A stretch of 64,000 nt of DNA from Dysgonamonadaceae bacterium. Lineage in GTDB: Bacteria > Bacteroidota > Bacteroidia > Bacteroidales > Azobacteroidaceae. The notes beneath the pieces are model-generated. The model was not told the DNA's origin. It was given only the letters and a program-made list of their open reading frames with translations, and did not search any database. The number at the start of each line of letters is the position of its first letter. The first letter of the stretch is position 1. The position numbers and the translations under genes were made by a program. The stretch is from assembly GCA_031272075.1 (NCBI GenBank), contig JAISUK010000049.1:1-64000 (forward strand). Direction: 5' to 3'. Below, one piece after another: positions 1-64,000 of this stretch.

Positions 1-450
1 GGCTATTCCGATAACTGGATTAACCAGCGTTTGAAAAGCATCGAAATTCGCAAGGAACTGACGGACGAATGGAAACGGCACGGCTTGCAGGAAGGGCTGC
101 ATTTTGCCTCGCTTACCGACATTATTTACAAAACTTGGGCGGGAAAAACGGCAAAAGAATACAAAAAATTCAAAGGACTGAAAAAGGAAAATCTGCGCGA
201 TAATATGACCAATATCGAATTAGTACTCAATATGTTAGCCAAACTTTCCACCAAGCAGATTTCCGAAACGCAAAATCCCGAAACGATGCAGGAACATTCG
301 CAAGTAGCGCAGCAAGGCGGCGAAGTTGCCCGCAACGCCCGCCTCGAACTCGAAACCAAAACAGGCAAAGCCGTAGTTTCACCGCTCAATGCCAAAAAGG
401 GAATTTTGCTCGGCAAACAGGATGAAAACAATAGATTAACAAGTTTGTAA
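1..450 (+). CDS. dinD: DinD-like DNA-damage-inducible protein, C-terminal part (5' end outside window)
   Basis: The frame is open from base 1 (first residues GYSDNWINQR), so the gene begins before the window and the TTG at 31 is not its start. About 149 C-terminal residues are present. Segments such as LTDIIYKTWAGKTAKEYK, NMTNIELVLNMLAKL and EVARNARLELETKTGK, and the ending SPLNAKKG, are what I know from the DinD family, whose full members are about 270-280 residues with a BRO-like N-terminal domain. In Escherichia coli dinD is SOS-induced and its product acts against RecA filaments; a similar role here is inference. TAA stop at 448-450. No SOS box can be judged because the promoter lies outside. 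Family call is fairly sure, function less so. Confidence 0.75.
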   Translation, partial: GYSDNWINQRLKSIEIRKELTDEWKRHGLQEGLHFASLTDIIYKTWAGKTAKEYKKFKGLKKENLRDNMTNIELVLNMLAKLSTKQISETQNPETMQEHSQVAQQGGEVARNARLELETKTGKAVVSPLNAKKGILLGKQDENNRLTSL

Positions 451-574
451 GTGATTTACTATTCTTGGAATAATTGGCATGACGACTGGTCAAACAGTAT
501 CGTGCAGATAAAAATAGTATGCGACAGTTCAACGGCTTCCGTCGGAATCTGTTTCGGACGGTAAAGCGTAATTT

Positions 575-652
575 TTAAAATATTTCACTAAATGCATATT
601 GCAACCTTACAGTCAGCACATTATTTTCCAAATCGTCGTAAATAATATCATA
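575..652 (-). pseudogene. Detached 3' end of the porin frame (last beta-strand)
   Basis: Directly after the TAA at 653-655, in the same frame, the minus strand reads YDIIYDDLENNVLTV and then RLQYAFSEIF before a second stop at 575-577. Alternating polar and hydrophobic residues and an aromatic end are the usual closing strand of a Bacteroidetes outer-membrane barrel. Joined with LTV before the stop it makes a natural continuation. A single base change from an AAA, CAA or GAA codon would create the TAA. I read this as one interrupted gene spanning 575-1501. Confidence 0.55.
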
Positions 653-1501
653 TTAAACCGTTAATTTGACGTCGGGGCGATACGACCACAACAGCCCGAA
701 ACCGAATGTTTGATTATCTGCCCAATCATATTTCAAAACCGAAGTCAGCGGAACGGATGCCCATTCCTGAACAAGAGTAATATAACCGCCGTCAAAATCC
801 TGACCGGCAGATGATTTTGAATAAATAGACTCGCCTGTGGCGCGGGTAGTTCCCAATGCGCTCGAAAACCGAGCAGTCAAATCAATTCCAAAATAATCGC
901 AACGGGCGAAGGCGCTGTGATAATACGACGCACCGTAAAATTCGCCGCTCAAACGCGCAGCAAAATCCATCCGGTCGGACGTTTGCGGTTTAATGCCATT
1001 TCCGGCATACAATCCGGTTTCAACTTTTAAGTATTTTGCAAGAGGTTGAAACATAACGGCAACGCCCAAATCGCGTTCATCGGGAAACATCTTTCGCCAG
1101 ACAGCTGCCCGTTCCGGCGATTCGCGCACAGACGACGAAAGCGGAATCTCGCGACCGAAAATCCGCTTCATCACTCCGCTCTTGAACTCGACGATGTGGC
1201 AAAAATCAGGCTTCACGCTCAAATAAACATCTTTTAGCGCAATCCCTTTCTCTGTCATATCTGCCTGAAAAACAGCCGACAGCGATTTGTCGCTTTCAAA
1301 CGTCGCCTTTACCCGTCCGCATCTCACGCCAAAACGATAAAAACCATCACGCTCATCCTCGTTCGCGTTTCCGACATTCAATGTTGCATCACGCTGTCCG
1401 TACTGAAACTCCGTTTGAATATATCCCGAAATATCCGCTGTCTGCGCTTTGATATAAATACTTAAAATACATATTATCAGTAAAATAAAAGCCTTAATCA
1501 T
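653..1501 (-). CDS. Small outer-membrane porin-like beta-barrel, truncated by an in-frame stop
   Basis: Secreted beta-barrel protein with an N-terminal signal peptide (MIKAFILLIICILSIYIKAQ), followed by alternating strands and turns typical of phosphate-selective porin-like proteins: FQADMTEKGIALKDVYLSV, LKVETGLYAGNG, DFAARLSGEFYGASYYHSA and FGIDLTARFSSAL. The ATG at 1501 is preferred over the GTG at 1510 because it starts directly with the signal peptide. The frame ends with DVKLTV and TAA at 653-655, but it stays open beyond the stop for 25 more codons that look like the missing last strand (see next entry). At 282 residues it is short for a porin of this group, which usually exceeds 330. 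No substrate can be assigned. A TAATTTTG -7 box lies 26 nt upstream of the ATG. It is probably a recent pseudogene or a sequencing error. Confidence 0.6.
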   Translation of the reverse strand: MIKAFILLIICILSIYIKAQTADISGYIQTEFQYGQRDATLNVGNANEDERDGFYRFGVRCGRVKATFESDKSLSAVFQADMTEKGIALKDVYLSVKPDFCHIVEFKSGVMKRIFGREIPLSSSVRESPERAAVWRKMFPDERDLGVAVMFQPLAKYLKVETGLYAGNGIKPQTSDRMDFAARLSGEFYGASYYHSAFARCDYFGIDLTARFSSALGTTRATGESIYSKSSAGQDFDGGYITLVQEWASVPLTSVLKYDWADNQTFGFGLLWSYRPDVKLTV

Positions 1502-1526
1502 TGAAAACACATTCGTAGTTCCGCCG

Positions 1527-1534
1527 CAAAATTA
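1527..1534 (-). promoter_or_regulatory. Bacteroidetes -7 box TAATTTTG for the porin gene
   Basis: Minus strand TAATTTTG fits TAnnTTTG and lies 26 nt upstream of the ATG at 1501. No convincing -33 TTG at the usual 19-21 nt spacing. Confidence 0.4.
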
Positions 1535-1673
1535 TACCTTCCGGATTACAAACAGGATACACAGATGTTACAAAAACGATAAGATTTAAGAAAGGCGGGT
1601 TACTACGAACTACTTTTTTCTTCGTTGATTGACTTTATTCTCAAAATTTTTCCATCAGCGAATAGACTTTTTT

Positions 1674-1681
1674 TACTTTTG
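1674..1681 (+). promoter_or_regulatory. Bacteroidetes -7 box TACTTTTG upstream of uptake locus 1
   Basis: TACTTTTG matches TAnnTTTG exactly, 74 nt before the FecR start at 1755. The -33 region has only a T-run near 1647-1651. It would drive FecR-SusC-SusD-TlpA as one transcript. Confidence 0.45.
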
Positions 1682-1754
1682 TTCGTCATATATCATAAAT
1701 GAAGGAATGATTTTTATCTATTCCGAATAAAATCTATCATTAATCACCATTCAA

Positions 1755-2804
1755 ATGGAAAATTTTGAAAATAACGACAGGATCGTTTACCTTTTATCCA
1801 GGTATATTTCACTGTTGACTACGAAAGACGAAGAGAAAGAGCTCTTTGTGCTCGTCGCCGGAAAGAGCGATGAACAACTCAGTACGTTCATTGAAAGCGT
1901 ATGGAAATCATATTTGCCTGCCGTTCCTTTCTCGGAAGAAAAGTCGCGGAAGATTTTGAATGACATCCTGCAGGAAAAAACGAATCGCTCCCCATGGGGA
2001 TATTTCGTAAAAAATCCTTCGTGGCAACGCGCCCTTTCGATAGCAGCGATGATTGCTGTTGTCTTTTGCCTTGGAGTACTGTATTGGATGACAGGATCGC
2101 AACGGCAGTCCGGTAAAGCGCAGACGGTTTTTGTCGCTGCAGTCGAAGTTTCTCCCGACACGCCTGTCGATTATATCCGAAACATTGTGCTTCCCGACAG
2201 CAGTGTGGTCATCCTTCAGCAACACAGTACCCTCTGCGGCCTGGAAAATTTCAATGAAGGCACACGAACCCTCACTTTATCGGGGCAAGCCTACTTCGAT
2301 GTCAGGGAAAATCTACAAAAGCCGTTTGTCATCCACACGGGTGCTATCACGACAACGGTGCTCGGCACGGCTTTCAACATCCGCGCCATGCAGGACGAGA
2401 ATGACGTGACGCTCTCGGTATCAAAAGGACGGGTGAAAGTAGCAAACCGCGACAAGGTGCTGGCCATCCTGACGGTAAACCAGGAATTGCGTTGTTCTTC
2501 CGAATCAGAACCGAAAGTCGTCAACACCGAGGCAAAGAAGAAGATCGTCGGATGGACACGTCAAGACATGGATTTCGATCATGTCTCCCTGAAGGAAGTC
2601 GCCGTAGAACTCAGTCGGCGGTTCGGTGTCAATATTGCAATCACAGGAGATCGCCTGGCCGATTCCGCTATCGTTGCCTCGTTTAGCGGCACAGAATCGC
2701 TTGAAGATATCCTGAAAATTTTATGCGCCATCAATTCAAGAACGCATTATGCGGTTCAAGACAGTAAAAATATCGTCATCTCAAATGAAGTAATTCCATT
2801 TTAA
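1755..2804 (+). CDS. FecR-family anti-sigma factor (uptake locus 1)
   Basis: Inner-membrane anti-sigma regulator of 349 residues. Residues 1-85 form the cytoplasmic sigma-binding part, a single membrane helix lies at about 91-113 (ALSIAAMIAVVFCLGVLYWM), and the periplasmic FecR domain follows (TLTLSGQAYFDVRENLQKPF, TTTVLGTAFNIRAM). The C-terminal domain near 275-345 (FDHVSLKEVAVELSRRFGVN) is the DUF4974 type that meets the N-terminal signalling domain of the SusC partner. It lies 18 nt upstream of susC, consistent with one operon. Usually an ECF sigma gene sits immediately upstream; here 1511-1754 has none and the next gene upstream is the divergent porin, so the sigma partner must be elsewhere. 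Family assignment is secure; the partner is unknown. Confidence 0.9.
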   Translation: MENFENNDRIVYLLSRYISLLTTKDEEKELFVLVAGKSDEQLSTFIESVWKSYLPAVPFSEEKSRKILNDILQEKTNRSPWGYFVKNPSWQRALSIAAMIAVVFCLGVLYWMTGSQRQSGKAQTVFVAAVEVSPDTPVDYIRNIVLPDSSVVILQQHSTLCGLENFNEGTRTLTLSGQAYFDVRENLQKPFVIHTGAITTTVLGTAFNIRAMQDENDVTLSVSKGRVKVANRDKVLAILTVNQELRCSSESEPKVVNTEAKKKIVGWTRQDMDFDHVSLKEVAVELSRRFGVNIAITGDRLADSAIVASFSGTESLEDILKILCAINSRTHYAVQDSKNIVISNEVIPF

Positions 2805-2822
2805 TTATTAATAATATCAATT

Positions 2823-5800
2823 ATGAACGTATTGGGGAAAGCAAGTAATATCATTCTTATCCTACTGGGAATGATATTATTAACTGGTCATGAAGTTGTA
2901 TACGGACAAAAGGCTGAACAACAGATTGCTTTTGAATTAGAGAATAAGTCATTGGATGAAGGTCTCCAGGCTCTTGGAAAAGTCTCCGGGTTCAAAATGG
3001 CTTATTCATCACAGCTGGTCACGAAATACAAACGGATTTCGGTGAAGAAAGGTGTCAGAAGTGTAAAAGAAACATTGGATTTGTTGCTGAAAGACACCGA
3101 TCTGGAGGGAATTATCCAAGCTACTCGGATCCTCATCGTAGAGAAACAGCAAGTGAAAGAGAACTTGTTGCCGGGTCAATTTCTGCTGCAAGGGGTGGTG
3201 ACCGACCTACGCGCCATCCCGTTGAGCGGAGTCAGCATCGGAATCAAAGCAGAAAACCGAGGCTCGGTTACTGACATCAACGGACGGTTTTCGATCAAGG
3301 TAAAATCGGGACAAATGCTTGGTTTTTCCTGTCTGGGCTACAAAAACAAAGAAATGCTGGTCACTGTCAACACGCTTCTGGAGGTCGTGATGGAAGAATC
3401 GGAAAACAAACTGTCGGAAGTGGTGGTACTGGGTTACGGCAACACATTGCGGAAAGACCTGACCGGTTCGATCTCTACCGTCAACACCAACGAATTGCTC
3501 ACTGTTCCTGCCATGAGCCTCGACGATGCCCTCGCAGGGAAAGCGGCAGGCGTGGCGATCACCAAAGCCGACGGCTCTCCGGGCGGCGCTGTCAGGATCC
3601 GTGTCAGAGGCGGCTCGTCGCTGGCGGGGAGCACCGATCCGCTCTACGTGATCGATGGGATACCGATCGATGTAACAAACAACTACCAATCGGTTTCCGA
3701 AATTGTGAACCCAATGGAAGCGAGCAACTACGGCGATGATTTCAACAGCAGCATCAGCGGCGCATTCTCCCGCGGGTTGAATAACCTCGCAGGGCTGGAT
3801 CTCAACGATGTGGAATCGATCGACATCCTGAAAGACGCTTCTGCAACAGCCATCTACGGTTCTAAAGCGGCCAACGGCGTCGTAATCATCACCACAAAAA
3901 AAGGACGGAAAGAAAGCGCTCCCCGAATCAACCTCGATTACTTTTTCGGTGTCAACAAGCCGATTGCCGACAAAGCACTGAATGCAGAACAATACAAGTC
4001 GGCGCTGCTGCAAGCGGCACAAAATACGATCGACAACCTGAACAAGAACGCGGCAGGATTGACGGCGGCACAACAAGTCATGTTCAATTCCTTTTCCAAT
4101 TCCGCCCGCACCAACGCTCAAAAAGTACTGGATAATGCCGGACAATGGGGAAATGCCGATACCGACTGGCTCGACCTGGTGCTTCGTACGGGCAATTCCC
4201 ACAATATCCATTTTTCTTTAAACGGCGGAAGCCAAAATTCGCGCTATTATGCTTCCACTTCCTATACCAGGCAAGACGGAACGCTGATCAGTACCGATTT
4301 TGAACGCATCTCAGGGAAAATCAACCTGGATACCGACATCTCGAACCGACTGCGATTGCTGACCAATCTCAATTACGGATATATCAAGAATAACATTACC
4401 AACGGATTGTATACCCAGGCGCTCTATGCACCGCCGGTCTTTGAGCCGTACAATCCCGACGGCACTTATGCTACTTTCGGCGATTTGAGCACGAGCTACA
4501 TGGGATTCCAGAATCCGCTGGCAGTGGCCACTTCCACCAATCGAGCGACCACTTACCTGCTGAAAGGAACCATTGGTTTAGAATTTGACATACTCCGAGA
4601 CCTGAGGTTTAAAAGCACTGCTTCAGTCGATTATAATTCTTATAACCAGGTGAACTATGTACCCAGTTATGTGAAGATAGGCGGATTCTACGGCGCGGAA
4701 GATTCCGGAGGCGGCACCGGCTCAGAAGCGCAGTCCCTGTCCATCAACACGTTCTTTGAAAATACATTGACTTACGAAAAGGTGTTTAATTCCGCGCATC
4801 GGTTCAATGTCCTGCTGGGCACTTCGTGGGAAAACAAGAAAATGAATTATTTCAAGGCCTCCGGCAAAGGTTATCCCGACGACAATATCTTGACCGGCTT
4901 GAGTTCGGCGGCGCAACCTACCTCTGTGGCAGGAGCCAGCCCTTGGCTCAGCAGTTCGTTGCTGTCGTTTTATATTAGGGCAAACTATTACTATCAGGAT
5001 AAATACCTGTTTACTTTCACCGGCAGAAGCGATGCCTCTTCCAAATTTGCTCCGGACAACCGGGTCGGCTATTTCCCTTCGGGCGCTATTGCTTGGCGTA
5101 TCTCGCAAGAAGCTTTCCTGAGTGATGTGTCGTGGATCGACGATCTGAAAATCCGGGCGAGCGCCGGAAAAACCGGCACTCAAAATATCGACGACAACAT
5201 GTGGCGGACACTCTATACGCCCGATTCCTACGCAGGGAAGAACGCGCTGTATCCTTCGCAACTGGGCAACAGTGAAATCAAATGGGAATCGACCGTGCAA
5301 AAAGACCTGGGACTGGATTTCTCTTTCATGAACGGGCGATTGGGCGGCACATTCGGCTATTATCACAAAATTACCGACGGCGCATTGCTGAATATCACGC
5401 CTGCCCCCAGTTCGGGCTTTTCTACTGTGGTATACAATATCGCCAAAATTCGGAATGTAGGGATCGAGCTTGACTTGTACGGCTATTTCGTGAGAAACAA
5501 AGATTTCAGTTGGCGAGGCGCATTGAATCTCGCACAGAATAAATCCAAAGTGCTGAACATCCTTGGAGAACGCTTTTCCGATGCTTCCGACCGAGCGGCG
5601 CTCAACCTCGGCAACAGCATCGTGAAAGAAGGCGAATCGCTGGGGTTGCTTTGCGGATACAAAAGCGTCGGGATTATTCGGGATGAAGAACAATTGCAAT
5701 CCTATCTGTCCCGCTTCCCCGCAACGGCTGCGTATGCTATATGGTGGGCGCTGTTCCCGGCGGTGGGCGTCGGCAGCCTTGAATATGCGCAAAACGAAAC

Positions 5801-6326
5801 AGGAATGTACTATCAGGATGTCATCGGCAATGCTTCGCCCGATTTCTTCGGTGGTTATACCAATACATTGACCTATAAGCATTTTTCGCTGCTGACGCAT
5901 TTCACATTTTCTTACGGCAACGAATTGATCTACCTGAACGACGTTTCCGATATGGCCATGAGCTACACGCTGAAAAACCGGACGACGCATTTGCTGGGCG
6001 ACAATCCGAACCTGTCGGAGCGTCCGGCGAATATTTATACCGGCATGATCATTTTCCTGACGGATCAGAATGTCTACGATGCTTCCTATTTGAAACTCAA
6101 GACATTGTCGCTGAGCTACAATGTGCCGCAGAAATTCCTGAAACCGTTGCATGCTTCGGAGCTTCAGGTTTATGCGACGGCCGGGAACCTGTTTACCTTG
6201 ACCAAGTATCCCGGACTGGATCCGGAAGTGAGTGACGCTCCCGGAAGCGTTATCGGTGGCGGAAGGGACATCAGTTCCTATCCGACTTCAAAGAGTTATA
6301 CATTTGGAGTGAGAATCAATTTTTAA
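2823..6326 (+). CDS. SusC/RagA-family TonB-dependent transporter with STN signalling domain (locus 1)
   Basis: Outer-membrane TonB-dependent transporter, 1167 residues. Order: signal peptide (1-29, ending EVVYGQ); STN domain at about 35-100 (LDEGLQALGKVSGFKMAYSS); a carboxypeptidase-regulatory-like repeat at about 120-195 (VVTDLRAIPLSGVSIG); plug domain from about 198 (LSEVVVLGYG, VRVRGGSSLAGSTDPLYVID with slight variation, LKDASATAIYGSKAANGVVI); then a 22-strand barrel ending in an aromatic residue (TFGVRINF). The STN domain is what a FecR protein reads, so this transporter is expected to signal through the FecR gene 18 nt upstream. SusD follows after 11 nt and forms the lid of the uptake complex. 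Substrate cannot be read from the sequence; the TlpA gene at the end of the operon argues for more than a plain glycan locus. Confidence 0.93.
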   Translation: MNVLGKASNIILILLGMILLTGHEVVYGQKAEQQIAFELENKSLDEGLQALGKVSGFKMAYSSQLVTKYKRISVKKGVRSVKETLDLLLKDTDLEGIIQATRILIVEKQQVKENLLPGQFLLQGVVTDLRAIPLSGVSIGIKAENRGSVTDINGRFSIKVKSGQMLGFSCLGYKNKEMLVTVNTLLEVVMEESENKLSEVVVLGYGNTLRKDLTGSISTVNTNELLTVPAMSLDDALAGKAAGVAITKADGSPGGAVRIRVRGGSSLAGSTDPLYVIDGIPIDVTNNYQSVSEIVNPMEASNYGDDFNSSISGAFSRGLNNLAGLDLNDVESIDILKDASATAIYGSKAANGVVIITTKKGRKESAPRINLDYFFGVNKPIADKALNAEQYKSALLQAAQNTIDNLNKNAAGLTAAQQVMFNSFSNSARTNAQKVLDNAGQWGNADTDWLDLVLRTGNSHNIHFSLNGGSQNSRYYASTSYTRQDGTLISTDFERISGKINLDTDISNRLRLLTNLNYGYIKNNITNGLYTQALYAPPVFEPYNPDGTYATFGDLSTSYMGFQNPLAVATSTNRATTYLLKGTIGLEFDILRDLRFKSTASVDYNSYNQVNYVPSYVKIGGFYGAEDSGGGTGSEAQSLSINTFFENTLTYEKVFNSAHRFNVLLGTSWENKKMNYFKASGKGYPDDNILTGLSSAAQPTSVAGASPWLSSSLLSFYIRANYYYQDKYLFTFTGRSDASSKFAPDNRVGYFPSGAIAWRISQEAFLSDVSWIDDLKIRASAGKTGTQNIDDNMWRTLYTPDSYAGKNALYPSQLGNSEIKWESTVQKDLGLDFSFMNGRLGGTFGYYHKITDGALLNITPAPSSGFSTVVYNIAKIRNVGIELDLYGYFVRNKDFSWRGALNLAQNKSKVLNILGERFSDASDRAALNLGNSIVKEGESLGLLCGYKSVGIIRDEEQLQSYLSRFPATAAYAIWWALFPAVGVGSLEYAQNETGMYYQDVIGNASPDFFGGYTNTLTYKHFSLLTHFTFSYGNELIYLNDVSDMAMSYTLKNRTTHLLGDNPNLSERPANIYTGMIIFLTDQNVYDASYLKLKTLSLSYNVPQKFLKPLHASELQVYATAGNLFTLTKYPGLDPEVSDAPGSVIGGGRDISSYPTSKSYTFGVRINF

Positions 6327-6337
6327 CAATAAAGACA

Positions 6338-7747
6338 ATGAAAAATTCTACAATACATATCCTTTTTTATATTGCATGCCTGGTCGTGTCTTCATGCGAC
6401 GATCAGCTGAATATGTTGCCCACGCAGGTCAAAGTCGACGGAAATCTTATCGTTGACCAGAAAAGCGCCGAGATTGCGTTGAACGGCGCTTATTACAGGT
6501 ATGCCGTGTGCGGATTGGATAATTACAATGTGCCGACTACCAGTTGTTTTAATGATTTCGAGATTTATCCTGCCCAATTTGGAGGCGTTTTGCTTTATTA
6601 CCAGGGCGCTCAACCGTTGGAGTCCCATGCACTGAATGCAACAAGCTATTATGCGTCGGGGTTGTGGTTCGATTCGTACCAGTCGCTGTATGCCGCCAAC
6701 GGCGTAATCAGCCAGATGGAAGCCGCACCGGACGGCTGGTTTCAGAGCGGCAGAAAGACGGGAATCATCGGTGAAGCGCGTTTGCTGCGGGCTTTTACGC
6801 ATTATAACCTGCTTCGCTGGTTTGCGCAATATTATGACTACACTAGCTCGTATGGTGCATTAATCCGCAATGAAGTGGCCGTGACGGGCAATATCGCCAA
6901 AGACCGCAGTACCGTGAAAGAATCGTACGATGCCGTTTTGCAGGATATCGACTATGCCATCGAGCATTGCCCTGAAAGCAATGCGAAATATTATCTCAAC
7001 AAATGGGTCGCAAAAGGACTGAAAGCAAGGGTGTTGATGATGCGCGGTCAATCAGGCGATTATGCACAGGTTGTCTCCCTCACAACCGACATCCTCTCCA
7101 ATTCGCCCTATCAATTGGAGGATAAACTACAGGATATTTTCTATCTGAAAGGATTGGAAAGTCAAGAAGTGATGTTCGGCATCCAACCGAAAGAAGGACA
7201 AACCCGAAAAATGGAGGCTTATTACTATCGTAACGTTACGCAATTCTATCCGACGGAAAAATTCCTGTCGCTGTTTGATAACGATCCTCGGCGGGAATGG
7301 CTTTTTACGAATAATCTGATTACCAAATATTTGCACAATGACAACCCTGTCGCTACGCTGCTCGAAGAGGTGAACTACCAAATGCGGCTTACGGAATTTT
7401 ATCTGCTCAAAGCAGAAGCGCTGGTATTGACCGGCGGCGACAAAAATGAAGTCCGCGCGCTGTTGAAAGACGTGATGGCGACAGCAGGTATTACCGACCT
7501 CTCCGCTGTCGACAAAGCCACTAGCGACAATGATTTGCTTTCACTGATCTTTGAAGAGACATTGAAAAACCTGTTCTGCGAAAGCGGACGCGAACTCGAG
7601 ATCATGATGCGGATGCCAAAATCGATTGTGCAGCCGTTCAATTCTTTCTGCGACGCGCCTGACGTGATGATTTTGCCGATTCCTGCCGAAGAATTTAAGC
7701 AGAATCCGGTTCTGTCACAACAAAATCCGGGCTATTCCAAAGAATAA
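6338..7747 (+). CDS. SusD/RagB-family surface lipoprotein (locus 1)
   Basis: Substrate-binding lid of the SusCD complex, 469 residues, anchored through the lipobox cysteine at residue 20 (CLVVSSC). The SusD fold is indicated by the N-terminal segment after the lipobox (LNMLPTQ), the TPR-like helices with EARLLRAFTHYNLLRWFAQY, and the helix KWVAKGLKARVLMM. The C-terminal part (LTEFYLLKAEALVLTG, ESGRELEIMMRM, ILPIPAEEFKQNP) is also typical. Its start is 11 nt after the susC stop, in the same operon. The protein is shorter than many SusD proteins (500-600), as often seen for the RagB branch. Its stop codon is followed at once by a tandem octamer repeat. Confidence 0.9.
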   Translation: MKNSTIHILFYIACLVVSSCDDQLNMLPTQVKVDGNLIVDQKSAEIALNGAYYRYAVCGLDNYNVPTTSCFNDFEIYPAQFGGVLLYYQGAQPLESHALNATSYYASGLWFDSYQSLYAANGVISQMEAAPDGWFQSGRKTGIIGEARLLRAFTHYNLLRWFAQYYDYTSSYGALIRNEVAVTGNIAKDRSTVKESYDAVLQDIDYAIEHCPESNAKYYLNKWVAKGLKARVLMMRGQSGDYAQVVSLTTDILSNSPYQLEDKLQDIFYLKGLESQEVMFGIQPKEGQTRKMEAYYYRNVTQFYPTEKFLSLFDNDPRREWLFTNNLITKYLHNDNPVATLLEEVNYQMRLTEFYLLKAEALVLTGGDKNEVRALLKDVMATAGITDLSAVDKATSDNDLLSLIFEETLKNLFCESGRELEIMMRMPKSIVQPFNSFCDAPDVMILPIPAEEFKQNPVLSQQNPGYSKE

Positions 7748-7748
7748 T

Positions 7749-7781
7749 CCTTCAATCCTTCAATCCTTCAATCCTTCAATC
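7749..7781 (+). repeat. Tandem octamer repeat (TTCAATCC, about 4 copies)
   Basis: Directly after the SusD stop codon TAA (7745-7747), the unit TTCAATCC occurs three times in full and a fourth time with TTCAATCA. The same octamer reappears at 61931-61962. It is not coding here and lies between susD and the TlpA-like gene. Confidence 0.85.
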
Positions 7782-7802
7782 AATGTATTAATAACTCAAA
7801 AA

Positions 7803-8942
7803 ATGAAACACTCAACAATCTTATTTCTGGTGTGCCTCGCAATGGTTGCCTGCACACAAAAGCCCGACAGCAATGTTTTTGTATTGAAAGGCGCTGTCGA
7901 TGCGCACGACGGTGAGCAGGTCTATTTATATTATTCACTGGGGCTAAATAACCGTAATAGCGTAATTTCTGACACTACGCTTGTTGAAAATGGCAAGTTT
8001 GAATTTAAGGGCAAGCTCGATCAGGCAGTCAGTGCCACCATTTCCTTCGGAGATGCTCACGACCGGAACAACAAGCAACGAGTAAACTTTTTTATCGAAC
8101 CCAGCATCATGGAATTGACGCTGAACAACGACGATTTCAGTAAATCGGAATTGAAAGGATCAACGATAAATGACGAATGGAAACAGATTAACGCGGAAAG
8201 CGAAAAAATCAGGGAAGAAGCTGCGGCGCTGTATAAAGCGGTGGAAGAAGAAAAAGACGTCGAGAAGCGCGACAGCATCCGGGAACTGCTTGAACCCTAC
8301 ACTGCGCGTGTCCATAGTCTATACCTTGATTTTATAAAGAATAATCCCGATTCCTACCTTGCTGCATACCTTTTGCTGTATGAAAAGAGCCAACTTTCAT
8401 TTGAAGAATTGTCCGCGATTTACGGGGCTTTTTCCGACCGAGTGAAAAACAGCTCCTTTGCTTCGGGGACGAAAGAAGAGATCGCAACACTGAAAAATGT
8501 CCAGCCGGGAGCTACGGCGCCCTATTTTGCTACTGTGGATATTCATGGCGATTCGTTGCGAATCACGGATTTCAAAGGGAAATATGTGCTGCTCGATTTT
8601 TGGGCAAGCTGGTGCATCCCTTGTCGAAAAGGCAATCCGCATTTGAAAGCACTGTATGCCGAATACCATGACAAAGGATTGGAAGTGATTTGTGTGTCCG
8701 ACGACGACAGCAATCCCGACAAATGGCGCGAAGCAGTGGCGCAGGATGGCATCGAAGCCTTCCACCATGTGTTGCGTGGACTGGTGATTCGGGAAAAATT
8801 TGACCGCACCAACAGCATCAACGACAAATACGCCATCCATTTCCTGCCGACCAAGTACCTGATCGACAAGGAAGGAAAGATGATCGGGAAAGTCGAGGAA
8901 AAAGACCTCGATGAGCGACTGAAAGCCATCTTTTCGGAATAG
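7803..8942 (+). CDS. TlpA-like thiol-disulfide oxidoreductase lipoprotein (locus 1)
   Basis: Periplasmic or surface lipoprotein of 379 residues with lipobox cysteine at 17 (AMVACTQ). The N-terminal half (about 25-225) resembles DUF4369, a beta-sandwich followed by helices; the C-terminal half (about 235-379) is an AhpC/TSA-TlpA thioredoxin fold with the redox pair C271-C274 in FWASWCIPCRKG and the cis-proline loop FLPTKYLID. Such proteins reduce or exchange disulfides outside the cytoplasm. It ends locus 1, 55 nt after susD, across the octamer repeat. A protein of the same size and design (378 residues) ends locus 2 at 43155, which suggests the two loci share a redox need. Convergent with the gene at 8952, with 9 nt between stops. 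Confidence 0.88.
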   Translation: MKHSTILFLVCLAMVACTQKPDSNVFVLKGAVDAHDGEQVYLYYSLGLNNRNSVISDTTLVENGKFEFKGKLDQAVSATISFGDAHDRNNKQRVNFFIEPSIMELTLNNDDFSKSELKGSTINDEWKQINAESEKIREEAAALYKAVEEEKDVEKRDSIRELLEPYTARVHSLYLDFIKNNPDSYLAAYLLLYEKSQLSFEELSAIYGAFSDRVKNSSFASGTKEEIATLKNVQPGATAPYFATVDIHGDSLRITDFKGKYVLLDFWASWCIPCRKGNPHLKALYAEYHDKGLEVICVSDDDSNPDKWREAVAQDGIEAFHHVLRGLVIREKFDRTNSINDKYAIHFLPTKYLIDKEGKMIGKVEEKDLDERLKAIFSE

Positions 8943-8951
8943 CCTTGAAAG

Positions 8952-9644
8952 TCACAGCGCCCTCAGCCAACGAGCGATGGCCGCGCTTCCCGCTGCGGCT
9001 GTCGCTTCGCAGTAGAGTGCCGCATCCATGCGCAACGCGCGAGGGTCAATGCCGCTATGTGAGAGTTCGGCGGCATGACCGACGAGCCATCTTTCAAACC
9101 CTGACCTGTCGATTTCGAGATGGAATTGCAAAGCCAAGACCGTATTTCCTACAGCAAACGCTTGGCTGCTACAGATGGGAGTCTCCGCCAGCCGGATCGC
9201 CCCTTTCGGAATATCAAACCGGTCGCCATGCCAATGCAAGACCTGCGTGTCGGCCAATGGCGCCAATACCGACGATCGGCCTTCTGCCGTCAAGGTGAGC
9301 GGCGCAAATCCGATTTCTTTCACTCCAAGCGGATATACGTCTGCGCCCATCGCTTTGGCGATGAGTTGCGCTCCCAGGCAGATGCCCAACAACGGTTTCC
9401 CTGTGTCAAGTTGGTGTTTGACCAATTCCAATTCATCGGCGAGGAAAGGGTAGATCTGTTCGTCGTATACACTGACAGGTCCTCCCAGGACGATCAACAA
9501 GTCGATATCCCCGACGGCGCAGGCATGGAGGTCTGCGACCGTGGCATCGAGGTAATGAACCTGATGGTCGGAGTCTTGTAGCAACGGTTCGAGGATGCCG
9601 AGATCCTCAAAATGGACATGACGTAATGCAAGCGCTTTTTTCAT
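8952..9644 (-). CDS. Class I glutamine amidotransferase-like protein (GuaA-N type)
   Basis: Cytoplasmic, 230 residues from the ATG at 9644; an upstream in-frame start at 9680 would run into the neighbouring gene and is unlikely. Class I GATase triad is complete: nucleophile C89 in LLGICLGAQLIAKAMG, and H175 with E177 in LALQFHLEID. GGPVSVYDE near residue 55 is the usual oxyanion-hole region. Stand-alone members of this family resemble the glutaminase half of GMP synthase; most have no proven acceptor substrate, and gamma-glutamyl hydrolases are also known among them. It is the last gene of a minus-strand run SGNH esterase - DUF4153 - GATase with 11 nt to the gene upstream. GC content is somewhat higher than neighbours, with Ala/Arg-rich C-terminus. 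Confidence 0.82.
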   Translation of the reverse strand: MKKALALRHVHFEDLGILEPLLQDSDHQVHYLDATVADLHACAVGDIDLLIVLGGPVSVYDEQIYPFLADELELVKHQLDTGKPLLGICLGAQLIAKAMGADVYPLGVKEIGFAPLTLTAEGRSSVLAPLADTQVLHWHGDRFDIPKGAIRLAETPICSSQAFAVGNTVLALQFHLEIDRSGFERWLVGHAAELSHSGIDPRALRMDAALYCEATAAAGSAAIARWLRAL

Positions 9645-9655
9645 GATGTTTTCGT

Positions 9656-11395
9656 TTATTGCTTCGAGAATAGCAAGCACCCGCTGAGCGTTTCGATGGA
9701 GATATGTTCGGACGAGTTGTGCTGATAGGTTCCCGATATTTTGTTGATAATCAATAAATTGTTATGGTAATTGAGGATTATGGGCGCCTGGCTATGGCGC
9801 TTGTCGCGTTCCAACAGACTGACGACATGATCTTCGATTGGAAATACCAACTGACTGCTGTCGGATAAGGCGGTAATCACCAATTGATTTTCCACAGAGG
9901 AAACTGCCACTCCGTTGGTCGAGTTGCCGTAATGATTCCAGGAGAGCGTAAGGCAACGCGCATAATTGTCAAGAGTGATAACTACCGAACTGTCCGCCTC
10001 GAACGAAAACCAGCGATGGAAGTCCGCCTCAACCGCAGCATGATTTAAATGGACGGATTCGAGGAGCGAATAGATCCTTTTGTCATCGATGGAATCGGCA
10101 AAAAACGATTGAATTTGTGCCGGTCCGTAATCCCTTACCAGATAGTTGACTCCTTCAATGATCCGGCGCTTCGTCGCGGTATCGAGCGAATCTACCCAGG
10201 TGGGTGATTCCGATTGGACGAGTTTCCGGTGCTCCAGCAACCGGTTCACGTCGCTGGTTACCGTCCGCTTGGCCAATGATTGTATGTTCCATGGACCGAT
10301 GGATGCCAGCAATGCAATTGCAGTCGCTGAAATAAGTATCCATTTGATGTGTGCTGCTTTTGAGAAATACAGCCAGAGAAAAATGCCGTAAAACCAGATA
10401 TTCAACAAAACGATATACAGCCGGTTGATGGTCAATCCGTAATCGCTGATGCGGCGGATGATTCCGATACTCATCAGAATCAGCAGCGGCAGGATCAGCA
10501 GTCCCGCATAGCGCGACAGGAATAAAGTCAACCGATGCTTCTGCAACTGCAAGGGATACAGGATATTGATCACCGCCAATACCCCGAGCGACAATGCCGA
10601 AACCAGCCACGAAACCCAGCCGTTGGGCAGTTTCCATGCCACGATGATGCTTGCCAGGTAGACATAGAGGATGAGCATATAGACCGCCAGAATCGGGAGG
10701 ATGATATTCAAACCCAGTATTTTCAGTAATTTATAGAATGTGTAGTCGGGATTGTGTTTTTCTTCCTGTGATGGGATATTCGCCAGAAACCAGAGGGGAG
10801 TAAACAGGCACAGGCATGCCACCACCACATTGAGGTAAACCCGATGGTGAAGATAGATATCGAACAGTTCGTCTATTGCCCAAAGAGCCAGACCCAGTCC
10901 GCCCCACAAGATCATTCCAAACAGTCCGGCGATCCCCATTTGGAAGAGTAATTCTACTGCAAACTTCCAGTACGGACGGTCTTGCCCGCGTTTCAAGAAC
11001 GAGATGAAGAAGATCGCACAGAAAAACACCCCGCCGAGTGCCACAATCTGCGTCAAAACCGCATTGGGGAGGCGGTCGCTGAAGGAAGGCAAAAACAGAC
11101 AATAGACGCCCCACAATAGTACGGCGCCCACCGTAGCGGCATGCCTTCGTAACGCCTGCTGCGGCATGCGGTCTTCGAGCCACAAGGCAGCTACCACGCT
11201 GATAAACAGCCCGACGACGCCAAACGCAATCAGCTGGTAAGGCGCAGCATAATCATCCATATTGATATCCAGCCAGGCCAGTGTCGCCAGTCCGACAATC
11301 ATCGCTACACTGACAGGCATTCTTTTCAGCAGCAGCCCAATCCTGTCGTATAGGGCGCTGAAATTAAATTTTCTCTTTTTTTCGTTCGTTTCCAT
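9656..11395 (-). CDS. DUF4153-family multi-pass membrane protein
   Basis: Integral membrane protein of 579 residues with about eleven to twelve hydrophobic segments in the first 400 residues (for example VSVAMIVGLATLAWL, GLFGMILWGGLGLALWAI, YLNVVVACLCLFTPLWFLA, YAGLLILPLLILMSIGII), then a soluble tail of about 170 residues. The layout and the NPDYTFYKLLKILGLNIILP segment fit DUF4153, whose function is unknown. The ATG at 11395 is chosen; an upstream TTG at 11407 would overlap the SGNH gene. Starts 4 nt after the SGNH stop and ends 11 nt before the GATase start, so it is probably translated from the same mRNA. No catalytic motif seen. Confidence 0.72.
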   Translation of the reverse strand: METNEKKRKFNFSALYDRIGLLLKRMPVSVAMIVGLATLAWLDINMDDYAAPYQLIAFGVVGLFISVVAALWLEDRMPQQALRRHAATVGAVLLWGVYCLFLPSFSDRLPNAVLTQIVALGGVFFCAIFFISFLKRGQDRPYWKFAVELLFQMGIAGLFGMILWGGLGLALWAIDELFDIYLHHRVYLNVVVACLCLFTPLWFLANIPSQEEKHNPDYTFYKLLKILGLNIILPILAVYMLILYVYLASIIVAWKLPNGWVSWLVSALSLGVLAVINILYPLQLQKHRLTLFLSRYAGLLILPLLILMSIGIIRRISDYGLTINRLYIVLLNIWFYGIFLWLYFSKAAHIKWILISATAIALLASIGPWNIQSLAKRTVTSDVNRLLEHRKLVQSESPTWVDSLDTATKRRIIEGVNYLVRDYGPAQIQSFFADSIDDKRIYSLLESVHLNHAAVEADFHRWFSFEADSSVVITLDNYARCLTLSWNHYGNSTNGVAVSSVENQLVITALSDSSQLVFPIEDHVVSLLERDKRHSQAPIILNYHNNLLIINKISGTYQHNSSEHISIETLSGCLLFSKQ

Positions 11396-11399
11396 CCGT

Positions 11400-12776
11400 T
11401 TAATCAAGTTTTACCAGCTCCACTTTCAGGGCTTGGGGTTTATTCAGCCGGTAGATCGTTTCTACCAGGCTTTGTTGTTCTTTCTCACTGTCTTCGCGGA
11501 CGCGTTTGTGCATGTAACGCAGCCAGTAATCGGCGGTCCAGTTGACAAAAGGATCGATGGCGCGGTATTTTTGTAATGTATCAACTGCGGCTTCATTGCA
11601 AGCCCACAGCATGTTGGTCTTGCGCATCAGGTTGTATTCTATCCAGTAGTATTCGCGGATCTGGCGTTCGATGAGCCAACGCCGTTCGTTCAATTCGCGT
11701 ATTTGCTCTGCCTGTTTGTTTTGCGGGGTATTCGCATAAGAAGCAAGGTTGATGCCCCGTTTCAGTTCGCCGGCAGTCAGTCGGGCGATAGGTTCATTTT
11801 CAATCTTCAACAGGTAATAGCCGTCTGATAGACCCGTCACAGCCAAGCCTTCGCAGTTCACTTCGTCCATAAACGGGATGACTTTCAAAGCATCGGCTTG
11901 GGTATGTTTTTCATTTTCATAATGGGAATAATCGATCGGGTAGGGTAGCGCTTTTGCCAGGTAAGTAAATCGGATATCCTTTGCCGAAACCGACAGATCC
12001 GTGATGCGGCAGTTGTCTGCGCGTTTTACAATCCGTCCGGAAGCATCGATGAGGATGTCGGCTACCGGCTTGCCGGTCAATCCCTGTGCTTTCAGAAACA
12101 GGTAAGCCATGACCAGGTGACCGTCGGTAGTGGGATGGATGCGGTCGGCGCCGCACAAGGTGTAGGTCGAATCCGCCTGTTGTTCGCGCTGGTTGATCGC
12201 CATCATCGGACGGTTGAAATCCAGGAAATGCCATTTGTTGATCTTGGCGCGCTGCTGCAGGAAGTCGGCAATCTGTTCAATCAGTCTGTTCTTCCCTGGG
12301 AAAGGCGTTTGATTGAAACGGGCGCTTTCGTCGTAGGGCGAACTTCCGATCAACACTTTATTGATGGTTGGATATTTTTTCAGTTCTGTCTCTATCTTTT
12401 GATAGTCTTCGCAGGCGACGGCTACATTCTTGCTGCCGATAGCGCCATTCTCCGGTTGGGTGTAGTCCATATATCCGACATCGTTCATTCCGAAAGAGAG
12501 CGTCACCAGGGTTGGTTGATGTTCAAACACTTTGTCCAATCGCAGGTACATCATGTTGGCGACATCCCCGCCGATCCCTTCATTGTAAATACTGATCCGC
12601 CGATCCGGGAAATGCGTCATGTAGTACAACCAGATATAACTGTGATAATGTCCGCCACAAGTGATGCTGTTTCCAACAAACACGATCCGTTCACCGTCGG
12701 CAAACGCCGGAACGGATTGCGATTTTGCCCCGCAAACCGATAGCAGGATGCAGAGCGCTGATAATTTAATTTTCAT
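11400..12776 (-). CDS. Secreted SGNH/GDSL hydrolase (probable carbohydrate esterase)
   Basis: Exported (signal peptide about 1-19, LSALCILLSVCGAKSQ) hydrolase of 458 residues. The four SGNH blocks are visible: Ser37 in VFVGNSITCGG, Gly in IGGDVAN, Asn98-Asp99 in LSFGMNDVG, and Asp211/His214 in DRIHPTTDGH. Beyond about residue 240 is a C-terminal extension of roughly 200 residues seen in polysaccharide-associated esterases. Likely removes acetyl or similar ester groups from glycans before the neighbouring glycosidases act; the exact ester is inference. The gene follows GH78 on the same strand, but the 122-nt gap holds hairpin copy 1. The ATG at 12776 stands in the conserved context GACGTATGAAA shared with the gene at 18654. 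Confidence 0.87.
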   Translation of the reverse strand: MKIKLSALCILLSVCGAKSQSVPAFADGERIVFVGNSITCGGHYHSYIWLYYMTHFPDRRISIYNEGIGGDVANMMYLRLDKVFEHQPTLVTLSFGMNDVGYMDYTQPENGAIGSKNVAVACEDYQKIETELKKYPTINKVLIGSSPYDESARFNQTPFPGKNRLIEQIADFLQQRAKINKWHFLDFNRPMMAINQREQQADSTYTLCGADRIHPTTDGHLVMAYLFLKAQGLTGKPVADILIDASGRIVKRADNCRITDLSVSAKDIRFTYLAKALPYPIDYSHYENEKHTQADALKVIPFMDEVNCEGLAVTGLSDGYYLLKIENEPIARLTAGELKRGINLASYANTPQNKQAEQIRELNERRWLIERQIREYYWIEYNLMRKTNMLWACNEAAVDTLQKYRAIDPFVNWTADYWLRYMHKRVREDSEKEQQSLVETIYRLNKPQALKVELVKLD

Positions 12777-12799
12777 ACGTCAATAAATTTTTTTTAAAA

Positions 12800-12866
12800 G
12801 GTCGTATGGAACTCGCATGTCATTATTGTCATCAACTTGGATGTTTGATAATCATGCTCGTTTCAT
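12800..12866 (-). repeat. 61-nt hairpin leader element, copy 1
   Basis: Core at 12806-12866, read on the minus strand toward the SGNH gene. Outer arms ATGAAACGAGCATG and CATGCGAGTTCCAT pair over 14 positions with one A-C mismatch and a central tandem G-A/A-G; inner stems ATTAT/ATAAT and CATC/GATG close a six-base loop. CGACC and an A/T tail of 23 nt then lead to the ATG at 12776. Lies 32 nt after the GH78 stop. Confidence 0.85.
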
Positions 12867-12898
12867 GATACTAATATGAATTACGAATTAACCAGCCA

Positions 12899-15514
12899 CT
12901 AACCACTAACCTTCAACTCAACTTCGTGTTTTCCTTCCGGCACCGCAATCACCGAATCACCGAATTTTACGGTGGCGCTTATTCCCCAAGGCAGTTCAAT
13001 ATGCAATCGCAGCAGGTCGTCGGCGATTTCCCAGTTGACTGTAATGGTTCCGTAAGGCGATTCTTTTGTGGTCTTCGCCCAGGTCACTCCTTTTGGGATT
13101 TGCGGAATGATGAAGATGTGCCGGTATCCCGGCTCGTTCTCGTCGGGCACGATGCCTCCCACTGCTTGATAGAACCAGTTGCCGATGCCGTTGTAGCAAT
13201 TGTGAACGCGGCTACGTTCGCCGTTCCAGTATTCCCAGGTTGTCGTGGCGTGGTTGTTGATCATGTACAGGTAGCCCGGATAGTCCGGCTTTTTCAGCAT
13301 AGAATACATAAAGTCCGCCTCTCTGTTTTGAATCGCCCAGCGGGTAAGGATGGGGACCCCCACCAGTCCTACAGCGATATGCCCGTTGTACACCTCAGCG
13401 CTTCGTGTCAGCAGTTGGTTTTTTACCTTCGCATAGAGGGAGTCCGGCGTTGCGCCCACCAGCATCGGGTAAGCCATATCGAGCTGAGAACCGGTGGCGT
13501 AAGTGTCGGTTTCCGGATGATAAAACGTTTTATGTATCACTTGGATCAGCGAGGATCTGCGTTGCGCGAACTCCGCTGCTTCTTTCGGTTTGCCGAGTAC
13601 GGTTGCGATTTTTTGCATCGCGTCCAGACATTCACTGATGAAGCAGTTGCTCACCAGGTCGACTGAGGCTTGATTTCCGGAATCGACGCCTTCGGGCGCC
13701 AGCCAGTCGCCCAGATACCAGTTGCGGTAAGGCAAGTCCGGCCAGCGTTTCAACAATCCATCGACCGTATATTCATCAACATAGCCGAACCATTGTTTCA
13801 TGGTGTCGTAATAACGTTCTATCAGGCGCGGATCGTTGTAATTGAGGTAGGTTCGCCACGGCGCCATCACGATAAACCCGCACCAGTAAGGACCTCCGCC
13901 TGCGTTGCCGGGGTTGGGGCCTACATGCGGCAGGCTGCCGTCTTCGCGCATGACGTCTTTCCAGGCTTGCAGCCAGTTGAGGAAAGTGGGAGAGACGTCG
14001 TACATCGTTTGCAACGACTGGGTGGAAGAATTGCCGTCGCCACCGTATCCCTCCCGTTCAAGGTGTGGACAGTCGACCATATAGCCGCTGAAAGTCAGGC
14101 AAGTCATTGTATAACGGATCATGTCGTGTATGGCGTTCAGGTCGGGATCGGAGCATACAAAACTCGCTGCCGCCTTGTAATCGCCATAGATATGGTAGGC
14201 TTTTATTTGCTCAATATTGGGCGCTTGCGGCAGGTTGGTGATTTTTACGTAACGGAAAGCATGGTGGTTGAATTTGTTGCAGAACACTTCGTCCGGTTTG
14301 CCGGAAGCGATATAGATGTCCTGCTCGCCTTGTCGGAAAGCACTGTCCAGCCGGATGTCGTCCGTATAGGCAACGGCCACTTCTCGTCCTGCTGTCAATG
14401 TTGGGATGCGGAGTTCAAACCATCCCGTCAAAACTTTTCCCATATCCACAATCCACGCTCCGTCGGTTGAGGATTGAATCTTTATCGGCGTTACGGTTTC
14501 GTGGATCACATTCGGCTCGCACATCTGCGGGGAGGCGATGTGACCCGCTACCGGAATCGCGATCACCGGAAACCAGTCCAATTTGTCAAGCCCTTCCTTG
14601 TCGAGGTTGCCTGGCAGTAGCCGCGCGTCGATCCGTTCTCCACCAAAGCGTAATGCTTGCCAGGTGCCGGTATCGGAGTATCCGCTTTCGCGAGCTGTCC
14701 AACTGGTGTCGGTGGAAAGCAAAATCACAGGCTTCCCTTTTTGCACGACATCCAGTTCTGCTTTTACCAGCGGTCCGTCGTAATCTGCCCCAAAAGTAGT
14801 TTTTTTATACCATCCCTGTCCGAGCCAGATCACCAGTTCGTTTTCGCCTTGAAGCAAACAGGGGGTCACATCGTAGGTGACGATCAACGAACGCTTGTTT
14901 AGCTGCGATACGGCGGGAGACAATACCCGATTGTCGACTTTCCGACCGTTGAGGTATACTTCGTGGTATCCAAGGGAATTGACATGAAGCAATGCGGTGC
15001 CGCTAGCATCGAACGCGAAAGTTTTCCTCAACAGGGGAGTGCGGACGTCGCCGTTGCTCGCCGAAAGCCCGATATAGGATCCTTGCAATCCTTCCAGGAT
15101 GCCGATTCCAAACCGCTGTATCGGACTCCAGTCGGAAAGGCGTCCTTCTTCATCCTTGGCGCGCACCCGCCAATAATACAGCATGCGCTGTTTCAGGGGG
15201 CGGCCTTTGTAGGGCATCATGACCGACGCCGTGACGGGAATCTTTTCCTGACGCCAGCAGTCGGCCTTGTTCTTTGTCAATGACAGACTGTCAGTTGCCA
15301 CCTGGATCTCATAGCATCGCGGCGGCGTGGGGTTGTCGCAATGGATCTTCCAACTGAAATGCGGGACGGTATTGTCGATCGCATTCGGATTCACCAGGTT
15401 CTCACACCGCAAGTCGTAAAATACGATTTGTCCCGTTGCCGAAACCTGCAGCTGACGCGCTTGAACTGTCATAAACGCTGTCAGCGATATACAAACAATG
15501 ATTCTCCTGAACAT
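12899..15514 (-). CDS. GH78-type alpha-L-rhamnosidase, secreted
   Basis: Exported glycosidase of 871 residues from the ATG at 15514 (signal peptide MFRRIIVCISLTAFMTVQA); the longer frame to 15583 adds a tail that is not part of a signal peptide. Order fits GH78: N-terminal Ig-like and jelly-roll domains (IQVATDSLSLTKNKADCWRQ, YYWRVRAKDEEGRLSDWSP, VNSLGYHEVYLNGRKVDNRV), the (alpha/alpha)6 catalytic barrel with DCPHLEREGYGGDGNSSTQS as the family hallmark carrying acidic catalytic residues, and a C-terminal beta domain (YGTITVNWEIADD). It releases terminal alpha-L-rhamnose from pectin side chains, glycoconjugates or plant glycosides. Divergent from GH127 across a 138-nt promoter region, making a rhamnose/arabinose pair. 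A weak -7 box AATATTTG is present upstream. Confidence 0.9.
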   Translation of the reverse strand: MFRRIIVCISLTAFMTVQARQLQVSATGQIVFYDLRCENLVNPNAIDNTVPHFSWKIHCDNPTPPRCYEIQVATDSLSLTKNKADCWRQEKIPVTASVMMPYKGRPLKQRMLYYWRVRAKDEEGRLSDWSPIQRFGIGILEGLQGSYIGLSASNGDVRTPLLRKTFAFDASGTALLHVNSLGYHEVYLNGRKVDNRVLSPAVSQLNKRSLIVTYDVTPCLLQGENELVIWLGQGWYKKTTFGADYDGPLVKAELDVVQKGKPVILLSTDTSWTARESGYSDTGTWQALRFGGERIDARLLPGNLDKEGLDKLDWFPVIAIPVAGHIASPQMCEPNVIHETVTPIKIQSSTDGAWIVDMGKVLTGWFELRIPTLTAGREVAVAYTDDIRLDSAFRQGEQDIYIASGKPDEVFCNKFNHHAFRYVKITNLPQAPNIEQIKAYHIYGDYKAAASFVCSDPDLNAIHDMIRYTMTCLTFSGYMVDCPHLEREGYGGDGNSSTQSLQTMYDVSPTFLNWLQAWKDVMREDGSLPHVGPNPGNAGGGPYWCGFIVMAPWRTYLNYNDPRLIERYYDTMKQWFGYVDEYTVDGLLKRWPDLPYRNWYLGDWLAPEGVDSGNQASVDLVSNCFISECLDAMQKIATVLGKPKEAAEFAQRRSSLIQVIHKTFYHPETDTYATGSQLDMAYPMLVGATPDSLYAKVKNQLLTRSAEVYNGHIAVGLVGVPILTRWAIQNREADFMYSMLKKPDYPGYLYMINNHATTTWEYWNGERSRVHNCYNGIGNWFYQAVGGIVPDENEPGYRHIFIIPQIPKGVTWAKTTKESPYGTITVNWEIADDLLRLHIELPWGISATVKFGDSVIAVPEGKHEVELKVSG

Positions 15515-15622
15515 ATAATTGAATTGTTTTTTTATTGTCCTTAAGGCAACAAATATTTGCGGTAAAGGTAGTAAATTTATCAAAGCGGGGAAATAGATTG
15601 GTGTAAATCCTAAATTTTGTGC

Positions 15623-15630
15623 TAACTTTG
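15623..15630 (+). promoter_or_regulatory. Bacteroidetes -7 box TAACTTTG for GH127
   Basis: TAACTTTG matches TAnnTTTG. A start of transcription near 15637 would leave the ATG at 15641 almost leaderless, so the ATG at 15653 is preferred as translation start. Confidence 0.55.
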
Positions 15631-15652
15631 TCGGTCAATAATGCAAAATATT

Positions 15653-17503
15653 ATGAAACAGCTATTTTTTATAACCATTGTAATTTCAGCTCTTGCGAGC
15701 TGCACTCAAAACGAGCGCAACAAGTCGTTAAAACTCATCACACCTGTTGATTTTTCGCACGTGAAAATCACCGACAACTTTTGGGCACCGCGCCTTAGAA
15801 GTCATGCCACAACCACGCTGGCAGTCTGTATCGACCAGATTGAAAATCAGACGGGTCGTATTCGCAACTTCGAGAATGCGGCCAAGGGAGAAGGCGAACA
15901 TTCGGGCATCTTCTTCGACGACAGCGACGTCTATAAGGCGCTCGAAGGCATCGCTTATTCACTGAAAAACAATCCCGACACAGCGCTCGAAGCCAAAGCG
16001 GACGAGTGGATAGACAAATTCGCCGCCGCACAGCAACCGGATGGCTACATCAACACGTTCTACACCCTCACCGGGTTAGACAAACGCTGGCACAACATGG
16101 ACAAGCACGAGATGTACTGCGCCGGGCACATGATCGAAGCGGCAGTAGCGTACTATCAGGCGACCGGTAAACGCAAACTTTTGGACGTCTCGGAACGCAT
16201 GGCCGACCATTGTATATCGCTTTTCGGACCCGACAAGCGACACTGGGTGCCGGGGCACGAAGAGATTGAACTTGCGCTGGTTAAATTATACAATATTACG
16301 GGCAAGCAAAAATACCTGGATTTCGCCAATTGGCTGCTCGAAGAACGCGGACACGGCTACGGAAGCAGGGGCGATGAAGGGGATTGGTATGCGGCGTATT
16401 ATCAGGACGATGCTCCCGTGCGTGAGATGACCGACATTGGCGGACATGCCGTTCGCGCCATGTATCTCTACTGCGGAATGGCAGACGTGGCCGCGCTGAA
16501 ACGCGATACAGGCTATATCGACGCGATGAATCGCCTCTGGGATGACGTCGTGCTGCGAAATATGTACATCACCGGCGGCATTGGCTCTTCGCATCACAAC
16601 GAGGGCTTTACCGAAGACTACGACCTGCCGAACTATGACGCCTACTGTGAGACATGCGCTTCGGTCGGGATGGTGTTCTGGAACTGGCGCATGAATCAGT
16701 TTACCGGCGATTCCAAATATATTGACGTCCTCGAACGCTCGATGTACAACGGCGCACTTGCGGGCATTTCGCTCAATGGCGATCTATTTTTCTATGTCAA
16801 TCCGCTTGCGTCGCACGGCAATCACCACCGTCAGGCCTGGTATGGTTGCGCATGCTGCCCCAGTCAGATATCCCGTTTTCTGCCTTCCATCGGAAATTAT
16901 ATCTATGGCGTTTCGGATAAAGCATTGTGGATCAATCTTTATATAAGTAGCAATGCCGAGTTCGAGATTGAAGGCAAGTCGTTGAAAATACAGCAAACAA
17001 CCGAATATCCATGGGACGGCAAGGTGGAAATCACGCTTTCGTCGCCTCTGAAAAAGGAATTGCGCTTGCGCTTGCCTGAATGGTGCAAAGCGTGGACAGT
17101 TGCCATAAACGGCGAGCAAACAGCGCCTTCAACCGAAAAAGGTTATGCCGTGCTGAATCGCAAATGGCAGGCAGGCGACAAAATTACGCTGTCGCTTGAC
17201 ATGCCTGTCGAAGTGGTTGCTGCCGACCCGCGTGTGAAAGAAGACGAGGGCAAGCGGGCAATCCAACGCGGACCATTGGTTTATTGCGCCGAACAGGTTG
17301 ACAACGCAGATTTCGACAAGATAATCCTCTCTCCCGATACGAAATTTACTGCCCGGTTCGATGCCGAACTGCTCAACGGTGTAGAAACCATCAAGGCAGA
17401 GTCGGCAAGCGGGCAATTCACGCTGATTCCCTATTACGCATGGGACAATCGCGAAGCAGGAGAGATGAAAGTCTGGCTGGATTATCTCCCTGAACAGAAG
17501 TGA
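15653..17503 (+). CDS. GH127 beta-L-arabinofuranosidase-type lipoprotein
   Basis: Exported lipoprotein of 617 residues (MKQLFFITIVISALASC, Cys17). The family hallmarks of GH127 (formerly DUF1680) are all present: probable acid/base Glu317 in HHNEGFTEDYDLPN, the Glu333-x-Cys335 zinc ligands in AYCETCASVGMVFW, and the Cys401-Cys402 pair in GCACCPSQISR, one of which is the nucleophile in characterised members. An (alpha/alpha)6 barrel covers about 25-420, followed by beta-sandwich domains. It hydrolyses beta-L-arabinofuranosides such as those on plant hydroxyproline-rich glycoproteins or pectin. Starts divergent from GH78. Faces the GHL gene, with stop codons 33 nt apart and a hairpin between. 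Related families GH137/GH146 share the fold, so the exact linkage is uncertain. Confidence 0.9.
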   Translation: MKQLFFITIVISALASCTQNERNKSLKLITPVDFSHVKITDNFWAPRLRSHATTTLAVCIDQIENQTGRIRNFENAAKGEGEHSGIFFDDSDVYKALEGIAYSLKNNPDTALEAKADEWIDKFAAAQQPDGYINTFYTLTGLDKRWHNMDKHEMYCAGHMIEAAVAYYQATGKRKLLDVSERMADHCISLFGPDKRHWVPGHEEIELALVKLYNITGKQKYLDFANWLLEERGHGYGSRGDEGDWYAAYYQDDAPVREMTDIGGHAVRAMYLYCGMADVAALKRDTGYIDAMNRLWDDVVLRNMYITGGIGSSHHNEGFTEDYDLPNYDAYCETCASVGMVFWNWRMNQFTGDSKYIDVLERSMYNGALAGISLNGDLFFYVNPLASHGNHHRQAWYGCACCPSQISRFLPSIGNYIYGVSDKALWINLYISSNAEFEIEGKSLKIQQTTEYPWDGKVEITLSSPLKKELRLRLPEWCKAWTVAINGEQTAPSTEKGYAVLNRKWQAGDKITLSLDMPVEVVAADPRVKEDEGKRAIQRGPLVYCAEQVDNADFDKIILSPDTKFTARFDAELLNGVETIKAESASGQFTLIPYYAWDNREAGEMKVWLDYLPEQK

Positions 17504-17514
17504 TTTGAGAATTC

Positions 17515-17543
17515 GGAATTGAATATTGCCATTATTCAATTCC
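17515..17543. terminator. Hairpin between convergent genes, probable bidirectional terminator
   Basis: Perfect 11-bp stem GGAATTGAATA / TATTCAATTCC (17515-17525 with 17533-17543) and a 7-nt loop, between the GH127 stop (17503) and the GHL stop (17536). The T-run after it is weak on both strands. Confidence 0.55.
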
Positions 17544-18654
17544 GTTTCTTCCGGATTGCTTTGTCAAATACCGCCCAGTGAGCATCGGTCATTCGCCCAG
17601 GAGTAAAGAGACAAATGCCCGATGCGCCGCTTTCCATCGATCCATCGATCGCTTCTTCCATTTCCGAAGGCAACAAACCATGCCCTTCGGGGTCTTTGAT
17701 GTCGGCTTTGTTTTCCCAATCTCGGCAGATGAACAGCCCGCTGTAAACAGGCGCCTTGCCTGCCACGGCCTCTACTTCTTCCTTGGTGATGTCGCGTAGC
17801 CAGTCGGCTCCTTCAAGATAAAAATCGTTGTAATTCATCGGAAAAAAAGCATCGACATTCCATTTGTTCCACTCCTGGCGAACCAGCGCTTTCGCGAGTT
17901 CCGGTCCGGGGAAGACCGCCGCGCTGACTTTTTTTCCTTGTGCGTGGATCACGTCAGTTAATCGGTTGACTAAATTCGTTATCAGATCATAGCGGTATTG
18001 TTTCCATTCCTGGCAGGTCGACGGATCGTCGTACGCACGGATATCAATTCCCGAAGTTTCCTTAAATCCATTCACGCACGCATCGCAATAGCAATAATCG
18101 GCGACCGGATATTCTTCATCCATCACAAGTCCGTATTTTTCCCACAGCCCGCGAGGGAGGATAACATCCGGGAAACGGATAAAATCGAAATGGACATAAT
18201 CTACTTCCGGGATTTCGGCAATTTTTGTGTATATCTCAACAAGATAATTGTAAACTTCATCCTTGTTGGGGCATAAGAACTTGTAGCGCGGTACATAAGC
18301 TTGCACATCGTATGCCGAATCACCGTTGCGGTTGACAGCATACCAGGTGGAGTCGGCATCCTGCTTGCGCATGGTTACGTGCCAGGCGTGGTATTCCATT
18401 CCGTTGGCGTGAGCTGCTTTCGCGGCCATGGCGATCATTTCCGGATTATCGCCCGCACCGTTGCATATCCCGATGATTCCATGGCTTTTCAGCTTGGCAT
18501 ATTGAGCAGTCAGCGAATCGATGTTGCTATGCCGTCCGCTGTTTGTCCAGGCATAAACTTTTACTCCGGGAGCCTGGTCTTTTGTGCAAGACGCGAGGCA
18601 CAATCCCATTGTAAATAATACAATCAAAAACAGTTTGTTAAAGTTAATTTTCAT
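17536..18654 (-). CDS. TIM-barrel glycoside hydrolase-like lipoprotein (GHL10-like)
   Basis: Lipoprotein of 372 residues (CLASCTKD, Cys23). The body reads as a (beta/alpha)8 glycosidase-like barrel: VKVYAWTNSGR as strand 1, GMEYHAWHVTM, then VDYVHFDFIRFPDV carrying the Asp/Arg pair typical of GHL10 and related proteins, KVSAAVFPGPELAKAL, VDAFFPMNYNDFY and SGASGICLFTPGRM. A YCYCDACVNGFKE cysteine cluster near residue 190 may bind metal or form disulfides. No activity is established for this group, so the function is open; polysaccharide trimming outside the cell is inferred from the neighbours. Follows the sulfatase on the same strand with hairpin copy 2 in the 92-nt gap. Confidence 0.7.
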   Translation of the reverse strand: MKINFNKLFLIVLFTMGLCLASCTKDQAPGVKVYAWTNSGRHSNIDSLTAQYAKLKSHGIIGICNGAGDNPEMIAMAAKAAHANGMEYHAWHVTMRKQDADSTWYAVNRNGDSAYDVQAYVPRYKFLCPNKDEVYNYLVEIYTKIAEIPEVDYVHFDFIRFPDVILPRGLWEKYGLVMDEEYPVADYCYCDACVNGFKETSGIDIRAYDDPSTCQEWKQYRYDLITNLVNRLTDVIHAQGKKVSAAVFPGPELAKALVRQEWNKWNVDAFFPMNYNDFYLEGADWLRDITKEEVEAVAGKAPVYSGLFICRDWENKADIKDPEGHGLLPSEMEEAIDGSMESGASGICLFTPGRMTDAHWAVFDKAIRKKRN

Positions 18655-18676
18655 ACGTCAATAATTTTTTTTTTAA

Positions 18677-18743
18677 GGTCGTATGGAACTCGCATGTCAT
18701 TATTTTCATCAGCTTGGATGTTTGAAAATCATGCTCGTTTCAT
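18677..18743 (-). repeat. 61-nt hairpin leader element, copy 2
   Basis: Core at 18683-18743, read on the minus strand, beginning 3 nt after the sulfatase stop codon and ending 28 nt before the GHL start. Arms are identical to copy 1; it differs from the five-copy consensus only at core positions 32 and 39, both in loop regions. The tail ends in the context GACGTATGAAAATTAA, shared with copy 1 through the first codons of the next gene. Confidence 0.85.
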
Positions 18744-18746
18744 ACA

Positions 18747-20156
18747 TCAATAATAATTAAAGGGTTTACTAAGATTTGACAGCCGTATCGACTTATCGGA
18801 TTCATTGCTAGGATCGCGGACGGTTTCAGGTTTTTCCGAAAATTCCCAGCTGTGATATTCACGGATCAATTCGTCCAGTTTGTAGGGATATTTCGCCGAC
18901 AGGTTTTCTTTTTCAGAGACATCCATCTCCAAATTCGACAGGAACAACTTGTTTTCGGGAGCGGACAAGTCATGATTGCCGGGAGACGGATCGACAGGAT
19001 TCCCCACCAGTTTCCAATCGCCTTTCCTTACTGCCCATTGTTTGCCCATTTGCCAGTAAATCACATCATTTTCGTGTACATTTTTTCCTTCGCAAATCAG
19101 TGGTTTGAGGCTTTTCCCTTCGATGTCTTTCGGAAAATCAGCATTGCAGAAATCGGCAATCGTAGGAAGAATATCCATGCTGAGACATAGCTTGTTGCAT
19201 ATTTGATTTGTCGGAATCATTTTTTCCCAGCAGATGATGGCCGGAACCCGGATGCCGCCTTCAAACAGCGAAAATTTACCTCCTCGGTAAGGGCCTGAAT
19301 TGCCTCCACCGCCTCCTGTCCTTTCTTCGTAGGAATGTCCCTGGTCGGAAAGGAAAATGATAATCGTTTGTTCTCGGAGTTTCGCTTTGTCAAGAAAATC
19401 CAGCAGTTGTCCGATCCGTTCGTCGGTGGACGAAACAAATCCGGCATATTCGCGGCGGGGAGAAGCCAAATCGCGGTAATAATCCCGCCATTGCGCTGTC
19501 GGCTGAAGCGGATAATGAGGTGTATTGAAAGCAAAATAAAGAAAAAACGGTTCTTGGGAATGTGCTTTGATGAAGGAAGTGGCTTTTTCTACCATCAAAT
19601 CAGGATAATATCTGCCGTCGTAAAACACTTCTTCCCCATTTTCCCACAAGTCGTGGCGATTGGGGCCATCCCAGTAAAAAAAATGAGAATAATTATCGAT
19701 ACATCCACCCATATTCCCGAAAGAATAGTCAAAACCTTGTCCTAAGGGCATCGTTTCGGGCGAATAGCCGACATGCCATTTCCCCACATGTCCGGTGGCA
19801 TACCCCGCCTTTTTCATCACTTCCGCAATGGTGGTCTGTTCGGTAGGCATCCCCGGTTTTCCTTTCGCAGAGGAGGCCATGGTCGGCAGCCCCGCTTTCT
19901 GCGGCGTCTTTCCGGTCAGGATACACGCCCTGGAAGGAGAGCTGATGGCAGAACCCGCATAAAATTGGGTGAAGCGGACTCCTTCGGTTGCCAGCTTGTC
20001 CAGATTCGGCGTTTTTAGATCTTTGGCGCCATAGCAATTGAGGTCAATGCTTCCCTGGTCGTCGGTTAGAATCAGGATAACATTGGGCTTTGTCTGCGCG
20101 AACAGAGACAAGGGAACGAGGCCAAGCCCGAATAATGTTGAAAATTTAATGTTCAT
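18747..20156 (-). CDS. Serine-type family S1 sulfatase, secreted
   Basis: Exported sulfatase of 469 residues with a signal peptide (LGLVPLSLFAQ). The S1 alkaline-phosphatase fold shows the metal ligands DD at 32-33 (ILILTDDQGS), the formylglycine signature S72-S-P-S-R76 (SSPSRACILTGKTPQ), GHVGKWHVG near 125, and IIFLSDQGHS with the late Asp/His ligands. Because the active residue is Ser, not Cys, maturation needs the radical-SAM anaerobic sulfatase-maturating enzyme, which is not encoded in this window. It removes sulfate esters from glycans; which one is unknown, though GH20 across the divergent promoter would suit sulfated N-acetylhexosamine. First gene of a two-gene run with the GHL lipoprotein. 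Confidence 0.92.
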   Translation of the reverse strand: MNIKFSTLFGLGLVPLSLFAQTKPNVILILTDDQGSIDLNCYGAKDLKTPNLDKLATEGVRFTQFYAGSAISSPSRACILTGKTPQKAGLPTMASSAKGKPGMPTEQTTIAEVMKKAGYATGHVGKWHVGYSPETMPLGQGFDYSFGNMGGCIDNYSHFFYWDGPNRHDLWENGEEVFYDGRYYPDLMVEKATSFIKAHSQEPFFLYFAFNTPHYPLQPTAQWRDYYRDLASPRREYAGFVSSTDERIGQLLDFLDKAKLREQTIIIFLSDQGHSYEERTGGGGGNSGPYRGGKFSLFEGGIRVPAIICWEKMIPTNQICNKLCLSMDILPTIADFCNADFPKDIEGKSLKPLICEGKNVHENDVIYWQMGKQWAVRKGDWKLVGNPVDPSPGNHDLSAPENKLFLSNLEMDVSEKENLSAKYPYKLDELIREYHSWEFSEKPETVRDPSNESDKSIRLSNLSKPFNYY

Positions 20157-20216
20157 ATTCTATCTATGATTTAACTCACACACTTCATTGATAACCGAAG
20201 CGCTATGAAATTCTCG

Positions 20217-20224
20217 CAAATTTA
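20217..20224 (-). promoter_or_regulatory. Bacteroidetes -7 box TAAATTTG for the sulfatase
   Basis: Minus strand TAAATTTG, 60 nt before the sulfatase ATG, back to back with the plus-strand box at 20271. Confidence 0.5.
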
Positions 20225-20270
20225 GCATATAATCTTCAATTTATTCACAAGCAGATAAAAAAAAAGTTTG

Positions 20271-20278
20271 TACTTTTG
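20271..20278 (+). promoter_or_regulatory. Bacteroidetes -7 box TACTTTTG for GH20
   Basis: TACTTTTG matches TAnnTTTG and lies only 4 nt before hairpin copy 3, so the hairpin would sit at the very 5' end of the GH20 transcript. Confidence 0.55.
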
Positions 20279-20282
20279 GGCA

Positions 20283-20349
20283 ATGAAACGAGCATGATTT
20301 GCAAACATCCGAGTAGATGACAATAATGACATGCGAGTTTCATGCGACC
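20283..20349 (+). repeat. 61-nt hairpin leader element, copy 3
   Basis: Core at 20283-20343. The right arm ends GTTTCAT instead of GTTCCAT, which restores a full Watson-Crick match to ATGAAAC in the left arm (core positions 4 and 58). Three loop or inner-stem positions also differ from consensus. A 23-nt A/T tail follows to the ATG at 20373. Confidence 0.87.
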
Positions 20350-20372
20350 TTTTAAAAAATAATTATTGAAGT

Positions 20373-22919
20373 ATGAATTACAAAGTACAAAAACGCAAAA
20401 GTAAATTTATCATGAGACCTCTAATTTATATAGTTGGAATTGCATTGTTGCTTCCGATGTGTACAAACAAAAGCAACGACAACCACAAGCCTTTTTCACT
20501 GATCTGGGAAATGGGGAAAAACGGCATCGAACGCGGTTATTACGAGAGCACGTTTTATCTCGTAAACAATACCAACGACACATTGGCAGGCAATTGGGTC
20601 ATCTATCTCTGCCAACACCCCGGAAGTGTAAAACCGAATCCGGAAGCTCCCGCCATCCTGGAAGTAATCAACGGCACCTACTTTAAAATCTATCCGTCTT
20701 CGCATTATCTTCCTGTTGCACCGGGCGATACATTGCCGATGTCTTTCCTGTGCAGGGGCGGCATTATTAAACAATCGGACGCCCCCGAAGGCGCGTACTG
20801 CGTGATGCTGGATGCGGACGGCAACGAATCCGCCCCGTGTACGATTGATATCGAAGTGAAGCCGTTTACGCATGATTACCAATGGTCGAGGGAATGGATG
20901 CACGAATTGCCATACCCTGACGGCAACTATGTGTATGACCGCAATGCGGTTTTTTCGGAAAAGCCGACATTGAAATCGACCGACCTGTTTCCGTCGCTGA
21001 AATCCGTACAGGAGAACGGGGGTGCATTTTCCTTTACGAAAGAAGTGCGAGTGCAATCTGATTCTGTATTCGCCAATGAAGCGAGTCTGCTGAAAGAAAA
21101 ACTCGGCCAAATGTATGACTGTATAATTATGGAAAACGCGCCGGTTGAAATTCTCCTGCGACAAGCATCATTTCCCGTAGCAAACGACGAATATTACCAA
21201 ATGGAACTCGCCGACGGACGGATCGAAATCAAAGGCAACACCCCACATGCCATCTTCAATGGAACACAGACATTGCTGGCCATGCTCGGCAACAACACTT
21301 TGCCCTGCGCATTGCCCAATGTCGGCATTACCGATTATCCCGATTTATTTTACCGCGGAATCATGCTCGACGTCGCCCGCAATTTTACTTCCAAAGCGCA
21401 TGTCATGCAATTGATCGATCTGCTCGCTTCCTATAAAATCAATGTGTTGCATTTCCATATTGCGGACGATGAAGGCTGGCGTGTTGAAATTCCCGGATTG
21501 GAAGAACTGACTGCCGTCGGCTCCCGCAGGGGACATACGCACGACGAAAACGACTGTCTGATCCCCGCATATTGTGGCGGCTGGGATCCAAACGATCCCC
21601 AATCTACCGCGAATGGTTATTACACACGCGACGAATTTATTGAGTTATTGCAATACGCGCAGGCGCATCATGTGAAAGTGATCCCGGAAATCGATATGCC
21701 GGGACATTCCCGCGCTGCCATCAAAGCGATGAACAACCGTTACCGCAAATACATCCACTCGGATGAACCGAAAGCGGAAGAATTCCTGTTGATTGATTTC
21801 GCCGACACTTCGCGTTACGTGTCGGCACAGTGCTATACCGACAATGTAATCAATGTGGCGCTTCCGGGAGTTTACCGTTTTGTCAAGAAAGTGGTAGACG
21901 AGATAAGCGCCATGTATCATGATGCCGGAGTGCCGTTGACCATCCTGCACCTGGGCGGAGATGAAGTCCCCCGTGGTGCATGGACAGGCTCGGAAATTGC
22001 TAATCAATTCATGAAGGAAAAAGGATTCCGCGAAATCCGTGAATTGAAAGATTATTTTATCTCGCAAGTCGTTTCTATTCTGTCAGAAAAAAACATCCAA
22101 CTGGCAGGCTGGCAGGAGGTCGGATTGTTGCCCGACGAAACTCCCAATCCGAAATTTGCCGGGAAAAACATCCTAAGCTATTGTTGGAATACCGTTCCCG
22201 AATGGAATGGCGACCAAGTTCCCTATCGTTTGGCCAATGCGGGATACCCGATTGTGCTGTGCAATGTAACAAACCTTTATTTCGACATGTCGTACAGCAA
22301 GCATCCGGCAGAACCCGGCCTCTATTGGGGCGGTTTTGTCAATGAATACAACCCTTTCAATGTGGTGCCTTACGAGATCTACAAATCCATACGCTACAAT
22401 TTGGCCGGCGATTCTGTCGATATCCTTCGGCGATCGCAAGAACGACTGGCTTTGTCTGCCGACAGACGCAATGAAATAGTAGGCATACAAGCCCAATTGT
22501 GGGCGGAAACCATTCGCGATTTCGACCGGATCACCTATTATATCTTTCCTAAACTTTTCGGTCTGACGGAAAGAGCCTGGAACGCTTTCCCCGTTTGGGC
22601 AGATGATCCTTACGGCGAATTATACGACCGCGACCTGCAAATATACAATGCCAAGATTGCGCAACGCGAACTGCCCCGATTGGCTGCTCAACAGGTTACT
22701 TTCAGGGTGGCGCAACCGGGAATAAAGCTGATAGACGGCTATTTATACGCCAATTCTACCATCCCCGATGCGGAAATTCGTTATACCATCGATGGCTCTG
22801 AACCCAATAAAAAATCGATTTTGTGGACATCGCCGATCGCCTGTACTGCAAAATTGATCAAGGCAAAATCTTTTTATTGCGGAAGAGAAAGTGTAACAAC
22901 CTTATTAAAACCACTCTAA
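20373..22919 (+). CDS. GH20 beta-N-acetylhexosaminidase, exported
   Basis: Exported glycosidase of 848 residues; a second ATG at 20412 gives a cleaner lipoprotein signal (MRPLIYIVGIALLLPMC). The ATG at 20373 keeps the fixed distance to the hairpin element. Order: CHB-HEX-like N-terminal domain (NDTLAGNWVIYLCQHPGSV), GH20b domain (ADGRIEIKGNTPHAIFNGTQ), GH20 barrel starting YRGIMLDVARNF with the catalytic pair D530-E531 in ILHLGGDEVPRGAW, and a C-terminal domain with PDAEIRYTIDGSEP. The Asp polarises the substrate acetamido group and the Glu is the acid. Removes terminal GlcNAc or GalNAc from glycans. Divergent from the sulfatase. An imperfect hairpin (22907-22953) after the stop may terminate transcription. 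Confidence 0.92.
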   Translation: MNYKVQKRKSKFIMRPLIYIVGIALLLPMCTNKSNDNHKPFSLIWEMGKNGIERGYYESTFYLVNNTNDTLAGNWVIYLCQHPGSVKPNPEAPAILEVINGTYFKIYPSSHYLPVAPGDTLPMSFLCRGGIIKQSDAPEGAYCVMLDADGNESAPCTIDIEVKPFTHDYQWSREWMHELPYPDGNYVYDRNAVFSEKPTLKSTDLFPSLKSVQENGGAFSFTKEVRVQSDSVFANEASLLKEKLGQMYDCIIMENAPVEILLRQASFPVANDEYYQMELADGRIEIKGNTPHAIFNGTQTLLAMLGNNTLPCALPNVGITDYPDLFYRGIMLDVARNFTSKAHVMQLIDLLASYKINVLHFHIADDEGWRVEIPGLEELTAVGSRRGHTHDENDCLIPAYCGGWDPNDPQSTANGYYTRDEFIELLQYAQAHHVKVIPEIDMPGHSRAAIKAMNNRYRKYIHSDEPKAEEFLLIDFADTSRYVSAQCYTDNVINVALPGVYRFVKKVVDEISAMYHDAGVPLTILHLGGDEVPRGAWTGSEIANQFMKEKGFREIRELKDYFISQVVSILSEKNIQLAGWQEVGLLPDETPNPKFAGKNILSYCWNTVPEWNGDQVPYRLANAGYPIVLCNVTNLYFDMSYSKHPAEPGLYWGGFVNEYNPFNVVPYEIYKSIRYNLAGDSVDILRRSQERLALSADRRNEIVGIQAQLWAETIRDFDRITYYIFPKLFGLTERAWNAFPVWADDPYGELYDRDLQIYNAKIAQRELPRLAAQQVTFRVAQPGIKLIDGYLYANSTIPDAEIRYTIDGSEPNKKSILWTSPIACTAKLIKAKSFYCGRESVTTLLKPL

Positions 22920-22994
22920 AGGGATTTATATGCCTTTTTGGAGAGGGTTTTGAAAAATATTTTCTGTATTTATAAGAAAATGTTTAAAATATTT

Positions 22995-23024
22995 TTTGTT
23001 TATAATTTTTTTTATTTACATTTG
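22995..23024 (+). promoter_or_regulatory. Promoter: -33 TTTG and -7 TACATTTG
   Basis: TTTG at 22995-22998 and TACATTTG at 23017-23024, separated by 18 nt, one of the best matches in the window to the Bacteroidetes sigma-ABfr promoter. Serves the gene starting at 23094. Confidence 0.65.
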
Positions 23025-23093
23025 CGGCTATAATTAAAAATGTATCGAACATTGCCAGACAAAATTTACACATCAGACAATAATTATAGCATC

Positions 23094-25790
23094 ATGAAAA
23101 AAAATCAAAAAACAGGATCTGTATCACAGATTGGATTATGTTTATTGTTTCTTGGCATGAGCATAGTTTCTTATGCTCAAACCGAGTACAAAACATTCAC
23201 AGGAAAAGAGATTGTACTTGCAGGTAGCGGAACTAACGATAACTGCAAAGTGTTTGAATGGTTCACCGATGGTGGAGCAATTGAGTATGGGGAGGGGACA
23301 AACAGCATCACGCTGGTGTACACTACCCCAGGGACTAAATCCCCGAGACTGAAATACCGATTGAACGGCGTTCTCAAGAATGATCTGTTCACGGTTACGG
23401 TTTACGAAAAACCGACTTTCGATGCGATTCTATACAAAGAAATCTGCTCGGGAGAAGCGTTTCAGCCGGAAATTCCGACCATCCAAGGAGATTACGACCC
23501 CGAAAGCCTGCAATGGTGGCTGGACGGGAATGCCATTCAAAGCGGCGACGTATTAACCTTCGCCGATAACGGAAAGTTCTTGCAGTGTTCTGTCGAAACG
23601 CCTGTAGGCAAGGTTTACAGCGACGGACTATCCATTCAGGTCAAAGATCGCCCGACCATCCTTGCAATCAAAGGATTGCCCGTTTCTCCGGTGTCGCAAG
23701 ATGAAATTCATCTTTCCGTTGACGTCAATGACAACGGTTCCGCCATTACAAAATATGTCTGGAAAGTGGCGGACAACATTGTCAGTGAGGGGTCAGATGA
23801 ATTGGTCTACCAGGTACAGGCGGCAGACAGGGGAAAAATTGTTTCGATAGAAACGACCAACGGTTGTGGAAGCACTGCCTCTACCCACCGCATCTCGTCG
23901 GAAACGATTCAAACAGCCGTCAATAAAGCGCTCCCGGCTACCGTTCCGGTTCCGGAATCGTTCATCGTAGCCGATTTCGATGCCGAAAAGGACGACCACA
24001 CACTCCCCGACAGTTATTGGACAAGTAAATACAATAAGTTTTATACCAGCAGAACCAATACTTACAAGGTTGGGTCGAAAGTCTGGTTTGATTACAACAA
24101 GACCCGGAACGGATGGGTTCCATCGCAAACCGGTTACGGCAGTGAATTTACCGTATATAAATCGCCCATGTATTTTGATGATATTTCCCGTGACAACAAT
24201 ACAACGATCTTGTTGGATTATACCGATACTTACGTGATCGACGTGAGTACGGATGAAAATCGGGTGTTCCAATTTTTCAAAAATTCGGACGGATTTAGTT
24301 CGGGATGTAAAATCTTCGGGCTGAAGGCCGTAACCAATGGCGTTGTGGATGACAGCAAGAAACCGACAATCATTTTCAATTCTCCCGACGTCAAAAACGT
24401 ATTGCCTACAGCGATGCGCATCCAATCCGTCGCCAATTGCGTCATCGAAAACGTCAAATTCGATGGGAACGACCGGACTTTCTATAACTACGGCATCATT
24501 GTCATAGACGGCGAAACCGGATTACAAAACAACGATTATTTGATAATGAAAGACATCAATATCGCACGGTTTAAGAATACTGTCATCGCCGCAAGGCCTC
24601 GCGCTGTCATCGCCTTTATTGCACTGAACCGCAGAAAAACAACCGATCCGCTCTACGTCAAAAATCATCGGTATGTGATCGACATGAAGGTCGAATCCAG
24701 TTGTGAAGCAGTAGAGGGCTCCGGTACGGGCATCAATTCCGCTCTGTATGTATATGGGAGTGACAATATTTTCTTCAATCGCTTAACCGTAGCGATCGGC
24801 ATTGACCATTTCGATGACGCCCTGATCATCGGATCGGGCGGCTACGAATCAGAGTTGGTCGATTCACGTAATGTAATATTCAAAGACTTGGTGTCGGCGG
24901 TCGATAAGATTCGATTGACCAACACCTACGGACACCGTCACATTGTGATTCCCGAAAAATACCGCTATTACCGCTTTACGCCGAAAGCAAACTTTTCGAT
25001 GGAAGCGTTTGCAGTGGAACCTCAATTTGTAGATACGGCAATTCTTTATGACCGAAAAATAGGCTATTACATTGTTCCTAATACCTTGGCTACTTCCAAT
25101 TTTGAAGCTTTGCGTGACATGTACAAGGCCTACCTGGATCCAAAAACCGGTCCTGAAACCGTCAAGGGCTGTCCGTTGCCGAATATCCTCTTGCTTATGG
25201 ATTCGGATCATCCGACCGTCGAAGGATTTACTGTTCCCGATCTGGGGATAGGAAATGTTCCGGTGAATATTGTTGCCGTTGATTACAACGATTACCATCT
25301 TGGCGCACAGCAAGATCCGAAAAAATCATGGCTTTACAATTCGGAAACCCCAATCGTCTTTGAAAAAGCAAACAGCGATCAGAAAATCAGCCTCTACAAT
25401 GTGGATTTTTCCCAATCGAACTATTCTATCGATGATCCTTTGGAAAATACCCAATCCGGATCGTACTATAACTGCTTGATAAACAAACACGTAGAATCCA
25501 ATTCCAGCCTCGATCAATTGACGATCGAAACCCTGTTGCTGGCTTTAGATAAAGTGGACAACGGCGATGTGGAAATTTCTTCCGTCAACAACCAGTTGGA
25601 AATCAGCAGCGCTGCCGATCCGATCCAGCAAGTGGATTGCTATGACCTGCAAGGCCGTTTAATAGCGACCAAGGCCAACATCAATCTGCCTGCCTGCACG
25701 CTCACAGTTCCTGCCGCCAATGGCGTGGTTATCGTGAAAGTCAGAACTGCGACACAAACAGTGGCCAGAAAGTTGAGAGTCAGTGATTAG
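23094..25790 (+). CDS. Large secreted beta-helix-like protein of unknown function with T9SS-type C-terminus
   Basis: I do not recognise a named family. 898 residues from the ATG at 23094, which starts a signal peptide (IGLCLLFLGMSIVSYAQ); the frame opens at 23040. Residues about 20-280 look like two or three Ig/PKD-like modules (CKVFEWFTDGGAIEYGEGTN, ITKYVWKVADNIVSEGSDEL). The middle part, about 420-640, has short repeated beta turns as in a right-handed parallel beta-helix (VANCVIENVKFDGNDRTFYN, YLIMKDINIARFKNTVIAA, VYGSDNIFFNRLTVAIG). The last 75 residues (CYDLQGRLIATKANINLP, ending ARKLRVSD) resemble a type A type IX secretion sorting domain. A polysaccharide-binding or lyase-like role is possible because beta-helix enzymes are common in such islands. 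It stands alone with its own promoter. Confidence 0.6.
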   Translation: MKKNQKTGSVSQIGLCLLFLGMSIVSYAQTEYKTFTGKEIVLAGSGTNDNCKVFEWFTDGGAIEYGEGTNSITLVYTTPGTKSPRLKYRLNGVLKNDLFTVTVYEKPTFDAILYKEICSGEAFQPEIPTIQGDYDPESLQWWLDGNAIQSGDVLTFADNGKFLQCSVETPVGKVYSDGLSIQVKDRPTILAIKGLPVSPVSQDEIHLSVDVNDNGSAITKYVWKVADNIVSEGSDELVYQVQAADRGKIVSIETTNGCGSTASTHRISSETIQTAVNKALPATVPVPESFIVADFDAEKDDHTLPDSYWTSKYNKFYTSRTNTYKVGSKVWFDYNKTRNGWVPSQTGYGSEFTVYKSPMYFDDISRDNNTTILLDYTDTYVIDVSTDENRVFQFFKNSDGFSSGCKIFGLKAVTNGVVDDSKKPTIIFNSPDVKNVLPTAMRIQSVANCVIENVKFDGNDRTFYNYGIIVIDGETGLQNNDYLIMKDINIARFKNTVIAARPRAVIAFIALNRRKTTDPLYVKNHRYVIDMKVESSCEAVEGSGTGINSALYVYGSDNIFFNRLTVAIGIDHFDDALIIGSGGYESELVDSRNVIFKDLVSAVDKIRLTNTYGHRHIVIPEKYRYYRFTPKANFSMEAFAVEPQFVDTAILYDRKIGYYIVPNTLATSNFEALRDMYKAYLDPKTGPETVKGCPLPNILLLMDSDHPTVEGFTVPDLGIGNVPVNIVAVDYNDYHLGAQQDPKKSWLYNSETPIVFEKANSDQKISLYNVDFSQSNYSIDDPLENTQSGSYYNCLINKHVESNSSLDQLTIETLLLALDKVDNGDVEISSVNNQLEISSAADPIQQVDCYDLQGRLIATKANINLPACTLTVPAANGVVIVKVRTATQTVARKLRVSD

Positions 25791-25813
25791 TGGTTAGTAC
25801 TCGTATTAAAAAA

Positions 25814-25850
25814 AAATCGCCTGGGTTTGCATTGCAAATTCAGGCGATTT
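25814..25850. terminator. Rho-independent terminator, probably bidirectional
   Basis: Ten-bp stem AAATCGCCTG / CAGGCGATTT (25814-25823 with 25841-25850), with an inner TTTGC/GCAAA stem in the loop. On the minus strand it is followed by a run of nine T. It can end the plus-strand gene and any read-through from tRNA-Lys. Confidence 0.75.
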
Positions 25851-25884
25851 AATATTCTGATTGATGACGAAGCAGCACGGCTTA

Positions 25885-25914
25885 AAAACAACAAAACCGA
25901 CTGCAAGAGTCGGT
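25885..25914 (-). terminator. Terminator of the tRNA-Lys transcript
   Basis: Minus strand stem ACCGACT / AGTCGGT (25896-25902 with 25908-25914), 7 nt after the tRNA 3' end, followed by a T-rich stretch. Confidence 0.7.
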
Positions 25915-25921
25915 CGGTTTG

Positions 25922-25994
25922 TGATCCATCTGGGGCTCGAACCCAGGACCCCATCCTTAAAAGGGATGTGCTCTACCTGCTGAGCTAATGAATC
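25922..25994 (-). tRNA. tRNA-Lys (anticodon TTT)
   Basis: 73 nt. Acceptor GATTCAT pairs with ATGGATC (one G-T), D arm with AGCTCAGCAGGTAGAGC, anticodon arm CATCC-CTTTTAA-GGATG giving anticodon TTT, T arm with GGTTCGAGCCC, discriminator A. CCA is not encoded, as expected for Bacteroidetes. Promoter and terminator flank it. Confidence 0.93.
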
Positions 25995-26014
25995 GCTTTT
26001 CTTTTTTGCGACTG

Positions 26015-26046
26015 CAAAGGTAATACTAATATTCTATTTTACCAAA
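26015..26046 (-). promoter_or_regulatory. Promoter of tRNA-Lys: TTTG-N20-TACCTTTG
   Basis: On the minus strand TTTG (26043-26046) and TACCTTTG (26015-26022) are 20 nt apart; the -7 box ends 20 nt before the mature tRNA. Confidence 0.65.
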
Positions 26047-26094
26047 TATTTGCGACTTTTATTTGGAAAATTATTTTATTATCAGGGGTTTCCA

Positions 26095-26124
26095 TTGGCG
26101 AATAAAAACAATTTAATACATTTG
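26095..26124 (+). promoter_or_regulatory. Promoter of dacB: TTG-N19-TACATTTG
   Basis: TTG at 26095-26097 and TACATTTG at 26117-26124 with the ideal 19-nt spacing, 40 nt upstream of the dacB ATG. Confidence 0.65.
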
Positions 26125-26164
26125 TAAGCACAGTTTAGATTCTAATTTCAATGGGTAATTACGT

Positions 26165-27601
26165 ATGAACTTCATGAACGCTTTGTTTCGATTTATTGCG
26201 GTATCGTTGATACTGCTGACGGGAAACCTGTATGCACAAAATAAAGCATTGTCCGATTTTGTCCGGTCAGCGAATTTGCAGCATGCCGGCATTGGTATCC
26301 GAATAGTGAACATTTCCGATGGAAAAACGCTTTGTAACTACAACGAAAACCTTTCGCTGTGCCCGGCGTCGTGTCTAAAACTGGTGACGACGGCTACTGC
26401 ACTGGAAAAATATGGGGATCAATTTGCTTATCAAACAACAGTGTTTACGGATGGAACGATCGCCAAGGACGGCCAACTGGATGGAAATATCTATATCCAG
26501 GGAAGCGGAGATCCCACCTTGGGATCCGAATATGTCAATGCCGACGCCGGTCAAGAAGCGTTCTTGAATCAATGGTTGACCGACATCCGAAAGACGGGGA
26601 TCAAATCCGTCACAGGATCCGTCGTGGTACTGGATAATTTATTTGGATACGAGGGCGTTTCGCCTTACTGGCCCTGGGTAGATATTGCCAACTATTATGC
26701 ACCCGGAATTTATGGAATCAGCGTTTTTGACAATTTGTACCGGCTATATCTGAAATCGGGCAAAGCCGGCACAACCCCCGAAATTTTGCGGACGGAACCG
26801 AGTATTTCCTCGCTTCATTTTGAGAATCATTTGAAAGCGGCAAACAATTCGATGGACAGCGCCTATATCTACGGAATGCCGTTCAACTACGAACGGCGAC
26901 TTTTCGGGACGATACCACAAAACCGGCCTTCGTTTGTGATCAAAGGCGATCTCCCCGATCCGGGATATTTTCTCGCGGACTGTTTCACTGCCTTTTTATC
27001 GAAAAACAACATCAGAGTGACGGGAAAAGCCTCCACGTTCCGTCTCACTCCAATAACTCCGAAGAAAATCAAAATATTGTCTGTCACCAATTCGCCGCCG
27101 TTGGCAGAGATTGTCAAAGTGGTGAATTTCCGCAGCAACAATCATTATGCGGAATGTTTATTCCGTAAGATGCAAACCGACGGCAATACCGGCACGCCGG
27201 CGAAAGACTATTGGAGTAAGCAAGGACTGAAGACGGACGGATTGTTTATGTACGACGGATCGGGACTCTCTCCGATGGATGGCTTGAATGTGAAGTTTAT
27301 GACCGATCTGTTGGTTTACATGCAGCATAAAAGCGGTTACAAAGAGGCGTTCTACGCATCATTGCCGACAGCCGGGAAAGCAGGTACAGTTTCCAGTTTT
27401 CTGAAAGGCACTCCGCTGGAAGGAATCGCCCGCGCGAAGAGCGGCAGCATCAAGAATGTACGCGCCTATTGCGGCTATTTTGATAAGGGTAAAAACCGTT
27501 ATGCTTTCGCAATCCTGATCAATAACTACAACAGTTCAAAAAACAGCAGCCTCGTTAAACAGATCGAACAATTATTGGTTGGTGTGTTTAACGACGCGTA
27601 A
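26165..27601 (+). CDS. dacB: D-alanyl-D-alanine carboxypeptidase/endopeptidase (PBP4, family S13)
   Basis: Periplasmic peptidoglycan hydrolase of 478 residues with a signal peptide (FIAVSLILLTGNLYAQ). The three penicillin-binding motifs are all there: S69-C-L-K72 (CPASCLKLVTTATAL), S324-N-N326 (NFRSNNHYAECLFRKM) and K425-S-G427 (ARAKSGSIKNV). The long insert between motifs 1 and 2 is typical of class C PBP4. It trims or opens D-Ala-containing cross-links during wall turnover. A strong own promoter lies upstream. Its last 30 nt overlap the end of gldH on the other strand. Cysteine right after the nucleophile is unusual but outside the motif constraint. Length and motifs agree with the family. 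Confidence 0.92.
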   Translation: MNFMNALFRFIAVSLILLTGNLYAQNKALSDFVRSANLQHAGIGIRIVNISDGKTLCNYNENLSLCPASCLKLVTTATALEKYGDQFAYQTTVFTDGTIAKDGQLDGNIYIQGSGDPTLGSEYVNADAGQEAFLNQWLTDIRKTGIKSVTGSVVVLDNLFGYEGVSPYWPWVDIANYYAPGIYGISVFDNLYRLYLKSGKAGTTPEILRTEPSISSLHFENHLKAANNSMDSAYIYGMPFNYERRLFGTIPQNRPSFVIKGDLPDPGYFLADCFTAFLSKNNIRVTGKASTFRLTPITPKKIKILSVTNSPPLAEIVKVVNFRSNNHYAECLFRKMQTDGNTGTPAKDYWSKQGLKTDGLFMYDGSGLSPMDGLNVKFMTDLLVYMQHKSGYKEAFYASLPTAGKAGTVSSFLKGTPLEGIARAKSGSIKNVRAYCGYFDKGKNRYAFAILINNYNSSKNSSLVKQIEQLLVGVFNDA

Positions 27602-28051
27602 TCCGATATCGGAAATGCCTTGAAGCCGGTCTGTCCGCATGCCGTGGCGGATGGCATAAGAATAAACGCCTGAGGCGGGAAAACGTATCTGTTGCTCATA
27701 AGGAAGATTCAACGAAAATAAATGATACCCTTTGCCATGCCATTTGCCGAAAGCATCGGCCAATTCGCAATTGATCGTGTCGTTGCGGATTTGTCCATCC
27801 GGTGTGGCGAATTGAACAAAAAGCCACAGATTGCGGTAAGCGTAACTGTTGCTGTTCCTGACTTGTAAAAATACATCGTAGCTGTCGATCGTATCGGTCA
27901 CCGTTACTTCAAAATCATAAGGCAAGTCTTTTTCCCATGCTTCATCCGGAATCGACCGGAATTGATTGTAAGCTTCATTCCCCGAACAGGCGAAAAAAGA
28001 CAGCGCAGCCAGAAGACAGTAGAGGCTCTTAAGTTTGAACAATTCACCCAC
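27572..28051 (-). CDS. gldH: GldH-family lipoprotein
   Basis: Lipoprotein of about 160 residues. Lipobox LSFFACSG, then YNQFRSIPDEAWEKDLPYDF, the core DSYDVFLQVRNSNSYAYRNLWLFVQFATPDG, and ASGVYSYAIRHGMRTDRLQGI, as in GldH. In Flavobacterium johnsoniae GldH is needed for gliding; homologues also occur in non-gliding Bacteroidales, where the role is unclear. No ATG is available near the signal peptide: the choices are GTG at 28051 (overlapping the ricT stop by 8 nt) or TTG at 28042 (giving MFKLKSLYCLL). The longer frame to 28222 is out-of-frame read-through of ricT. The overlap suggests coupled translation with ricT. The 3' end overlaps dacB convergently. Confidence 0.82.
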   Translation of the reverse strand: MGELFKLKSLYCLLAALSFFACSGNEAYNQFRSIPDEAWEKDLPYDFEVTVTDTIDSYDVFLQVRNSNSYAYRNLWLFVQFATPDGQIRNDTINCELADAFGKWHGKGYHLFSLNLPYEQQIRFPASGVYSYAIRHGMRTDRLQGISDIGLRVVKHTNQ

Positions 28052-29237
28052 GATGCCTCCTCCTGAATGGTCGGTTATTTCCGCTGTGGTGATTGTTGCC
28101 GCCGCTGTTTGCCGCCGCATGTGGGGTATGCCCGGAAGCGTTTTCATGAGCGTTGCCATGCGGCCTCCGTTTTTTCCTTCTCGGATCATCGAAACGCGAA
28201 ACGCTCTCGCCCAAAATATCATGATATTCTTTTTGGGGCGTAAGGCTTTTCTTTTCCTGAATCAGCGCGTCCGGCTTTATTCCTTTCTTGTTCAGATTGA
28301 TAATCTCAAATGCACGTTCGGAGGTGATCGTCACGATATTCGCTGCAAAATTTTTATCGGTGGAATACGACATCAGATTTCGGAACACGTCGGTTTTAAA
28401 GTGGAAATAGGTGCCTTCTTTCGTCTCCAGATTAATTTCTTTTGAAGGATAATGTTTTTGCGCTTCAGCGTAGTTGTCTACTTCATAATTCAGGCAACAT
28501 TTCAGTTTGGCGCATTGTCCGGCGAGTTTTTGAGGATTGAGCGATATGTCCTGGATGCGCGCCGAACCGGTGGATACGGAAATGAAATTGGTCATCCAGC
28601 CCGAACAACAGAGTTCGCGACCGCAGGGACCGATTCCGCCGATGCGTCCTGCTTCCTGACGTGCGCCGATCTGTTTCATCTCGATGCGTATCTTGAAAGC
28701 GTCGGCCAGGTCTTTGATCAATTGTCGGAAATCTACCCGTTCGTCTGCGATATAATAAAAAATGGCTTTATTGCCGTCGCCCTGATATTCCACGTCGCCG
28801 ATTTTCATCTGCAATCCCAAACCTTCGGCAATTTTGCGTGAACGGATCATGGTGTCGTGTTCGCGCGCTTTGGCTTCATGGTATTTTTCCATATCCGCAG
28901 GTTTGGCCTTGCGGTACACGCGCTTGATTTCGCTGTCGGGGCGCATCCGGTTTTTTCGCATCTGTATCAACACCAGGTAGCCGGTCATGCTGACCGTACC
29001 GATGTCATGCCCCGGACTGGATTCTACTGCGACGATATCGCCTTTCACCAGTGGGATTTTTGTGCTGTTCAGGTAATAACCTTTTCGGGTATTCTTAAAT
29101 TGAACCTCCACATAGTCGGTGGTTTTCTCCGATTCCGGAATGTCGCTCAGCCAATCGTAGGAATTTAACTTGTTGTTGTTCTTGCAACAGCCTTTCCCCA
29201 TCATGCAACATCCACCGTTATATAATTTATATTCCAT
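28044..29237 (-). CDS. ricT: PSP1-domain protein RicT (YaaT) homologue
   Basis: Cytoplasmic protein of 397 residues with the PSP1 domain at about 120-245. Cysteine-rich motifs stand out: GGCCMMGKGCCKNN at the N-terminus, GIGPCGRELCCSGW and CAKLKCCLNYE. In Bacillus subtilis RicT (YaaT) joins RicA and RicF in a complex carrying two Fe-S clusters that controls mRNA maturation through RNase Y; no RicA/RicF gene is seen here. The N-terminal cysteine cluster and the basic C-terminal tail (RRKKRRPHGNAHENASG, NNHHSGNNRPFRRRHRG), rich in His, Asn and Arg, are additions to the core and suggest RNA or metal binding. Operon order metF - holB - ricT - gldH is a common Bacteroidales arrangement, as is holB next to the PSP1 gene in Firmicutes. 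Confidence 0.88.
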   Translation of the reverse strand: MEYKLYNGGCCMMGKGCCKNNNKLNSYDWLSDIPESEKTTDYVEVQFKNTRKGYYLNSTKIPLVKGDIVAVESSPGHDIGTVSMTGYLVLIQMRKNRMRPDSEIKRVYRKAKPADMEKYHEAKAREHDTMIRSRKIAEGLGLQMKIGDVEYQGDGNKAIFYYIADERVDFRQLIKDLADAFKIRIEMKQIGARQEAGRIGGIGPCGRELCCSGWMTNFISVSTGSARIQDISLNPQKLAGQCAKLKCCLNYEVDNYAEAQKHYPSKEINLETKEGTYFHFKTDVFRNLMSYSTDKNFAANIVTITSERAFEIINLNKKGIKPDALIQEKKSLTPQKEYHDILGESVSRFDDPRRKKRRPHGNAHENASGHTPHAAANSGGNNHHSGNNRPFRRRHRG

Positions 29238-29292
29238 TTTTCGATGTTTTATATCTCAATTTCCGCCAGAAGCAGAATTTATTGCAAAAATA

Positions 29293-30420
29293 CTATTTTT
29301 TCAGCAATACGGCGATTTTCATGGATAAATCGAAGAAAATCATGCGCGGATTGCCGTTCTGTGTGATGTGTTTTTCCGCCAATTCCAGTTCCGTCATCAA
29401 ATCTACCACATTTCGTTCGTTGACATAAGGCGAAAAATTTTCGGAAAAAGCCGCTTCGTCGGAATTCATATAATTCATGTCCGGCTCGTTCAGACGAAAT
29501 ACAAAATTCTCACGAATAAGTTGTTGCGCGAACGATAAAAACAGTTTTTGTTTCTCTCTGCCCAACGAAGCAAAATCATCTGCTTTCGCTTTCATATTTC
29601 GTACGTCCTTTCTCCAGCAATTTCGCATGATGATAATAAATAATTCCAGAAAAAGCGCTTGATCGGCATTGTTTTCCAGGATTTCCTGCGCTTTGAGGTA
29701 ATCCCCTCCGGCTAGATGCACAATCGATTTTGCTTCCTCTGGAGGCAAGTCGTAGCGGGTCGTGAGGGCGTTAGACAGTGCTTCCGGCGCGATTGGCGGA
29801 ATGTGAAGCAGTTGCGAACGCGAACGAATGGTGCCGATGACTTCTTCGGGATTGTTGGACACCAATAGAATCACCGTTTTGTCATAGGGCTCTTCGATTA
29901 TTTTCAAGAGTTTGTTTGCACATTTTTCGTGCATTTTCTCCGCCAGCCAGAGGATCAGGATCCGGTATTCGGCTTCATAGATCTTCAAACTGAGTTTTTT
30001 GATGATTTCATCGCTTTCTTTGGTATAGATCAATCCTTGCGCATTTCCCGCATTGATATGATTCAGCCACGATTGCAGGGAAAAATAGGGATGTTCTTTC
30101 AAGCACGCACGCCATTCGTTTAAAAATTCATCGCAAACCGGATCTTCATTTTTCCCTTTCTTTTTATATACAGGGAATGCAAAATGCAGGTCGGGATGAG
30201 CGTAATTGTTGAATTTGAGGCAGGAAGGACAATGGCCACAAGCATCGTCCGCTTTTCGATCCGTGCAATTCAGATACCGTGCGTAGGCAATCATCAAAGG
30301 GAGGGCGCCCGCACCTTCATTGCCGTAGGCCAGCCGTGCATGCGGCACGACGCCCGACTGTGCCGACCGGATGAGTTGTTGTTTGACGGCATCTTGTCCG
30401 ATGATGTCCCTGAAATACAT
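29293..30420 (-). CDS. holB: DNA polymerase III clamp-loader subunit delta-prime
   Basis: Cytoplasmic replication protein of 375 residues. It begins FRDIIGQDAVKQQLIRSAQ and carries the zinc ligands C52, C61, C64 and C67 (NCTDRKADDACGHCPSC). The P-loop region reads YGNEGAGALPL, with Ala where an ATPase has Lys-Thr, as expected for the non-hydrolysing delta-prime subunit. The sensor-like stretch NKLLKIIEEPYDKTVILLVS and IRSRSQLLHIPP are also typical. It works with tau/gamma and delta to load the beta sliding clamp. Starts 11 nt after metF and ends 55 nt before ricT. Confidence 0.92.
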   Translation of the reverse strand: MYFRDIIGQDAVKQQLIRSAQSGVVPHARLAYGNEGAGALPLMIAYARYLNCTDRKADDACGHCPSCLKFNNYAHPDLHFAFPVYKKKGKNEDPVCDEFLNEWRACLKEHPYFSLQSWLNHINAGNAQGLIYTKESDEIIKKLSLKIYEAEYRILILWLAEKMHEKCANKLLKIIEEPYDKTVILLVSNNPEEVIGTIRSRSQLLHIPPIAPEALSNALTTRYDLPPEEAKSIVHLAGGDYLKAQEILENNADQALFLELFIIIMRNCWRKDVRNMKAKADDFASLGREKQKLFLSFAQQLIRENFVFRLNEPDMNYMNSDEAAFSENFSPYVNERNVVDLMTELELAEKHITQNGNPRMIFFDLSMKIAVLLKK

Positions 30421-30431
30421 CTTGCGACGGT

Positions 30432-31385
30432 TTAATAGATGGATTTTGCGATTTGTCTCACGCTGTCGGTCGCCATCAGGCTATAAAAATGCAGACTGGG
30501 CACACCGTAGGCCATGAGTTCTTTGCATTGTTGGATACTCCATTCGATGCCCGCCATTTTCGCTTCTTCGTCGTTTTTGCATTTTCGCAATTCTTTCGCA
30601 AACGCTTCCGGGATTTCGGAACGGAACACCCGCGGCAATACAGTGAGTTGATCGAGAAAAACAATCGGTTTGATCCCCGGTATGATGGGGATGTTGATAT
30701 TTTCTTTCCTGCAGCGATCCACAAAATCGAAATATTTTCGATTGTCGAAAAACATCTGGGTGACTGCATAATCGGCTCCCGCATCAATCTTCTGTTTCAG
30801 GAAAGCGATGTCCGACTCCATGTTGGGCGCTTCTTCGTGTTTTTCCGGATAGCACGCCACCCCGTAGGAAAAAGGCGTATCCATCGGTTCAAAATGGCTT
30901 CCGTCAATCGCAATCCCCTGATTGAAATTGTTGACTTGCTGCTGCAAGTCGGTAGCATGCTCATGGCTATTCGCTGCGGCGTTGGGATCTTTTTCCAGCT
31001 TGTTGACGTCACCGCGCAACAAGAGCAGCTCATGCACCCCCAGGAAATTCAAATCCAACAGTGCATATTCGGTTTCCTCTTTCGTGAACCCTTTACAGAT
31101 AAGGTGTGGAACAGCCGTAATGCCGTAGCGGTATTGGATAGCCGCCGCAATGGCCACCGTCCCCGGTCGTTTACGGACAGTCATTTTCTTGATGATTCCC
31201 GGCGCGGCTTCCTGGTAGACGGTTTCACTGTGGTGTGTCGTGATATTGATGTATTGCGGATTAAATTCCTGCAATTTCTCGATGACATTGCACACTTTTT
31301 GAAAACTATGGCCTTTCAATGGAGGTAAAATCTCGAATGAAAAGGCGGTTTTTTTGCTGTTGTTTAACAGATCGATGACCCTCAT
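30432..31385 (-). CDS. metF: Methylenetetrahydrofolate reductase
   Basis: Cytoplasmic flavoprotein of 317 residues reducing 5,10-methylene-THF to 5-methyl-THF for methionine synthesis. The ATG at 31385 (MRVIDLLNNSKKTAFSFEIL) is preferred over the longer frame to 31493, since a -7 box lies at 31414-31421. Hallmarks: catalytic Glu in TAFSFEILPP, INITTHHSE, LLLRGD, GVACYPEKHEEAP, YAVTQMFFDNRKYFDF and IPIIPGIKPI. First gene of the metF - holB - ricT - gldH run and divergent from ilvE over 125 nt, which holds a promoter for each direction. No SAM riboswitch pattern was noted in the leader. Confidence 0.94.
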   Translation of the reverse strand: MRVIDLLNNSKKTAFSFEILPPLKGHSFQKVCNVIEKLQEFNPQYINITTHHSETVYQEAAPGIIKKMTVRKRPGTVAIAAAIQYRYGITAVPHLICKGFTKEETEYALLDLNFLGVHELLLLRGDVNKLEKDPNAAANSHEHATDLQQQVNNFNQGIAIDGSHFEPMDTPFSYGVACYPEKHEEAPNMESDIAFLKQKIDAGADYAVTQMFFDNRKYFDFVDRCRKENINIPIIPGIKPIVFLDQLTVLPRVFRSEIPEAFAKELRKCKNDEEAKMAGIEWSIQQCKELMAYGVPSLHFYSLMATDSVRQIAKSIY

Positions 31386-31413
31386 TACTTTGATAGAATA
31401 AAAAATTTGGTTA

Positions 31414-31421
31414 CAAATATA
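31414..31421 (-). promoter_or_regulatory. -7 box TATATTTG for metF
   Basis: Minus strand TATATTTG, 28 nt before the metF ATG. -33 element not clear. Confidence 0.55.
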
Positions 31422-31444
31422 GCATTTATTAATGGATATTGTAT

Positions 31445-31452
31445 TAACTTTG
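31445..31452 (+). promoter_or_regulatory. -7 box TAACTTTG for ilvE
   Basis: TAACTTTG, 58 nt before the ilvE ATG; a TTTA near 31425 could be the -33 element. Confidence 0.55.
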
Positions 31453-31510
31453 TCTTGGGTTTTTCGGAATGCATGTAAATGAAATGGATCCACAAATAAA
31501 AAAGTAACGT

Positions 31511-32533
31511 ATGAAAGAGATTAATTGGAGCGATTTATCATTCGGTTATATGAAGACCGATTACAATGTACGATGTTATTACCGCAACGGGCAATGGACC
31601 GATCCGGAAATAAGCGATTCGGAATATATTTCGATTCATATTGCGGCGACCTGCCTGCATTATGGTCAAGAGGCGTTTGAGGGTCTGAAAGCATTCAAAG
31701 GGAAAGACGGCAAGATTCGCATCTTCCGGATGCGGGAAAACGCGCTGCGGCTGCAATCGTCCTGCCGCGGCATTATGATGCAGGAACTGCCGACGGCGCT
31801 CTTTGAACAGGCGGTCGTGGAAGCGATCAAACGCAATCGTTCGTATATCCCGCCGTATGAGAGCGGCGCTTCGTTGTATATTCGCCCGCTGTTGCTCGGC
31901 ACTTCCGCTCAAGTGGGAGTAAAACAGGCGGATGAATACATGTTTCTGGTGTTTGTCACGCCCGTCGGTCCGTATTTTAAGGAAGGTTTCAAAACGACGC
32001 CCGTTGTCATTTTCAGACAGTTTGATCGGGCAGCGCCATTGGGTACCGGCACTTACAAAATCGGCGGAAATTATGCCGCAAGTCTTGTTGCAGGCGATAA
32101 AGCGCATGCAATGGGCTATTCTTCCGTCCTCTATCTGGACGCGAAAGAAAAAAAATACATCGACGAATGTGGCCCTGCCAATTTCTTTGGAATCAAAAAC
32201 AACACCTACATCACGCCGGAATCGACCTCGATTCTGCCGTCCATCACCAACAAAAGTCTGATGCAATTGGCGGAAGCGATGGGAATGAAGGTAGAACGCC
32301 GACGTGTGCCGCTGGAAGAATTGGCCACATTTGAAGAGGCCGGTATGTGCGGCACCGCAGCTGTGATCAGCCCGATCCAACGGATCGATGATGTGGAAGA
32401 AGATAAATCCTATATTTTTTCCGCAGACGGAAAACCGGGCGCTGTCTCGGTCAAATTATATAATGAATTACGAGCAATTCAATACGGAGAAAAAGAAGAC
32501 TTGTACGGTTGGACGACCATTGTCGACTTTTAA
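31511..32533 (+). CDS. ilvE: Branched-chain amino acid aminotransferase
   Basis: PLP enzyme of fold type IV, 340 residues, interconverting Leu/Ile/Val and their 2-oxo acids. Seen: HYGQEAFEGLKAFKG, SLYIRPLLLGTSAQVGV, the PLP lysine K183 in GTGTYKIGGNYAAS, and MCGTAAVISPIQRID. Length fits the family's bacterial class II. The ATG stands in the context AACGTATGAAA found at several starts in this window. A 24-nt gap separates it from the following oxidoreductase, so they may be co-transcribed, though their roles are not related in an obvious way. Confidence 0.93.
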   Translation: MKEINWSDLSFGYMKTDYNVRCYYRNGQWTDPEISDSEYISIHIAATCLHYGQEAFEGLKAFKGKDGKIRIFRMRENALRLQSSCRGIMMQELPTALFEQAVVEAIKRNRSYIPPYESGASLYIRPLLLGTSAQVGVKQADEYMFLVFVTPVGPYFKEGFKTTPVVIFRQFDRAAPLGTGTYKIGGNYAASLVAGDKAHAMGYSSVLYLDAKEKKYIDECGPANFFGIKNNTYITPESTSILPSITNKSLMQLAEAMGMKVERRRVPLEELATFEEAGMCGTAAVISPIQRIDDVEEDKSYIFSADGKPGAVSVKLYNELRAIQYGEKEDLYGWTTIVDF

Positions 32534-32557
32534 TCCACAATCAAATACAACTAGATA

Positions 32558-33733
32558 ATGAAACAGAACATCAACAGAAGAAAATTTCTAAGTATTTCCG
32601 CATTGGCGGGAACCGGCGCTTTGATGTCTTCGTTCGGCGCAACCGCTGCGACAAAGCATACTGGCGACGATGAGAAAATGGAAACCCGAGTATTGGGAAG
32701 GACCGGATTGGTCATCCCGATTTTGAGCATGGGCGTAATGCGCGCCGACAATCCTGCCGTAGTGCGGGCTGCATACAATTCCGGCATCACATTCTTCGAT
32801 ACCGCACACGGCTATCAAAATGGCAGGAACGAAGAAATGCTGGGGAATTTTTTCCACGGCAAACCACGAGAATCTTTTCTGATTGCGACCAAGGGAAAAG
32901 GTTCTCCCCGTTCGGAAACTTTTGAGCAAGATTATGCCGAATTGATGGATACCAGTTTACGAAGGCTTCAAATGGACTATGTGGATATTTTTTATGCACA
33001 TGCGCTCGGCGATGCCGATGAAGTAAAAGATCCGCGCATGATTGCCATGCTGAAGAAGTTCAAAGAAGAAGGGAAAACCCGTTTCATCGGGTTCTCAACG
33101 CATGCCTATAAACCGAAACAGATCGATGCCGCCATCGAAGCAGGCATTTACGATGTGATTCTGCTTGGTTATAATTTCAAGATAAATTCACTCGAAGCAA
33201 CCAATGCCGCCATCGAACGCGGAGTAAAAGCCGGAATCGGGTTCGTGGCGATGAAAACCATGACGGGCGGTGTGGAAGACAGCGAAGGCAAACGGAAAAT
33301 CAACGGCGCCGCTTGTTTGCGTTGGGTATGGAACAACAAGAATATCACCACCGCCATCCCCGGATTCACCAGCATTGATCTGTTGGAAGACTGCCTTGCC
33401 GCCGCATACACTCCCAAAATAAGCCAAGACGACGAACAATACCTCGCCGAATTGAGAGAAAAGGAATTGCTGTTTTGCACCCATTGCCAACAATGTGTCG
33501 AGCAGTGCGTAAATCACCTGCCGATTCCGGATATCATGCGCGCCTATATGTATCATTACGGATATAAATATCCGGCATTATCGAAAGAAACGTTGACCGC
33601 GCTGAATCTGCAGGAGATGCCGTGCGCCTCGTGTAAGCATTGTAGCGTCAACTGCGCCTCCGGATTCAATGTCTCTCAAAAAATCGCATCCATCGTTCCG
33701 TTGCGTCATGTCGCTGATCAATTTCTGGTATAA
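32558..33733 (+). CDS. Aldo/keto reductase with Tat-like signal and C-terminal ferredoxin-type clusters
   Basis: 391 residues. The N-terminus NINRRKFLSISALAG fits a twin-arginine signal, so export with cofactors bound is likely. Residues about 45-310 are an AKR barrel: VLGRTGLVIPILSMG, the Asp-Tyr pair in FFDTAHGYQNGRNEE, Lys in IATKGKG and His in IFYAHALGDA form the tetrad. The C-terminal 80 residues carry eight cysteines in two groups, CTHCQQCVEQC and CASCKHCSVNC, which would hold two 4Fe-4S clusters. Fe-S AKRs of this type are common in anaerobes and lack known substrates. It is followed after 2 nt by a DUF6599-like gene, suggesting a linked function. Confidence 0.86.
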   Translation: MKQNINRRKFLSISALAGTGALMSSFGATAATKHTGDDEKMETRVLGRTGLVIPILSMGVMRADNPAVVRAAYNSGITFFDTAHGYQNGRNEEMLGNFFHGKPRESFLIATKGKGSPRSETFEQDYAELMDTSLRRLQMDYVDIFYAHALGDADEVKDPRMIAMLKKFKEEGKTRFIGFSTHAYKPKQIDAAIEAGIYDVILLGYNFKINSLEATNAAIERGVKAGIGFVAMKTMTGGVEDSEGKRKINGAACLRWVWNNKNITTAIPGFTSIDLLEDCLAAAYTPKISQDDEQYLAELREKELLFCTHCQQCVEQCVNHLPIPDIMRAYMYHYGYKYPALSKETLTALNLQEMPCASCKHCSVNCASGFNVSQKIASIVPLRHVADQFLV

Positions 33734-33735
33734 TC

Positions 33736-34605
33736 ATGAGAAAAATTTTAATGCTTTTCATCGGATTGCTGGGAATCGGAAGTTTACAGGCACAGACGCC
33801 GCAGGAACTCCAGTCGTGGCTGCCGCAAATTGCCGGATGGACGATTTCCGGCGAACCGGAAGTCTTCGGTCCCGACAATCTCTACAACAGGATTAACGGA
33901 GCGGCGCCGCTGTTTCTGGAAAACAATTTCAAGGAGATGACTTCCTTTGTCTATACCCAAGGCGAAGACTATATCACCATTCAGGCTTACCGCCACGCCA
34001 CTCCGGTCGATGCTTTCGGCATGTATGCTTCCGAACGCTCGTCGGATCTGACGTTTTTCCCGATTGGGGGTGAAGCGCAGGGCGACCAGATGGGTTTGTA
34101 TTGCTTTGCGGGTGCCATGTATCTGAAGATTGAGGCCAACAATGAGTCGGAAACGATCGGTGAGACAATCCGAACGATTGCGGACTCCCTCTGCCGGAAG
34201 ATTGATCCGAATGCCGATTATCCGGCGTTGTTCGCTTCTTTCCCGACGGAATACAGGGTTCCTCATTCCGAATCTTACAGCGCATCGAACTATCTTGGGC
34301 ATGAATTTCTAAAAAGTGTATATACTTGCGATTATGAATTTTTCGGGAATCGCGTCCAGGGATTCCTGATCGATGCCGGTAATGCAGAAAACGCCAAGCT
34401 CATGCTCAAAAGATACCTTGAGCTTACCAAACAGCAGAATTTGCTCGCAGGAAAAAGATTCGTCATCAAAGACCGTTACAACGGCACAATTCTGTGTATG
34501 CGGAGCGGACAATACATTGCCGGGGTTTTCAGCGAAGACGGCGCTTATCCGGACGAGAATATGCTGTTCGATTACATTGAAGATTATCTTGAGAATTTGG
34601 AATAG
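33736..34605 (+). CDS. DUF6599-like secreted protein
   Basis: 289 residues with a signal peptide (ILMLFIGLLGIGSLQAQ). The repeated module PQIAGWTISGEPEVFGPDNL ... NFKEMTSFVYTQGEDYITIQ and a second copy-like half beginning near residue 165 match what I recall of DUF6599, a family without known activity. No catalytic residues stand out. It starts 2 nt after the Fe-S aldo/keto reductase and ends directly against the next start (TAG then ATG), so these genes are almost certainly one operon. In other bacteria such proteins are found near redox enzymes; a role as an exported partner is inference. Confidence 0.62.
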   Translation: MRKILMLFIGLLGIGSLQAQTPQELQSWLPQIAGWTISGEPEVFGPDNLYNRINGAAPLFLENNFKEMTSFVYTQGEDYITIQAYRHATPVDAFGMYASERSSDLTFFPIGGEAQGDQMGLYCFAGAMYLKIEANNESETIGETIRTIADSLCRKIDPNADYPALFASFPTEYRVPHSESYSASNYLGHEFLKSVYTCDYEFFGNRVQGFLIDAGNAENAKLMLKRYLELTKQQNLLAGKRFVIKDRYNGTILCMRSGQYIAGVFSEDGAYPDENMLFDYIEDYLENLE

Positions 34606-34992
34606 ATGAGACGGTATGCCGCCCAGTATGTTTTTTTAGCCGGAGGCAAGATCTATAAACAATATTACATTGAACTGGATGCCGCCGAATGCATCAAAGG
34701 GGTTTATCCGTTTGAAAATGAAATCGGCGAGACCCTCTTTTTCAACGGGATCCTGTTTCCTGTACGCAAATCCTTGCCGTGGAGCGTACAAGAAATGGTT
34801 GCACATTTGAATGAATTAAAAAACCATCACCCTGCGGATTCCGTTTTTGAACTGCTGGAAAAAGCGGATTTCGTCGCTGTGGATGTTGCCGCACCCGTCG
34901 CACTTTGTTGTCTGGAGGGCATCGATCTCAGTGCAAGCAGGTTCGTCCCATGCAATGACCGGACGGCAATCCACATTCGCCGTTTGTTATGA
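34606..34992 (+). CDS. Small hypothetical protein, 128 residues
   Basis: Not recognised. Soluble, no signal peptide, starting MRRYAAQYVFLAGGKIYKQYY. The beginning (polar strand, then IELDAAECIKGVYPFENEIG) looks like the first beta-strands of an amidohydrolase-type or beta-sandwich domain, but no metal ligands follow. Four cysteines, two adjacent (LCCLEG). Starts on the base after the upstream stop codon and ends 18 nt before the sigma gene, so it links the reductase operon to the sigma gene. Real coding is supported by the tight packing and normal codon use. Confidence 0.6.
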   Translation: MRRYAAQYVFLAGGKIYKQYYIELDAAECIKGVYPFENEIGETLFFNGILFPVRKSLPWSVQEMVAHLNELKNHHPADSVFELLEKADFVAVDVAAPVALCCLEGIDLSASRFVPCNDRTAIHIRRLL

Positions 34993-35010
34993 ATTGTGGA
35001 ATCACCGACA

Positions 35011-35520
35011 ATGGATAAAACCATCACGATACCCGAATTTGAAAGCCTGTTTCGCGAGTACTATACACGGCTTTATTACTTTGCATACGATTTTGTCGAA
35101 GACATAGAAACGGCAAAAGATATTGTAAGCGAAGTGTTTGCCGCCGTGTGGAACAGTCGGCATAAGATGGAGTCTGCTTCGGTGACAGGCTATCTCTTCA
35201 TCAGCGTGCGCAACCAGTGCCTGAACCATCTCCGAAAGAAACGGAAAGCGGAAGAGTATATGGATTTTTACCGGCATGTCGCCGACGAAGAAAACGTGGA
35301 GGACTGGAAAGCGCTCGAAGATCGGTTGTCGGAGATGGCGGAAGTGATCGGGCAAATGTCGCCCCGCACCCGCTATGTGCTCGAAGCATGTTATTTTCAC
35401 TCGAAAAAATACAAAGAAGTGGCCGAATCGTTGGATATCAGTGCCGAAGGGGTTAAGAAGCATATCGTCAAGGCTTTCTCGTTGCTGCGGGCGCATTTTA
35501 ACGTAAAAAAACGAAAGTGA
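35011..35520 (+). CDS. ECF RNA polymerase sigma factor (uptake locus 2)
   Basis: Sigma factor of 169 residues from the ATG at 35011; the frame could open at a GTG at 34996. Region 2: FREYYTRLYYFAYDFVEDIE, AKDIVSEVFAAVWNSR. Region 4: MSPRTRYVLEACYFHSKKYK, EVAESLDISAEGVKKHIVKA, a helix-turn-helix reading the -35 site. Members of this Bacteroidetes group are held by a membrane FecR protein until the SusC transporter binds its substrate. The FecR gene follows after 52 nt, then susC and susD, so autoregulation of locus 2 is expected. Located 18 nt after the preceding gene, which is unusual because such sigma genes commonly start their own transcript. Confidence 0.9.
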   Translation: MDKTITIPEFESLFREYYTRLYYFAYDFVEDIETAKDIVSEVFAAVWNSRHKMESASVTGYLFISVRNQCLNHLRKKRKAEEYMDFYRHVADEENVEDWKALEDRLSEMAEVIGQMSPRTRYVLEACYFHSKKYKEVAESLDISAEGVKKHIVKAFSLLRAHFNVKKRK

Positions 35521-35572
35521 AAGGTATCCGATTTGCATTTTTTGCGTATTAATATATAGTACAGGTATCATC

Positions 35573-36655
35573 ATGGATCAGGACAAATACATAGAAGAAG
35601 ACAGGGACGAAGCGATACCCTCTGCGCGTGAAGCATTTGACTGCCGACGCATCTTCAACCGCCAATTCATTCCGACGCCGGATGTCGGCATGGAATGGCA
35701 ACGCTTTTGCGATAAGTACCGGCTGCAGACTGCGCCCAAGACCGTATCGCGAATGAATTTTATTTGGGGTTTCGTCGCAGGTATCGCCGCCACCATTGCC
35801 GTTTTCCTGGTCATGCATGACAATACGAACAATACACCCCTTTCTGACGAGATACAGGTGTTTGAGTCGATCGCCAATGCCGACGAAGTGATCCTGTCGT
35901 CGGGCGACGGCACGATGCATGTCATCACCGGTAACGTGAACGACAGCATATTGTTGTTGCAGGGCATCAATGCCAACGCCGATTCGCTCGTCTATTCCCT
36001 GTCAGGCAGTCCGGCGCAACCGAAGCAAATGACGTTAGTCACCCCGCGCGGCAGAGATTATTTCGTCACTTTGTCCGACGGCACCAAAATGTGGCTCAAT
36101 GCCGGTAGCCGTCTTTTATTTCCCGAACGGTTTACAGGGGACCGCCGCATTGTCGAATTGCAGGGAGAAGCGTATTTCGTGGTGGCGAAAGACGAAAAAC
36201 GACCGTTTGAAGTGCGTACAAATTTCTTTACTACCTCAGTGCTGGGCACGGAATTTAATCTGCGCGCCTATTCGGCTGCCGACGCGCACTTGGTGCTGGT
36301 AGAAGGAAAAGTATCCCTGTCGAGCGAAGGCCATGCCGATCCGCTGACGGTGACTCCGGGTCATAAAGCGCAATGGAACGGCGAAGGGTTTACAGTCAAT
36401 CACGTGGATACTTACGCCTATACACAATGGAAGGAGGGGTATTTTTATTTCGACAATGTGCCTTTGGTCGAAATCATGCGTGAACTCGGCAGATGGTACA
36501 ATGTGAGCGTCGTCTTCGACAACACCGCTTTCATCAATACCCGTCTGCATTTTGTAGCCGACCGGCATGGCGATCTCGTGCTAGCCCTCAACAACTTAAA
36601 CATCCTCGACGTAGTGAACGCCACACTTACAGACGAAAAGATTGTTATAAAATAA
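35573..36655 (+). CDS. FecR-family anti-sigma factor (locus 2)
   Basis: Inner-membrane regulator of 360 residues. Cytoplasmic part 1-60, membrane helix at about 62-83 (FIWGFVAGIAATIAVFLVM), FecR periplasmic domain with DGTKMWLNAGSRLLFPERF, VELQGEAYFVVAKDEKRPFE, TSVLGTEFNLRAYSAADAH, and the DUF4974 domain at the C-terminus (YFDNVPLVEIMRELGRWYNV). It transmits the state of the SusC signalling domain to the sigma factor encoded 52 nt upstream. The stretch 95-150 between helix and FecR core is longer than in locus 1 and includes GDGTMHVITGNVNDSILLLQ, a strand-rich insert. Confidence 0.9.
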   Translation: MDQDKYIEEDRDEAIPSAREAFDCRRIFNRQFIPTPDVGMEWQRFCDKYRLQTAPKTVSRMNFIWGFVAGIAATIAVFLVMHDNTNNTPLSDEIQVFESIANADEVILSSGDGTMHVITGNVNDSILLLQGINANADSLVYSLSGSPAQPKQMTLVTPRGRDYFVTLSDGTKMWLNAGSRLLFPERFTGDRRIVELQGEAYFVVAKDEKRPFEVRTNFFTTSVLGTEFNLRAYSAADAHLVLVEGKVSLSSEGHADPLTVTPGHKAQWNGEGFTVNHVDTYAYTQWKEGYFYFDNVPLVEIMRELGRWYNVSVVFDNTAFINTRLHFVADRHGDLVLALNNLNILDVVNATLTDEKIVIK

Positions 36656-36754
36656 TCTTTTTTTCTTTCCTTTTATTACCCAAAAGTTTTTTTCTGCGTA
36701 ATTCTTATGTAGAGAGTTAAATATTTTGGGCTAATTACTAAAACAAAGGACTAC

Positions 36755-39700
36755 ATGTATGTAAATGAAAAAAACTTCCTAAAAGGTGGGAAAATGTTGT
36801 TTCTCGTCAGTCTTTTCATGGCCTCGATGCTGGTGAGCGTAAATGTTTGCGCTCAAAACGTAGAAAAGAAAGTATCGATTTCGTGCAAAGACGAGCCGTT
36901 GCCGACAATCCTGAACAGGATAGAGCGGCAGTCGGGCTACAAGATGAATTTCAGTAACGATGAACTGAGCCGCTACCGCGTCTCGGCCGTTATTGAAGCG
37001 AAAACCGCCGTAGAAGCGGTGGATCAGTTGATTAAAGACTTGCCGCTGGAGCGGACGGTAAATGGCAGGTATATCGTAATCCACAAGTCGAAAAACGCAC
37101 CGTCGCCTACACAATCTTCCGATCGCAAAACGGTGAAAGGTTCCGTCAGATGCGCCGACGGCACGCCTTTGGTGGGAGTGACAATCCTGGAAAAAGGCAC
37201 CCTCAATGGAGCGATTACCGATTGGAACGGCAGTTTTACGCTGACGACGGACAACGATGCAATCCTGACGTTTTCCTATATCGGTTATAAAAGTGTGGAA
37301 CTCTATGCAAAAGACCGGATGGACATCGTCATGGACGAAAATGTGGAGATGTTGAGCGATGTCGTCGTTACCGGATACCAAACCATTTCGAGGGAACGCA
37401 GCGCCGGATCGTTCAATATCGTCAGGGGCGAAGACATGAAAGAATCGTCCAAGGCGCGCGGCAGCATCCTCGAAGGATTGGAAGGCCTGGCTCCCGGATT
37501 TTCCGTCAATCTGAGCAACGATGCCGTGAGCAAATACCTGGTACGCGGGCTGACCTCCATCAATTCGTCGAAAGAACCGTTGTTCGTGGTAGATGGCGTC
37601 CCGCTCGCAGGTTCGGACCTGGAGTCGATGCTTTCGGCTACCGACGTGGCCACCGTTACGGTATTGAAAGATGCGACCGCTGTCTCCATTTGGGGATCTC
37701 GTGCCGCCAACGGGGTGGTGGTGGTAGTCACCCGAAGCGGCAGCAATACGAATGGACAGGTCAATGTCGCCTATGATGGCAATATCACCATGAAGGGGAA
37801 AATCGACCTGGACTATTTCAACCTGATGGATAGCCGCACTTTTATCAAGAATGCGACCGAACGTTTTGAGTCGGACGACTATCATGAAGCCTTCCCATGG
37901 AGCACTTTCATGACCGACAAATCGAAATTCGCCAATTATGCGTACTACCAGGCGGTGTATCCGCACGAACGGATCTTGTATGATTGGAAGAATGGGAAAA
38001 TCTCCCTCGACGAGCGCAACCGACAACTGGAACAATTGGCGTCGCAAGATGGATATCAGTCTTATCAGGATGAAATCATGACCAGCCCCTGGATGCAAAA
38101 CCATACCATCTCCCTTTCAGGAGGAACAGAAAAGGTGTCTGTGATCGGATCTATCGGATACGAAGGCCGTACCGGCGACTATCACAATACAGACGATACC
38201 TACAAACTGAACTTCAAACAAAATTTCAAGGTCACCAAATGGTTTAATTGGGACATACTCCTCAATGCTTCCTATACCGACAGCAAAAGCTACATCAATC
38301 CGCTGGATACGTATGGTGCGCAAGGGATATACAATTTTATCCCTTATGCACTGATGCGCAACGCCGATGGGACAACTGCCAACTTCAATTCATTTATCCT
38401 TGACGAACAATACTGGGATGCTGATGAATATACATTCGGCATTTCAACCGATTTCTTTCCGGTGAGCGACTTCTTCAGCAGTACGATAAAGACCAAAAAC
38501 ACCCGTGTGCGCGCCAATACGGGGATTCAGCTCGACCTGTGGAAAGGACTGGGATACGAAGTTCGTTTCTCCTATTTCAGCGGCAGTTCCAACGGTGAGC
38601 AATACATTCCGCAAGATACCTGGCATATCCGTTCGGCGCGGCTGGATGCTATCGACGCTGACGGGAATAAATATTTGCCGGACAAAGGGGGCGATTTTAC
38701 CGTCAATAATATTTTCAATTCCGACTGGACGGTACGCAATCAGCTGACCTACAATTCCAGTTTCGACAACCTGAAACACCAGATCACGGCTTTGGCCGGA
38801 TGCGAATACCGCGAGAGTAAAACAAAAGGCTATGTCTCTTTTGAACGCGGATACGATTACCAAACGATGTCGAATACCGTTTATGACATCAATGCAGCAC
38901 GCGAATTTGGGAGTACGGCGAACTATTGGGGAACCTTTGCTCCGCTGGATTACGACGACATCACCCAGAGCGAGGTGGTGCTGCGCTATGTGTCGTACTA
39001 CGCAAATCTGGCTTACACATTCAACGAAAAATACAGTATCAACGGCAATGTTCGCGTCGATCAATCCAATTTGTTCGGGACGGATGTCAACAACCAATAC
39101 AAACCCATCGGCTCGGTGGGACTGGCTTGGAATCTCTTCAAAGAAGATTTTATGCGACGAATTCACTGGCTGAACGGATTGACATTGCGATTGGGATACG
39201 GACATAGCGGCAATTCGCCGTCGCCCGACGCAGGCGGTCCATACAATATCATCGTCCCACACTATCATCCGATATTGGGCAGCAATTCGGGATATGTGCT
39301 TTCCACCCCTGCCAATCGGAAACTCTCGTGGGAAAAAACCCGCACTTACAATGTCGGTATCGATTTCGCCTTGCTGAATCATCGCTTGAACGGAACGGTC
39401 GACCTCTATCACAAGAAAACGATGGATTTATTGGCCTACAAATCGCTGAACATCCTGACCGGCTTCCGAACCGCGTACGCCAATGTCGGCGAAATGGAAA
39501 ACAAAGGTGTGGAATTGGCGCTAAACAGCCACAATATCGCAACGAAAGATTTCAACTGGCATACCTCGCTTAGCCTGGCATACAACAAAAATGAGATCGT
39601 GGATTATTACAACGAGCCGACTACTTCCGCTTCCACCATGCTCAATCGGCATTACGTGGAAGGCTATCCTGCCGGAGCGCTCTTTGCACTGAAATGGGCA

Positions 39701-40324
39701 GGCTTGCGGCACGAAGATGGCGTTGCGCAGGCTTTCGACAAGGACGGGAATAAAAGCGACGACTTCAATACATTGACAGCCGAAGATACTTACTACGTTG
39801 GCACTGTCATCCCCAAATGGACGGGATCTTTTACCAACCGATTCAACTATAAGGGATTGGAACTGTCGGCAATGTTTGTCTTCAGTGGAGGAAACCACTT
39901 GCGTACCGATCCCTATCTGTTGCTTAGCAGCCGGTTTCTCGAAAATCGTCTGGCGACATTTGACGATCGCTGGCGACAACCCGGCGACGAAGCCTTTACC
40001 GATGTACCTTCGGCTTTTGATGATCCCACGTATTCCGGTCGCGCTTCCAAATCGGATGCGTTTATCTACCAATACGGCGATCAACATATACAGTCGGCGT
40101 CTTTCCTGAAGTTGCGCGAGCTGGCATTGGGCTATGCTCTCCCTGGAGAATTGTGCTCGAAACTTTACGCCAAAAATCTGAAAGTTCGCCTGGCAGCGCA
40201 TAACTTGCTTCGCATCGTGGCCAACGAAAAAGGCATCGACCCTGAAGCATTCAATCTGTATACCGGAAAGCGCGCAACAAATTACGGCGCTTTCTATTCG
40301 ATCGGTTTAACCGCTAACTTTTAA
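36755..40324 (+). CDS. SusC/RagA-family TonB-dependent transporter with STN domain (locus 2)
   Basis: Outer-membrane transporter, 1189 residues. Signal peptide through about residue 34 (FLVSLFMASMLVSVNVCAQ), STN signalling domain (LPTILNRIERQSGYKMNFSN), regulatory-like domain at about 125-200 (GSVRCADGTPLVGVTILEKG), plug (LSDVVVTGYQTISRERSAGS, SINSSKEPLFVVDGVPLAGS, VLKDATAVSIWGSRAANGVV), then the barrel, ending YSIGLTANF. The usual SIYGSRAANG signature reads SIWGSRAANG. Regulated through the FecR/sigma pair upstream. SusD starts 12 nt after it. Substrate unknown; two thioredoxin-fold genes follow the pair. Confidence 0.93.
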   Translation: MYVNEKNFLKGGKMLFLVSLFMASMLVSVNVCAQNVEKKVSISCKDEPLPTILNRIERQSGYKMNFSNDELSRYRVSAVIEAKTAVEAVDQLIKDLPLERTVNGRYIVIHKSKNAPSPTQSSDRKTVKGSVRCADGTPLVGVTILEKGTLNGAITDWNGSFTLTTDNDAILTFSYIGYKSVELYAKDRMDIVMDENVEMLSDVVVTGYQTISRERSAGSFNIVRGEDMKESSKARGSILEGLEGLAPGFSVNLSNDAVSKYLVRGLTSINSSKEPLFVVDGVPLAGSDLESMLSATDVATVTVLKDATAVSIWGSRAANGVVVVVTRSGSNTNGQVNVAYDGNITMKGKIDLDYFNLMDSRTFIKNATERFESDDYHEAFPWSTFMTDKSKFANYAYYQAVYPHERILYDWKNGKISLDERNRQLEQLASQDGYQSYQDEIMTSPWMQNHTISLSGGTEKVSVIGSIGYEGRTGDYHNTDDTYKLNFKQNFKVTKWFNWDILLNASYTDSKSYINPLDTYGAQGIYNFIPYALMRNADGTTANFNSFILDEQYWDADEYTFGISTDFFPVSDFFSSTIKTKNTRVRANTGIQLDLWKGLGYEVRFSYFSGSSNGEQYIPQDTWHIRSARLDAIDADGNKYLPDKGGDFTVNNIFNSDWTVRNQLTYNSSFDNLKHQITALAGCEYRESKTKGYVSFERGYDYQTMSNTVYDINAAREFGSTANYWGTFAPLDYDDITQSEVVLRYVSYYANLAYTFNEKYSINGNVRVDQSNLFGTDVNNQYKPIGSVGLAWNLFKEDFMRRIHWLNGLTLRLGYGHSGNSPSPDAGGPYNIIVPHYHPILGSNSGYVLSTPANRKLSWEKTRTYNVGIDFALLNHRLNGTVDLYHKKTMDLLAYKSLNILTGFRTAYANVGEMENKGVELALNSHNIATKDFNWHTSLSLAYNKNEIVDYYNEPTTSASTMLNRHYVEGYPAGALFALKWAGLRHEDGVAQAFDKDGNKSDDFNTLTAEDTYYVGTVIPKWTGSFTNRFNYKGLELSAMFVFSGGNHLRTDPYLLLSSRFLENRLATFDDRWRQPGDEAFTDVPSAFDDPTYSGRASKSDAFIYQYGDQHIQSASFLKLRELALGYALPGELCSKLYAKNLKVRLAAHNLLRIVANEKGIDPEAFNLYTGKRATNYGAFYSIGLTANF

Positions 40325-40336
40325 TTTGTGACAAAT

Positions 40337-41791
40337 ATGGACTTACGAATCAAAATATACATGGCATTAATCGGAGGCGTATGCTTCTTGAGCGGATGCG
40401 ACGCGGACGAGTTCCTGGAAATCAAACCCCGCGGAAAAGATGTTCCTTCCACGATACAACATTACGAAGGATTGCTTAATTCTTTCCCCATGGCGACCTC
40501 CAACGTAGAAGGAAATCTTTATTTCCCTTTATTGAGTGATGAATTTTATGCTACAAAAGCAAGTATCAACCAATTGAGCATGCAGATGCAAGGTCCGCAG
40601 GGCGGCAATGCTTTCCGGTATGAAGCCGACATCATGCGCCCGGACGAAAATTGCAGCGACTGGATCTTCAACTCCACAACTTATACTTACAATATCGTCA
40701 TCAACGAAGTGATGGATGCCGAAGACGGGACAACGCAACAGAAACTGGCATTGCAATCGGAAGCGCGGGTGATGCGCGCATGGAGCCATTTTCTCGTCGC
40801 ACAGGTGTTTTGCAAACCTTACAACGAGGCGACCGCGGCCACCGATTTGGGAATCCCCATCCTGCGGGAGACAGATATCACGGAGATGAATTATCCCAGA
40901 GGGACAGTCAAAGAAGTATACGATTTTATTGTCGGAGAAATGGAAGAGGCATGCCCGAATATCCCAAACAACGACAACCTGAATTATCGTACCGAGCGTG
41001 CTGACGCGTACCTGTTTTTGGGAACGGTCTATTGCTACATGAATCGCTATGACAAAGCCCTCGAAGCGCTGCGCCTCGCCAATCAGTATGCACGCGAAAA
41101 CAACGCTTTTTTCTTGTATGACTACAATGACCCCACGGTGCAGATGACGATGATGATGGGCGTCATGGGCATTATGCCATACGACAACAAGGAATACATG
41201 CGCTGTATGTATGCCATCAATACCGCTTTGCCCATGTGCCTCCCGCTGTTTAACTATTACTCACCGACAACCGTCTATATCAAACCAAAATACCAGGCGC
41301 TGTTTGAAGGGCTTGATTACCGGAAAATGCTGCGCCTCGGACAAGGAGTGGCTTTCGGAGACATCGATCTGCGTCCGGTGGTCCCTTCAGAAGTACCGCT
41401 GGGAGCGAACGCCCCTGACCTGCTTTTGCTGCTCGCCGAATGTGAAGCCCGTGTGGGCGACATGGCCAAAGCCAGAGAGGCTCTCTTTGAACTGCGGAAA
41501 AGCCGTATGCCTGAAGCATTTGCAGCTATACCGGCTACGGTGACGACAAAAGACCAGTTGATACGCTTCTGCGTGGAAGAACGTATCCGTGAACTGACGG
41601 GTACCGGACGTTTCTTCTTCGACATGCGTCGCCTGTGGAACGACCCGCTCTTCGCCGACTACAAGGCCGACTACAAACATGAAATCGTAGACGCCTCAGG
41701 CAACGAGTCGTTCCCCTTGACAGAAGACCGCCTGGTGATGCGTATTCCTCCGGAAGTAATGAACTGGAATCCATGGGAAGATAATAAATAA
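40337..41791 (+). CDS. SusD/RagB-family lipoprotein (locus 2)
   Basis: 484-residue lid lipoprotein with lipobox GVCFLSGC (Cys21) from the ATG at 40337; the frame opens at a GTG at 40328. Typical SusD pieces: DEFLEIKPRGKDVPSTIQHY, ALQSEARVMRAWSHFLVAQV, RADAYLFLGTVYCYMNRYDK (TPR-like), LLLLAECEARVGDMAKAREA, RIRELTGTGRFFFDMRRLWN and LVMRIPPEVMNWNPW. Lies between susC and the thioredoxin gene with gaps of 12 and 6 nt, so one transcript. Probably binds the same cargo as locus 2 SusC. Confidence 0.9.
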   Translation: MDLRIKIYMALIGGVCFLSGCDADEFLEIKPRGKDVPSTIQHYEGLLNSFPMATSNVEGNLYFPLLSDEFYATKASINQLSMQMQGPQGGNAFRYEADIMRPDENCSDWIFNSTTYTYNIVINEVMDAEDGTTQQKLALQSEARVMRAWSHFLVAQVFCKPYNEATAATDLGIPILRETDITEMNYPRGTVKEVYDFIVGEMEEACPNIPNNDNLNYRTERADAYLFLGTVYCYMNRYDKALEALRLANQYARENNAFFLYDYNDPTVQMTMMMGVMGIMPYDNKEYMRCMYAINTALPMCLPLFNYYSPTTVYIKPKYQALFEGLDYRKMLRLGQGVAFGDIDLRPVVPSEVPLGANAPDLLLLLAECEARVGDMAKAREALFELRKSRMPEAFAAIPATVTTKDQLIRFCVEERIRELTGTGRFFFDMRRLWNDPLFADYKADYKHEIVDASGNESFPLTEDRLVMRIPPEVMNWNPWEDNK

Positions 41792-41797
41792 CCACGT

Positions 41798-43147
41798 ATG
41801 AGAAGTACTATCATATCGCTCTTGTGCTGCCTGGCGTCTTTTTCGCTGACAGCACAGGGGATCATATTTCGCAATGACAGCTGGGAACAGATAAAAGCGA
41901 CGGCTAAAGCCGAGAATAAACTTGTCTTCATTGATGTATATACAAGCTGGTGCGGCCCTTGCAAATTGATGGTGAAAGACGTGTTTTCGCAAAAAGAAAT
42001 CGGAGATTTCTTTAATGCAAACTTCGTATGCTTTGGCATCGACGCAGAAAAAGGCGAAGGGCTGGAGATCGCAGCGACCTACAAAGTCAACTCGTTCCCT
42101 ACCTACCTGTTTGTGGATGGCAACGGCAAATTATACTATCGCTCGGTAGGATCCATGCCGGTGGATAAGTTTCTAGGAGAGGGCAAACTGGCGCTCTCCG
42201 AGTTTGCCGACGAAGAAAGTCTGGAGGAAATGACTGCCGCTTACCCGACAAAAAAGGACAATCCTGCCTTCCTGCGAAAATATATAGAAAAACGTGACAA
42301 GGCGGAACTCGACAATGCCGATCTGCTGGACGAATATGTACGCATCGAGCAAGAAGAAAAATTGCTTGATCCGGGGTTTCTGCTGAGTCTGCAAGGCTTC
42401 AACCGGCGCATCAACGCCGGAGGAAGTTGCGAAGCTTTCCTGTTGAAACACTGGGACGAAGTGTGCAAAGCCACCGGACGAACTGACGCTTTGTTGGCAC
42501 AAATCCTGACCTATAACCTCATCGACTATTCTTACCAACGGGCAGTGAAAGAAAGAAACTCACAACTGCTCGAAACGGTCTTGGCGTCGGGCGAGGCATT
42601 GTATCCCAAACTGGGTCTGGATGTTTCGGGAGAGAAGGTAAAACTCCGTTCCCGCTACTTTGCCGACACAGATCAGAAGGCAAAGTTTGAAGAAACGATC
42701 GATGTTCATGCCCATGTCCTTTTTGAGGAAGAACAAATCTGTCGGCAACGCGACAAGGCGAGCTACCGGCAATTTCTGGAAAGCATGATAGCCAAGCCGT
42801 CTGACCTCGCGACAGTGACCATTGATCGACTGGAGATGATGCTGGATTTTGCCAAAGTGCAGGGTTCCAGCGACCTGTCATTCTCTTTGCGCGATCTGGC
42901 GAAAGCAATTGTCCGCCTGTCTGACAAGAACGAGCTGCTCTTCACCGCACTGACATGTGCGATGGAATCGGTCTTCCTGTTTGACAACTTCAGCAATTAC
43001 GAGACACTGGCCGACGTACTCTGGAAATTGGGGCGCCGTCAAGACGCCTTGCGGCAGATGCGGCATGCAAGAGAAATCATGCCGCGTGAAAGCGAAGAAA
43101 TCAATGTCAGAATAGACGAAAAATTAGAAAAATATAAAAACAATTAA
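41798..43147 (+). CDS. Secreted thioredoxin-domain protein (locus 2)
   Basis: 449 residues with a signal peptide (IISLLCCLASFSLTAQ). Thioredoxin fold at about 25-135 with C52-G-P-C55 (VYTSWCGPCKLMVKDVFSQK) and cis-proline region NSFPTYLFVDGNG; the DUF255-like KLVFIDVYTSWC opening is common in Bacteroidetes. The remaining 300 residues are helical, with a final TPR-like pair (LADVLWKLGRRQDALRQMRH, AREIMPRESEEINVRIDEKL). It would reduce or isomerise disulfides in the periplasm, perhaps in imported cargo. Six nt after susD and seven before the next redox gene. No such middle gene is present in locus 1. Confidence 0.85.
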   Translation: MRSTIISLLCCLASFSLTAQGIIFRNDSWEQIKATAKAENKLVFIDVYTSWCGPCKLMVKDVFSQKEIGDFFNANFVCFGIDAEKGEGLEIAATYKVNSFPTYLFVDGNGKLYYRSVGSMPVDKFLGEGKLALSEFADEESLEEMTAAYPTKKDNPAFLRKYIEKRDKAELDNADLLDEYVRIEQEEKLLDPGFLLSLQGFNRRINAGGSCEAFLLKHWDEVCKATGRTDALLAQILTYNLIDYSYQRAVKERNSQLLETVLASGEALYPKLGLDVSGEKVKLRSRYFADTDQKAKFEETIDVHAHVLFEEEQICRQRDKASYRQFLESMIAKPSDLATVTIDRLEMMLDFAKVQGSSDLSFSLRDLAKAIVRLSDKNELLFTALTCAMESVFLFDNFSNYETLADVLWKLGRRQDALRQMRHAREIMPRESEEINVRIDEKLEKYKNN

Positions 43148-43154
43148 TTGACGT

Positions 43155-44291
43155 ATGAAAAGAGTTATTTTTGCAGGAATGGCGGCACTCCTCATGGGAT
43201 GCACCTCCGTTAAAGAAGATGAATTTGTAATCAAGGGAACCGTCACGGATTACGGAGCCGAAATGCTGATGCTCGCTTATCAGGACAGCGACCAATTTGT
43301 GATGGATACCCTGAAAGTGGCCGACGGGAAAATCCATTACAAGACGCAGGCTACCAAGCCGGTCATGGCCACTCTGATTTCGCGCGATCCGAAGCACAAC
43401 ATCACTGCCGGCGAAGGTATCATCCCCGGCGAAATGATCGCACTTTACATCGAACCGGGTTCGGTATTACAATTGACAATCGACGGCACGCGCTGGCCGG
43501 AAATCAGCATGAAAGGCGGCAACCTCAACAACGACCTGATGAAGTTGTACTCCAAATCATTGCCACTGAAACGTCAATCCTTTGAAACATTGGCAAAATC
43601 GTTGTCAGCGAGTGCAAGCGAAGAAGAAAAGGCACAACTGGCAAAAGAAAAGGCCGATATCGACCGACAGACAACTGAAGTCACCGTGGATTTCGTAAAA
43701 GAAAACCCGGCAAGTACTGTGGCATTGCAATTTTTGAGTTCGCTGCGCAATGAGATGACACTCGACGAGTATGCTGCACTGTTCGACGGACTTGCGCAGG
43801 CAGTCAAAGAGACACCGTTGGGCAAGGAAACAGGCGAGCGGATTGAGGCTGCACGCCGGAGCAGCGTCGGCGCCATCGCTCCCGATTTCGAGAAGAAAGA
43901 CAAAGACGGCAATGTAATCCGCCTTTCCGACTACCGCGGCAAGTATGTCTATCTCGATTTCTGGGCATCGTGGTGCGCTCCGTGCCGCGCATCGCATCCG
44001 CGACTGATTCAACTCTATGCCGAATACGAACCGAAAGGACTCGTCTTATTGGGTATTGATGCACAGGACACTCGCGAAGCCTGGCTGAAAGCAGTAGAAG
44101 ACGACAAACTTACATGGCCTCAGATTGCCAACAACGACGACAAAGAAAAATGCGACGTGGTAACGCTTTACAGCGTCACTGCCCTCCCTACGAAATTTCT
44201 GATCGATCCTGAAGGAAAAATTATCATTCGCGATACCGGCGAAGACGGCGCTATCGAAGGCCATTTGAAAGCACTCTTTGGAGAAAAATAA
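43155..44291 (+). CDS. TlpA-like thiol-disulfide oxidoreductase lipoprotein (locus 2)
   Basis: 378 residues, lipobox ALLMGC (Cys16). DUF4369-like N-terminal region to about 225, then a TlpA/AhpC-TSA domain with the active pair C274-C277 in FWASWCAPCRASHP, LRGKYVYLDFWASW-type strand, and ALPTKFLIDPEG as cis-proline loop. Same architecture and nearly the same length as the protein at 7803, so the two are paralogues. Its start ATTGACGTATGAAAA copies the start context of the genes at 12776 and 18654. Convergent with the CotH gene, 15 nt between stops, with no evident terminator. Confidence 0.88.
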   Translation: MKRVIFAGMAALLMGCTSVKEDEFVIKGTVTDYGAEMLMLAYQDSDQFVMDTLKVADGKIHYKTQATKPVMATLISRDPKHNITAGEGIIPGEMIALYIEPGSVLQLTIDGTRWPEISMKGGNLNNDLMKLYSKSLPLKRQSFETLAKSLSASASEEEKAQLAKEKADIDRQTTEVTVDFVKENPASTVALQFLSSLRNEMTLDEYAALFDGLAQAVKETPLGKETGERIEAARRSSVGAIAPDFEKKDKDGNVIRLSDYRGKYVYLDFWASWCAPCRASHPRLIQLYAEYEPKGLVLLGIDAQDTREAWLKAVEDDKLTWPQIANNDDKEKCDVVTLYSVTALPTKFLIDPEGKIIIRDTGEDGAIEGHLKALFGEK

Positions 44292-44306
44292 TGGAATAAT
44301 AACATA

Positions 44307-46280
44307 TCATAATAGTTTCACCACCCTGCTATTGCCGCTCACGTCGGTTATCTTGATGAACTCCGGCCCGCGCTGAGCAGGCAAAGTGATATTTTGTGAT
44401 GTTGTGACACGGTGATGGCATTTGCCCATCAGGTCAAAGACTTCAATCAGAACGGTTTCGTTGATTCCGTCGACGTGAATGATCAAGCCGTCCGACCAGG
44501 CGAATATGGCGGGTAGAACCACCGTCGCGTTATGAGCGGGCACGTAGCCGGTAAAGTTGTCGATCCATTTGATCCTCGCTGTGAGATAATCTTTCACGAC
44601 CTGCACTTCCGCACCGTATGCTCCGAGCGCCTGATAGTTCTGGTGTACGTTTGAGTCGAGAACTTTCCAGCGGAGGAAGTTTAATTTCTGCGAAGCGTCT
44701 ATTTCATTGACATAATCATCAATGACTTGAAGCAATGCCTGTTCGGTGATGTGGCCGGCATCGCGATAACTCGCCCATGTTTGTTTGATATCCGGTTTGA
44801 GGTTGTCGATGATTCTTTTCATCATGTTTCTTGTCCCGTCGTTTGGATAAGAAGAATACGGGGTCAGGCACAACCAATCATTTTTGCCATTGATGGGGTA
44901 GGTGCGGTTATCGTTTTCGAAAGCGATATCGAAATCCCATACAGGACCGACGTACAGTTTATCGTTGTTTCTTGGTTTGTACATATACGTACTCCAGTAA
45001 GTGTCGGTGTTCCCTGCCAGTTCGCCTACCAAGAAATGGCGCATGAATGTCTGGATATCGAGATAGAGTCGAAGCGTAGAAGTGCCGCTGGCAACGATAT
45101 TGTCCAAAGTATTGAAGCAGTCGATGATATATTTTCTGGCAGGGTTGCTTTGATCCAACATTCCATCATAATCGGGCGATTTGATTGTGACGGGAATACT
45201 GCTGCGTGCGGAGTAGAAATACAATTCTTCCGAAGTGGCATAAGCGTCAATTTCAATCAGATAGCCGCCGGTCAGTTTCTCGCCGGAAGTGTCGTTTTTG
45301 CCCATTTCGTCGATATCAACACGGTTTTTGCGAATATCGATGTGGTCGCAGAACTGATAGCAACCTTTGTATTCCCCGTTGAGAAACACATTGACCAGTC
45401 GACCGGCGGGCGTATAAGGCATCTCGAAGCGGCGACTGAGGTCGAAAGCCAGTAAATTGCGAATCAGTGTTTTATCTCCATAGTTGCTGATTAGTGTCCA
45501 GCTTTTCCCTTTGGCTGGATGCCCCAAAATCTGCGCAGAGTTGTACAATTTCAGGCGATATGGTTTTTTTGGGAAAGACCAGCTGGCATTTCCTCTGCCG
45601 CGAATTTCCAGGCTGTCGGTATAGCATTTTGTACCGCCTTCCGAGATAAACGATACGATGCCTTTCAAGTAAGTTACTTTTGAAGTGACTTCTTCGGCAT
45701 TGACGGTATGAATCACCACATCCGGAATATTGGTTATTTGCGTAAGTTTGGAATCATCGCCTGCGCCTGCATAGCCATAAAAAGCAACCTCGGCGATATT
45801 GCAACGCACGTCATTGGGTCCGATATAGCGTACATACCTGAATCCGCGTGAGTTAGATACTGTCTGCTCCGTCATGATGTTTGCTTCGGGAATGTTTTCA
45901 ATCAGCGCAATCGGCACTGCATCGCCGAAATCAGGTTCGTTAGCGCCTTCAAACACGCCGAGTTGAAGTCGCGACTGCAATTCCTGACGTGGACTGTAGG
46001 CTACTTTGGTAATGATGTGTTTCTCGCCCAAATCCAGCCCCAGCCAGGTATATGAGCGGTCGTACGAAGCAAAGAAAGTGGCGAAATCTCCGTCAAATGC
46101 ATCTGCTTTGGTGTTGACGGTTTCCGACCTGTTGGAGGTATTGTAATCTACACTGTAGCGAGTTCCGATGATCATGATATTTTGACCGTCGGGGGTCAGC
46201 TTTTTCACTTCAACAGCCAGGGAAGTACAGCATAATAAAGCAAACAGCGCTGTCAAAATCAAAGTATTTCTGTTATCCAT
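44307..46280 (-). CDS. Secreted CotH-kinase-family protein with F5/8-like domain and T9SS-type C-terminus
   Basis: 657 residues with signal peptide (LTALFALLCCTSLA). Residues about 25-175 resemble a discoidin (F5/8 type C) domain (DAFDGDFATFFASYDRSYTW, FRYVRYIGPNDVRCNIAEVA). The CotH domain at about 205-560 shows SLEIRGRGNASWSFPKKPYR, ISNYGDKTLIRNLLAFDLSR, VNVFLNGEYKGCYQFCDHID and VGPVWDFDIAFEND. Spore-coat CotH of Bacillus is a protein kinase; bacterial secreted members are mostly untested. The last 70 residues (IEVFDLMGKCHHRVTTS, ending RVVKLL) look like a type IX secretion sorting signal. A TACCTTTG box lies at 46306. Likely cell-surface or released, with a carbohydrate-binding first domain. 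Confidence 0.82.
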   Translation of the reverse strand: MDNRNTLILTALFALLCCTSLAVEVKKLTPDGQNIMIIGTRYSVDYNTSNRSETVNTKADAFDGDFATFFASYDRSYTWLGLDLGEKHIITKVAYSPRQELQSRLQLGVFEGANEPDFGDAVPIALIENIPEANIMTEQTVSNSRGFRYVRYIGPNDVRCNIAEVAFYGYAGAGDDSKLTQITNIPDVVIHTVNAEEVTSKVTYLKGIVSFISEGGTKCYTDSLEIRGRGNASWSFPKKPYRLKLYNSAQILGHPAKGKSWTLISNYGDKTLIRNLLAFDLSRRFEMPYTPAGRLVNVFLNGEYKGCYQFCDHIDIRKNRVDIDEMGKNDTSGEKLTGGYLIEIDAYATSEELYFYSARSSIPVTIKSPDYDGMLDQSNPARKYIIDCFNTLDNIVASGTSTLRLYLDIQTFMRHFLVGELAGNTDTYWSTYMYKPRNNDKLYVGPVWDFDIAFENDNRTYPINGKNDWLCLTPYSSYPNDGTRNMMKRIIDNLKPDIKQTWASYRDAGHITEQALLQVIDDYVNEIDASQKLNFLRWKVLDSNVHQNYQALGAYGAEVQVVKDYLTARIKWIDNFTGYVPAHNATVVLPAIFAWSDGLIIHVDGINETVLIEVFDLMGKCHHRVTTSQNITLPAQRGPEFIKITDVSGNSRVVKLL

Positions 46281-46305
46281 GAGTCATTCATTTGTTTTTC
46301 AATTC

Positions 46306-46313
46306 CAAAGGTA
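46306..46313 (-). promoter_or_regulatory. -7 box TACCTTTG for the CotH gene
   Basis: Minus strand TACCTTTG, 25 nt before the ATG at 46280. The same octamer serves both tRNAs and the sigma gene of locus 3. Confidence 0.55.
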
Positions 46314-46358
46314 CGGCAATTTTTTATATCAACAGGTGAATCAGGTCAAAAAATTCAT

Positions 46359-46366
46359 TAAGTTTG
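46359..46366 (+). promoter_or_regulatory. -7 box TAAGTTTG upstream of hairpin copy 4
   Basis: TAAGTTTG fits TAnnTTTG and lies 34 nt before the hairpin, which would then be transcribed in the leader of the CYTH gene. Confidence 0.45.
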
Positions 46367-46400
46367 CCGAACGGTAGAGATAATCACCAATAACAGTCAA

Positions 46401-46467
46401 ATGAAACGAGCATGATTTTCAAATATCCAAGTTGATGACAATAATGACATGCGAGTTCCATACGACC
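46401..46467 (+). repeat. 61-nt hairpin leader element, copy 4
   Basis: Core at 46401-46461; one difference from consensus (core position 24, C to T, which leaves a G-U pair in the CATC/GATG stem). The 22-nt A/T tail ends in an ATG at 46490, but that ATG is followed by AAA TAA, so the conserved start here opens only a two-codon frame. The true CYTH start is at 46510. Confidence 0.85.
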
Positions 46468-46509
46468 TTTATAAACAAATTATTTACGTATGAAATAAAT
46501 AACTGAATC

Positions 46510-46977
46510 ATGCTGGAAACGGAAAAAAAATTTTTAGTGCGCTCCGATGAATTTAAGAAAGAAGCTGTAAAAGCGACGCGAATCACGCAAGGGTATCTGT
46601 CATCGATTCCCGAACGCACAGTGCGCGTAAGGATCAAGGGCGACAAAGGATATCTCACCATCAAAGGAATCGGGAACGAAAGCGGCGCCTCGCGATTTGA
46701 ATGGGAAAAAGCCATTCCGGTCGCCGAAGCGGAGACGCTGCTCCAAATCTGCGAACCTGGGGTGATTGAAAAAATCCGTTACGAGATTCCTGCCGGGAAA
46801 TACACTTTCGAGGTCGATGTATTCTTTGGGGACAACACAGGGCTGACCGTTGCCGAAATCGAACTGGAAGACGAAAACGCCGCATTTGACAAACCCGCGT
46901 GGATTGGCAAGGAAGTGACGGGTGATGCTCGCTATTACAATGCTACGCTATTTAAACATCCGTTTAAAAAATGGTAA
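46510..46977 (+). CDS. CYTH-domain protein (triphosphate-binding)
   Basis: Cytoplasmic, 155 residues, a single CYTH tunnel-fold domain. ExExK signature at the N-terminus (LETEKKFLV), then ERTVRVRIKGDKGYLTIKG, FEWEKAIPVAEAE, IEKIRYEIPAGKYTFEVDVF and LTVAEIELEDEN, supplying the ring of acidic and basic residues that bind metal and triphosphate. Short bacterial CYTH proteins usually hydrolyse inorganic triphosphate or similar compounds; adenylate cyclase activity is less likely. Alone between a divergent CotH gene and a convergent ABC transporter, with hairpin copy 4 in its leader and a strong terminator behind. Confidence 0.9.
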   Translation: MLETEKKFLVRSDEFKKEAVKATRITQGYLSSIPERTVRVRIKGDKGYLTIKGIGNESGASRFEWEKAIPVAEAETLLQICEPGVIEKIRYEIPAGKYTFEVDVFFGDNTGLTVAEIELEDENAAFDKPAWIGKEVTGDARYYNATLFKHPFKKW

Positions 46978-47028
46978 CCCGCAACGTCGGTTTTACGCTT
47001 CGTTGCGGGTAAACCCTCTGTTTTTTTT
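46977..47028 (+). terminator. Rho-independent terminator after CYTH gene
   Basis: Stem ACCCGCAACG / CGTTGCGGGT (46977-46986 with 47001-47010), then eight T at 47021-47028. Convergent with the ABC permease gene; the T-run touches its stop codon, so it may serve both strands. Confidence 0.8.
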
Positions 47029-49330
47029 ACTTCCATTTCCGTCTGACCCAGATGCACAATCCCCAGAGCATGAGGCCGAGCGGCAGGACACCCATGAAGC
47101 CGACTTTCATCCACGAGACGCCGGTTTTGCTGACGTGCGCCATGTTGTCGGTTGAGCGGGGCCGGCTGACGTCGACCGGCACGGTGTTGTAAGAGAGCCA
47201 ATGGAACATGCCTGTGATCAATTGGAAATTCGCTATCGGGAAACGGCGCACAGCTGGCGTCAATCCGCCGTTGCTGATGCAGTCGGCATCGCCGAGTATC
47301 ATGATGCGTTGCTCTTTGTCTCCTACCTGTCGCGAGGCGGCTACCGCGGTGACGAAACGGTCTTCGTATTCACCCGAAGCCGTATCGATGGTGGCTGAAT
47401 CGTTGACGAAATCAATGGTTTGCAGTTCGTTCCACGTCTGCATCGTGTCCGATTGCAGGATGGGAATGACGGTATACCCTTTGTCGGCCGAGCACGTCAG
47501 GCCTGCACCGCCCGTCATGCTGATGACTTGCCTGCGCTCCCGCAGGGTATTGTAGATGTCGGATTGCGCCACCGCCTCGTCGGTAAATCGGCACAGCACC
47601 ATGTTGGCGGGGCAGTCGATTTTCGGCTGCACCAGCATACCCGGCACTTTCTGCACGCCGAACTGTGCGATAAAATCGCTCATGGCGTCTTGTCCCGGCT
47701 TGACGGTGATCAGCAGGTTGCCGCCTTTGGCAATGTATGCTTCCAGTTTTGCTTTTTCTTCGGGCAATAGTTCCTGTTTCATGTCGGAAATCACGATGAT
47801 GTCTACTTCTTCGGGGATTTGCGCATCTCCGGAGAGGTTCAGCATTTCCACGTCGCAACCTTGGTTGGTGAGGGCATTGCGGAAAGTTTTGACGGAAGCA
47901 AACATGGTATAGTCTTTCATCCGGTCGCCCTCGATGGAGCGTTCGCCGTGTCCTTGCAGGAAGGCCACGCGTGGCAGTTTCATCACCATGCGTTTGAATA
48001 CTGCGGAAATTTCCGCTTCGCCCGGAAATTTCATCATGTCGTTGTAGATGCGCAGGAATGCTTTTTGTCCGTTTTCGCGTTCTACCAGCCGAACGAAAGT
48101 ATTTCCTTCGTCGGTCAGGTCGATGTTTTCCTTCAGTTTTTCCGGCGGCAGGAAAAGGTTGAATTTCAATTCCCGCAATTCGGCCACGCCTTTGGCTTGT
48201 TCTTCGAGCGACATGTTGGGGAAGCGGGTTTCCACCCAGGGATTGTTACTGGGTTTGTCGTAATAATAGACATACTTCATTTTTGTTTCCGGCTTGAAGC
48301 GGATGTATTGTTTGAAGCGTTCCATGTCGTTTTTGACGCTTTTCGGGACAGCATGGTAATATTCCCTGTCCAGCAGGTTGACATAAGTAGTGATGGTCAG
48401 TCCCCCGTCCAGTTTGCTCATGATCTCCTGACTGTTGGGTGTCAGGGTGTTTCGTTTGGTCTCTGTGGCGTCGTAATAGCTCATGAACGCGGGGCGCGAG
48501 GTGAGATATCCCAGCAGCATAGCGCCGGCGACCACTGCTCCGTATTTTGCTGCGACGGCATAGATGGAAATGTGTGTCTGAGACGATTGCAGTTTGAGGA
48601 TGCTCATCAGCAGGAACATCAGCGACACGATGATAAAATAGAGCACATCTTCGCTGCATACCAGTCCGCTGATCATCTCGTTGCAGCGTCCGGAGATGGA
48701 GAGCCAGTAGGTGATTTCGCGCATGAACTGGATGTCTTGTCCCACTTTGTTGATGTAATTCAGTACGGCGAGTAGCACGAGTGTCCCGATGGCAGCCACC
48801 ACTTGGTAGGAGGTGAGGCTTGACATATACAGCCCGATGGCGGAATAGGCGCAAATGAGCAGATAGATGGCCAGCATCCCCGACATCACTGCCGACAGAT
48901 CGAAGTTTTCGACCGTGAAGGCGCAGCAGACGACGTAGGTCATCAGTACGCCGCACAATATCAGTCCGTAAGTCATCATGGCGAGGTATTTGCCGTAGAT
49001 GATGTGTGAAGCTTTTATCGGAGAAGAATACAACAGTTTGATGGATCCGCTGCTGTATTCGCGGCTCATCAATCCCATGGTAAGCAAGGGGATGTAGAGG
49101 TAGAGGCAGTTCTGGACGGTGGCGAAGAGTCCGAGATTTCCGGAAAAAATATTAAAAGAGATAGCGGGATAACCGCCATTGACGGTATATTGGTATTTTA
49201 CGATGCCTTGAAAGAGTTCCATGAACCGCATGCCTGTCTGGAAAGCGAAAACGACAAGTATCAGCCATGCGATGGGAGAATAAAACAAGGTGGCCAATTC
49301 AGCCTTGGCAATTTTATATATTCGTTTCAT
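47027..49330 (-). CDS. ABC-2 permease fused to GldG-like domain (GldF-GldG type)
   Basis: 767 residues. The first 270 form an ABC-2 permease like GldF with about seven membrane segments (LATLFYSPIAWLILVVFAF, LYIPLLTMGLMSREYSSGSI, LLYSSPIKASHIIYGKYLAM). The rest is a GldG-like extracytoplasmic region beginning with YYDATETKRNTLTPNSQEIM and including RVAFLQGHGERSIEGD and ITVKPGQDAMSDFIAQFG (ABC_transp_aux type), with a last anchor helix VGFMGVLPLGLMLWGLCIWV. In Flavobacterium GldF and GldG are separate proteins that with GldA make a transporter required for gliding. In Bacteroidales such fusions exist without gliding, so cargo is unknown. ATPase gene lies 18 nt upstream. Confidence 0.85.
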   Translation of the reverse strand: MKRIYKIAKAELATLFYSPIAWLILVVFAFQTGMRFMELFQGIVKYQYTVNGGYPAISFNIFSGNLGLFATVQNCLYLYIPLLTMGLMSREYSSGSIKLLYSSPIKASHIIYGKYLAMMTYGLILCGVLMTYVVCCAFTVENFDLSAVMSGMLAIYLLICAYSAIGLYMSSLTSYQVVAAIGTLVLLAVLNYINKVGQDIQFMREITYWLSISGRCNEMISGLVCSEDVLYFIIVSLMFLLMSILKLQSSQTHISIYAVAAKYGAVVAGAMLLGYLTSRPAFMSYYDATETKRNTLTPNSQEIMSKLDGGLTITTYVNLLDREYYHAVPKSVKNDMERFKQYIRFKPETKMKYVYYYDKPSNNPWVETRFPNMSLEEQAKGVAELRELKFNLFLPPEKLKENIDLTDEGNTFVRLVERENGQKAFLRIYNDMMKFPGEAEISAVFKRMVMKLPRVAFLQGHGERSIEGDRMKDYTMFASVKTFRNALTNQGCDVEMLNLSGDAQIPEEVDIIVISDMKQELLPEEKAKLEAYIAKGGNLLITVKPGQDAMSDFIAQFGVQKVPGMLVQPKIDCPANMVLCRFTDEAVAQSDIYNTLRERRQVISMTGGAGLTCSADKGYTVIPILQSDTMQTWNELQTIDFVNDSATIDTASGEYEDRFVTAVAASRQVGDKEQRIMILGDADCISNGGLTPAVRRFPIANFQLITGMFHWLSYNTVPVDVSRPRSTDNMAHVSKTGVSWMKVGFMGVLPLGLMLWGLCIWVRRKWK

Positions 49331-49348
49331 AACTTGTGGGATCTAGTA

Positions 49349-50284
49349 TTATTCATTATTCACTGAGTTTTTCGACAATTCGGCAAAAACGGCATCCAGC
49401 GAGCTTTTTTCTACGGACAGGCCGAGGAGTCCCCAGCCCTTATCTACGCTTGTTTGCGCCACCGTTTTGATGGTGTTTTTTTCGCCGTCATAGATCAACC
49501 GGAATAGGCCGGGCGACAGTTGTTCGGCGGTCGTTATGCCTTCGATGGAAGATAACGCCGCTGTTTCCGGCGGGGTTTCCAGCTGGAGTTGCAAAGCATT
49601 GGGCTGGATGTAGTTGTTAAATTCTTCCAGTGTGCCTGAAAAGACCTGTTCGCCGTTTTCGATCATCTTTATTTCCCGGCAGGTGGCCTGCACTTCCGAA
49701 AGAATGTGGGTAGACAGCAATACAGAGCGATCGGCGGCGATCTCTTTGATCAATCCGCGCACTTCTACAATTTGATTGGGGTCTAGCCCGTTGGTCGGTT
49801 CGTCGAGCACGACAAACTTGGGATTGTGAACGATGGCCTGCGCGATGCCGGTGCGTTGCTGGTAGCCACCCGATAGATTTCTGAGCAAGCGGTTCATGAA
49901 ATGTGCTACGCCACAACGTTCGGCGGCTTCTTCCACTGCACTTTTGATGTATTGTTTTTCCATCATTCTTAAATCAGCGCAATAGGTAAGGTATTCTTTC
50001 ACAGTAAAATCAAGGTATAATGGCGGCTTTTGCGGCAGGAAGCCGATGTTTTTTTTTGCTTCGACCGGGTCTTTTTTCAGGTCGATGCCGTTGATGAACA
50101 CTTCGCCTTCGGTTTGTTTCAACACCCCACAGATGATGTTCATCAGGGTAGATTTGCCGGCTCCATTGGAGCCGAGCAAACCCACGATGCCCTCGTGGGC
50201 AATTGAAAAATCGATTTTCTTGATTGCCCATTGCGTGGTGTATTTGTGCGATAAGTTTTCTACTTTTACGATTACGTTTCCCAT
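49349..50284 (-). CDS. ABC transporter ATP-binding protein (GldA-like)
   Basis: 311-residue ATPase. Walker A G38-S-N-G-A-G-K-S45, Q-loop in FLPQKPPLYLDFTV, signature LSGGYQQR at 137-144, Walker B FVVLDEP at 157-163, D-loop GLDP, and switch His in LLSTHILSEVQ. The C-terminal 85 residues (LQLQLETPPETAAL) form the extra domain common in drug/lipid-type DRA exporters and GldA. Partner of the fused permease 18 nt downstream. The gene starts 40 nt after the metallohydrolase-like gene of locus 3 on the same strand. Confidence 0.92.
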   Translation of the reverse strand: MGNVIVKVENLSHKYTTQWAIKKIDFSIAHEGIVGLLGSNGAGKSTLMNIICGVLKQTEGEVFINGIDLKKDPVEAKKNIGFLPQKPPLYLDFTVKEYLTYCADLRMMEKQYIKSAVEEAAERCGVAHFMNRLLRNLSGGYQQRTGIAQAIVHNPKFVVLDEPTNGLDPNQIVEVRGLIKEIAADRSVLLSTHILSEVQATCREIKMIENGEQVFSGTLEEFNNYIQPNALQLQLETPPETAALSSIEGITTAEQLSPGLFRLIYDGEKNTIKTVAQTSVDKGWGLLGLSVEKSSLDAVFAELSKNSVNNE

Positions 50285-50324
50285 GGAATTATTTTTACAA
50301 TATGATGTTTATGTAATGATTGAA

Positions 50325-51290
50325 TTATCTAAAGTTTCCAATGGCCGCCAGATCGATGGAATATGTATCACGGAAGTATTTTTGGATGATCTCGAATTTT
50401 TCCTGAATGATGTCATTCACGATCAGCGGTTGTATTTCCTCGGTGGTTTTTTGTGTCAGCTGGGTGATATATGCAAACACGTCATTTTTTTTGTTGCGGG
50501 TAGTTGACGACTGAAACCAGTTGCTTGCCGTTACATTGAAGACAATCGGAGCGGTAAGCATGAAGGCGGAAGAACTCGTTGAAAGGGTCATTTGTGGGAT
50601 AAAGCCCCGTCCGGGTGCAGCTGCGACGGTGACGGTGGTGGAATAATCCGACAATTCATCCCAACGCTCAGGCAGGTTGATGAAGTCGAAAATTTCTTTC
50701 TCGAAATAATACCGCCAGACGGTCGCCTGAATTCTGTCTCTCATGGTCTGTTTCCCTGCGTCGTCCAGTGTCCGTAAATCCTCGCTCAATGTGGTAAACG
50801 CCAATGACATACCGGTAATTTTGTACGCATAATACAGCCCTTGCCGTTGCGCCGGATTGTAAACGCCGGGCACCCTTAACGATTGAATGCTGTCGGTCAG
50901 GAAGACGCGGTAGGGCAGTCCCGCCCCTTTCATGAACTCGTCGGGAAACAGGCCTATCCAGTACTTATCGAGCAGGTTCAACATGGCTTCCACATATTCG
51001 GGATTTTCTGGCGTGCCGATGATTTGAGCGCTATTAGCCGAGCCGCTGGCAATGGTCCATTCAAAATCTTTCTGCGTAAAGTTATACAGTATGTACGAGC
51101 CATAGGTATCGTAAATTTGCTGTATCCTGTCGTTGGCCGTCTGGGACGCATTCCCTTGCGGCAGCGTATAATCCGGTTCAATGGGCAACGGGTCGCCGAT
51201 CGGCGTATCTTCGTAACACGAATAAAGCAGCAAACCCACGATGCCGACCGCCATCAAACGTATCATATTGTTATTAATCATTAATTTCAT
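50325..51290 (-). CDS. SusCD-associated metallohydrolase-like lipoprotein lacking HExxH
   Basis: 321 residues with lipobox LLLYSC (Cys25). The order of segments resembles the substrate-import-associated zinc metallohydrolase lipoproteins that follow SusC/SusD pairs: an N-terminal DRIQQIYDTYGSYILYNFTQ, then NPEYVEAMLNLLDKYWIGLF and LPYRVFLTDSIQSLR. In that family the next helix carries HExxH; here it reads ATVWRYYFEKEIFDFINLPE and no HExxH occurs anywhere in the protein. It is therefore probably a non-catalytic relative, or a peptidase of unusual type. Last gene of locus 3, after a 92-nt gap filled by a heptamer repeat. Family assignment is by eye and moderate. Confidence 0.6.
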   Translation of the reverse strand: MKLMINNNMIRLMAVGIVGLLLYSCYEDTPIGDPLPIEPDYTLPQGNASQTANDRIQQIYDTYGSYILYNFTQKDFEWTIASGSANSAQIIGTPENPEYVEAMLNLLDKYWIGLFPDEFMKGAGLPYRVFLTDSIQSLRVPGVYNPAQRQGLYYAYKITGMSLAFTTLSEDLRTLDDAGKQTMRDRIQATVWRYYFEKEIFDFINLPERWDELSDYSTTVTVAAAPGRGFIPQMTLSTSSSAFMLTAPIVFNVTASNWFQSSTTRNKKNDVFAYITQLTQKTTEEIQPLIVNDIIQEKFEIIQKYFRDTYSIDLAAIGNFR

Positions 51291-51313
51291 AACTCAAAAC
51301 ATTTAAATTAATG

Positions 51314-51369
51314 TCTAACTTCTAACTTCTAACTTCTAACTTCTAACTTCTAACTTCTAACTTCTAACT
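51314..51369. repeat. Tandem heptamer repeat (TCTAACT, 8 copies)
   Basis: Eight perfect copies of TCTAACT (minus strand AGTTAGA) plus a partial ninth to 51375, in the gap between the SusD stop (51382) and the next gene. Perfect identity points to slippage-prone or recent expansion. Confidence 0.92.
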
Positions 51370-51381
51370 TCTAATTCTCTC

Positions 51382-52803
51382 TCATTCCCCTTTCCTTTCT
51401 CCCATCGTAGCCGAAGGATTCTGCACCAGTCCCGGATTGCGCAACAGCAGGGTGCCTGGGAGCGGCAAAGTGTAGAACGGGTCTTTTTCCCGCAAAGTAT
51501 AAATCAGGACAGGTGCGCCCGATTCCACTTGATATTTGTGGGTGATGGCCGGCATGCCGTAGCGACGCAGGTCGAACCAACGGAAGTTTTCGTAGCAAAA
51601 TTCTTTGCCGCGTTCGTTCCGGATGGCTTCGATCAGTTGGTTTTTGTCGGTGATATTTTCGTCGATATAGCCGAGGATCCGGGTGCGGCGCAGGTCATTG
51701 AGGTCGGCCATGGCTTCGGTGAGGTGGCCGAGTTGGGCATTGGCTTCCGCGCGGTTGAGCACCGTCTCCGCCGTCCGGATGGACTGATTCGGATCGAGGA
51801 CGCCGGTTATCCATTTATTCACCAGCGCATATTGTTGGTTATAACCGAAAGCAAACCCAAAACGGTAGCGCGAATCGTTGACCTTATCAAAAGAATCCAA
51901 AAAGTCAGGCTTCGGGATGTAAGTGCTTTGATTGGCTTGCGCATCTGCTCCGAACATCCATTCTATTTCCGGATTGTTGTAATTCAGATAAGTCGAACCG
52001 GCAAAACTCCCTGTGGTGATATCCTGCAAGACGGCGCCTTGTGATAGTGCTTTGTTGGCTTCGGCGACGCATGCCTCAAAGTTGTCCATATACAGGTAAA
52101 CCCGCGAAAAGAAGGTATGTGTAGCCGGCTGGTTGATGCGGTAATTCTTGCGGAGGATGGGCAACGGGTCCATCAGTGCGCAGGCTGTTTTCAGGTTGGC
52201 GACAATGGTGTCGTAAACCTCGGCGACGGTATTACGCGGCAAAAAATCTTCCGTCATCGTCGAATTTAATTTCAACGGCACTCCCAGGGCGTCCTTGTTG
52301 TGGTTGTACGGTTCGCCGTAGAGGTTGACAAGTTTGAAGTAGTGAAAAGCGCGAATCGCGAGGGCTTCCGCTTTGACGCGGTCTTTTTCTGCCTGCGGTC
52401 CGATGGCGTCGTCGATATAATCCAGCACAGCGTTGCAGCCTTTGATGCGTTCATAGATGGCATAGTAGGCAGTGCTTCCGGCATTTTCGTTTACCGGATC
52501 ACCCAATCCGTCGCCTTCCGTGGAAGCAGGTTGCCAGGTATACATCAGCGAGTAGCGGAGCGCTTCGGAGCTATTGATATATTCGGCATTATAAAAATTG
52601 AGTTCCACATCGTCGCCGAAATAATAGGTAAAATCTGCCGGTTCAGTGTTGTTCGGATATCCTGAACCGACAAGCAGTTCCCGATAGTCGGTCGTCGTTG
52701 TGGGTATGACTTCGCTTTGCGATTTCTCTTCCAGAAAGTCGGAACAGGCAAACAGCAGTAAGCCTCCGACCGTATAAGCTATGGATAATATTTTGTATTT
52801 CAT
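51382..52803 (-). CDS. SusD/RagB-family lipoprotein (locus 3)
   Basis: 473 residues; lipobox GLLLFAC (Cys20), followed by SDFLEEKSQSEVIPTTTTDY. TPR-like helices with DRVKAEALAIRAFHYFKLVN, LYGEPYNHNKDALGVPLKLN, FFSRVYLYMDNFEACVAEAN; C-terminal AETVLNRAEANAQLGHLTEA, LNDLRRTRILGYIDENITDK, GKEFCYENFRWFDLRRYGMP and YTLPLPGTLLLRNPG. Downstream of susC by 33 nt on the minus strand. The end is immediately followed by the heptamer repeat. The acidic-aromatic substrate face cannot be predicted from sequence. Confidence 0.9.
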   Translation of the reverse strand: MKYKILSIAYTVGGLLLFACSDFLEEKSQSEVIPTTTTDYRELLVGSGYPNNTEPADFTYYFGDDVELNFYNAEYINSSEALRYSLMYTWQPASTEGDGLGDPVNENAGSTAYYAIYERIKGCNAVLDYIDDAIGPQAEKDRVKAEALAIRAFHYFKLVNLYGEPYNHNKDALGVPLKLNSTMTEDFLPRNTVAEVYDTIVANLKTACALMDPLPILRKNYRINQPATHTFFSRVYLYMDNFEACVAEANKALSQGAVLQDITTGSFAGSTYLNYNNPEIEWMFGADAQANQSTYIPKPDFLDSFDKVNDSRYRFGFAFGYNQQYALVNKWITGVLDPNQSIRTAETVLNRAEANAQLGHLTEAMADLNDLRRTRILGYIDENITDKNQLIEAIRNERGKEFCYENFRWFDLRRYGMPAITHKYQVESGAPVLIYTLREKDPFYTLPLPGTLLLRNPGLVQNPSATMGERKGE

Positions 52804-52836
52804 GAGAGTAATCTTTTAGAATGAATAAATTAAGCA

Positions 52837-55800
52837 TTAAAACGATGCGGACAATGAGAGCGATGTACTCCTGCGCGCCGGCCAGCCTCCCGTTTCCGGA
52901 TCATAGCCTCTCCATTCTTTGTCGAAAGCGATCAGGAAAGGGTTCGCCATGCTGAGCGAAGCCCTCAAGTCGGCCAGATGTATTCGTGCGAGCCATTTGG
53001 GTGGCACGGAATAGGTCAACGAAATCTGACGGCAGCGGATGAAATCACTGTCGGCTACCCGCAAATCCGATTTGTTATACATTTCATAAGGGCTTATGAA
53101 TGTATTAATCAGATTCGGCAAGTAAATGTACAAATTGTTGAGGTTGCCGTCGGGGATCGACGGGATATTGGTATATAGCTCGTCGCCGGGTTGTTTCCAG
53201 CGATTCATGATGATGCGCGGCACGTTTTGTTCGGGCGTATGCGCTCCCCTGATGTTGTAGAATGTCGGCAACCGTTTTTGCCCGCCCATCGAAATGGCGA
53301 ATTGCATGTTCAATGCCCAACGCTTGTAGCGCAGCTGGTTTTGCAGACCGCCGGAAAAGTCGGGTTGCAGTTTCCCGCTATAGACCAGATAATCCAGATC
53401 GTTTTCGGTGGGATCGATGTCCATGTATTTGAACAGCGGGCGTCCGTTTTCGGGATCCAGTTTGTCGTAGGCATACGACCAGAAAGAGGAATAGGCTTCG
53501 CCGTTGACGATGGCATTTCCCGTCAGGTAGTCGTCGAGCACATTGACGCGGTTATTGTTCTCCAGTGTATTGCGGGCGATACCGGTATTTACGGAGAATT
53601 GCCAGGTGAAGTCGCGGGTTTTTACAGGTATCAGGCTTACAACCAAGTCATAGCCTCTGTTAATCATTTTAGATCCCATCACAATGGCGTTGTTCATTCC
53701 GTTTTCGACCGGCACATCGCGCGAAGCCAGTACGTCGCTTGTTTTTCGGTAGAGGTTGAAAATGGCGTTGAGGCGATTGTCTAGGAATCCGAAATCGAGA
53801 CTCAGGTTCCATGAATTGGTTTTTTCCCAACCCAGGTCGGGATAGGGCAGCGACTTGATATTCAAGGTGTATTGTTTCACGAAAGAACTCAATCCGCCGT
53901 CGATAGCTATCAGATAAGGCGATACCGTTTCGACGGCATTTCCCTGATAACCGTAGGAGGCTGAAAGATCGAATGAACTGATCCAACCGGAATTGTCGAA
54001 GAAATGTTCGTTTCCAACGCGCCATTTCACGCCTGCCGACCAAGCAGGCTGAAACAGCTTGTTCTTGTCTTGGCCGAAGCGGTTTGAAGCATCCAGGCGG
54101 GCATTGAAGTTCAGCACATAACGTTCGTCATATCCGTAGATAGCCGAAAAATATTCGCTCACGTAATTGTTTTCCTGATTGACAATGCTCGAATTGGAGC
54201 GCATGGCTTCATGCAAAGACATAGCCGATGTGTTGGTCAGCATGGCCGGCTTTTCCGGTACCGGAGCGAAACTTTCTCCGCGGTAGCGCAGGTAGCCGTA
54301 GCGCAGCACGGTGCTGCCTTCCGTCAGTGTCGAGCGAATTTCCGATCCCAATTGTACAGTCAGTCGGTGAATGTCATTGATTTTGTTGTTGTATACCAGA
54401 CTGTTACGCAAAGTGAAAGAATTGTTCGATGCTCCTTCGATCGATACCAGACCGCCGTAAGGCAGACGGGAGGCCAGTTCCTGCGTGGAATTGGGCAACA
54501 CAGTTTCGTATTCGTATCCCCGAATTTGAGTGATGTAGTGCGAGAGTTCTGTCGCGTACGATTTGATTTGCGACGACGAGGTGGCGTAAGCATACACTCC
54601 CTGGTACTCCAGTTTGTCGCTCAGTTTCAAACGCAGGTCGATGGTAGCATCCAGGTTTTTGGTACTGTTGTTGTTGCCGGTGTTGTTGATTTCGTTCTGA
54701 ATATTATACAAATAGGTGTATTTGCTGCTGATGACGGTGCTTGTTTGTCCGGACTTTTCGTGGTAGAACAGATTGCCGTCGTCATCGTACATCGGGACGG
54801 TGCGCGCCGTATTGTAAGCGTAATTGAACGGATTAACCCCGTAAGCGAAGCCGGAGGTCTCGTTGATGCTTCCTTTCAATAATAGGTTGATTGTCAATCG
54901 ATCTCCTAATTTAATGGTGCTATTTGAAGTGGCGCTGTATGCCGAAGAATTGTTGCCGATGGCTTCCCCGTGTTGTTTGTTGATGCCGAAAGAGGTGCGG
55001 TTGGTGATGTTTTCGTTCCCCCCGCCGATGCTGATGTTGTGGTTTTGACTGAAATTGTTGCGGAACAGCAGATCGAACCAGTCGGTGTTTTGGGACTCCA
55101 TCTTGGCGTATTCGGCAGCAAAGGTGGCGTTGTCGATTTGTTTGCTTTCCAGTCGATACATCAGGCTGGCGTAACCGATGGGCAGTACGTCGGATGTATA
55201 TCTCGAACGTTCGCGGTAAATTTCGTGTGCATACTGCATCAGTTCTTGTGAATTCATCATGTCGTACATCCCGTAGACCGGCTTTTGCCCAATGGTGAAA
55301 GATCCGTTGTATGAAACCGACGTATGTCCCGGACGGGCTTTCTTGGTGGTGATGACAATGACGCCGTTGGCAGCTTTCGATCCGTAAATGGCGGTAGCGG
55401 AGGCGTCTTTCAGTACGGTGAGACTTTCTATATCGTTCGGGTTCAGCCAAGAGATGGCGTTGGAAGCGATCTCGCGCAGTTCGGTCAGGTCGCTTGCCAG
55501 CGAACCCATGTCGTTGGGTATCGGCAGTGGATCCAATTGTATAATTCCGTCCACAACCCAGACCGGTTCCTGGTTGCCGAGGATGGTGGAAGTGCCGCGA
55601 ATGCGGATTTTCGGTGTGGCGCCGACCTGTCCGGACGACATCAATACCGACATGCCTGGTACAACGCCCTGAAGCATGTAGTCGATGCTGGATTCGCCGG
55701 CCACTTTGATTTCGTCGACCTTCACGGTGGAGATTGCGCCGACATACGAGCCTTTGTCGATATTCATATAGCCGGTGATCACCACGTCTTCCAGCATTTC

Positions 55801-56346
55801 GACGTTTTCTTTAAGCGAGATTTTCATCTCTGTTGCCGCATTGATCTCCTGTTTGGTGAATCCGATAAACGAGAAAGACAGTATGGCATTGTCGGTGGTA
55901 TTCAGTGAAAAATTGCCGTCGCGGTCGGTGAATGTGCCGTTTTGTGTCCCCTTTTCGAGGACGGTGACGCCGTCGATTGGGTAGCCGCTGGAATCAATCA
56001 CTTTGCCGGTTGCCGTAATCTTTTTGGCCGGAGAAACAGGAGGTTGTACTTTTTTTACGATGATGTTCTTGTCTTTGATTTCGTAGCTCAATCCCTCCTG
56101 TCCTTGCAAAATCTGTTTCACTACCGCATCGATGGTGGCATTTTTTACAGATATCGAAATGCGATTTCTGGTGTTTACATCAATCGAAGAAAACACGAAC
56201 GAGTATCCGGAAGTTTTTTTCAATTGATCCATTGCTTCTTTAACGGTTACATTGCTCATATTTAGCGAGATATTCTGAGCAGACAACGATAAATAAGCGC
56301 AAAAAAATACTGTGGCTATCAAAATAGCCTTATTTATGTATCCCAT
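52837..56346 (-). CDS. SusC/RagA-family TonB-dependent transporter with STN domain (locus 3)
   Basis: 1169 residues. Signal peptide 1-23 (ATVFFCAYLSLSAQ), STN domain (VKEAMDQLKKTSGYSFVFSS), regulatory-like domain (KVIDSSGYPIDGVTVLEKG), plug with LEDVVITGYMNIDKGSYVGA, VWVVDGIIQLDPLPIPND and VLKDASATAIYGSKAANGVI, then the barrel to SLSLSASF. Inside the plug DPLPIPNDMGSLASDLTELR replaces the shorter loop of the other two transporters. Expected to signal to the FecR protein encoded 211 nt upstream. Forms the uptake complex with the SusD gene downstream. Confidence 0.93.
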   Translation of the reverse strand: MGYINKAILIATVFFCAYLSLSAQNISLNMSNVTVKEAMDQLKKTSGYSFVFSSIDVNTRNRISISVKNATIDAVVKQILQGQEGLSYEIKDKNIIVKKVQPPVSPAKKITATGKVIDSSGYPIDGVTVLEKGTQNGTFTDRDGNFSLNTTDNAILSFSFIGFTKQEINAATEMKISLKENVEMLEDVVITGYMNIDKGSYVGAISTVKVDEIKVAGESSIDYMLQGVVPGMSVLMSSGQVGATPKIRIRGTSTILGNQEPVWVVDGIIQLDPLPIPNDMGSLASDLTELREIASNAISWLNPNDIESLTVLKDASATAIYGSKAANGVIVITTKKARPGHTSVSYNGSFTIGQKPVYGMYDMMNSQELMQYAHEIYRERSRYTSDVLPIGYASLMYRLESKQIDNATFAAEYAKMESQNTDWFDLLFRNNFSQNHNISIGGGNENITNRTSFGINKQHGEAIGNNSSAYSATSNSTIKLGDRLTINLLLKGSINETSGFAYGVNPFNYAYNTARTVPMYDDDGNLFYHEKSGQTSTVISSKYTYLYNIQNEINNTGNNNSTKNLDATIDLRLKLSDKLEYQGVYAYATSSSQIKSYATELSHYITQIRGYEYETVLPNSTQELASRLPYGGLVSIEGASNNSFTLRNSLVYNNKINDIHRLTVQLGSEIRSTLTEGSTVLRYGYLRYRGESFAPVPEKPAMLTNTSAMSLHEAMRSNSSIVNQENNYVSEYFSAIYGYDERYVLNFNARLDASNRFGQDKNKLFQPAWSAGVKWRVGNEHFFDNSGWISSFDLSASYGYQGNAVETVSPYLIAIDGGLSSFVKQYTLNIKSLPYPDLGWEKTNSWNLSLDFGFLDNRLNAIFNLYRKTSDVLASRDVPVENGMNNAIVMGSKMINRGYDLVVSLIPVKTRDFTWQFSVNTGIARNTLENNNRVNVLDDYLTGNAIVNGEAYSSFWSYAYDKLDPENGRPLFKYMDIDPTENDLDYLVYSGKLQPDFSGGLQNQLRYKRWALNMQFAISMGGQKRLPTFYNIRGAHTPEQNVPRIIMNRWKQPGDELYTNIPSIPDGNLNNLYIYLPNLINTFISPYEMYNKSDLRVADSDFIRCRQISLTYSVPPKWLARIHLADLRASLSMANPFLIAFDKEWRGYDPETGGWPARRSTSLSLSASF

Positions 56347-56557
56347 AACTCATGAAGATTTTAAATGTGTAAGTAGATAAAAAATGATGGTTTAGTAATA
56401 ATTTATTGCATCGGCGTCATCATAAAGATCAAAATGTCATCATTGCGACAGTATGATTTTATAATAAGGGTGTGGCGTCCTGCATTATTTGCTTAATGTT
56501 AGCCAGAAAGTGTCTTTTTGTTCATAAGATTCAATTTTTAATATTCAACAAATGGGT

Positions 56558-57553
56558 TTAATACAATATATGGATTCCGTTTTCGTACCGATATTTCATT
56601 CTGTTGGTGGAGGCAATTGTGCCGAGCACTTCGTCGATGGTATTTTCCGACACTTTGAAACTGCCGTAAAACCGTTTCTGCTGCGAAGAGTCGGCGACGA
56701 CGATTTTTGCGTCGTAACAACGCATGAGTTCCTTGGCAATGTCAACCAGCAATTCTTCGTCGAAGAACAGTTCATCATTTGCCCAGACATTGGCGAACTC
56801 CGCATTGGTTTTTGTTTTTGTCATCTGTTTGGTGATCTTGTTCAGCACCAGCTTCTCATCGGCTTCCAGCAGAAATTCCGTCGCTCCGTGCTGTAAGGCG
56901 ACTGTTCCTTCCACCAGATCGACGATGACCTCTTCGTCTTCTGGGTAGTTCTTGAAATTGAATTTGGTTCCCAACACCTTCAGATCCACTTCTTTTGTTT
57001 GGATGACAAAAGGAATCTTTTTGTTTGTGACGACTTCAAAATAGCCTTCGCCTTCGAGCTTCAGTTTGCGGTCGTCGACGCCGAAGCGCTGTGAATAAAG
57101 CATTTTTGAACCTGCGTTCAGCCACACCAGGGTGCCGTCGGGCAGCGAGAGTTTGGTGCGGGCGCCTGTGGGGACTTCGATGGTCGTCTCCGCAAACGTC
57201 TGTTTTACCGTCTTTCGACCTTGCCAATAGGCCGTCGGCGGCAACACCAGGATCAGGATGATCGCGGCAACACGATAAAAGCGACTCCAGGTGAAGCGGG
57301 TGTTGTTTTTTTCTTTCATTGCTTGATTCACTCGTTGTTTGAACAATTCAAATGCTTTTTCTTTATCGAAAGTGACGGAATCGTCCGAAATGCCGGACGA
57401 AAACCAAATTTCAAATTGATTCCTTACATACTTGCGATTGGCTTCAGATTGGAGGCTCCATTGCTTCAACGCTTCCAATTCCGCTTGATCCAACCCTCCA
57501 GACAGGTATAAGGAGATCAATTCGTCGATATTTTTTTCTTCTGTTGTTTGCAT
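56558..57553 (-). CDS. FecR-family anti-sigma factor (locus 3)
   Basis: 331 residues. Cytoplasmic part about 1-85 with sigma-binding helices (NIDELISLYLSGGLDQAELE), one membrane helix at about 88-106 (VAAIILILVLPPTAYW), FecR domain (TEVPTGARTKLSLPDGTLVW-like region, LEGEGYFEVVTNKKIPFVIQ, DLKVLGTKFNFKNYPEDEEV) and DUF4974 C-terminal domain (LLVDIAKELMRCYDAKIVVA). The next gene downstream is susC after 211 nt, and upstream lie a small secreted protein and the sigma gene. The 211-nt gap has no gene and I saw no clear promoter in it. Confidence 0.9.
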   Translation of the reverse strand: MQTTEEKNIDELISLYLSGGLDQAELEALKQWSLQSEANRKYVRNQFEIWFSSGISDDSVTFDKEKAFELFKQRVNQAMKEKNNTRFTWSRFYRVAAIILILVLPPTAYWQGRKTVKQTFAETTIEVPTGARTKLSLPDGTLVWLNAGSKMLYSQRFGVDDRKLKLEGEGYFEVVTNKKIPFVIQTKEVDLKVLGTKFNFKNYPEDEEVIVDLVEGTVALQHGATEFLLEADEKLVLNKITKQMTKTKTNAEFANVWANDELFFDEELLVDIAKELMRCYDAKIVVADSSQQKRFYGSFKVSENTIDEVLGTIASTNRMKYRYENGIHILY

Positions 57554-57625
57554 GATATCAGACTCGATTTAATATAAGACAAAAAAAATCTTCTTTAGGG
57601 TAGTCGAAAATGAAACTTTTTTGCT

Positions 57626-58012
57626 TTAAGTAAAAATATTCGGTTTCATGTTGTAGTAGCTATCTCCTACTGAAACTACACACGGTTTAATATCTGAATT
57701 ATGTAATCCAATGGACTTTACTACCTCACCTACATGTGTGATAGGCAATTCCAGATCATCCAACACAGCTGATGCTTTTTTTCCATGATATTGCGATTCC
57801 CTGGTATAGAAATTATAATCCAGATATTGAACGGTATCGCCATTAAAATCTTTCCACGGTTTGTAGGGAAGATTTTCCTGAGCGAAGATGCCCGACAATG
57901 ATGTCAGGAAGGTGATGAGGGATAAAATTGCCGGGTTTTGAAAGCGACGCTTCGCAAGAACATTCGGGCGCAAAACGAGTAGGACGAGCGAGCAATAAAT
58001 CAATATTCTCAT
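57626..58012 (-). CDS. Small secreted hypothetical protein between sigma and FecR
   Basis: 128 residues, not recognised. A hydrophobic stretch ILSLITFLTSLSGIFAQ at about 29-45 is a probable signal peptide ending before QENLPYKPWKDFNGD; the first 28 residues (MRILIYCSLVLLVLRPNVLA) would then be an odd extra piece, so the true start may be internal and non-ATG. The mature part, about 83 residues, has DTVQYLDYNFYTRESQYHGK, KASAVLDDLELPITHVGEVV and a single Cys (IKPCVVSVGD), suggesting a small beta-rich domain. Position inside the sigma-FecR gap of locus 3 is unusual, since these genes are normally adjacent. It could be a leftover or a secreted regulator; there is no direct evidence for either. 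Confidence 0.5.
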   Translation of the reverse strand: MRILIYCSLVLLVLRPNVLAKRRFQNPAILSLITFLTSLSGIFAQENLPYKPWKDFNGDTVQYLDYNFYTRESQYHGKKASAVLDDLELPITHVGEVVKSIGLHNSDIKPCVVSVGDSYYNMKPNIFT

Positions 58013-58189
58013 ATCAAATCATTTTGATGTATATTATTAAGACAAAATAAATGATCGTTAGGGTAGTGGGGGACGCCATTTTTTCTGAATTGCGCAAAGC
58101 CGGTGCTTCAATTTTTGACAAAAATGGATGAATCGAATATTCCGGTTTTTTCTACCGATATGGATGCCCTAACGACCAAAAATCCCCTG

Positions 58190-58771
58190 TCAAATAAGGA
58201 GCAGAAGCACTTGGAGGTATTCCGAGAACTCGACGCGTAAGACCGATAAGGCATGCTTGATATGATATTTGACGGTGTTGACGGAAATGTTTAACTCTGC
58301 GGAGATTTCTTGGTAATTTTTTTGTTCAAAACGACTTTTGATGAATACGGCGCGACATTCTTCGGGGAGCGCTTCAATGCTTCGGGTCAACAAGTCCTCC
58401 AGCTCCTGCTCCAACAACGCACCCAGGGGATGTTCGTCGGTTACGAAGAACGAATCGGCGAAATTGCTATTTTCGGAATGTGGAAAAGCGGAAAAACAGT
58501 GCTCTTTTCGATGGGTTAAAGTATTCAATTCGTTCAGACAACGGTTGCGTACCGCACGCAGCAGGTAGGCGCGCAGGGAGTAAGCGATCTCTAAGTCTGC
58601 ACGGTGTTCCCACAGATAGAAAATCACATCGTTTACAATTTCTTCGGCGAGAAAGGCATCGTTCAGAATCAGGTTTGCAAAACGACAGAGTAATACATAG
58701 TGTCGGTCATAGATATGTTTGAAAGCTTTTTCGTCGCCGGCCTTCAACTTTTCAATGATGAGCTTCTCCAT
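58190..58771 (-). CDS. ECF RNA polymerase sigma factor (locus 3)
   Basis: About 193 residues from the ATG at 58771 (MEKLIIEKLKAGDEKAF); an ATG at 58783 adds four residues. Region 2: YDRHYVLLCRFANLILNDAF, LAEEIVNDVIFYLWEHRADL. Region 4: LPEECRAVFIKSRFEQKNYQ, EISAELNISVNTVKYHIKHA. It belongs to the sigma group paired with FecR and SusC and should drive locus 3 and perhaps itself. Separated from the FecR gene by a small secreted-protein gene. Its leader contains hairpin copy 5 and a TACCTTTG box 186 nt upstream, so it has a long 5' leader of about 165-180 nt. Confidence 0.9.
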   Translation of the reverse strand: MEKLIIEKLKAGDEKAFKHIYDRHYVLLCRFANLILNDAFLAEEIVNDVIFYLWEHRADLEIAYSLRAYLLRAVRNRCLNELNTLTHRKEHCFSAFPHSENSNFADSFFVTDEHPLGALLEQELEDLLTRSIEALPEECRAVFIKSRFEQKNYQEISAELNISVNTVKYHIKHALSVLRVEFSEYLQVLLLLI

Positions 58772-58868
58772 AATTACTTCCACTTGTTTCTATTTGCTTA
58801 TTCTGTAGCAGAAAACTGCGAGAGGCATTCCTCCATCTCTTCACCCGCTTATTTGTTCACGGCTCACC

Positions 58869-58935
58869 GGTCGTATGGAATTCGTATGTCATTATAGTCA
58901 TCAATTTGGATGTTTGAAAATCATGCTCGTTCCAT
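58869..58935 (-). repeat. 61-nt hairpin leader element, copy 5 (divergent)
   Basis: Core at 58875-58935, minus strand. Five differences from consensus. Core position 4 is G, giving a G-C pair with position 58 (ATGGAAC with the end CCAT), while positions 51 and 55 changed to A. The A/T tail with the start codon is absent; CGACC is followed by a G/C-rich stretch (CGGTGAGCCGTG). Lies 98 nt before the sigma start. Confidence 0.82.
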
Positions 58936-58956
58936 ACCTGTTTCCTGCATTTTTTA

Positions 58957-58964
58957 CAAAGGTA
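58957..58964 (-). promoter_or_regulatory. -7 box TACCTTTG upstream of hairpin copy 5
   Basis: Minus strand TACCTTTG, 21 nt before the hairpin core. Transcription would begin just upstream of the hairpin. The rest of the 312-nt gap 58784-59096 holds only copy 5 and the tRNA-Asn terminator. Confidence 0.5.
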
Positions 58965-59040
58965 ATGTTTTTTTTAATTTTATTTGTTTTTGAAAGGAAA
59001 ATGTGAGAAATCCGGCTGCACAAACCAACTATCTTAAAGC

Positions 59041-59075
59041 AAAAAACCTTCTGTATGCCGCGACATACAAAAGGT
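59041..59075 (-). terminator. Terminator of the tRNA-Asn transcript
   Basis: Minus strand stem ACCTTTTGTATG / CATACAGAAGGT around TCGCG, 21 nt after the tRNA, followed by TTTTTTGC. Confidence 0.8.
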
Positions 59076-59096
59076 AAATGATTGATTTTCAGTTTG

Positions 59097-59170
59097 CTCT
59101 CCCTCTTGGACTTGAACCAAGGACCCTCTGATTAACAGTCAGATGCTCTAACCGACTGAGCTAAGGAAGA
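59097..59170 (-). tRNA. tRNA-Asn (anticodon GTT)
   Basis: 74 nt. Acceptor TCTTCCT pairs with AGGGAGA (one T-G), D arm GCTCAGTCGGTTAGAGC, anticodon arm TCTGA-CTGTTAA-TCAGA with anticodon GTT, variable GGGTC, T arm CTTGG-TTCAAGT-CCAAG, discriminator G, no encoded CCA. Confidence 0.93.
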
Positions 59171-59199
59171 GTAATAAGGCATTTTTTAGAAATGCTGGG

Positions 59200-59207
59200 C
59201 AAAGGTA
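59200..59207 (-). promoter_or_regulatory. -7 box TACCTTTG for tRNA-Asn
   Basis: Minus strand TACCTTTG, 29 nt before the tRNA 5' end; same octamer as for tRNA-Lys. Confidence 0.55.
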
Positions 59208-59230
59208 ATGGCTTTTTTCCAAATATACAA

Positions 59231-59238
59231 TATCTTTG
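59231..59238 (+). promoter_or_regulatory. -7 box TATCTTTG for the PfkB kinase
   Basis: TATCTTTG, 18 nt before the ATG at 59257, giving a very short leader. A T-run at 59213-59218 may act as -33 element. Confidence 0.55.
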
Positions 59239-59256
59239 CAAAAAAATTTTTTGTAA

Positions 59257-60261
59257 ATGAAGAAAATCTTAGGAATAGGAAATGCATTGGAGGATGTATT
59301 GGTACAGTTGGAAAATGATGCGATATTGTCCGAATTGGGCATATCGAAAGGGAGTATGCAATTGATAGATGCGGATAAACGGGCGCAGATCTTCAACCGC
59401 ATCAGTGGAATGCAGTTGCAGTTTGCCAGTGGCGGTTCGGCTTCCAACACCTTGCTGGCCTTGGCCAAATTGGGGGTTGAGGCCGGATTTATTGGAAAAA
59501 TCGGGAACGACGAATATGCCGAACTCTATTTCAATGCCATCAAAGAGGCAGGTGTGACCCCTTATCTGTATAAAGAAGAAGCGCCTTCGGGAACAGCGAT
59601 TACCTTCATCTCGCCCGAAGGGGAACGTACTTTCGGAACTTACCTCGGCGCTGCTTCCAACTTAGTCGCCGACGAATTGCAGGAAGCATTGTTTCGTTCG
59701 CATGCCTATTTTTATATAGAAGGCTATTTGGTGCAAAATTATCAATTGATCGAAACTGCCGTGAAGATGGCGAAAGCGCAGGGGTGCCTGATTTCGCTCG
59801 ATTTGGCGAGTTATAATGTCGTGGAAGAGAATCGCGCGTTTTTGTTTCGCTTGATCGAGGAATACGTGGATATTGTGTTTGCAAATGAAGAAGAAGCCAA
59901 AGCATTGACGGGCAAAGATGCACGGAAATCCGTCCTGTTGCTGGCCTCCAAAGTGCAGATAGCGGTAGTGAAAATGGGATCACAAGGCTCATTGGTCATG
60001 CAGGGCGATACGCTGGTTCATGTCCCGGCCATCGAGGTGCGGATGGTAGATTCTACTGCCGCAGGCGATTTTTATGCTGCCGGATTTTTTTACGGATTGA
60101 TGCATCAACTGAATTTGGAACAATGCGGAAAGATAGGCACCATTTTGGCGTCAAATGTCATACAGGTCGTCGGCACCCGGCTTCCGGAATCGACTTGGAA
60201 ACGGATTCGTTCGGATGTGAAGGCTATTCAGCAGAACGAGGAGTATAAATTATTATTTTGA
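59257..60261 (+). CDS. PfkB/ribokinase-family sugar or nucleoside kinase
   Basis: Cytoplasmic kinase of 334 residues. Motif 1 near 57-72 (FASGGSASNTLLALAKLGVE), IGKIGNDEYAELYFNAIKEA, the anion-hole motif 2 VDSTAAGDFYAAGF at about 264-277 with catalytic Asp in AAGD, and GTYLGAASNLVADEL. Its closest look is the adenosine-kinase-like group that Bacteroidetes carry upstream of the S41 protease; a fructose-like or ribose substrate is equally possible, so no gene symbol is given. The DTxGAGD consensus is DSTAAGD here. Its stop overlaps no gene; the S41 gene starts 5 nt later, so the two are co-transcribed. Confidence 0.88.
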   Translation: MKKILGIGNALEDVLVQLENDAILSELGISKGSMQLIDADKRAQIFNRISGMQLQFASGGSASNTLLALAKLGVEAGFIGKIGNDEYAELYFNAIKEAGVTPYLYKEEAPSGTAITFISPEGERTFGTYLGAASNLVADELQEALFRSHAYFYIEGYLVQNYQLIETAVKMAKAQGCLISLDLASYNVVEENRAFLFRLIEEYVDIVFANEEEAKALTGKDARKSVLLLASKVQIAVVKMGSQGSLVMQGDTLVHVPAIEVRMVDSTAAGDFYAAGFFYGLMHQLNLEQCGKIGTILASNVIQVVGTRLPESTWKRIRSDVKAIQQNEEYKLLF

Positions 60262-60266
60262 ATCTT

Positions 60267-62000
60267 ATGAATTATTTCAGAACAGTATTGTGCTTGACCA
60301 TTGTAATGAATTTTGCGTGTCTGAAAGCACAACTCAACGAGACACAGCATTTTGAAGTCAGCAAGAACTTGGATATTTTTAATTCCGTATTCAAAGAATT
60401 GAATCTGTTTTACGTCGATTCGATTGATGCGAAAACCGCCATACAGACCGGAATTGAGAGTATGCTTGAAACGCTGGATCCTTATACCGAATACATTTCG
60501 GAAGACCAGATGGCCGATTTTAAGTTCAAAATTACCGGTGAATATGCGGGGATCGGGGCTGTCATTACTTTTCGCGACGGGAAGATCCTGATTATGGATC
60601 CCTACGAGGGAATGCCCGCAGCACGAAGCGGGTTGCAGGCGGGAGACCAGATCCTGGAGATCGATGGTGAATCGCTTGCAGGAAAATCTTCGGCTGATGC
60701 CAGTGAGAAATTGAAAGGCCAACCGGGATCGAAAGTGAAAATCAAATACCTGCGGCAAGGCACAAAAAAGCCGGTGACCATCGAAATCGAACGCGAACGC
60801 ATTCACCTCTCCCCCATCACCTATTATGGGGTGCTGGACAGTACTATCGGCTATATTGCGCTCTCCAATTTCACCGATCAATGTTTTCAGGATTTCAGGG
60901 CTGCCTTCGTCGATTTGAAGAAAAATCACGGCATCACATCGTTGATCATTGATTTGCGCAACAATCCCGGAGGAATCATGGAAGAAGCTTTGCAGATTGT
61001 GAATATGTTTGTTCCCAAAGGGAAGGTGCTCCTTTCTACCAAAGGGAAAGTGAAACAGTGGGACAGGGTGTTTCGTGCGACACAAAATCCGGTGGATCTG
61101 GAAATTCCACTGGTGGTGATGGTAAACCGCGGATCGGCTTCCGCCTCCGAAATAGTGGCGGGAGCTTTGCAGGATTTGGACAGGGCGGTGATTGTAGGCC
61201 GTCGCTCATACGGGAAAGGGCTGGTTCAAACGCCGCGCGACTTGCCGTATAATGCCCAGTTGAAAATCACCACCTCCAAATATTATATCCCCAGCGGTCG
61301 TTGTGTGCAGGCGATCGATTATGCCCATCGCAATCCGGAAGGCTATGCCGAACGTATCCCTGATAGCCTGACAACGGTGTTTTATACCGAAAATCGGCGT
61401 CCTGTGCGGGATGGGGGAGGCGTCAATCCTGATTTCATTGTTGCGGAAGAACGCATTCCGACCATCTCTTTTTATATGGACAATGACGGAATCTTTTTTG
61501 ATTTTGTGGTGCAGTGGCGGATTCTGCATCCGGAGATAGCCACGCCGTTCGACTTTCAGCTCTCGGATGCCGATTACGAAGAATTTAAGCGATTCGTCAA
61601 GGAGAAGCATTTTGATTACGACCGCCAAAGCGGAAAAGCGCTGCAAGCCCTCAAGGAAATTATGGTATTTGAAGGATACATGAATACCGCTTCCGAAGAA
61701 TATGCTTTGCTGGAAAAGAAACTGCAACCGGATCTGGATCGGGATCTGGAATTATACAAGCCCCAATTGAAAAAAATATTGGCGAGCGAAATCATGAACC
61801 AATATTATTACTGGAAAGGAAAACTCATCCATTCGCTCTATAATGATGACAGCGATTTGAACAAAGCGATCGAAATCGTCAAAGACAAATCGCTGTATGA
61901 TTCAACGCTCAAACCGGCGATTACCGACCCTCAATCCTTCAATCCCTCAATCCTTCAATCCTTCAGCCAACTGTCGAACCACCTGAAAAATTCTCGTTGA
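60267..62000 (+). CDS. C-terminal processing peptidase (family S41) with PDZ domain
   Basis: Exported serine protease, 577 residues from the ATG at 60267 (signal peptide TVLCLTIVMNFACLKAQ); a TTG at 60258 would overlap the kinase stop. PDZ domain at about 85-180 (GEYAGIGAVITFRDGKILIM, SGLQAGDQILEIDGESLAGK), protease core with GYIALSNFTDQCFQDFRAAF, DLRNNPGGIMEEAL, catalytic Ser in NRGSASASEIVAGAL at about 287-300 and Lys in GRRSYGKGLVQTP. It removes C-terminal tails of periplasmic proteins. The last 25-30 residues are encoded by the octamer repeat (PQSFNPSILQSFSQ) and by the antisense of the S9 gene, so the C-terminus is probably an accidental extension. Its 3' end overlaps the S9 stop by 46 nt. 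Confidence 0.9.
   Translation: MNYFRTVLCLTIVMNFACLKAQLNETQHFEVSKNLDIFNSVFKELNLFYVDSIDAKTAIQTGIESMLETLDPYTEYISEDQMADFKFKITGEYAGIGAVITFRDGKILIMDPYEGMPAARSGLQAGDQILEIDGESLAGKSSADASEKLKGQPGSKVKIKYLRQGTKKPVTIEIERERIHLSPITYYGVLDSTIGYIALSNFTDQCFQDFRAAFVDLKKNHGITSLIIDLRNNPGGIMEEALQIVNMFVPKGKVLLSTKGKVKQWDRVFRATQNPVDLEIPLVVMVNRGSASASEIVAGALQDLDRAVIVGRRSYGKGLVQTPRDLPYNAQLKITTSKYYIPSGRCVQAIDYAHRNPEGYAERIPDSLTTVFYTENRRPVRDGGGVNPDFIVAEERIPTISFYMDNDGIFFDFVVQWRILHPEIATPFDFQLSDADYEEFKRFVKEKHFDYDRQSGKALQALKEIMVFEGYMNTASEEYALLEKKLQPDLDRDLELYKPQLKKILASEIMNQYYYWKGKLIHSLYNDDSDLNKAIEIVKDKSLYDSTLKPAITDPQSFNPSILQSFSQLSNHLKNSR
61931..61962 (+). repeat. Tandem octamer repeat (TCAATCCT, 4 copies)
   Basis: Units TCAATCCT, TCAATCCC, TCAATCCT, TCAATCCT, the same octamer family as at 7749-7781 in another register. 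It lies at the convergent ends of the S41 and S9 genes and contributes codons to the S41 frame. Confidence 0.88.
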
Positions 62001-64000
62001 AACAGTACGGCATTTTGCGGTTTCAGGATCCAGTGATTTTCGTCGGGATAGATGAGCATGCGCGAGGGGATGCCGCGCAGCTGAGCGGCATTGAACGCCA
62101 TCATGCCTTGTGAGGCAAGAATCCGGTAGTCGAGTTCGCCGCAACTGATGGCGATTGGCGTGTCCCATTGGTCAACAAACCGGTGGGGCGAATCGGCGAA
62201 ACTCTGCTGCGCCGTCTTGTTGGATTTGTCCCAGAAAGGGCCGCCTAAATCCCAGTCGGCAAACCACATCTCTTCCGTTTCGAGGTATTGCGCCTCCAGG
62301 TTGAAAATGCCGGCATGCGCCCAGAACGCTTTGAATCGCTTGTTGTGATGTCCCGCCAGCCAATAGACGGAGAAGCCGCCATAGCTTGCGCCCGTGCATC
62401 CCAGACGGTTTTCGTCGATATATGGCTCTTTCGCCAACGCGTCGATGGCAGAAAAGTAGTCTTTCATGTTCTGGCCGCCATAGTCGCCGCTGATCTGCTC
62501 GTTCCATGCAGCGCCAAAACCCGGCACACCGCGACGGTTAGGCGCCACGATGATGTAGTCGTGGGCAGCCATTATTTGCAGGTTCCAGCGGGTTGACCAG
62601 AACTGGCTGACGGTGTTCTGCGGACCGCCCTGGCAATAGAGTATCGCGGGGTATTTCTTCTGCGGGTCGAACTGAGGCGGATAAACGACCCAAGTCAGCA
62701 TTTCTTTGCCGTCGGTGGTTTTAATCCAGCGTTCTTCTACCTTTCCCATGGTGATTTGCGCCAGGATGTCGTCATTTTCATGTGAAATATTGGCAGCAAC
62801 ATAAGGGGTTGTCTGTTCGCTGTTTAGTGCAGTCAAGCAGTAGACTTCGTTCGGTCCGGACAAGGAATGACGCAGTGCAATCAAACAATCGTCGGCGAGC
62901 GCGACGGAGGCATAATCGTAGTCGCCGTCAGTGATCGGAGTAAACACGCGGGTGTTGTTTTTCGTGTCCTCAATTTTGACGTTGGTGGAATAAATATGCG
63001 TTGTGCCTTTGACGCACGACAGGAAGAAAATGCTTTCCGAATCGACCGCCCAGCAAAAATCATGGACGTCATAATCGAAAGTTTTCGTGATGTATGCTTT
63101 CTCTCCTGTATCAAGGTTCGTGACAAACAGCCGGTTTTTATCCGATTCATAGCCGTCGCGTTCCATGCTGAGCCAGGCGATCTGTTTCCCGTCGGGCGAA
63201 AAAGCGGGGTTGGTGTCGTAGCCGCCGTTGCCTTCAGTCAGGTTGGTGGTGGTTTTCGTTTCGACGTTGTATAAGAAAATATCCGAATTGGTAGATTGAG
63301 AATAAGCTTTTCCGGTTTTCTTGCGGCAAGTGTAGGCAATGGTCTTACTGTCGGGCGACCAATCGAGTTGCTCAATACCGCCCATCGGTCTTAAAGGTGA
63401 TTCGTAGGGTTCCCGATCCAGCAGGTCGGTGATATTGGAAAGGGCATTGTCTTTGTAGTCTGCGACGAAAGGATGCGGTATTGATTCTACCCATTCATCC
63501 CAATGCTTGTACATCAGGTCGTCGATGATCCTGCCTTTGGCCTTCTCCAAGTCGGGATAGCGATCGACGGTGCGTTCTCCTGATTTTACGGTGCTGATAA
63601 AAAGGATTTTCGACCCGTCGGGAGCATATTTAAACGCTTCGATGCCGTTTTCTATCCGGCTGATTTGTTTACGGTTGGAACCGTCGGGATTCATTTCCCA
63701 GAGTTGATTGTCGTAGAGGAATGCAATCTTGCCGCCGTTTTTCACCCATTGCGCCTCCGATTCACTCTTGGGCGTTGAAGTAATCTTTTTTTTGTCAGTT
63801 CCGTCGCGATTGACGATGAAAAGTTCCCTGTTTCGTTTGTTGGACGCGATGTCGGTATAGGTGACGCCGTAGAGAATTTGTTGGTTATCGGGCGAGACGG
63901 CAACGCCGGCAACCTGTCCCAGTGTTTGAAGGATTTCGGCATTCAGTCGTCCGTCCTCAATTCTGACTGGTTTTTTGTTGATGATTGTTTCGCTTTGCGA
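61955..64000 (-). CDS. Prolyl oligopeptidase-family serine peptidase (S9), 5' end outside window
   Basis: The minus-strand frame is open to base 64000, so the gene starts beyond the window; the internal GTG at 63745 is not the start. About 681 residues are visible. Residues up to about 430 form WD40-like/DPP-type beta-propeller blades (SPDNQQILYGVTYTDIASNK, NPAFSPDGKQIAWLSMERDG, DWSPDSKTIAYTCRKKTGKA). The alpha/beta hydrolase domain has the nucleophile in GCTGASYGGFSVYWLAGH, Asp in SCGELDYRI and His in PDENHWILKP. Such enzymes cleave oligopeptides, often after Pro or acidic residues, in the periplasm. Convergent with S41 protease; both sit by a PfkB kinase, not in an obvious peptide-uptake locus. 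Confidence 0.9.
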   Translation of the reverse strand, partial: SQSETIINKKPVRIEDGRLNAEILQTLGQVAGVAVSPDNQQILYGVTYTDIASNKRNRELFIVNRDGTDKKKITSTPKSESEAQWVKNGGKIAFLYDNQLWEMNPDGSNRKQISRIENGIEAFKYAPDGSKILFISTVKSGERTVDRYPDLEKAKGRIIDDLMYKHWDEWVESIPHPFVADYKDNALSNITDLLDREPYESPLRPMGGIEQLDWSPDSKTIAYTCRKKTGKAYSQSTNSDIFLYNVETKTTTNLTEGNGGYDTNPAFSPDGKQIAWLSMERDGYESDKNRLFVTNLDTGEKAYITKTFDYDVHDFCWAVDSESIFFLSCVKGTTHIYSTNVKIEDTKNNTRVFTPITDGDYDYASVALADDCLIALRHSLSGPNEVYCLTALNSEQTTPYVAANISHENDDILAQITMGKVEERWIKTTDGKEMLTWVVYPPQFDPQKKYPAILYCQGGPQNTVSQFWSTRWNLQIMAAHDYIIVAPNRRGVPGFGAAWNEQISGDYGGQNMKDYFSAIDALAKEPYIDENRLGCTGASYGGFSVYWLAGHHNKRFKAFWAHAGIFNLEAQYLETEEMWFADWDLGGPFWDKSNKTAQQSFADSPHRFVDQWDTPIAISCGELDYRILASQGMMAFNAAQLRGIPSRMLIYPDENHWILKPQNAVLFQREFFRWFDSWLKD

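Follow-up and report, generated by a model that had tools for sequence, protein, structure and literature searches.

A hairpin lies in the leader of a GH20 beta-hexosaminidase gene in the window (the whole 64,000-nt stretch of DNA that was analyzed), and it was found to be one copy of a dispersed element of about 90 nt, designated E, which ends exactly at the start codon. Five copies are present in the window (Table 1), all far above chance by a covariance model that was built on 23 sequences, this genome's consensus among them. The layout of the element is ATGAAAC-GA-GCATG-loop-CATGC-GA-GTTCCATACGACC-A-rich tail-ACGT, followed by ATGAA. Conservation past the hairpin had been overlooked in the original prediction. 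In the alignment, the tails of the five window copies are alike (CGACC-TTTTAAAAA(C)AAATTATTGACGT, then ATGAA), and because the conserved stretch takes in the A-rich tail and reaches the start codon, E as a unit measures about 90 nt and ends in ATGAA.

The spacing of 4 nt that had been proposed between a -7 box and the hairpin of copy 3 agrees with the coordinates (TACTTTTG at 20271-20278, element start ATGAAACGAGC... at 20283). The proposed distance of 23 nt from the hairpin to the ATG holds only when GCGACC is counted in; pairing in the right arm stops at 20343, which leaves 29 nt. The boxes of copies 4 and 5, TAAGTTTG and TACCTTTG, do end 34 and 21 nt upstream, respectively, and copies 1 and 2 are intergenic between genes of the same strand, as judged by the window ORFs. 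The predicted placement in 5′ leaders or intercistronic gaps, on the sense strand and near a start codon, is correct and is valid genome-wide.

Table 1. Copies of element E in the window and the features next to them.
Feature	Position	Strand	Details and basis
E copy 1	12772..12866	-	5′ end at 12866; covariance model E-value 3e-17; ATG opens a 458-aa ORF
Gene of E copy 1		-	GDSL lipase (Pfam)
E copy 2	18650..18743	-	E-value 4e-17; 3 nt past the upstream sulfatase gene (Pfam)
Gene begun by the 3′ ATG of copy 2	17536-18654	-	372 aa; weak glycosyl-hydrolase-like Pfam match
-7 box TACTTTTG, Bacteroidetes-type, of the native promoter	20271..20278	+	Sequence; TAnnTTTG enrichment upstream of E
E copy 3	20283..20377	+	E-value 1e-13; 3′ ATG at 20373
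Hairpin P1 of copy 3	20283..20343	+	ATGAAAC-GA-GCATG ... CATGC-GA-GTTTCAT; fold, class-wide covariation
Hairpin P2 of copy 3, start codon inside	20341..20375	+	CATGCG ... AGTATG; 5 of 6 pairs kept; model alignment, covariation
GH20 beta-hexosaminidase gene begun by copy 3	20373-22919	+	848 aa; Pfam GH20 1e-90
E copy 4	46401..46494	+	E-value 9e-17; its own ATGAAATAA is a dead end
CYTH-domain gene just downstream of copy 4	start 46510	+	Pfam
E copy 5, degenerate tail	58840..58935	-	E-value 3e-6
ECF-type sigma factor gene downstream of copy 5	58190-58783	-	Pfam sigma-70 r2/r4

Rfam detected only tRNAs in the window, and at four E loci nothing credible, and no family above its gathering score, was found. 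An 18-nt inverted repeat (89% complementary) at 25814-25850, between a gene end at 25790 and a tRNA at 25922, is perhaps a terminator. Tandem arrays of the heptamer TAACTTC and the octamer AATCCTTC were observed at 51309-51381, 7746-7783, and 61933-61970. The first of these occupies the gap upstream of a gene with its start at 51290, and the second is located upstream of a gene at 7803. These arrays resemble in kind the TAACTGA repeats of PMC4679880.

Copies across the genome and among Bacteroidia

The 3.0-Mb assembly of this genome, a MAG of 93% completeness, was searched with a 22-nt core pattern, two mismatches being allowed. At least 108 copies were counted, 56 on one strand and 52 on the other, and 0 were obtained with a reversed-pattern control. 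Eighty stretches were read and about 100 copies were aligned, showing a median divergence from the consensus of 4 in 90 positions, by substitutions. The 3′ end (...ACGT, then ATGAA) opens a long sense ORF in 76 of the 95 full-length copies, with the ATG at element offset 88-92 in most copies (full range 81-100). Most of the other copies are also followed, within about 200 nt, by the start of a gene on the same strand, and hardly any lack a nearby one. While 76 full copies are at starts and 19 elsewhere, the non-coding ATGAA sites without E in the stretches read divide into 114 at starts and 197 elsewhere, an excess of E at start codons with an odds ratio of 6.9 (p = 6e-14), these counts being approximate with gene calls taken as crude longest ORFs.

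The genes with E include transketolase and AroA, both confirmed by orthologs, and, by N-termini only, ProC, SusD-like lipoproteins, and others. No common function was seen among the genome copies or in the Pfam matches of the window, and predicted signal peptides were not enriched (48 of 76 versus 62 of 106 E-less ATGAA genes, p = 0.54). Of approximately 100 copies, about 34 have a TAnnTTTG box whose end is no more than 80 nt upstream of E, compared with about 3 expected, and no such box was seen inside E. Because the boxes are upstream and not inside, E is placed in 5′ leaders downstream of the native promoter or, like window copies 1 and 2, between two genes of the same strand. The left flank of E is unconserved except for A/T richness, and no GTAG-type tetranucleotide guide was found 5′ of the hairpin foot. 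Head-to-tail tandem copies, repeating about every 90-100 nt, occur in this genome (locus L013) and in genomes G107 and G326, as would be expected if E inserts at the ATGAA of another E.

Truncated copies (L016, L039, L075, and L013 near 203) read into genes in frame from an internal ATG, which suggests that ATGs inside E can become start codons. Some E-less genes possess an E-tail-like start context, TTATTGACGTATGAA (L004 near 3285 on the minus strand, L006:3879, L065:998, window 43138, and others), and of 104 E-less genes that start with ATGAA, 15 have ACGT directly before it. Such contexts are either footprints of lost E copies or an older start motif. Because E-less genes share this context, the right boundary of E or the history of its tail is provisional.

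At the transketolase and AroA loci, E was found in this genome only, and about 27 and 15 orthologs, respectively, in the relatives searched, including those of the same-genus genome G002, have ordinary leaders and the same protein start. These E-less leaders are A-rich and often carry a TAnnTTTG box. At both loci, orthologous sites with and without E could be compared and the junction is precise; it is fixed by the protein start only, as the flanking DNA of the distant relatives does not align. Because the orthologs of the relatives are E-less and begin at the same position, E was gained in the lineage of this genome as a precise insertion that kept the protein start.

An exact-pattern contig search located E in termite-gut Dysgonomonadaceae, Candidatus Symbiothrix, and Lentimicrobiaceae, and also in a Paludibacter, a Prolixibacteraceae, Marinilabilia rubra, and others. 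Among 395 genomes sampled from Bacteroidia, the covariance model detected relatives of E in 58, belonging to 34 genera, and many of these 58 contain at least 10 scored copies. Of 52 copies sampled from Bacteroidia, 43 have a long ORF beginning at the 3′ ATG. The loop sequence is homogeneous within one genome and different between genomes. No match to E was found in phages, plasmids, or viral contigs.

Two hairpins and the start codon

RNAalifold was run on 23 diverse copies and returned two hairpins, P1 and P2. P1 consists of AAC/GTT, a GA/GA mismatch, and then GCATG/CATGC; in some families (L111, L093, L089) the mismatch is replaced by Watson-Crick pairs. P2 is formed by CATxyz with z'y'x'ATG, and this ATG is the start codon, contained in P2 in every family seen (variants CATACG/CGTATG, CATGTG/CACATG, CATCTG/CAGATG, and CATATG/CATATG). 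Covariation was evaluated on 53 distinct model-fitted sequences, an alignment biased towards structure, in which 94% of cells pair and 84 double-change cells were counted versus 22.7 after shuffling; slid controls collapsed. The pairs of P2, which are short and adjoin the fixed ATG, gave a shuffle p value of 1.5e-4 and are visible by eye in unfitted sequences. A conserved covarying structure, as is looked for in a cis-regulatory leader, is present at the start codon.

By folding, the predicted unpaired fraction of the AUG was 0.24 with E versus 0.44 without E (p = 1.7e-7), and the region around the start was on average more open with E (0.59 versus 0.52). Private mutations affected the helices (0.60 per site) and the loop (0.61 per site) alike, and shared variants avoid the helices, both patterns being based on small numbers. 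These two patterns suggest that the structure is needed for copying and not for the host gene after insertion, because the shared variants spare the helices and the private ones do not.

Candidate explanations

We consider it likely that E is a non-autonomous mobile element of about 90 nt, start-codon-specific and inserted in the sense direction, rather than the leader of a regulon. The original prediction is partly supported: its placement of the hairpin holds, and the roles that it proposed (protecting RNA, controlling translation, or binding a protein) are candidate functions, of which an effect on translation is permitted by the covarying second hairpin with the AUG inside. The data favor a mobile element at start codons first, because more than 100 near-identical copies stand at functionally unrelated genes, because the orthologs in relatives are without E, and because private mutations are equally frequent in stems and loops. 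E would insert exactly in front of ATGAA, with a strong preference for the ATGAA of gene starts, and ...ATGAA would be restored on insertion. The host gene would then retain its promoter and start codon and gain a longer 5′ leader, and E would be tolerated for this reason. The start-codon preference could also be produced by selection after insertion instead of targeting.

P1 and P2 may be kept for copying or target choice, since the internal TTCCATxyz can pair with both ends of E: with ATGAAAC on the left, and on the right with z'y'x'ATGAA, which includes the start codon. An identical A.C mismatch occurs in the two pairings. Guide pairing at the ends of IS200/IS605 elements has been described (PMC6006769), and by analogy we infer that guide pairing may also operate in E. 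A further proposal is put forward tentatively, namely that E represents a new class of mobile element that would find start codons by pairing of TTCCATxyz with z'y'x'ATGAA, leave the protein unbroken, and carry in P2 a hairpin able to control translation of the host gene. A translational side effect on its own is plausible to likely on the predicted structure, since P2 pairs the AUG. Bacteroidota are without Shine-Dalgarno sequences, and mRNA structure tunes initiation in them (PMC3155529, PMC6847099).

If P1 and P2 instead made up a translational switch, in which P2 conceals the start codon and the balance is shifted for a scattered regulon by some protein or condition, E would be a cis-acting regulatory leader. 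The covarying AUG within P2 in every family, the lower predicted openness of the start codon, and the sense orientation near it are all consistent with such a switch. However, the genes have no common function, helices are hit by private mutations as often as loops, orthologs in relatives are without E, and the start region as a whole is on average more open with E, so that we regard this explanation as unlikely. The regulon itself was rejected on the lack of functional enrichment among genes with E. A coding leader peptide was also rejected, because the copies do not preserve an in-frame reading and differ in length (ATG offsets 81-100) by amounts most of which are not divisible by three. If E were a mobile promoter, spreading by driving downstream genes, it would likewise be a dispersed upstream repeat in one orientation, but the TAnnTTTG boxes lie upstream of E with none seen inside, and at some copies the genes on both sides share a strand; this candidate was rejected and is highly improbable.

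The remaining explanation is that E is REP- or IS200-like and is copied by a Y1 (HUH) transposase, perhaps lost or unassembled here. The strand-specific GA/GA mismatch and the guide-like end pairing resemble the logic of IS200/IS605 (PMC6006769), and Y1 genes are commoner in E-bearing genomes (49 of 58 versus 210 of 337, p = 0.0009, in a tally by eye that ignores kinship). Moreover, a Y1 gene of the genome G002 has E at its start codon (L221 183-717), and a second, shorter copy of this locus nearby is without both. On the other hand, no match to Y1_Tnp (PF01797) was found in this genome, a 93% complete MAG, or in G275 (5 contigs, 100% complete), and both are rich in E. E was absent near all 20 Y1 loci of E-bearing genomes, and no convincing E was found near 29 of 30 family loci, so that the L221 copy is the only confident E at a Y1 locus (0 of 20 and 1 of 30), where REP/RAYT elements would be expected to flank the gene. 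The Y1 loci that were read have ordinary REP-like repeats, and the closest relatives of the G002 Y1 protein, homologs at 63-68% identity, are without E and with other repeats. The G002 locus, which at first resembled an autonomous copy with its empty site, is therefore no more than a lead, also because a deletion between 9-bp repeats (ATTATGAAA) equally explains the short copy; E may have inserted here as at other start codons, with this deletion coming afterwards. A Y1 transposase was rejected as the mobilizer and is quite unlikely, given that this genome has no Y1 match and that E elsewhere is not at Y1 loci. As a separate observation, Y1 (RAYT-like) genes in many Bacteroidia (L180-L199) have ordinary REP-like palindromes on their flanks, which show no relation to E. 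A reverse transcriptase search (RVT_1) also gave no match in this genome; with Y1_Tnp and RVT_1 searched and no mobilizing enzyme found, the enzyme could be missing because the MAG is 93% complete.

If E is a mobile element at start codons, it would spare its host, since each insertion falls exactly at the beginning of a gene and a working start codon is left behind, and it would have rewritten the 5′ leader in a few percent of genes, housekeeping genes included. In a phylum whose translation begins without Shine-Dalgarno sequences, the copies of E would serve as a natural set of exact additions to 5′ leaders. They also pose a testable question, namely which enzyme can recognize start codons.

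Comparison with known elements

Broadly, E is one of the hairpin elements that are dispersed and non-autonomous. No description of it was found in Rfam or in a literature search, most subscription journals being outside the reach of the latter. Like the elements of the REP/RAYT system (TnpA_REP, IS200/IS605-like), E is short, multicopy, hairpin-forming, extragenic, and genome-specific in sequence. In contrast to them, it is about 90 nt long, has two hairpins, lies in one orientation at start codons, and was not found with Y1 genes, this genome being without a Y1 match. HEARO / IscB omega-RNA elements prefer ATGA/GTGA sites, and E shares with them a possible preference for an ATGA-type site. 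Both are structured elements (PMC9755519), whereas E has no Rfam HEARO match and no ORF and is shorter.

The MITE of Porphyromonas gingivalis (PMC4596501) resembles E as a non-autonomous, dispersed element of Bacteroidota; in contrast to it, E is without terminal inverted repeats at its bounds, is single-oriented, and ends in a start codon. The TAACTGA heptamer repeats (PMC4679880) are also found in Bacteroidetes just upstream of the start codons of unrelated genes, but E is no tandem heptamer; it is structured and itself provides the context of the start codon. What is new in E is the exact insertion at the start codon in one orientation, together with a conserved hairpin that has the start codon inside.
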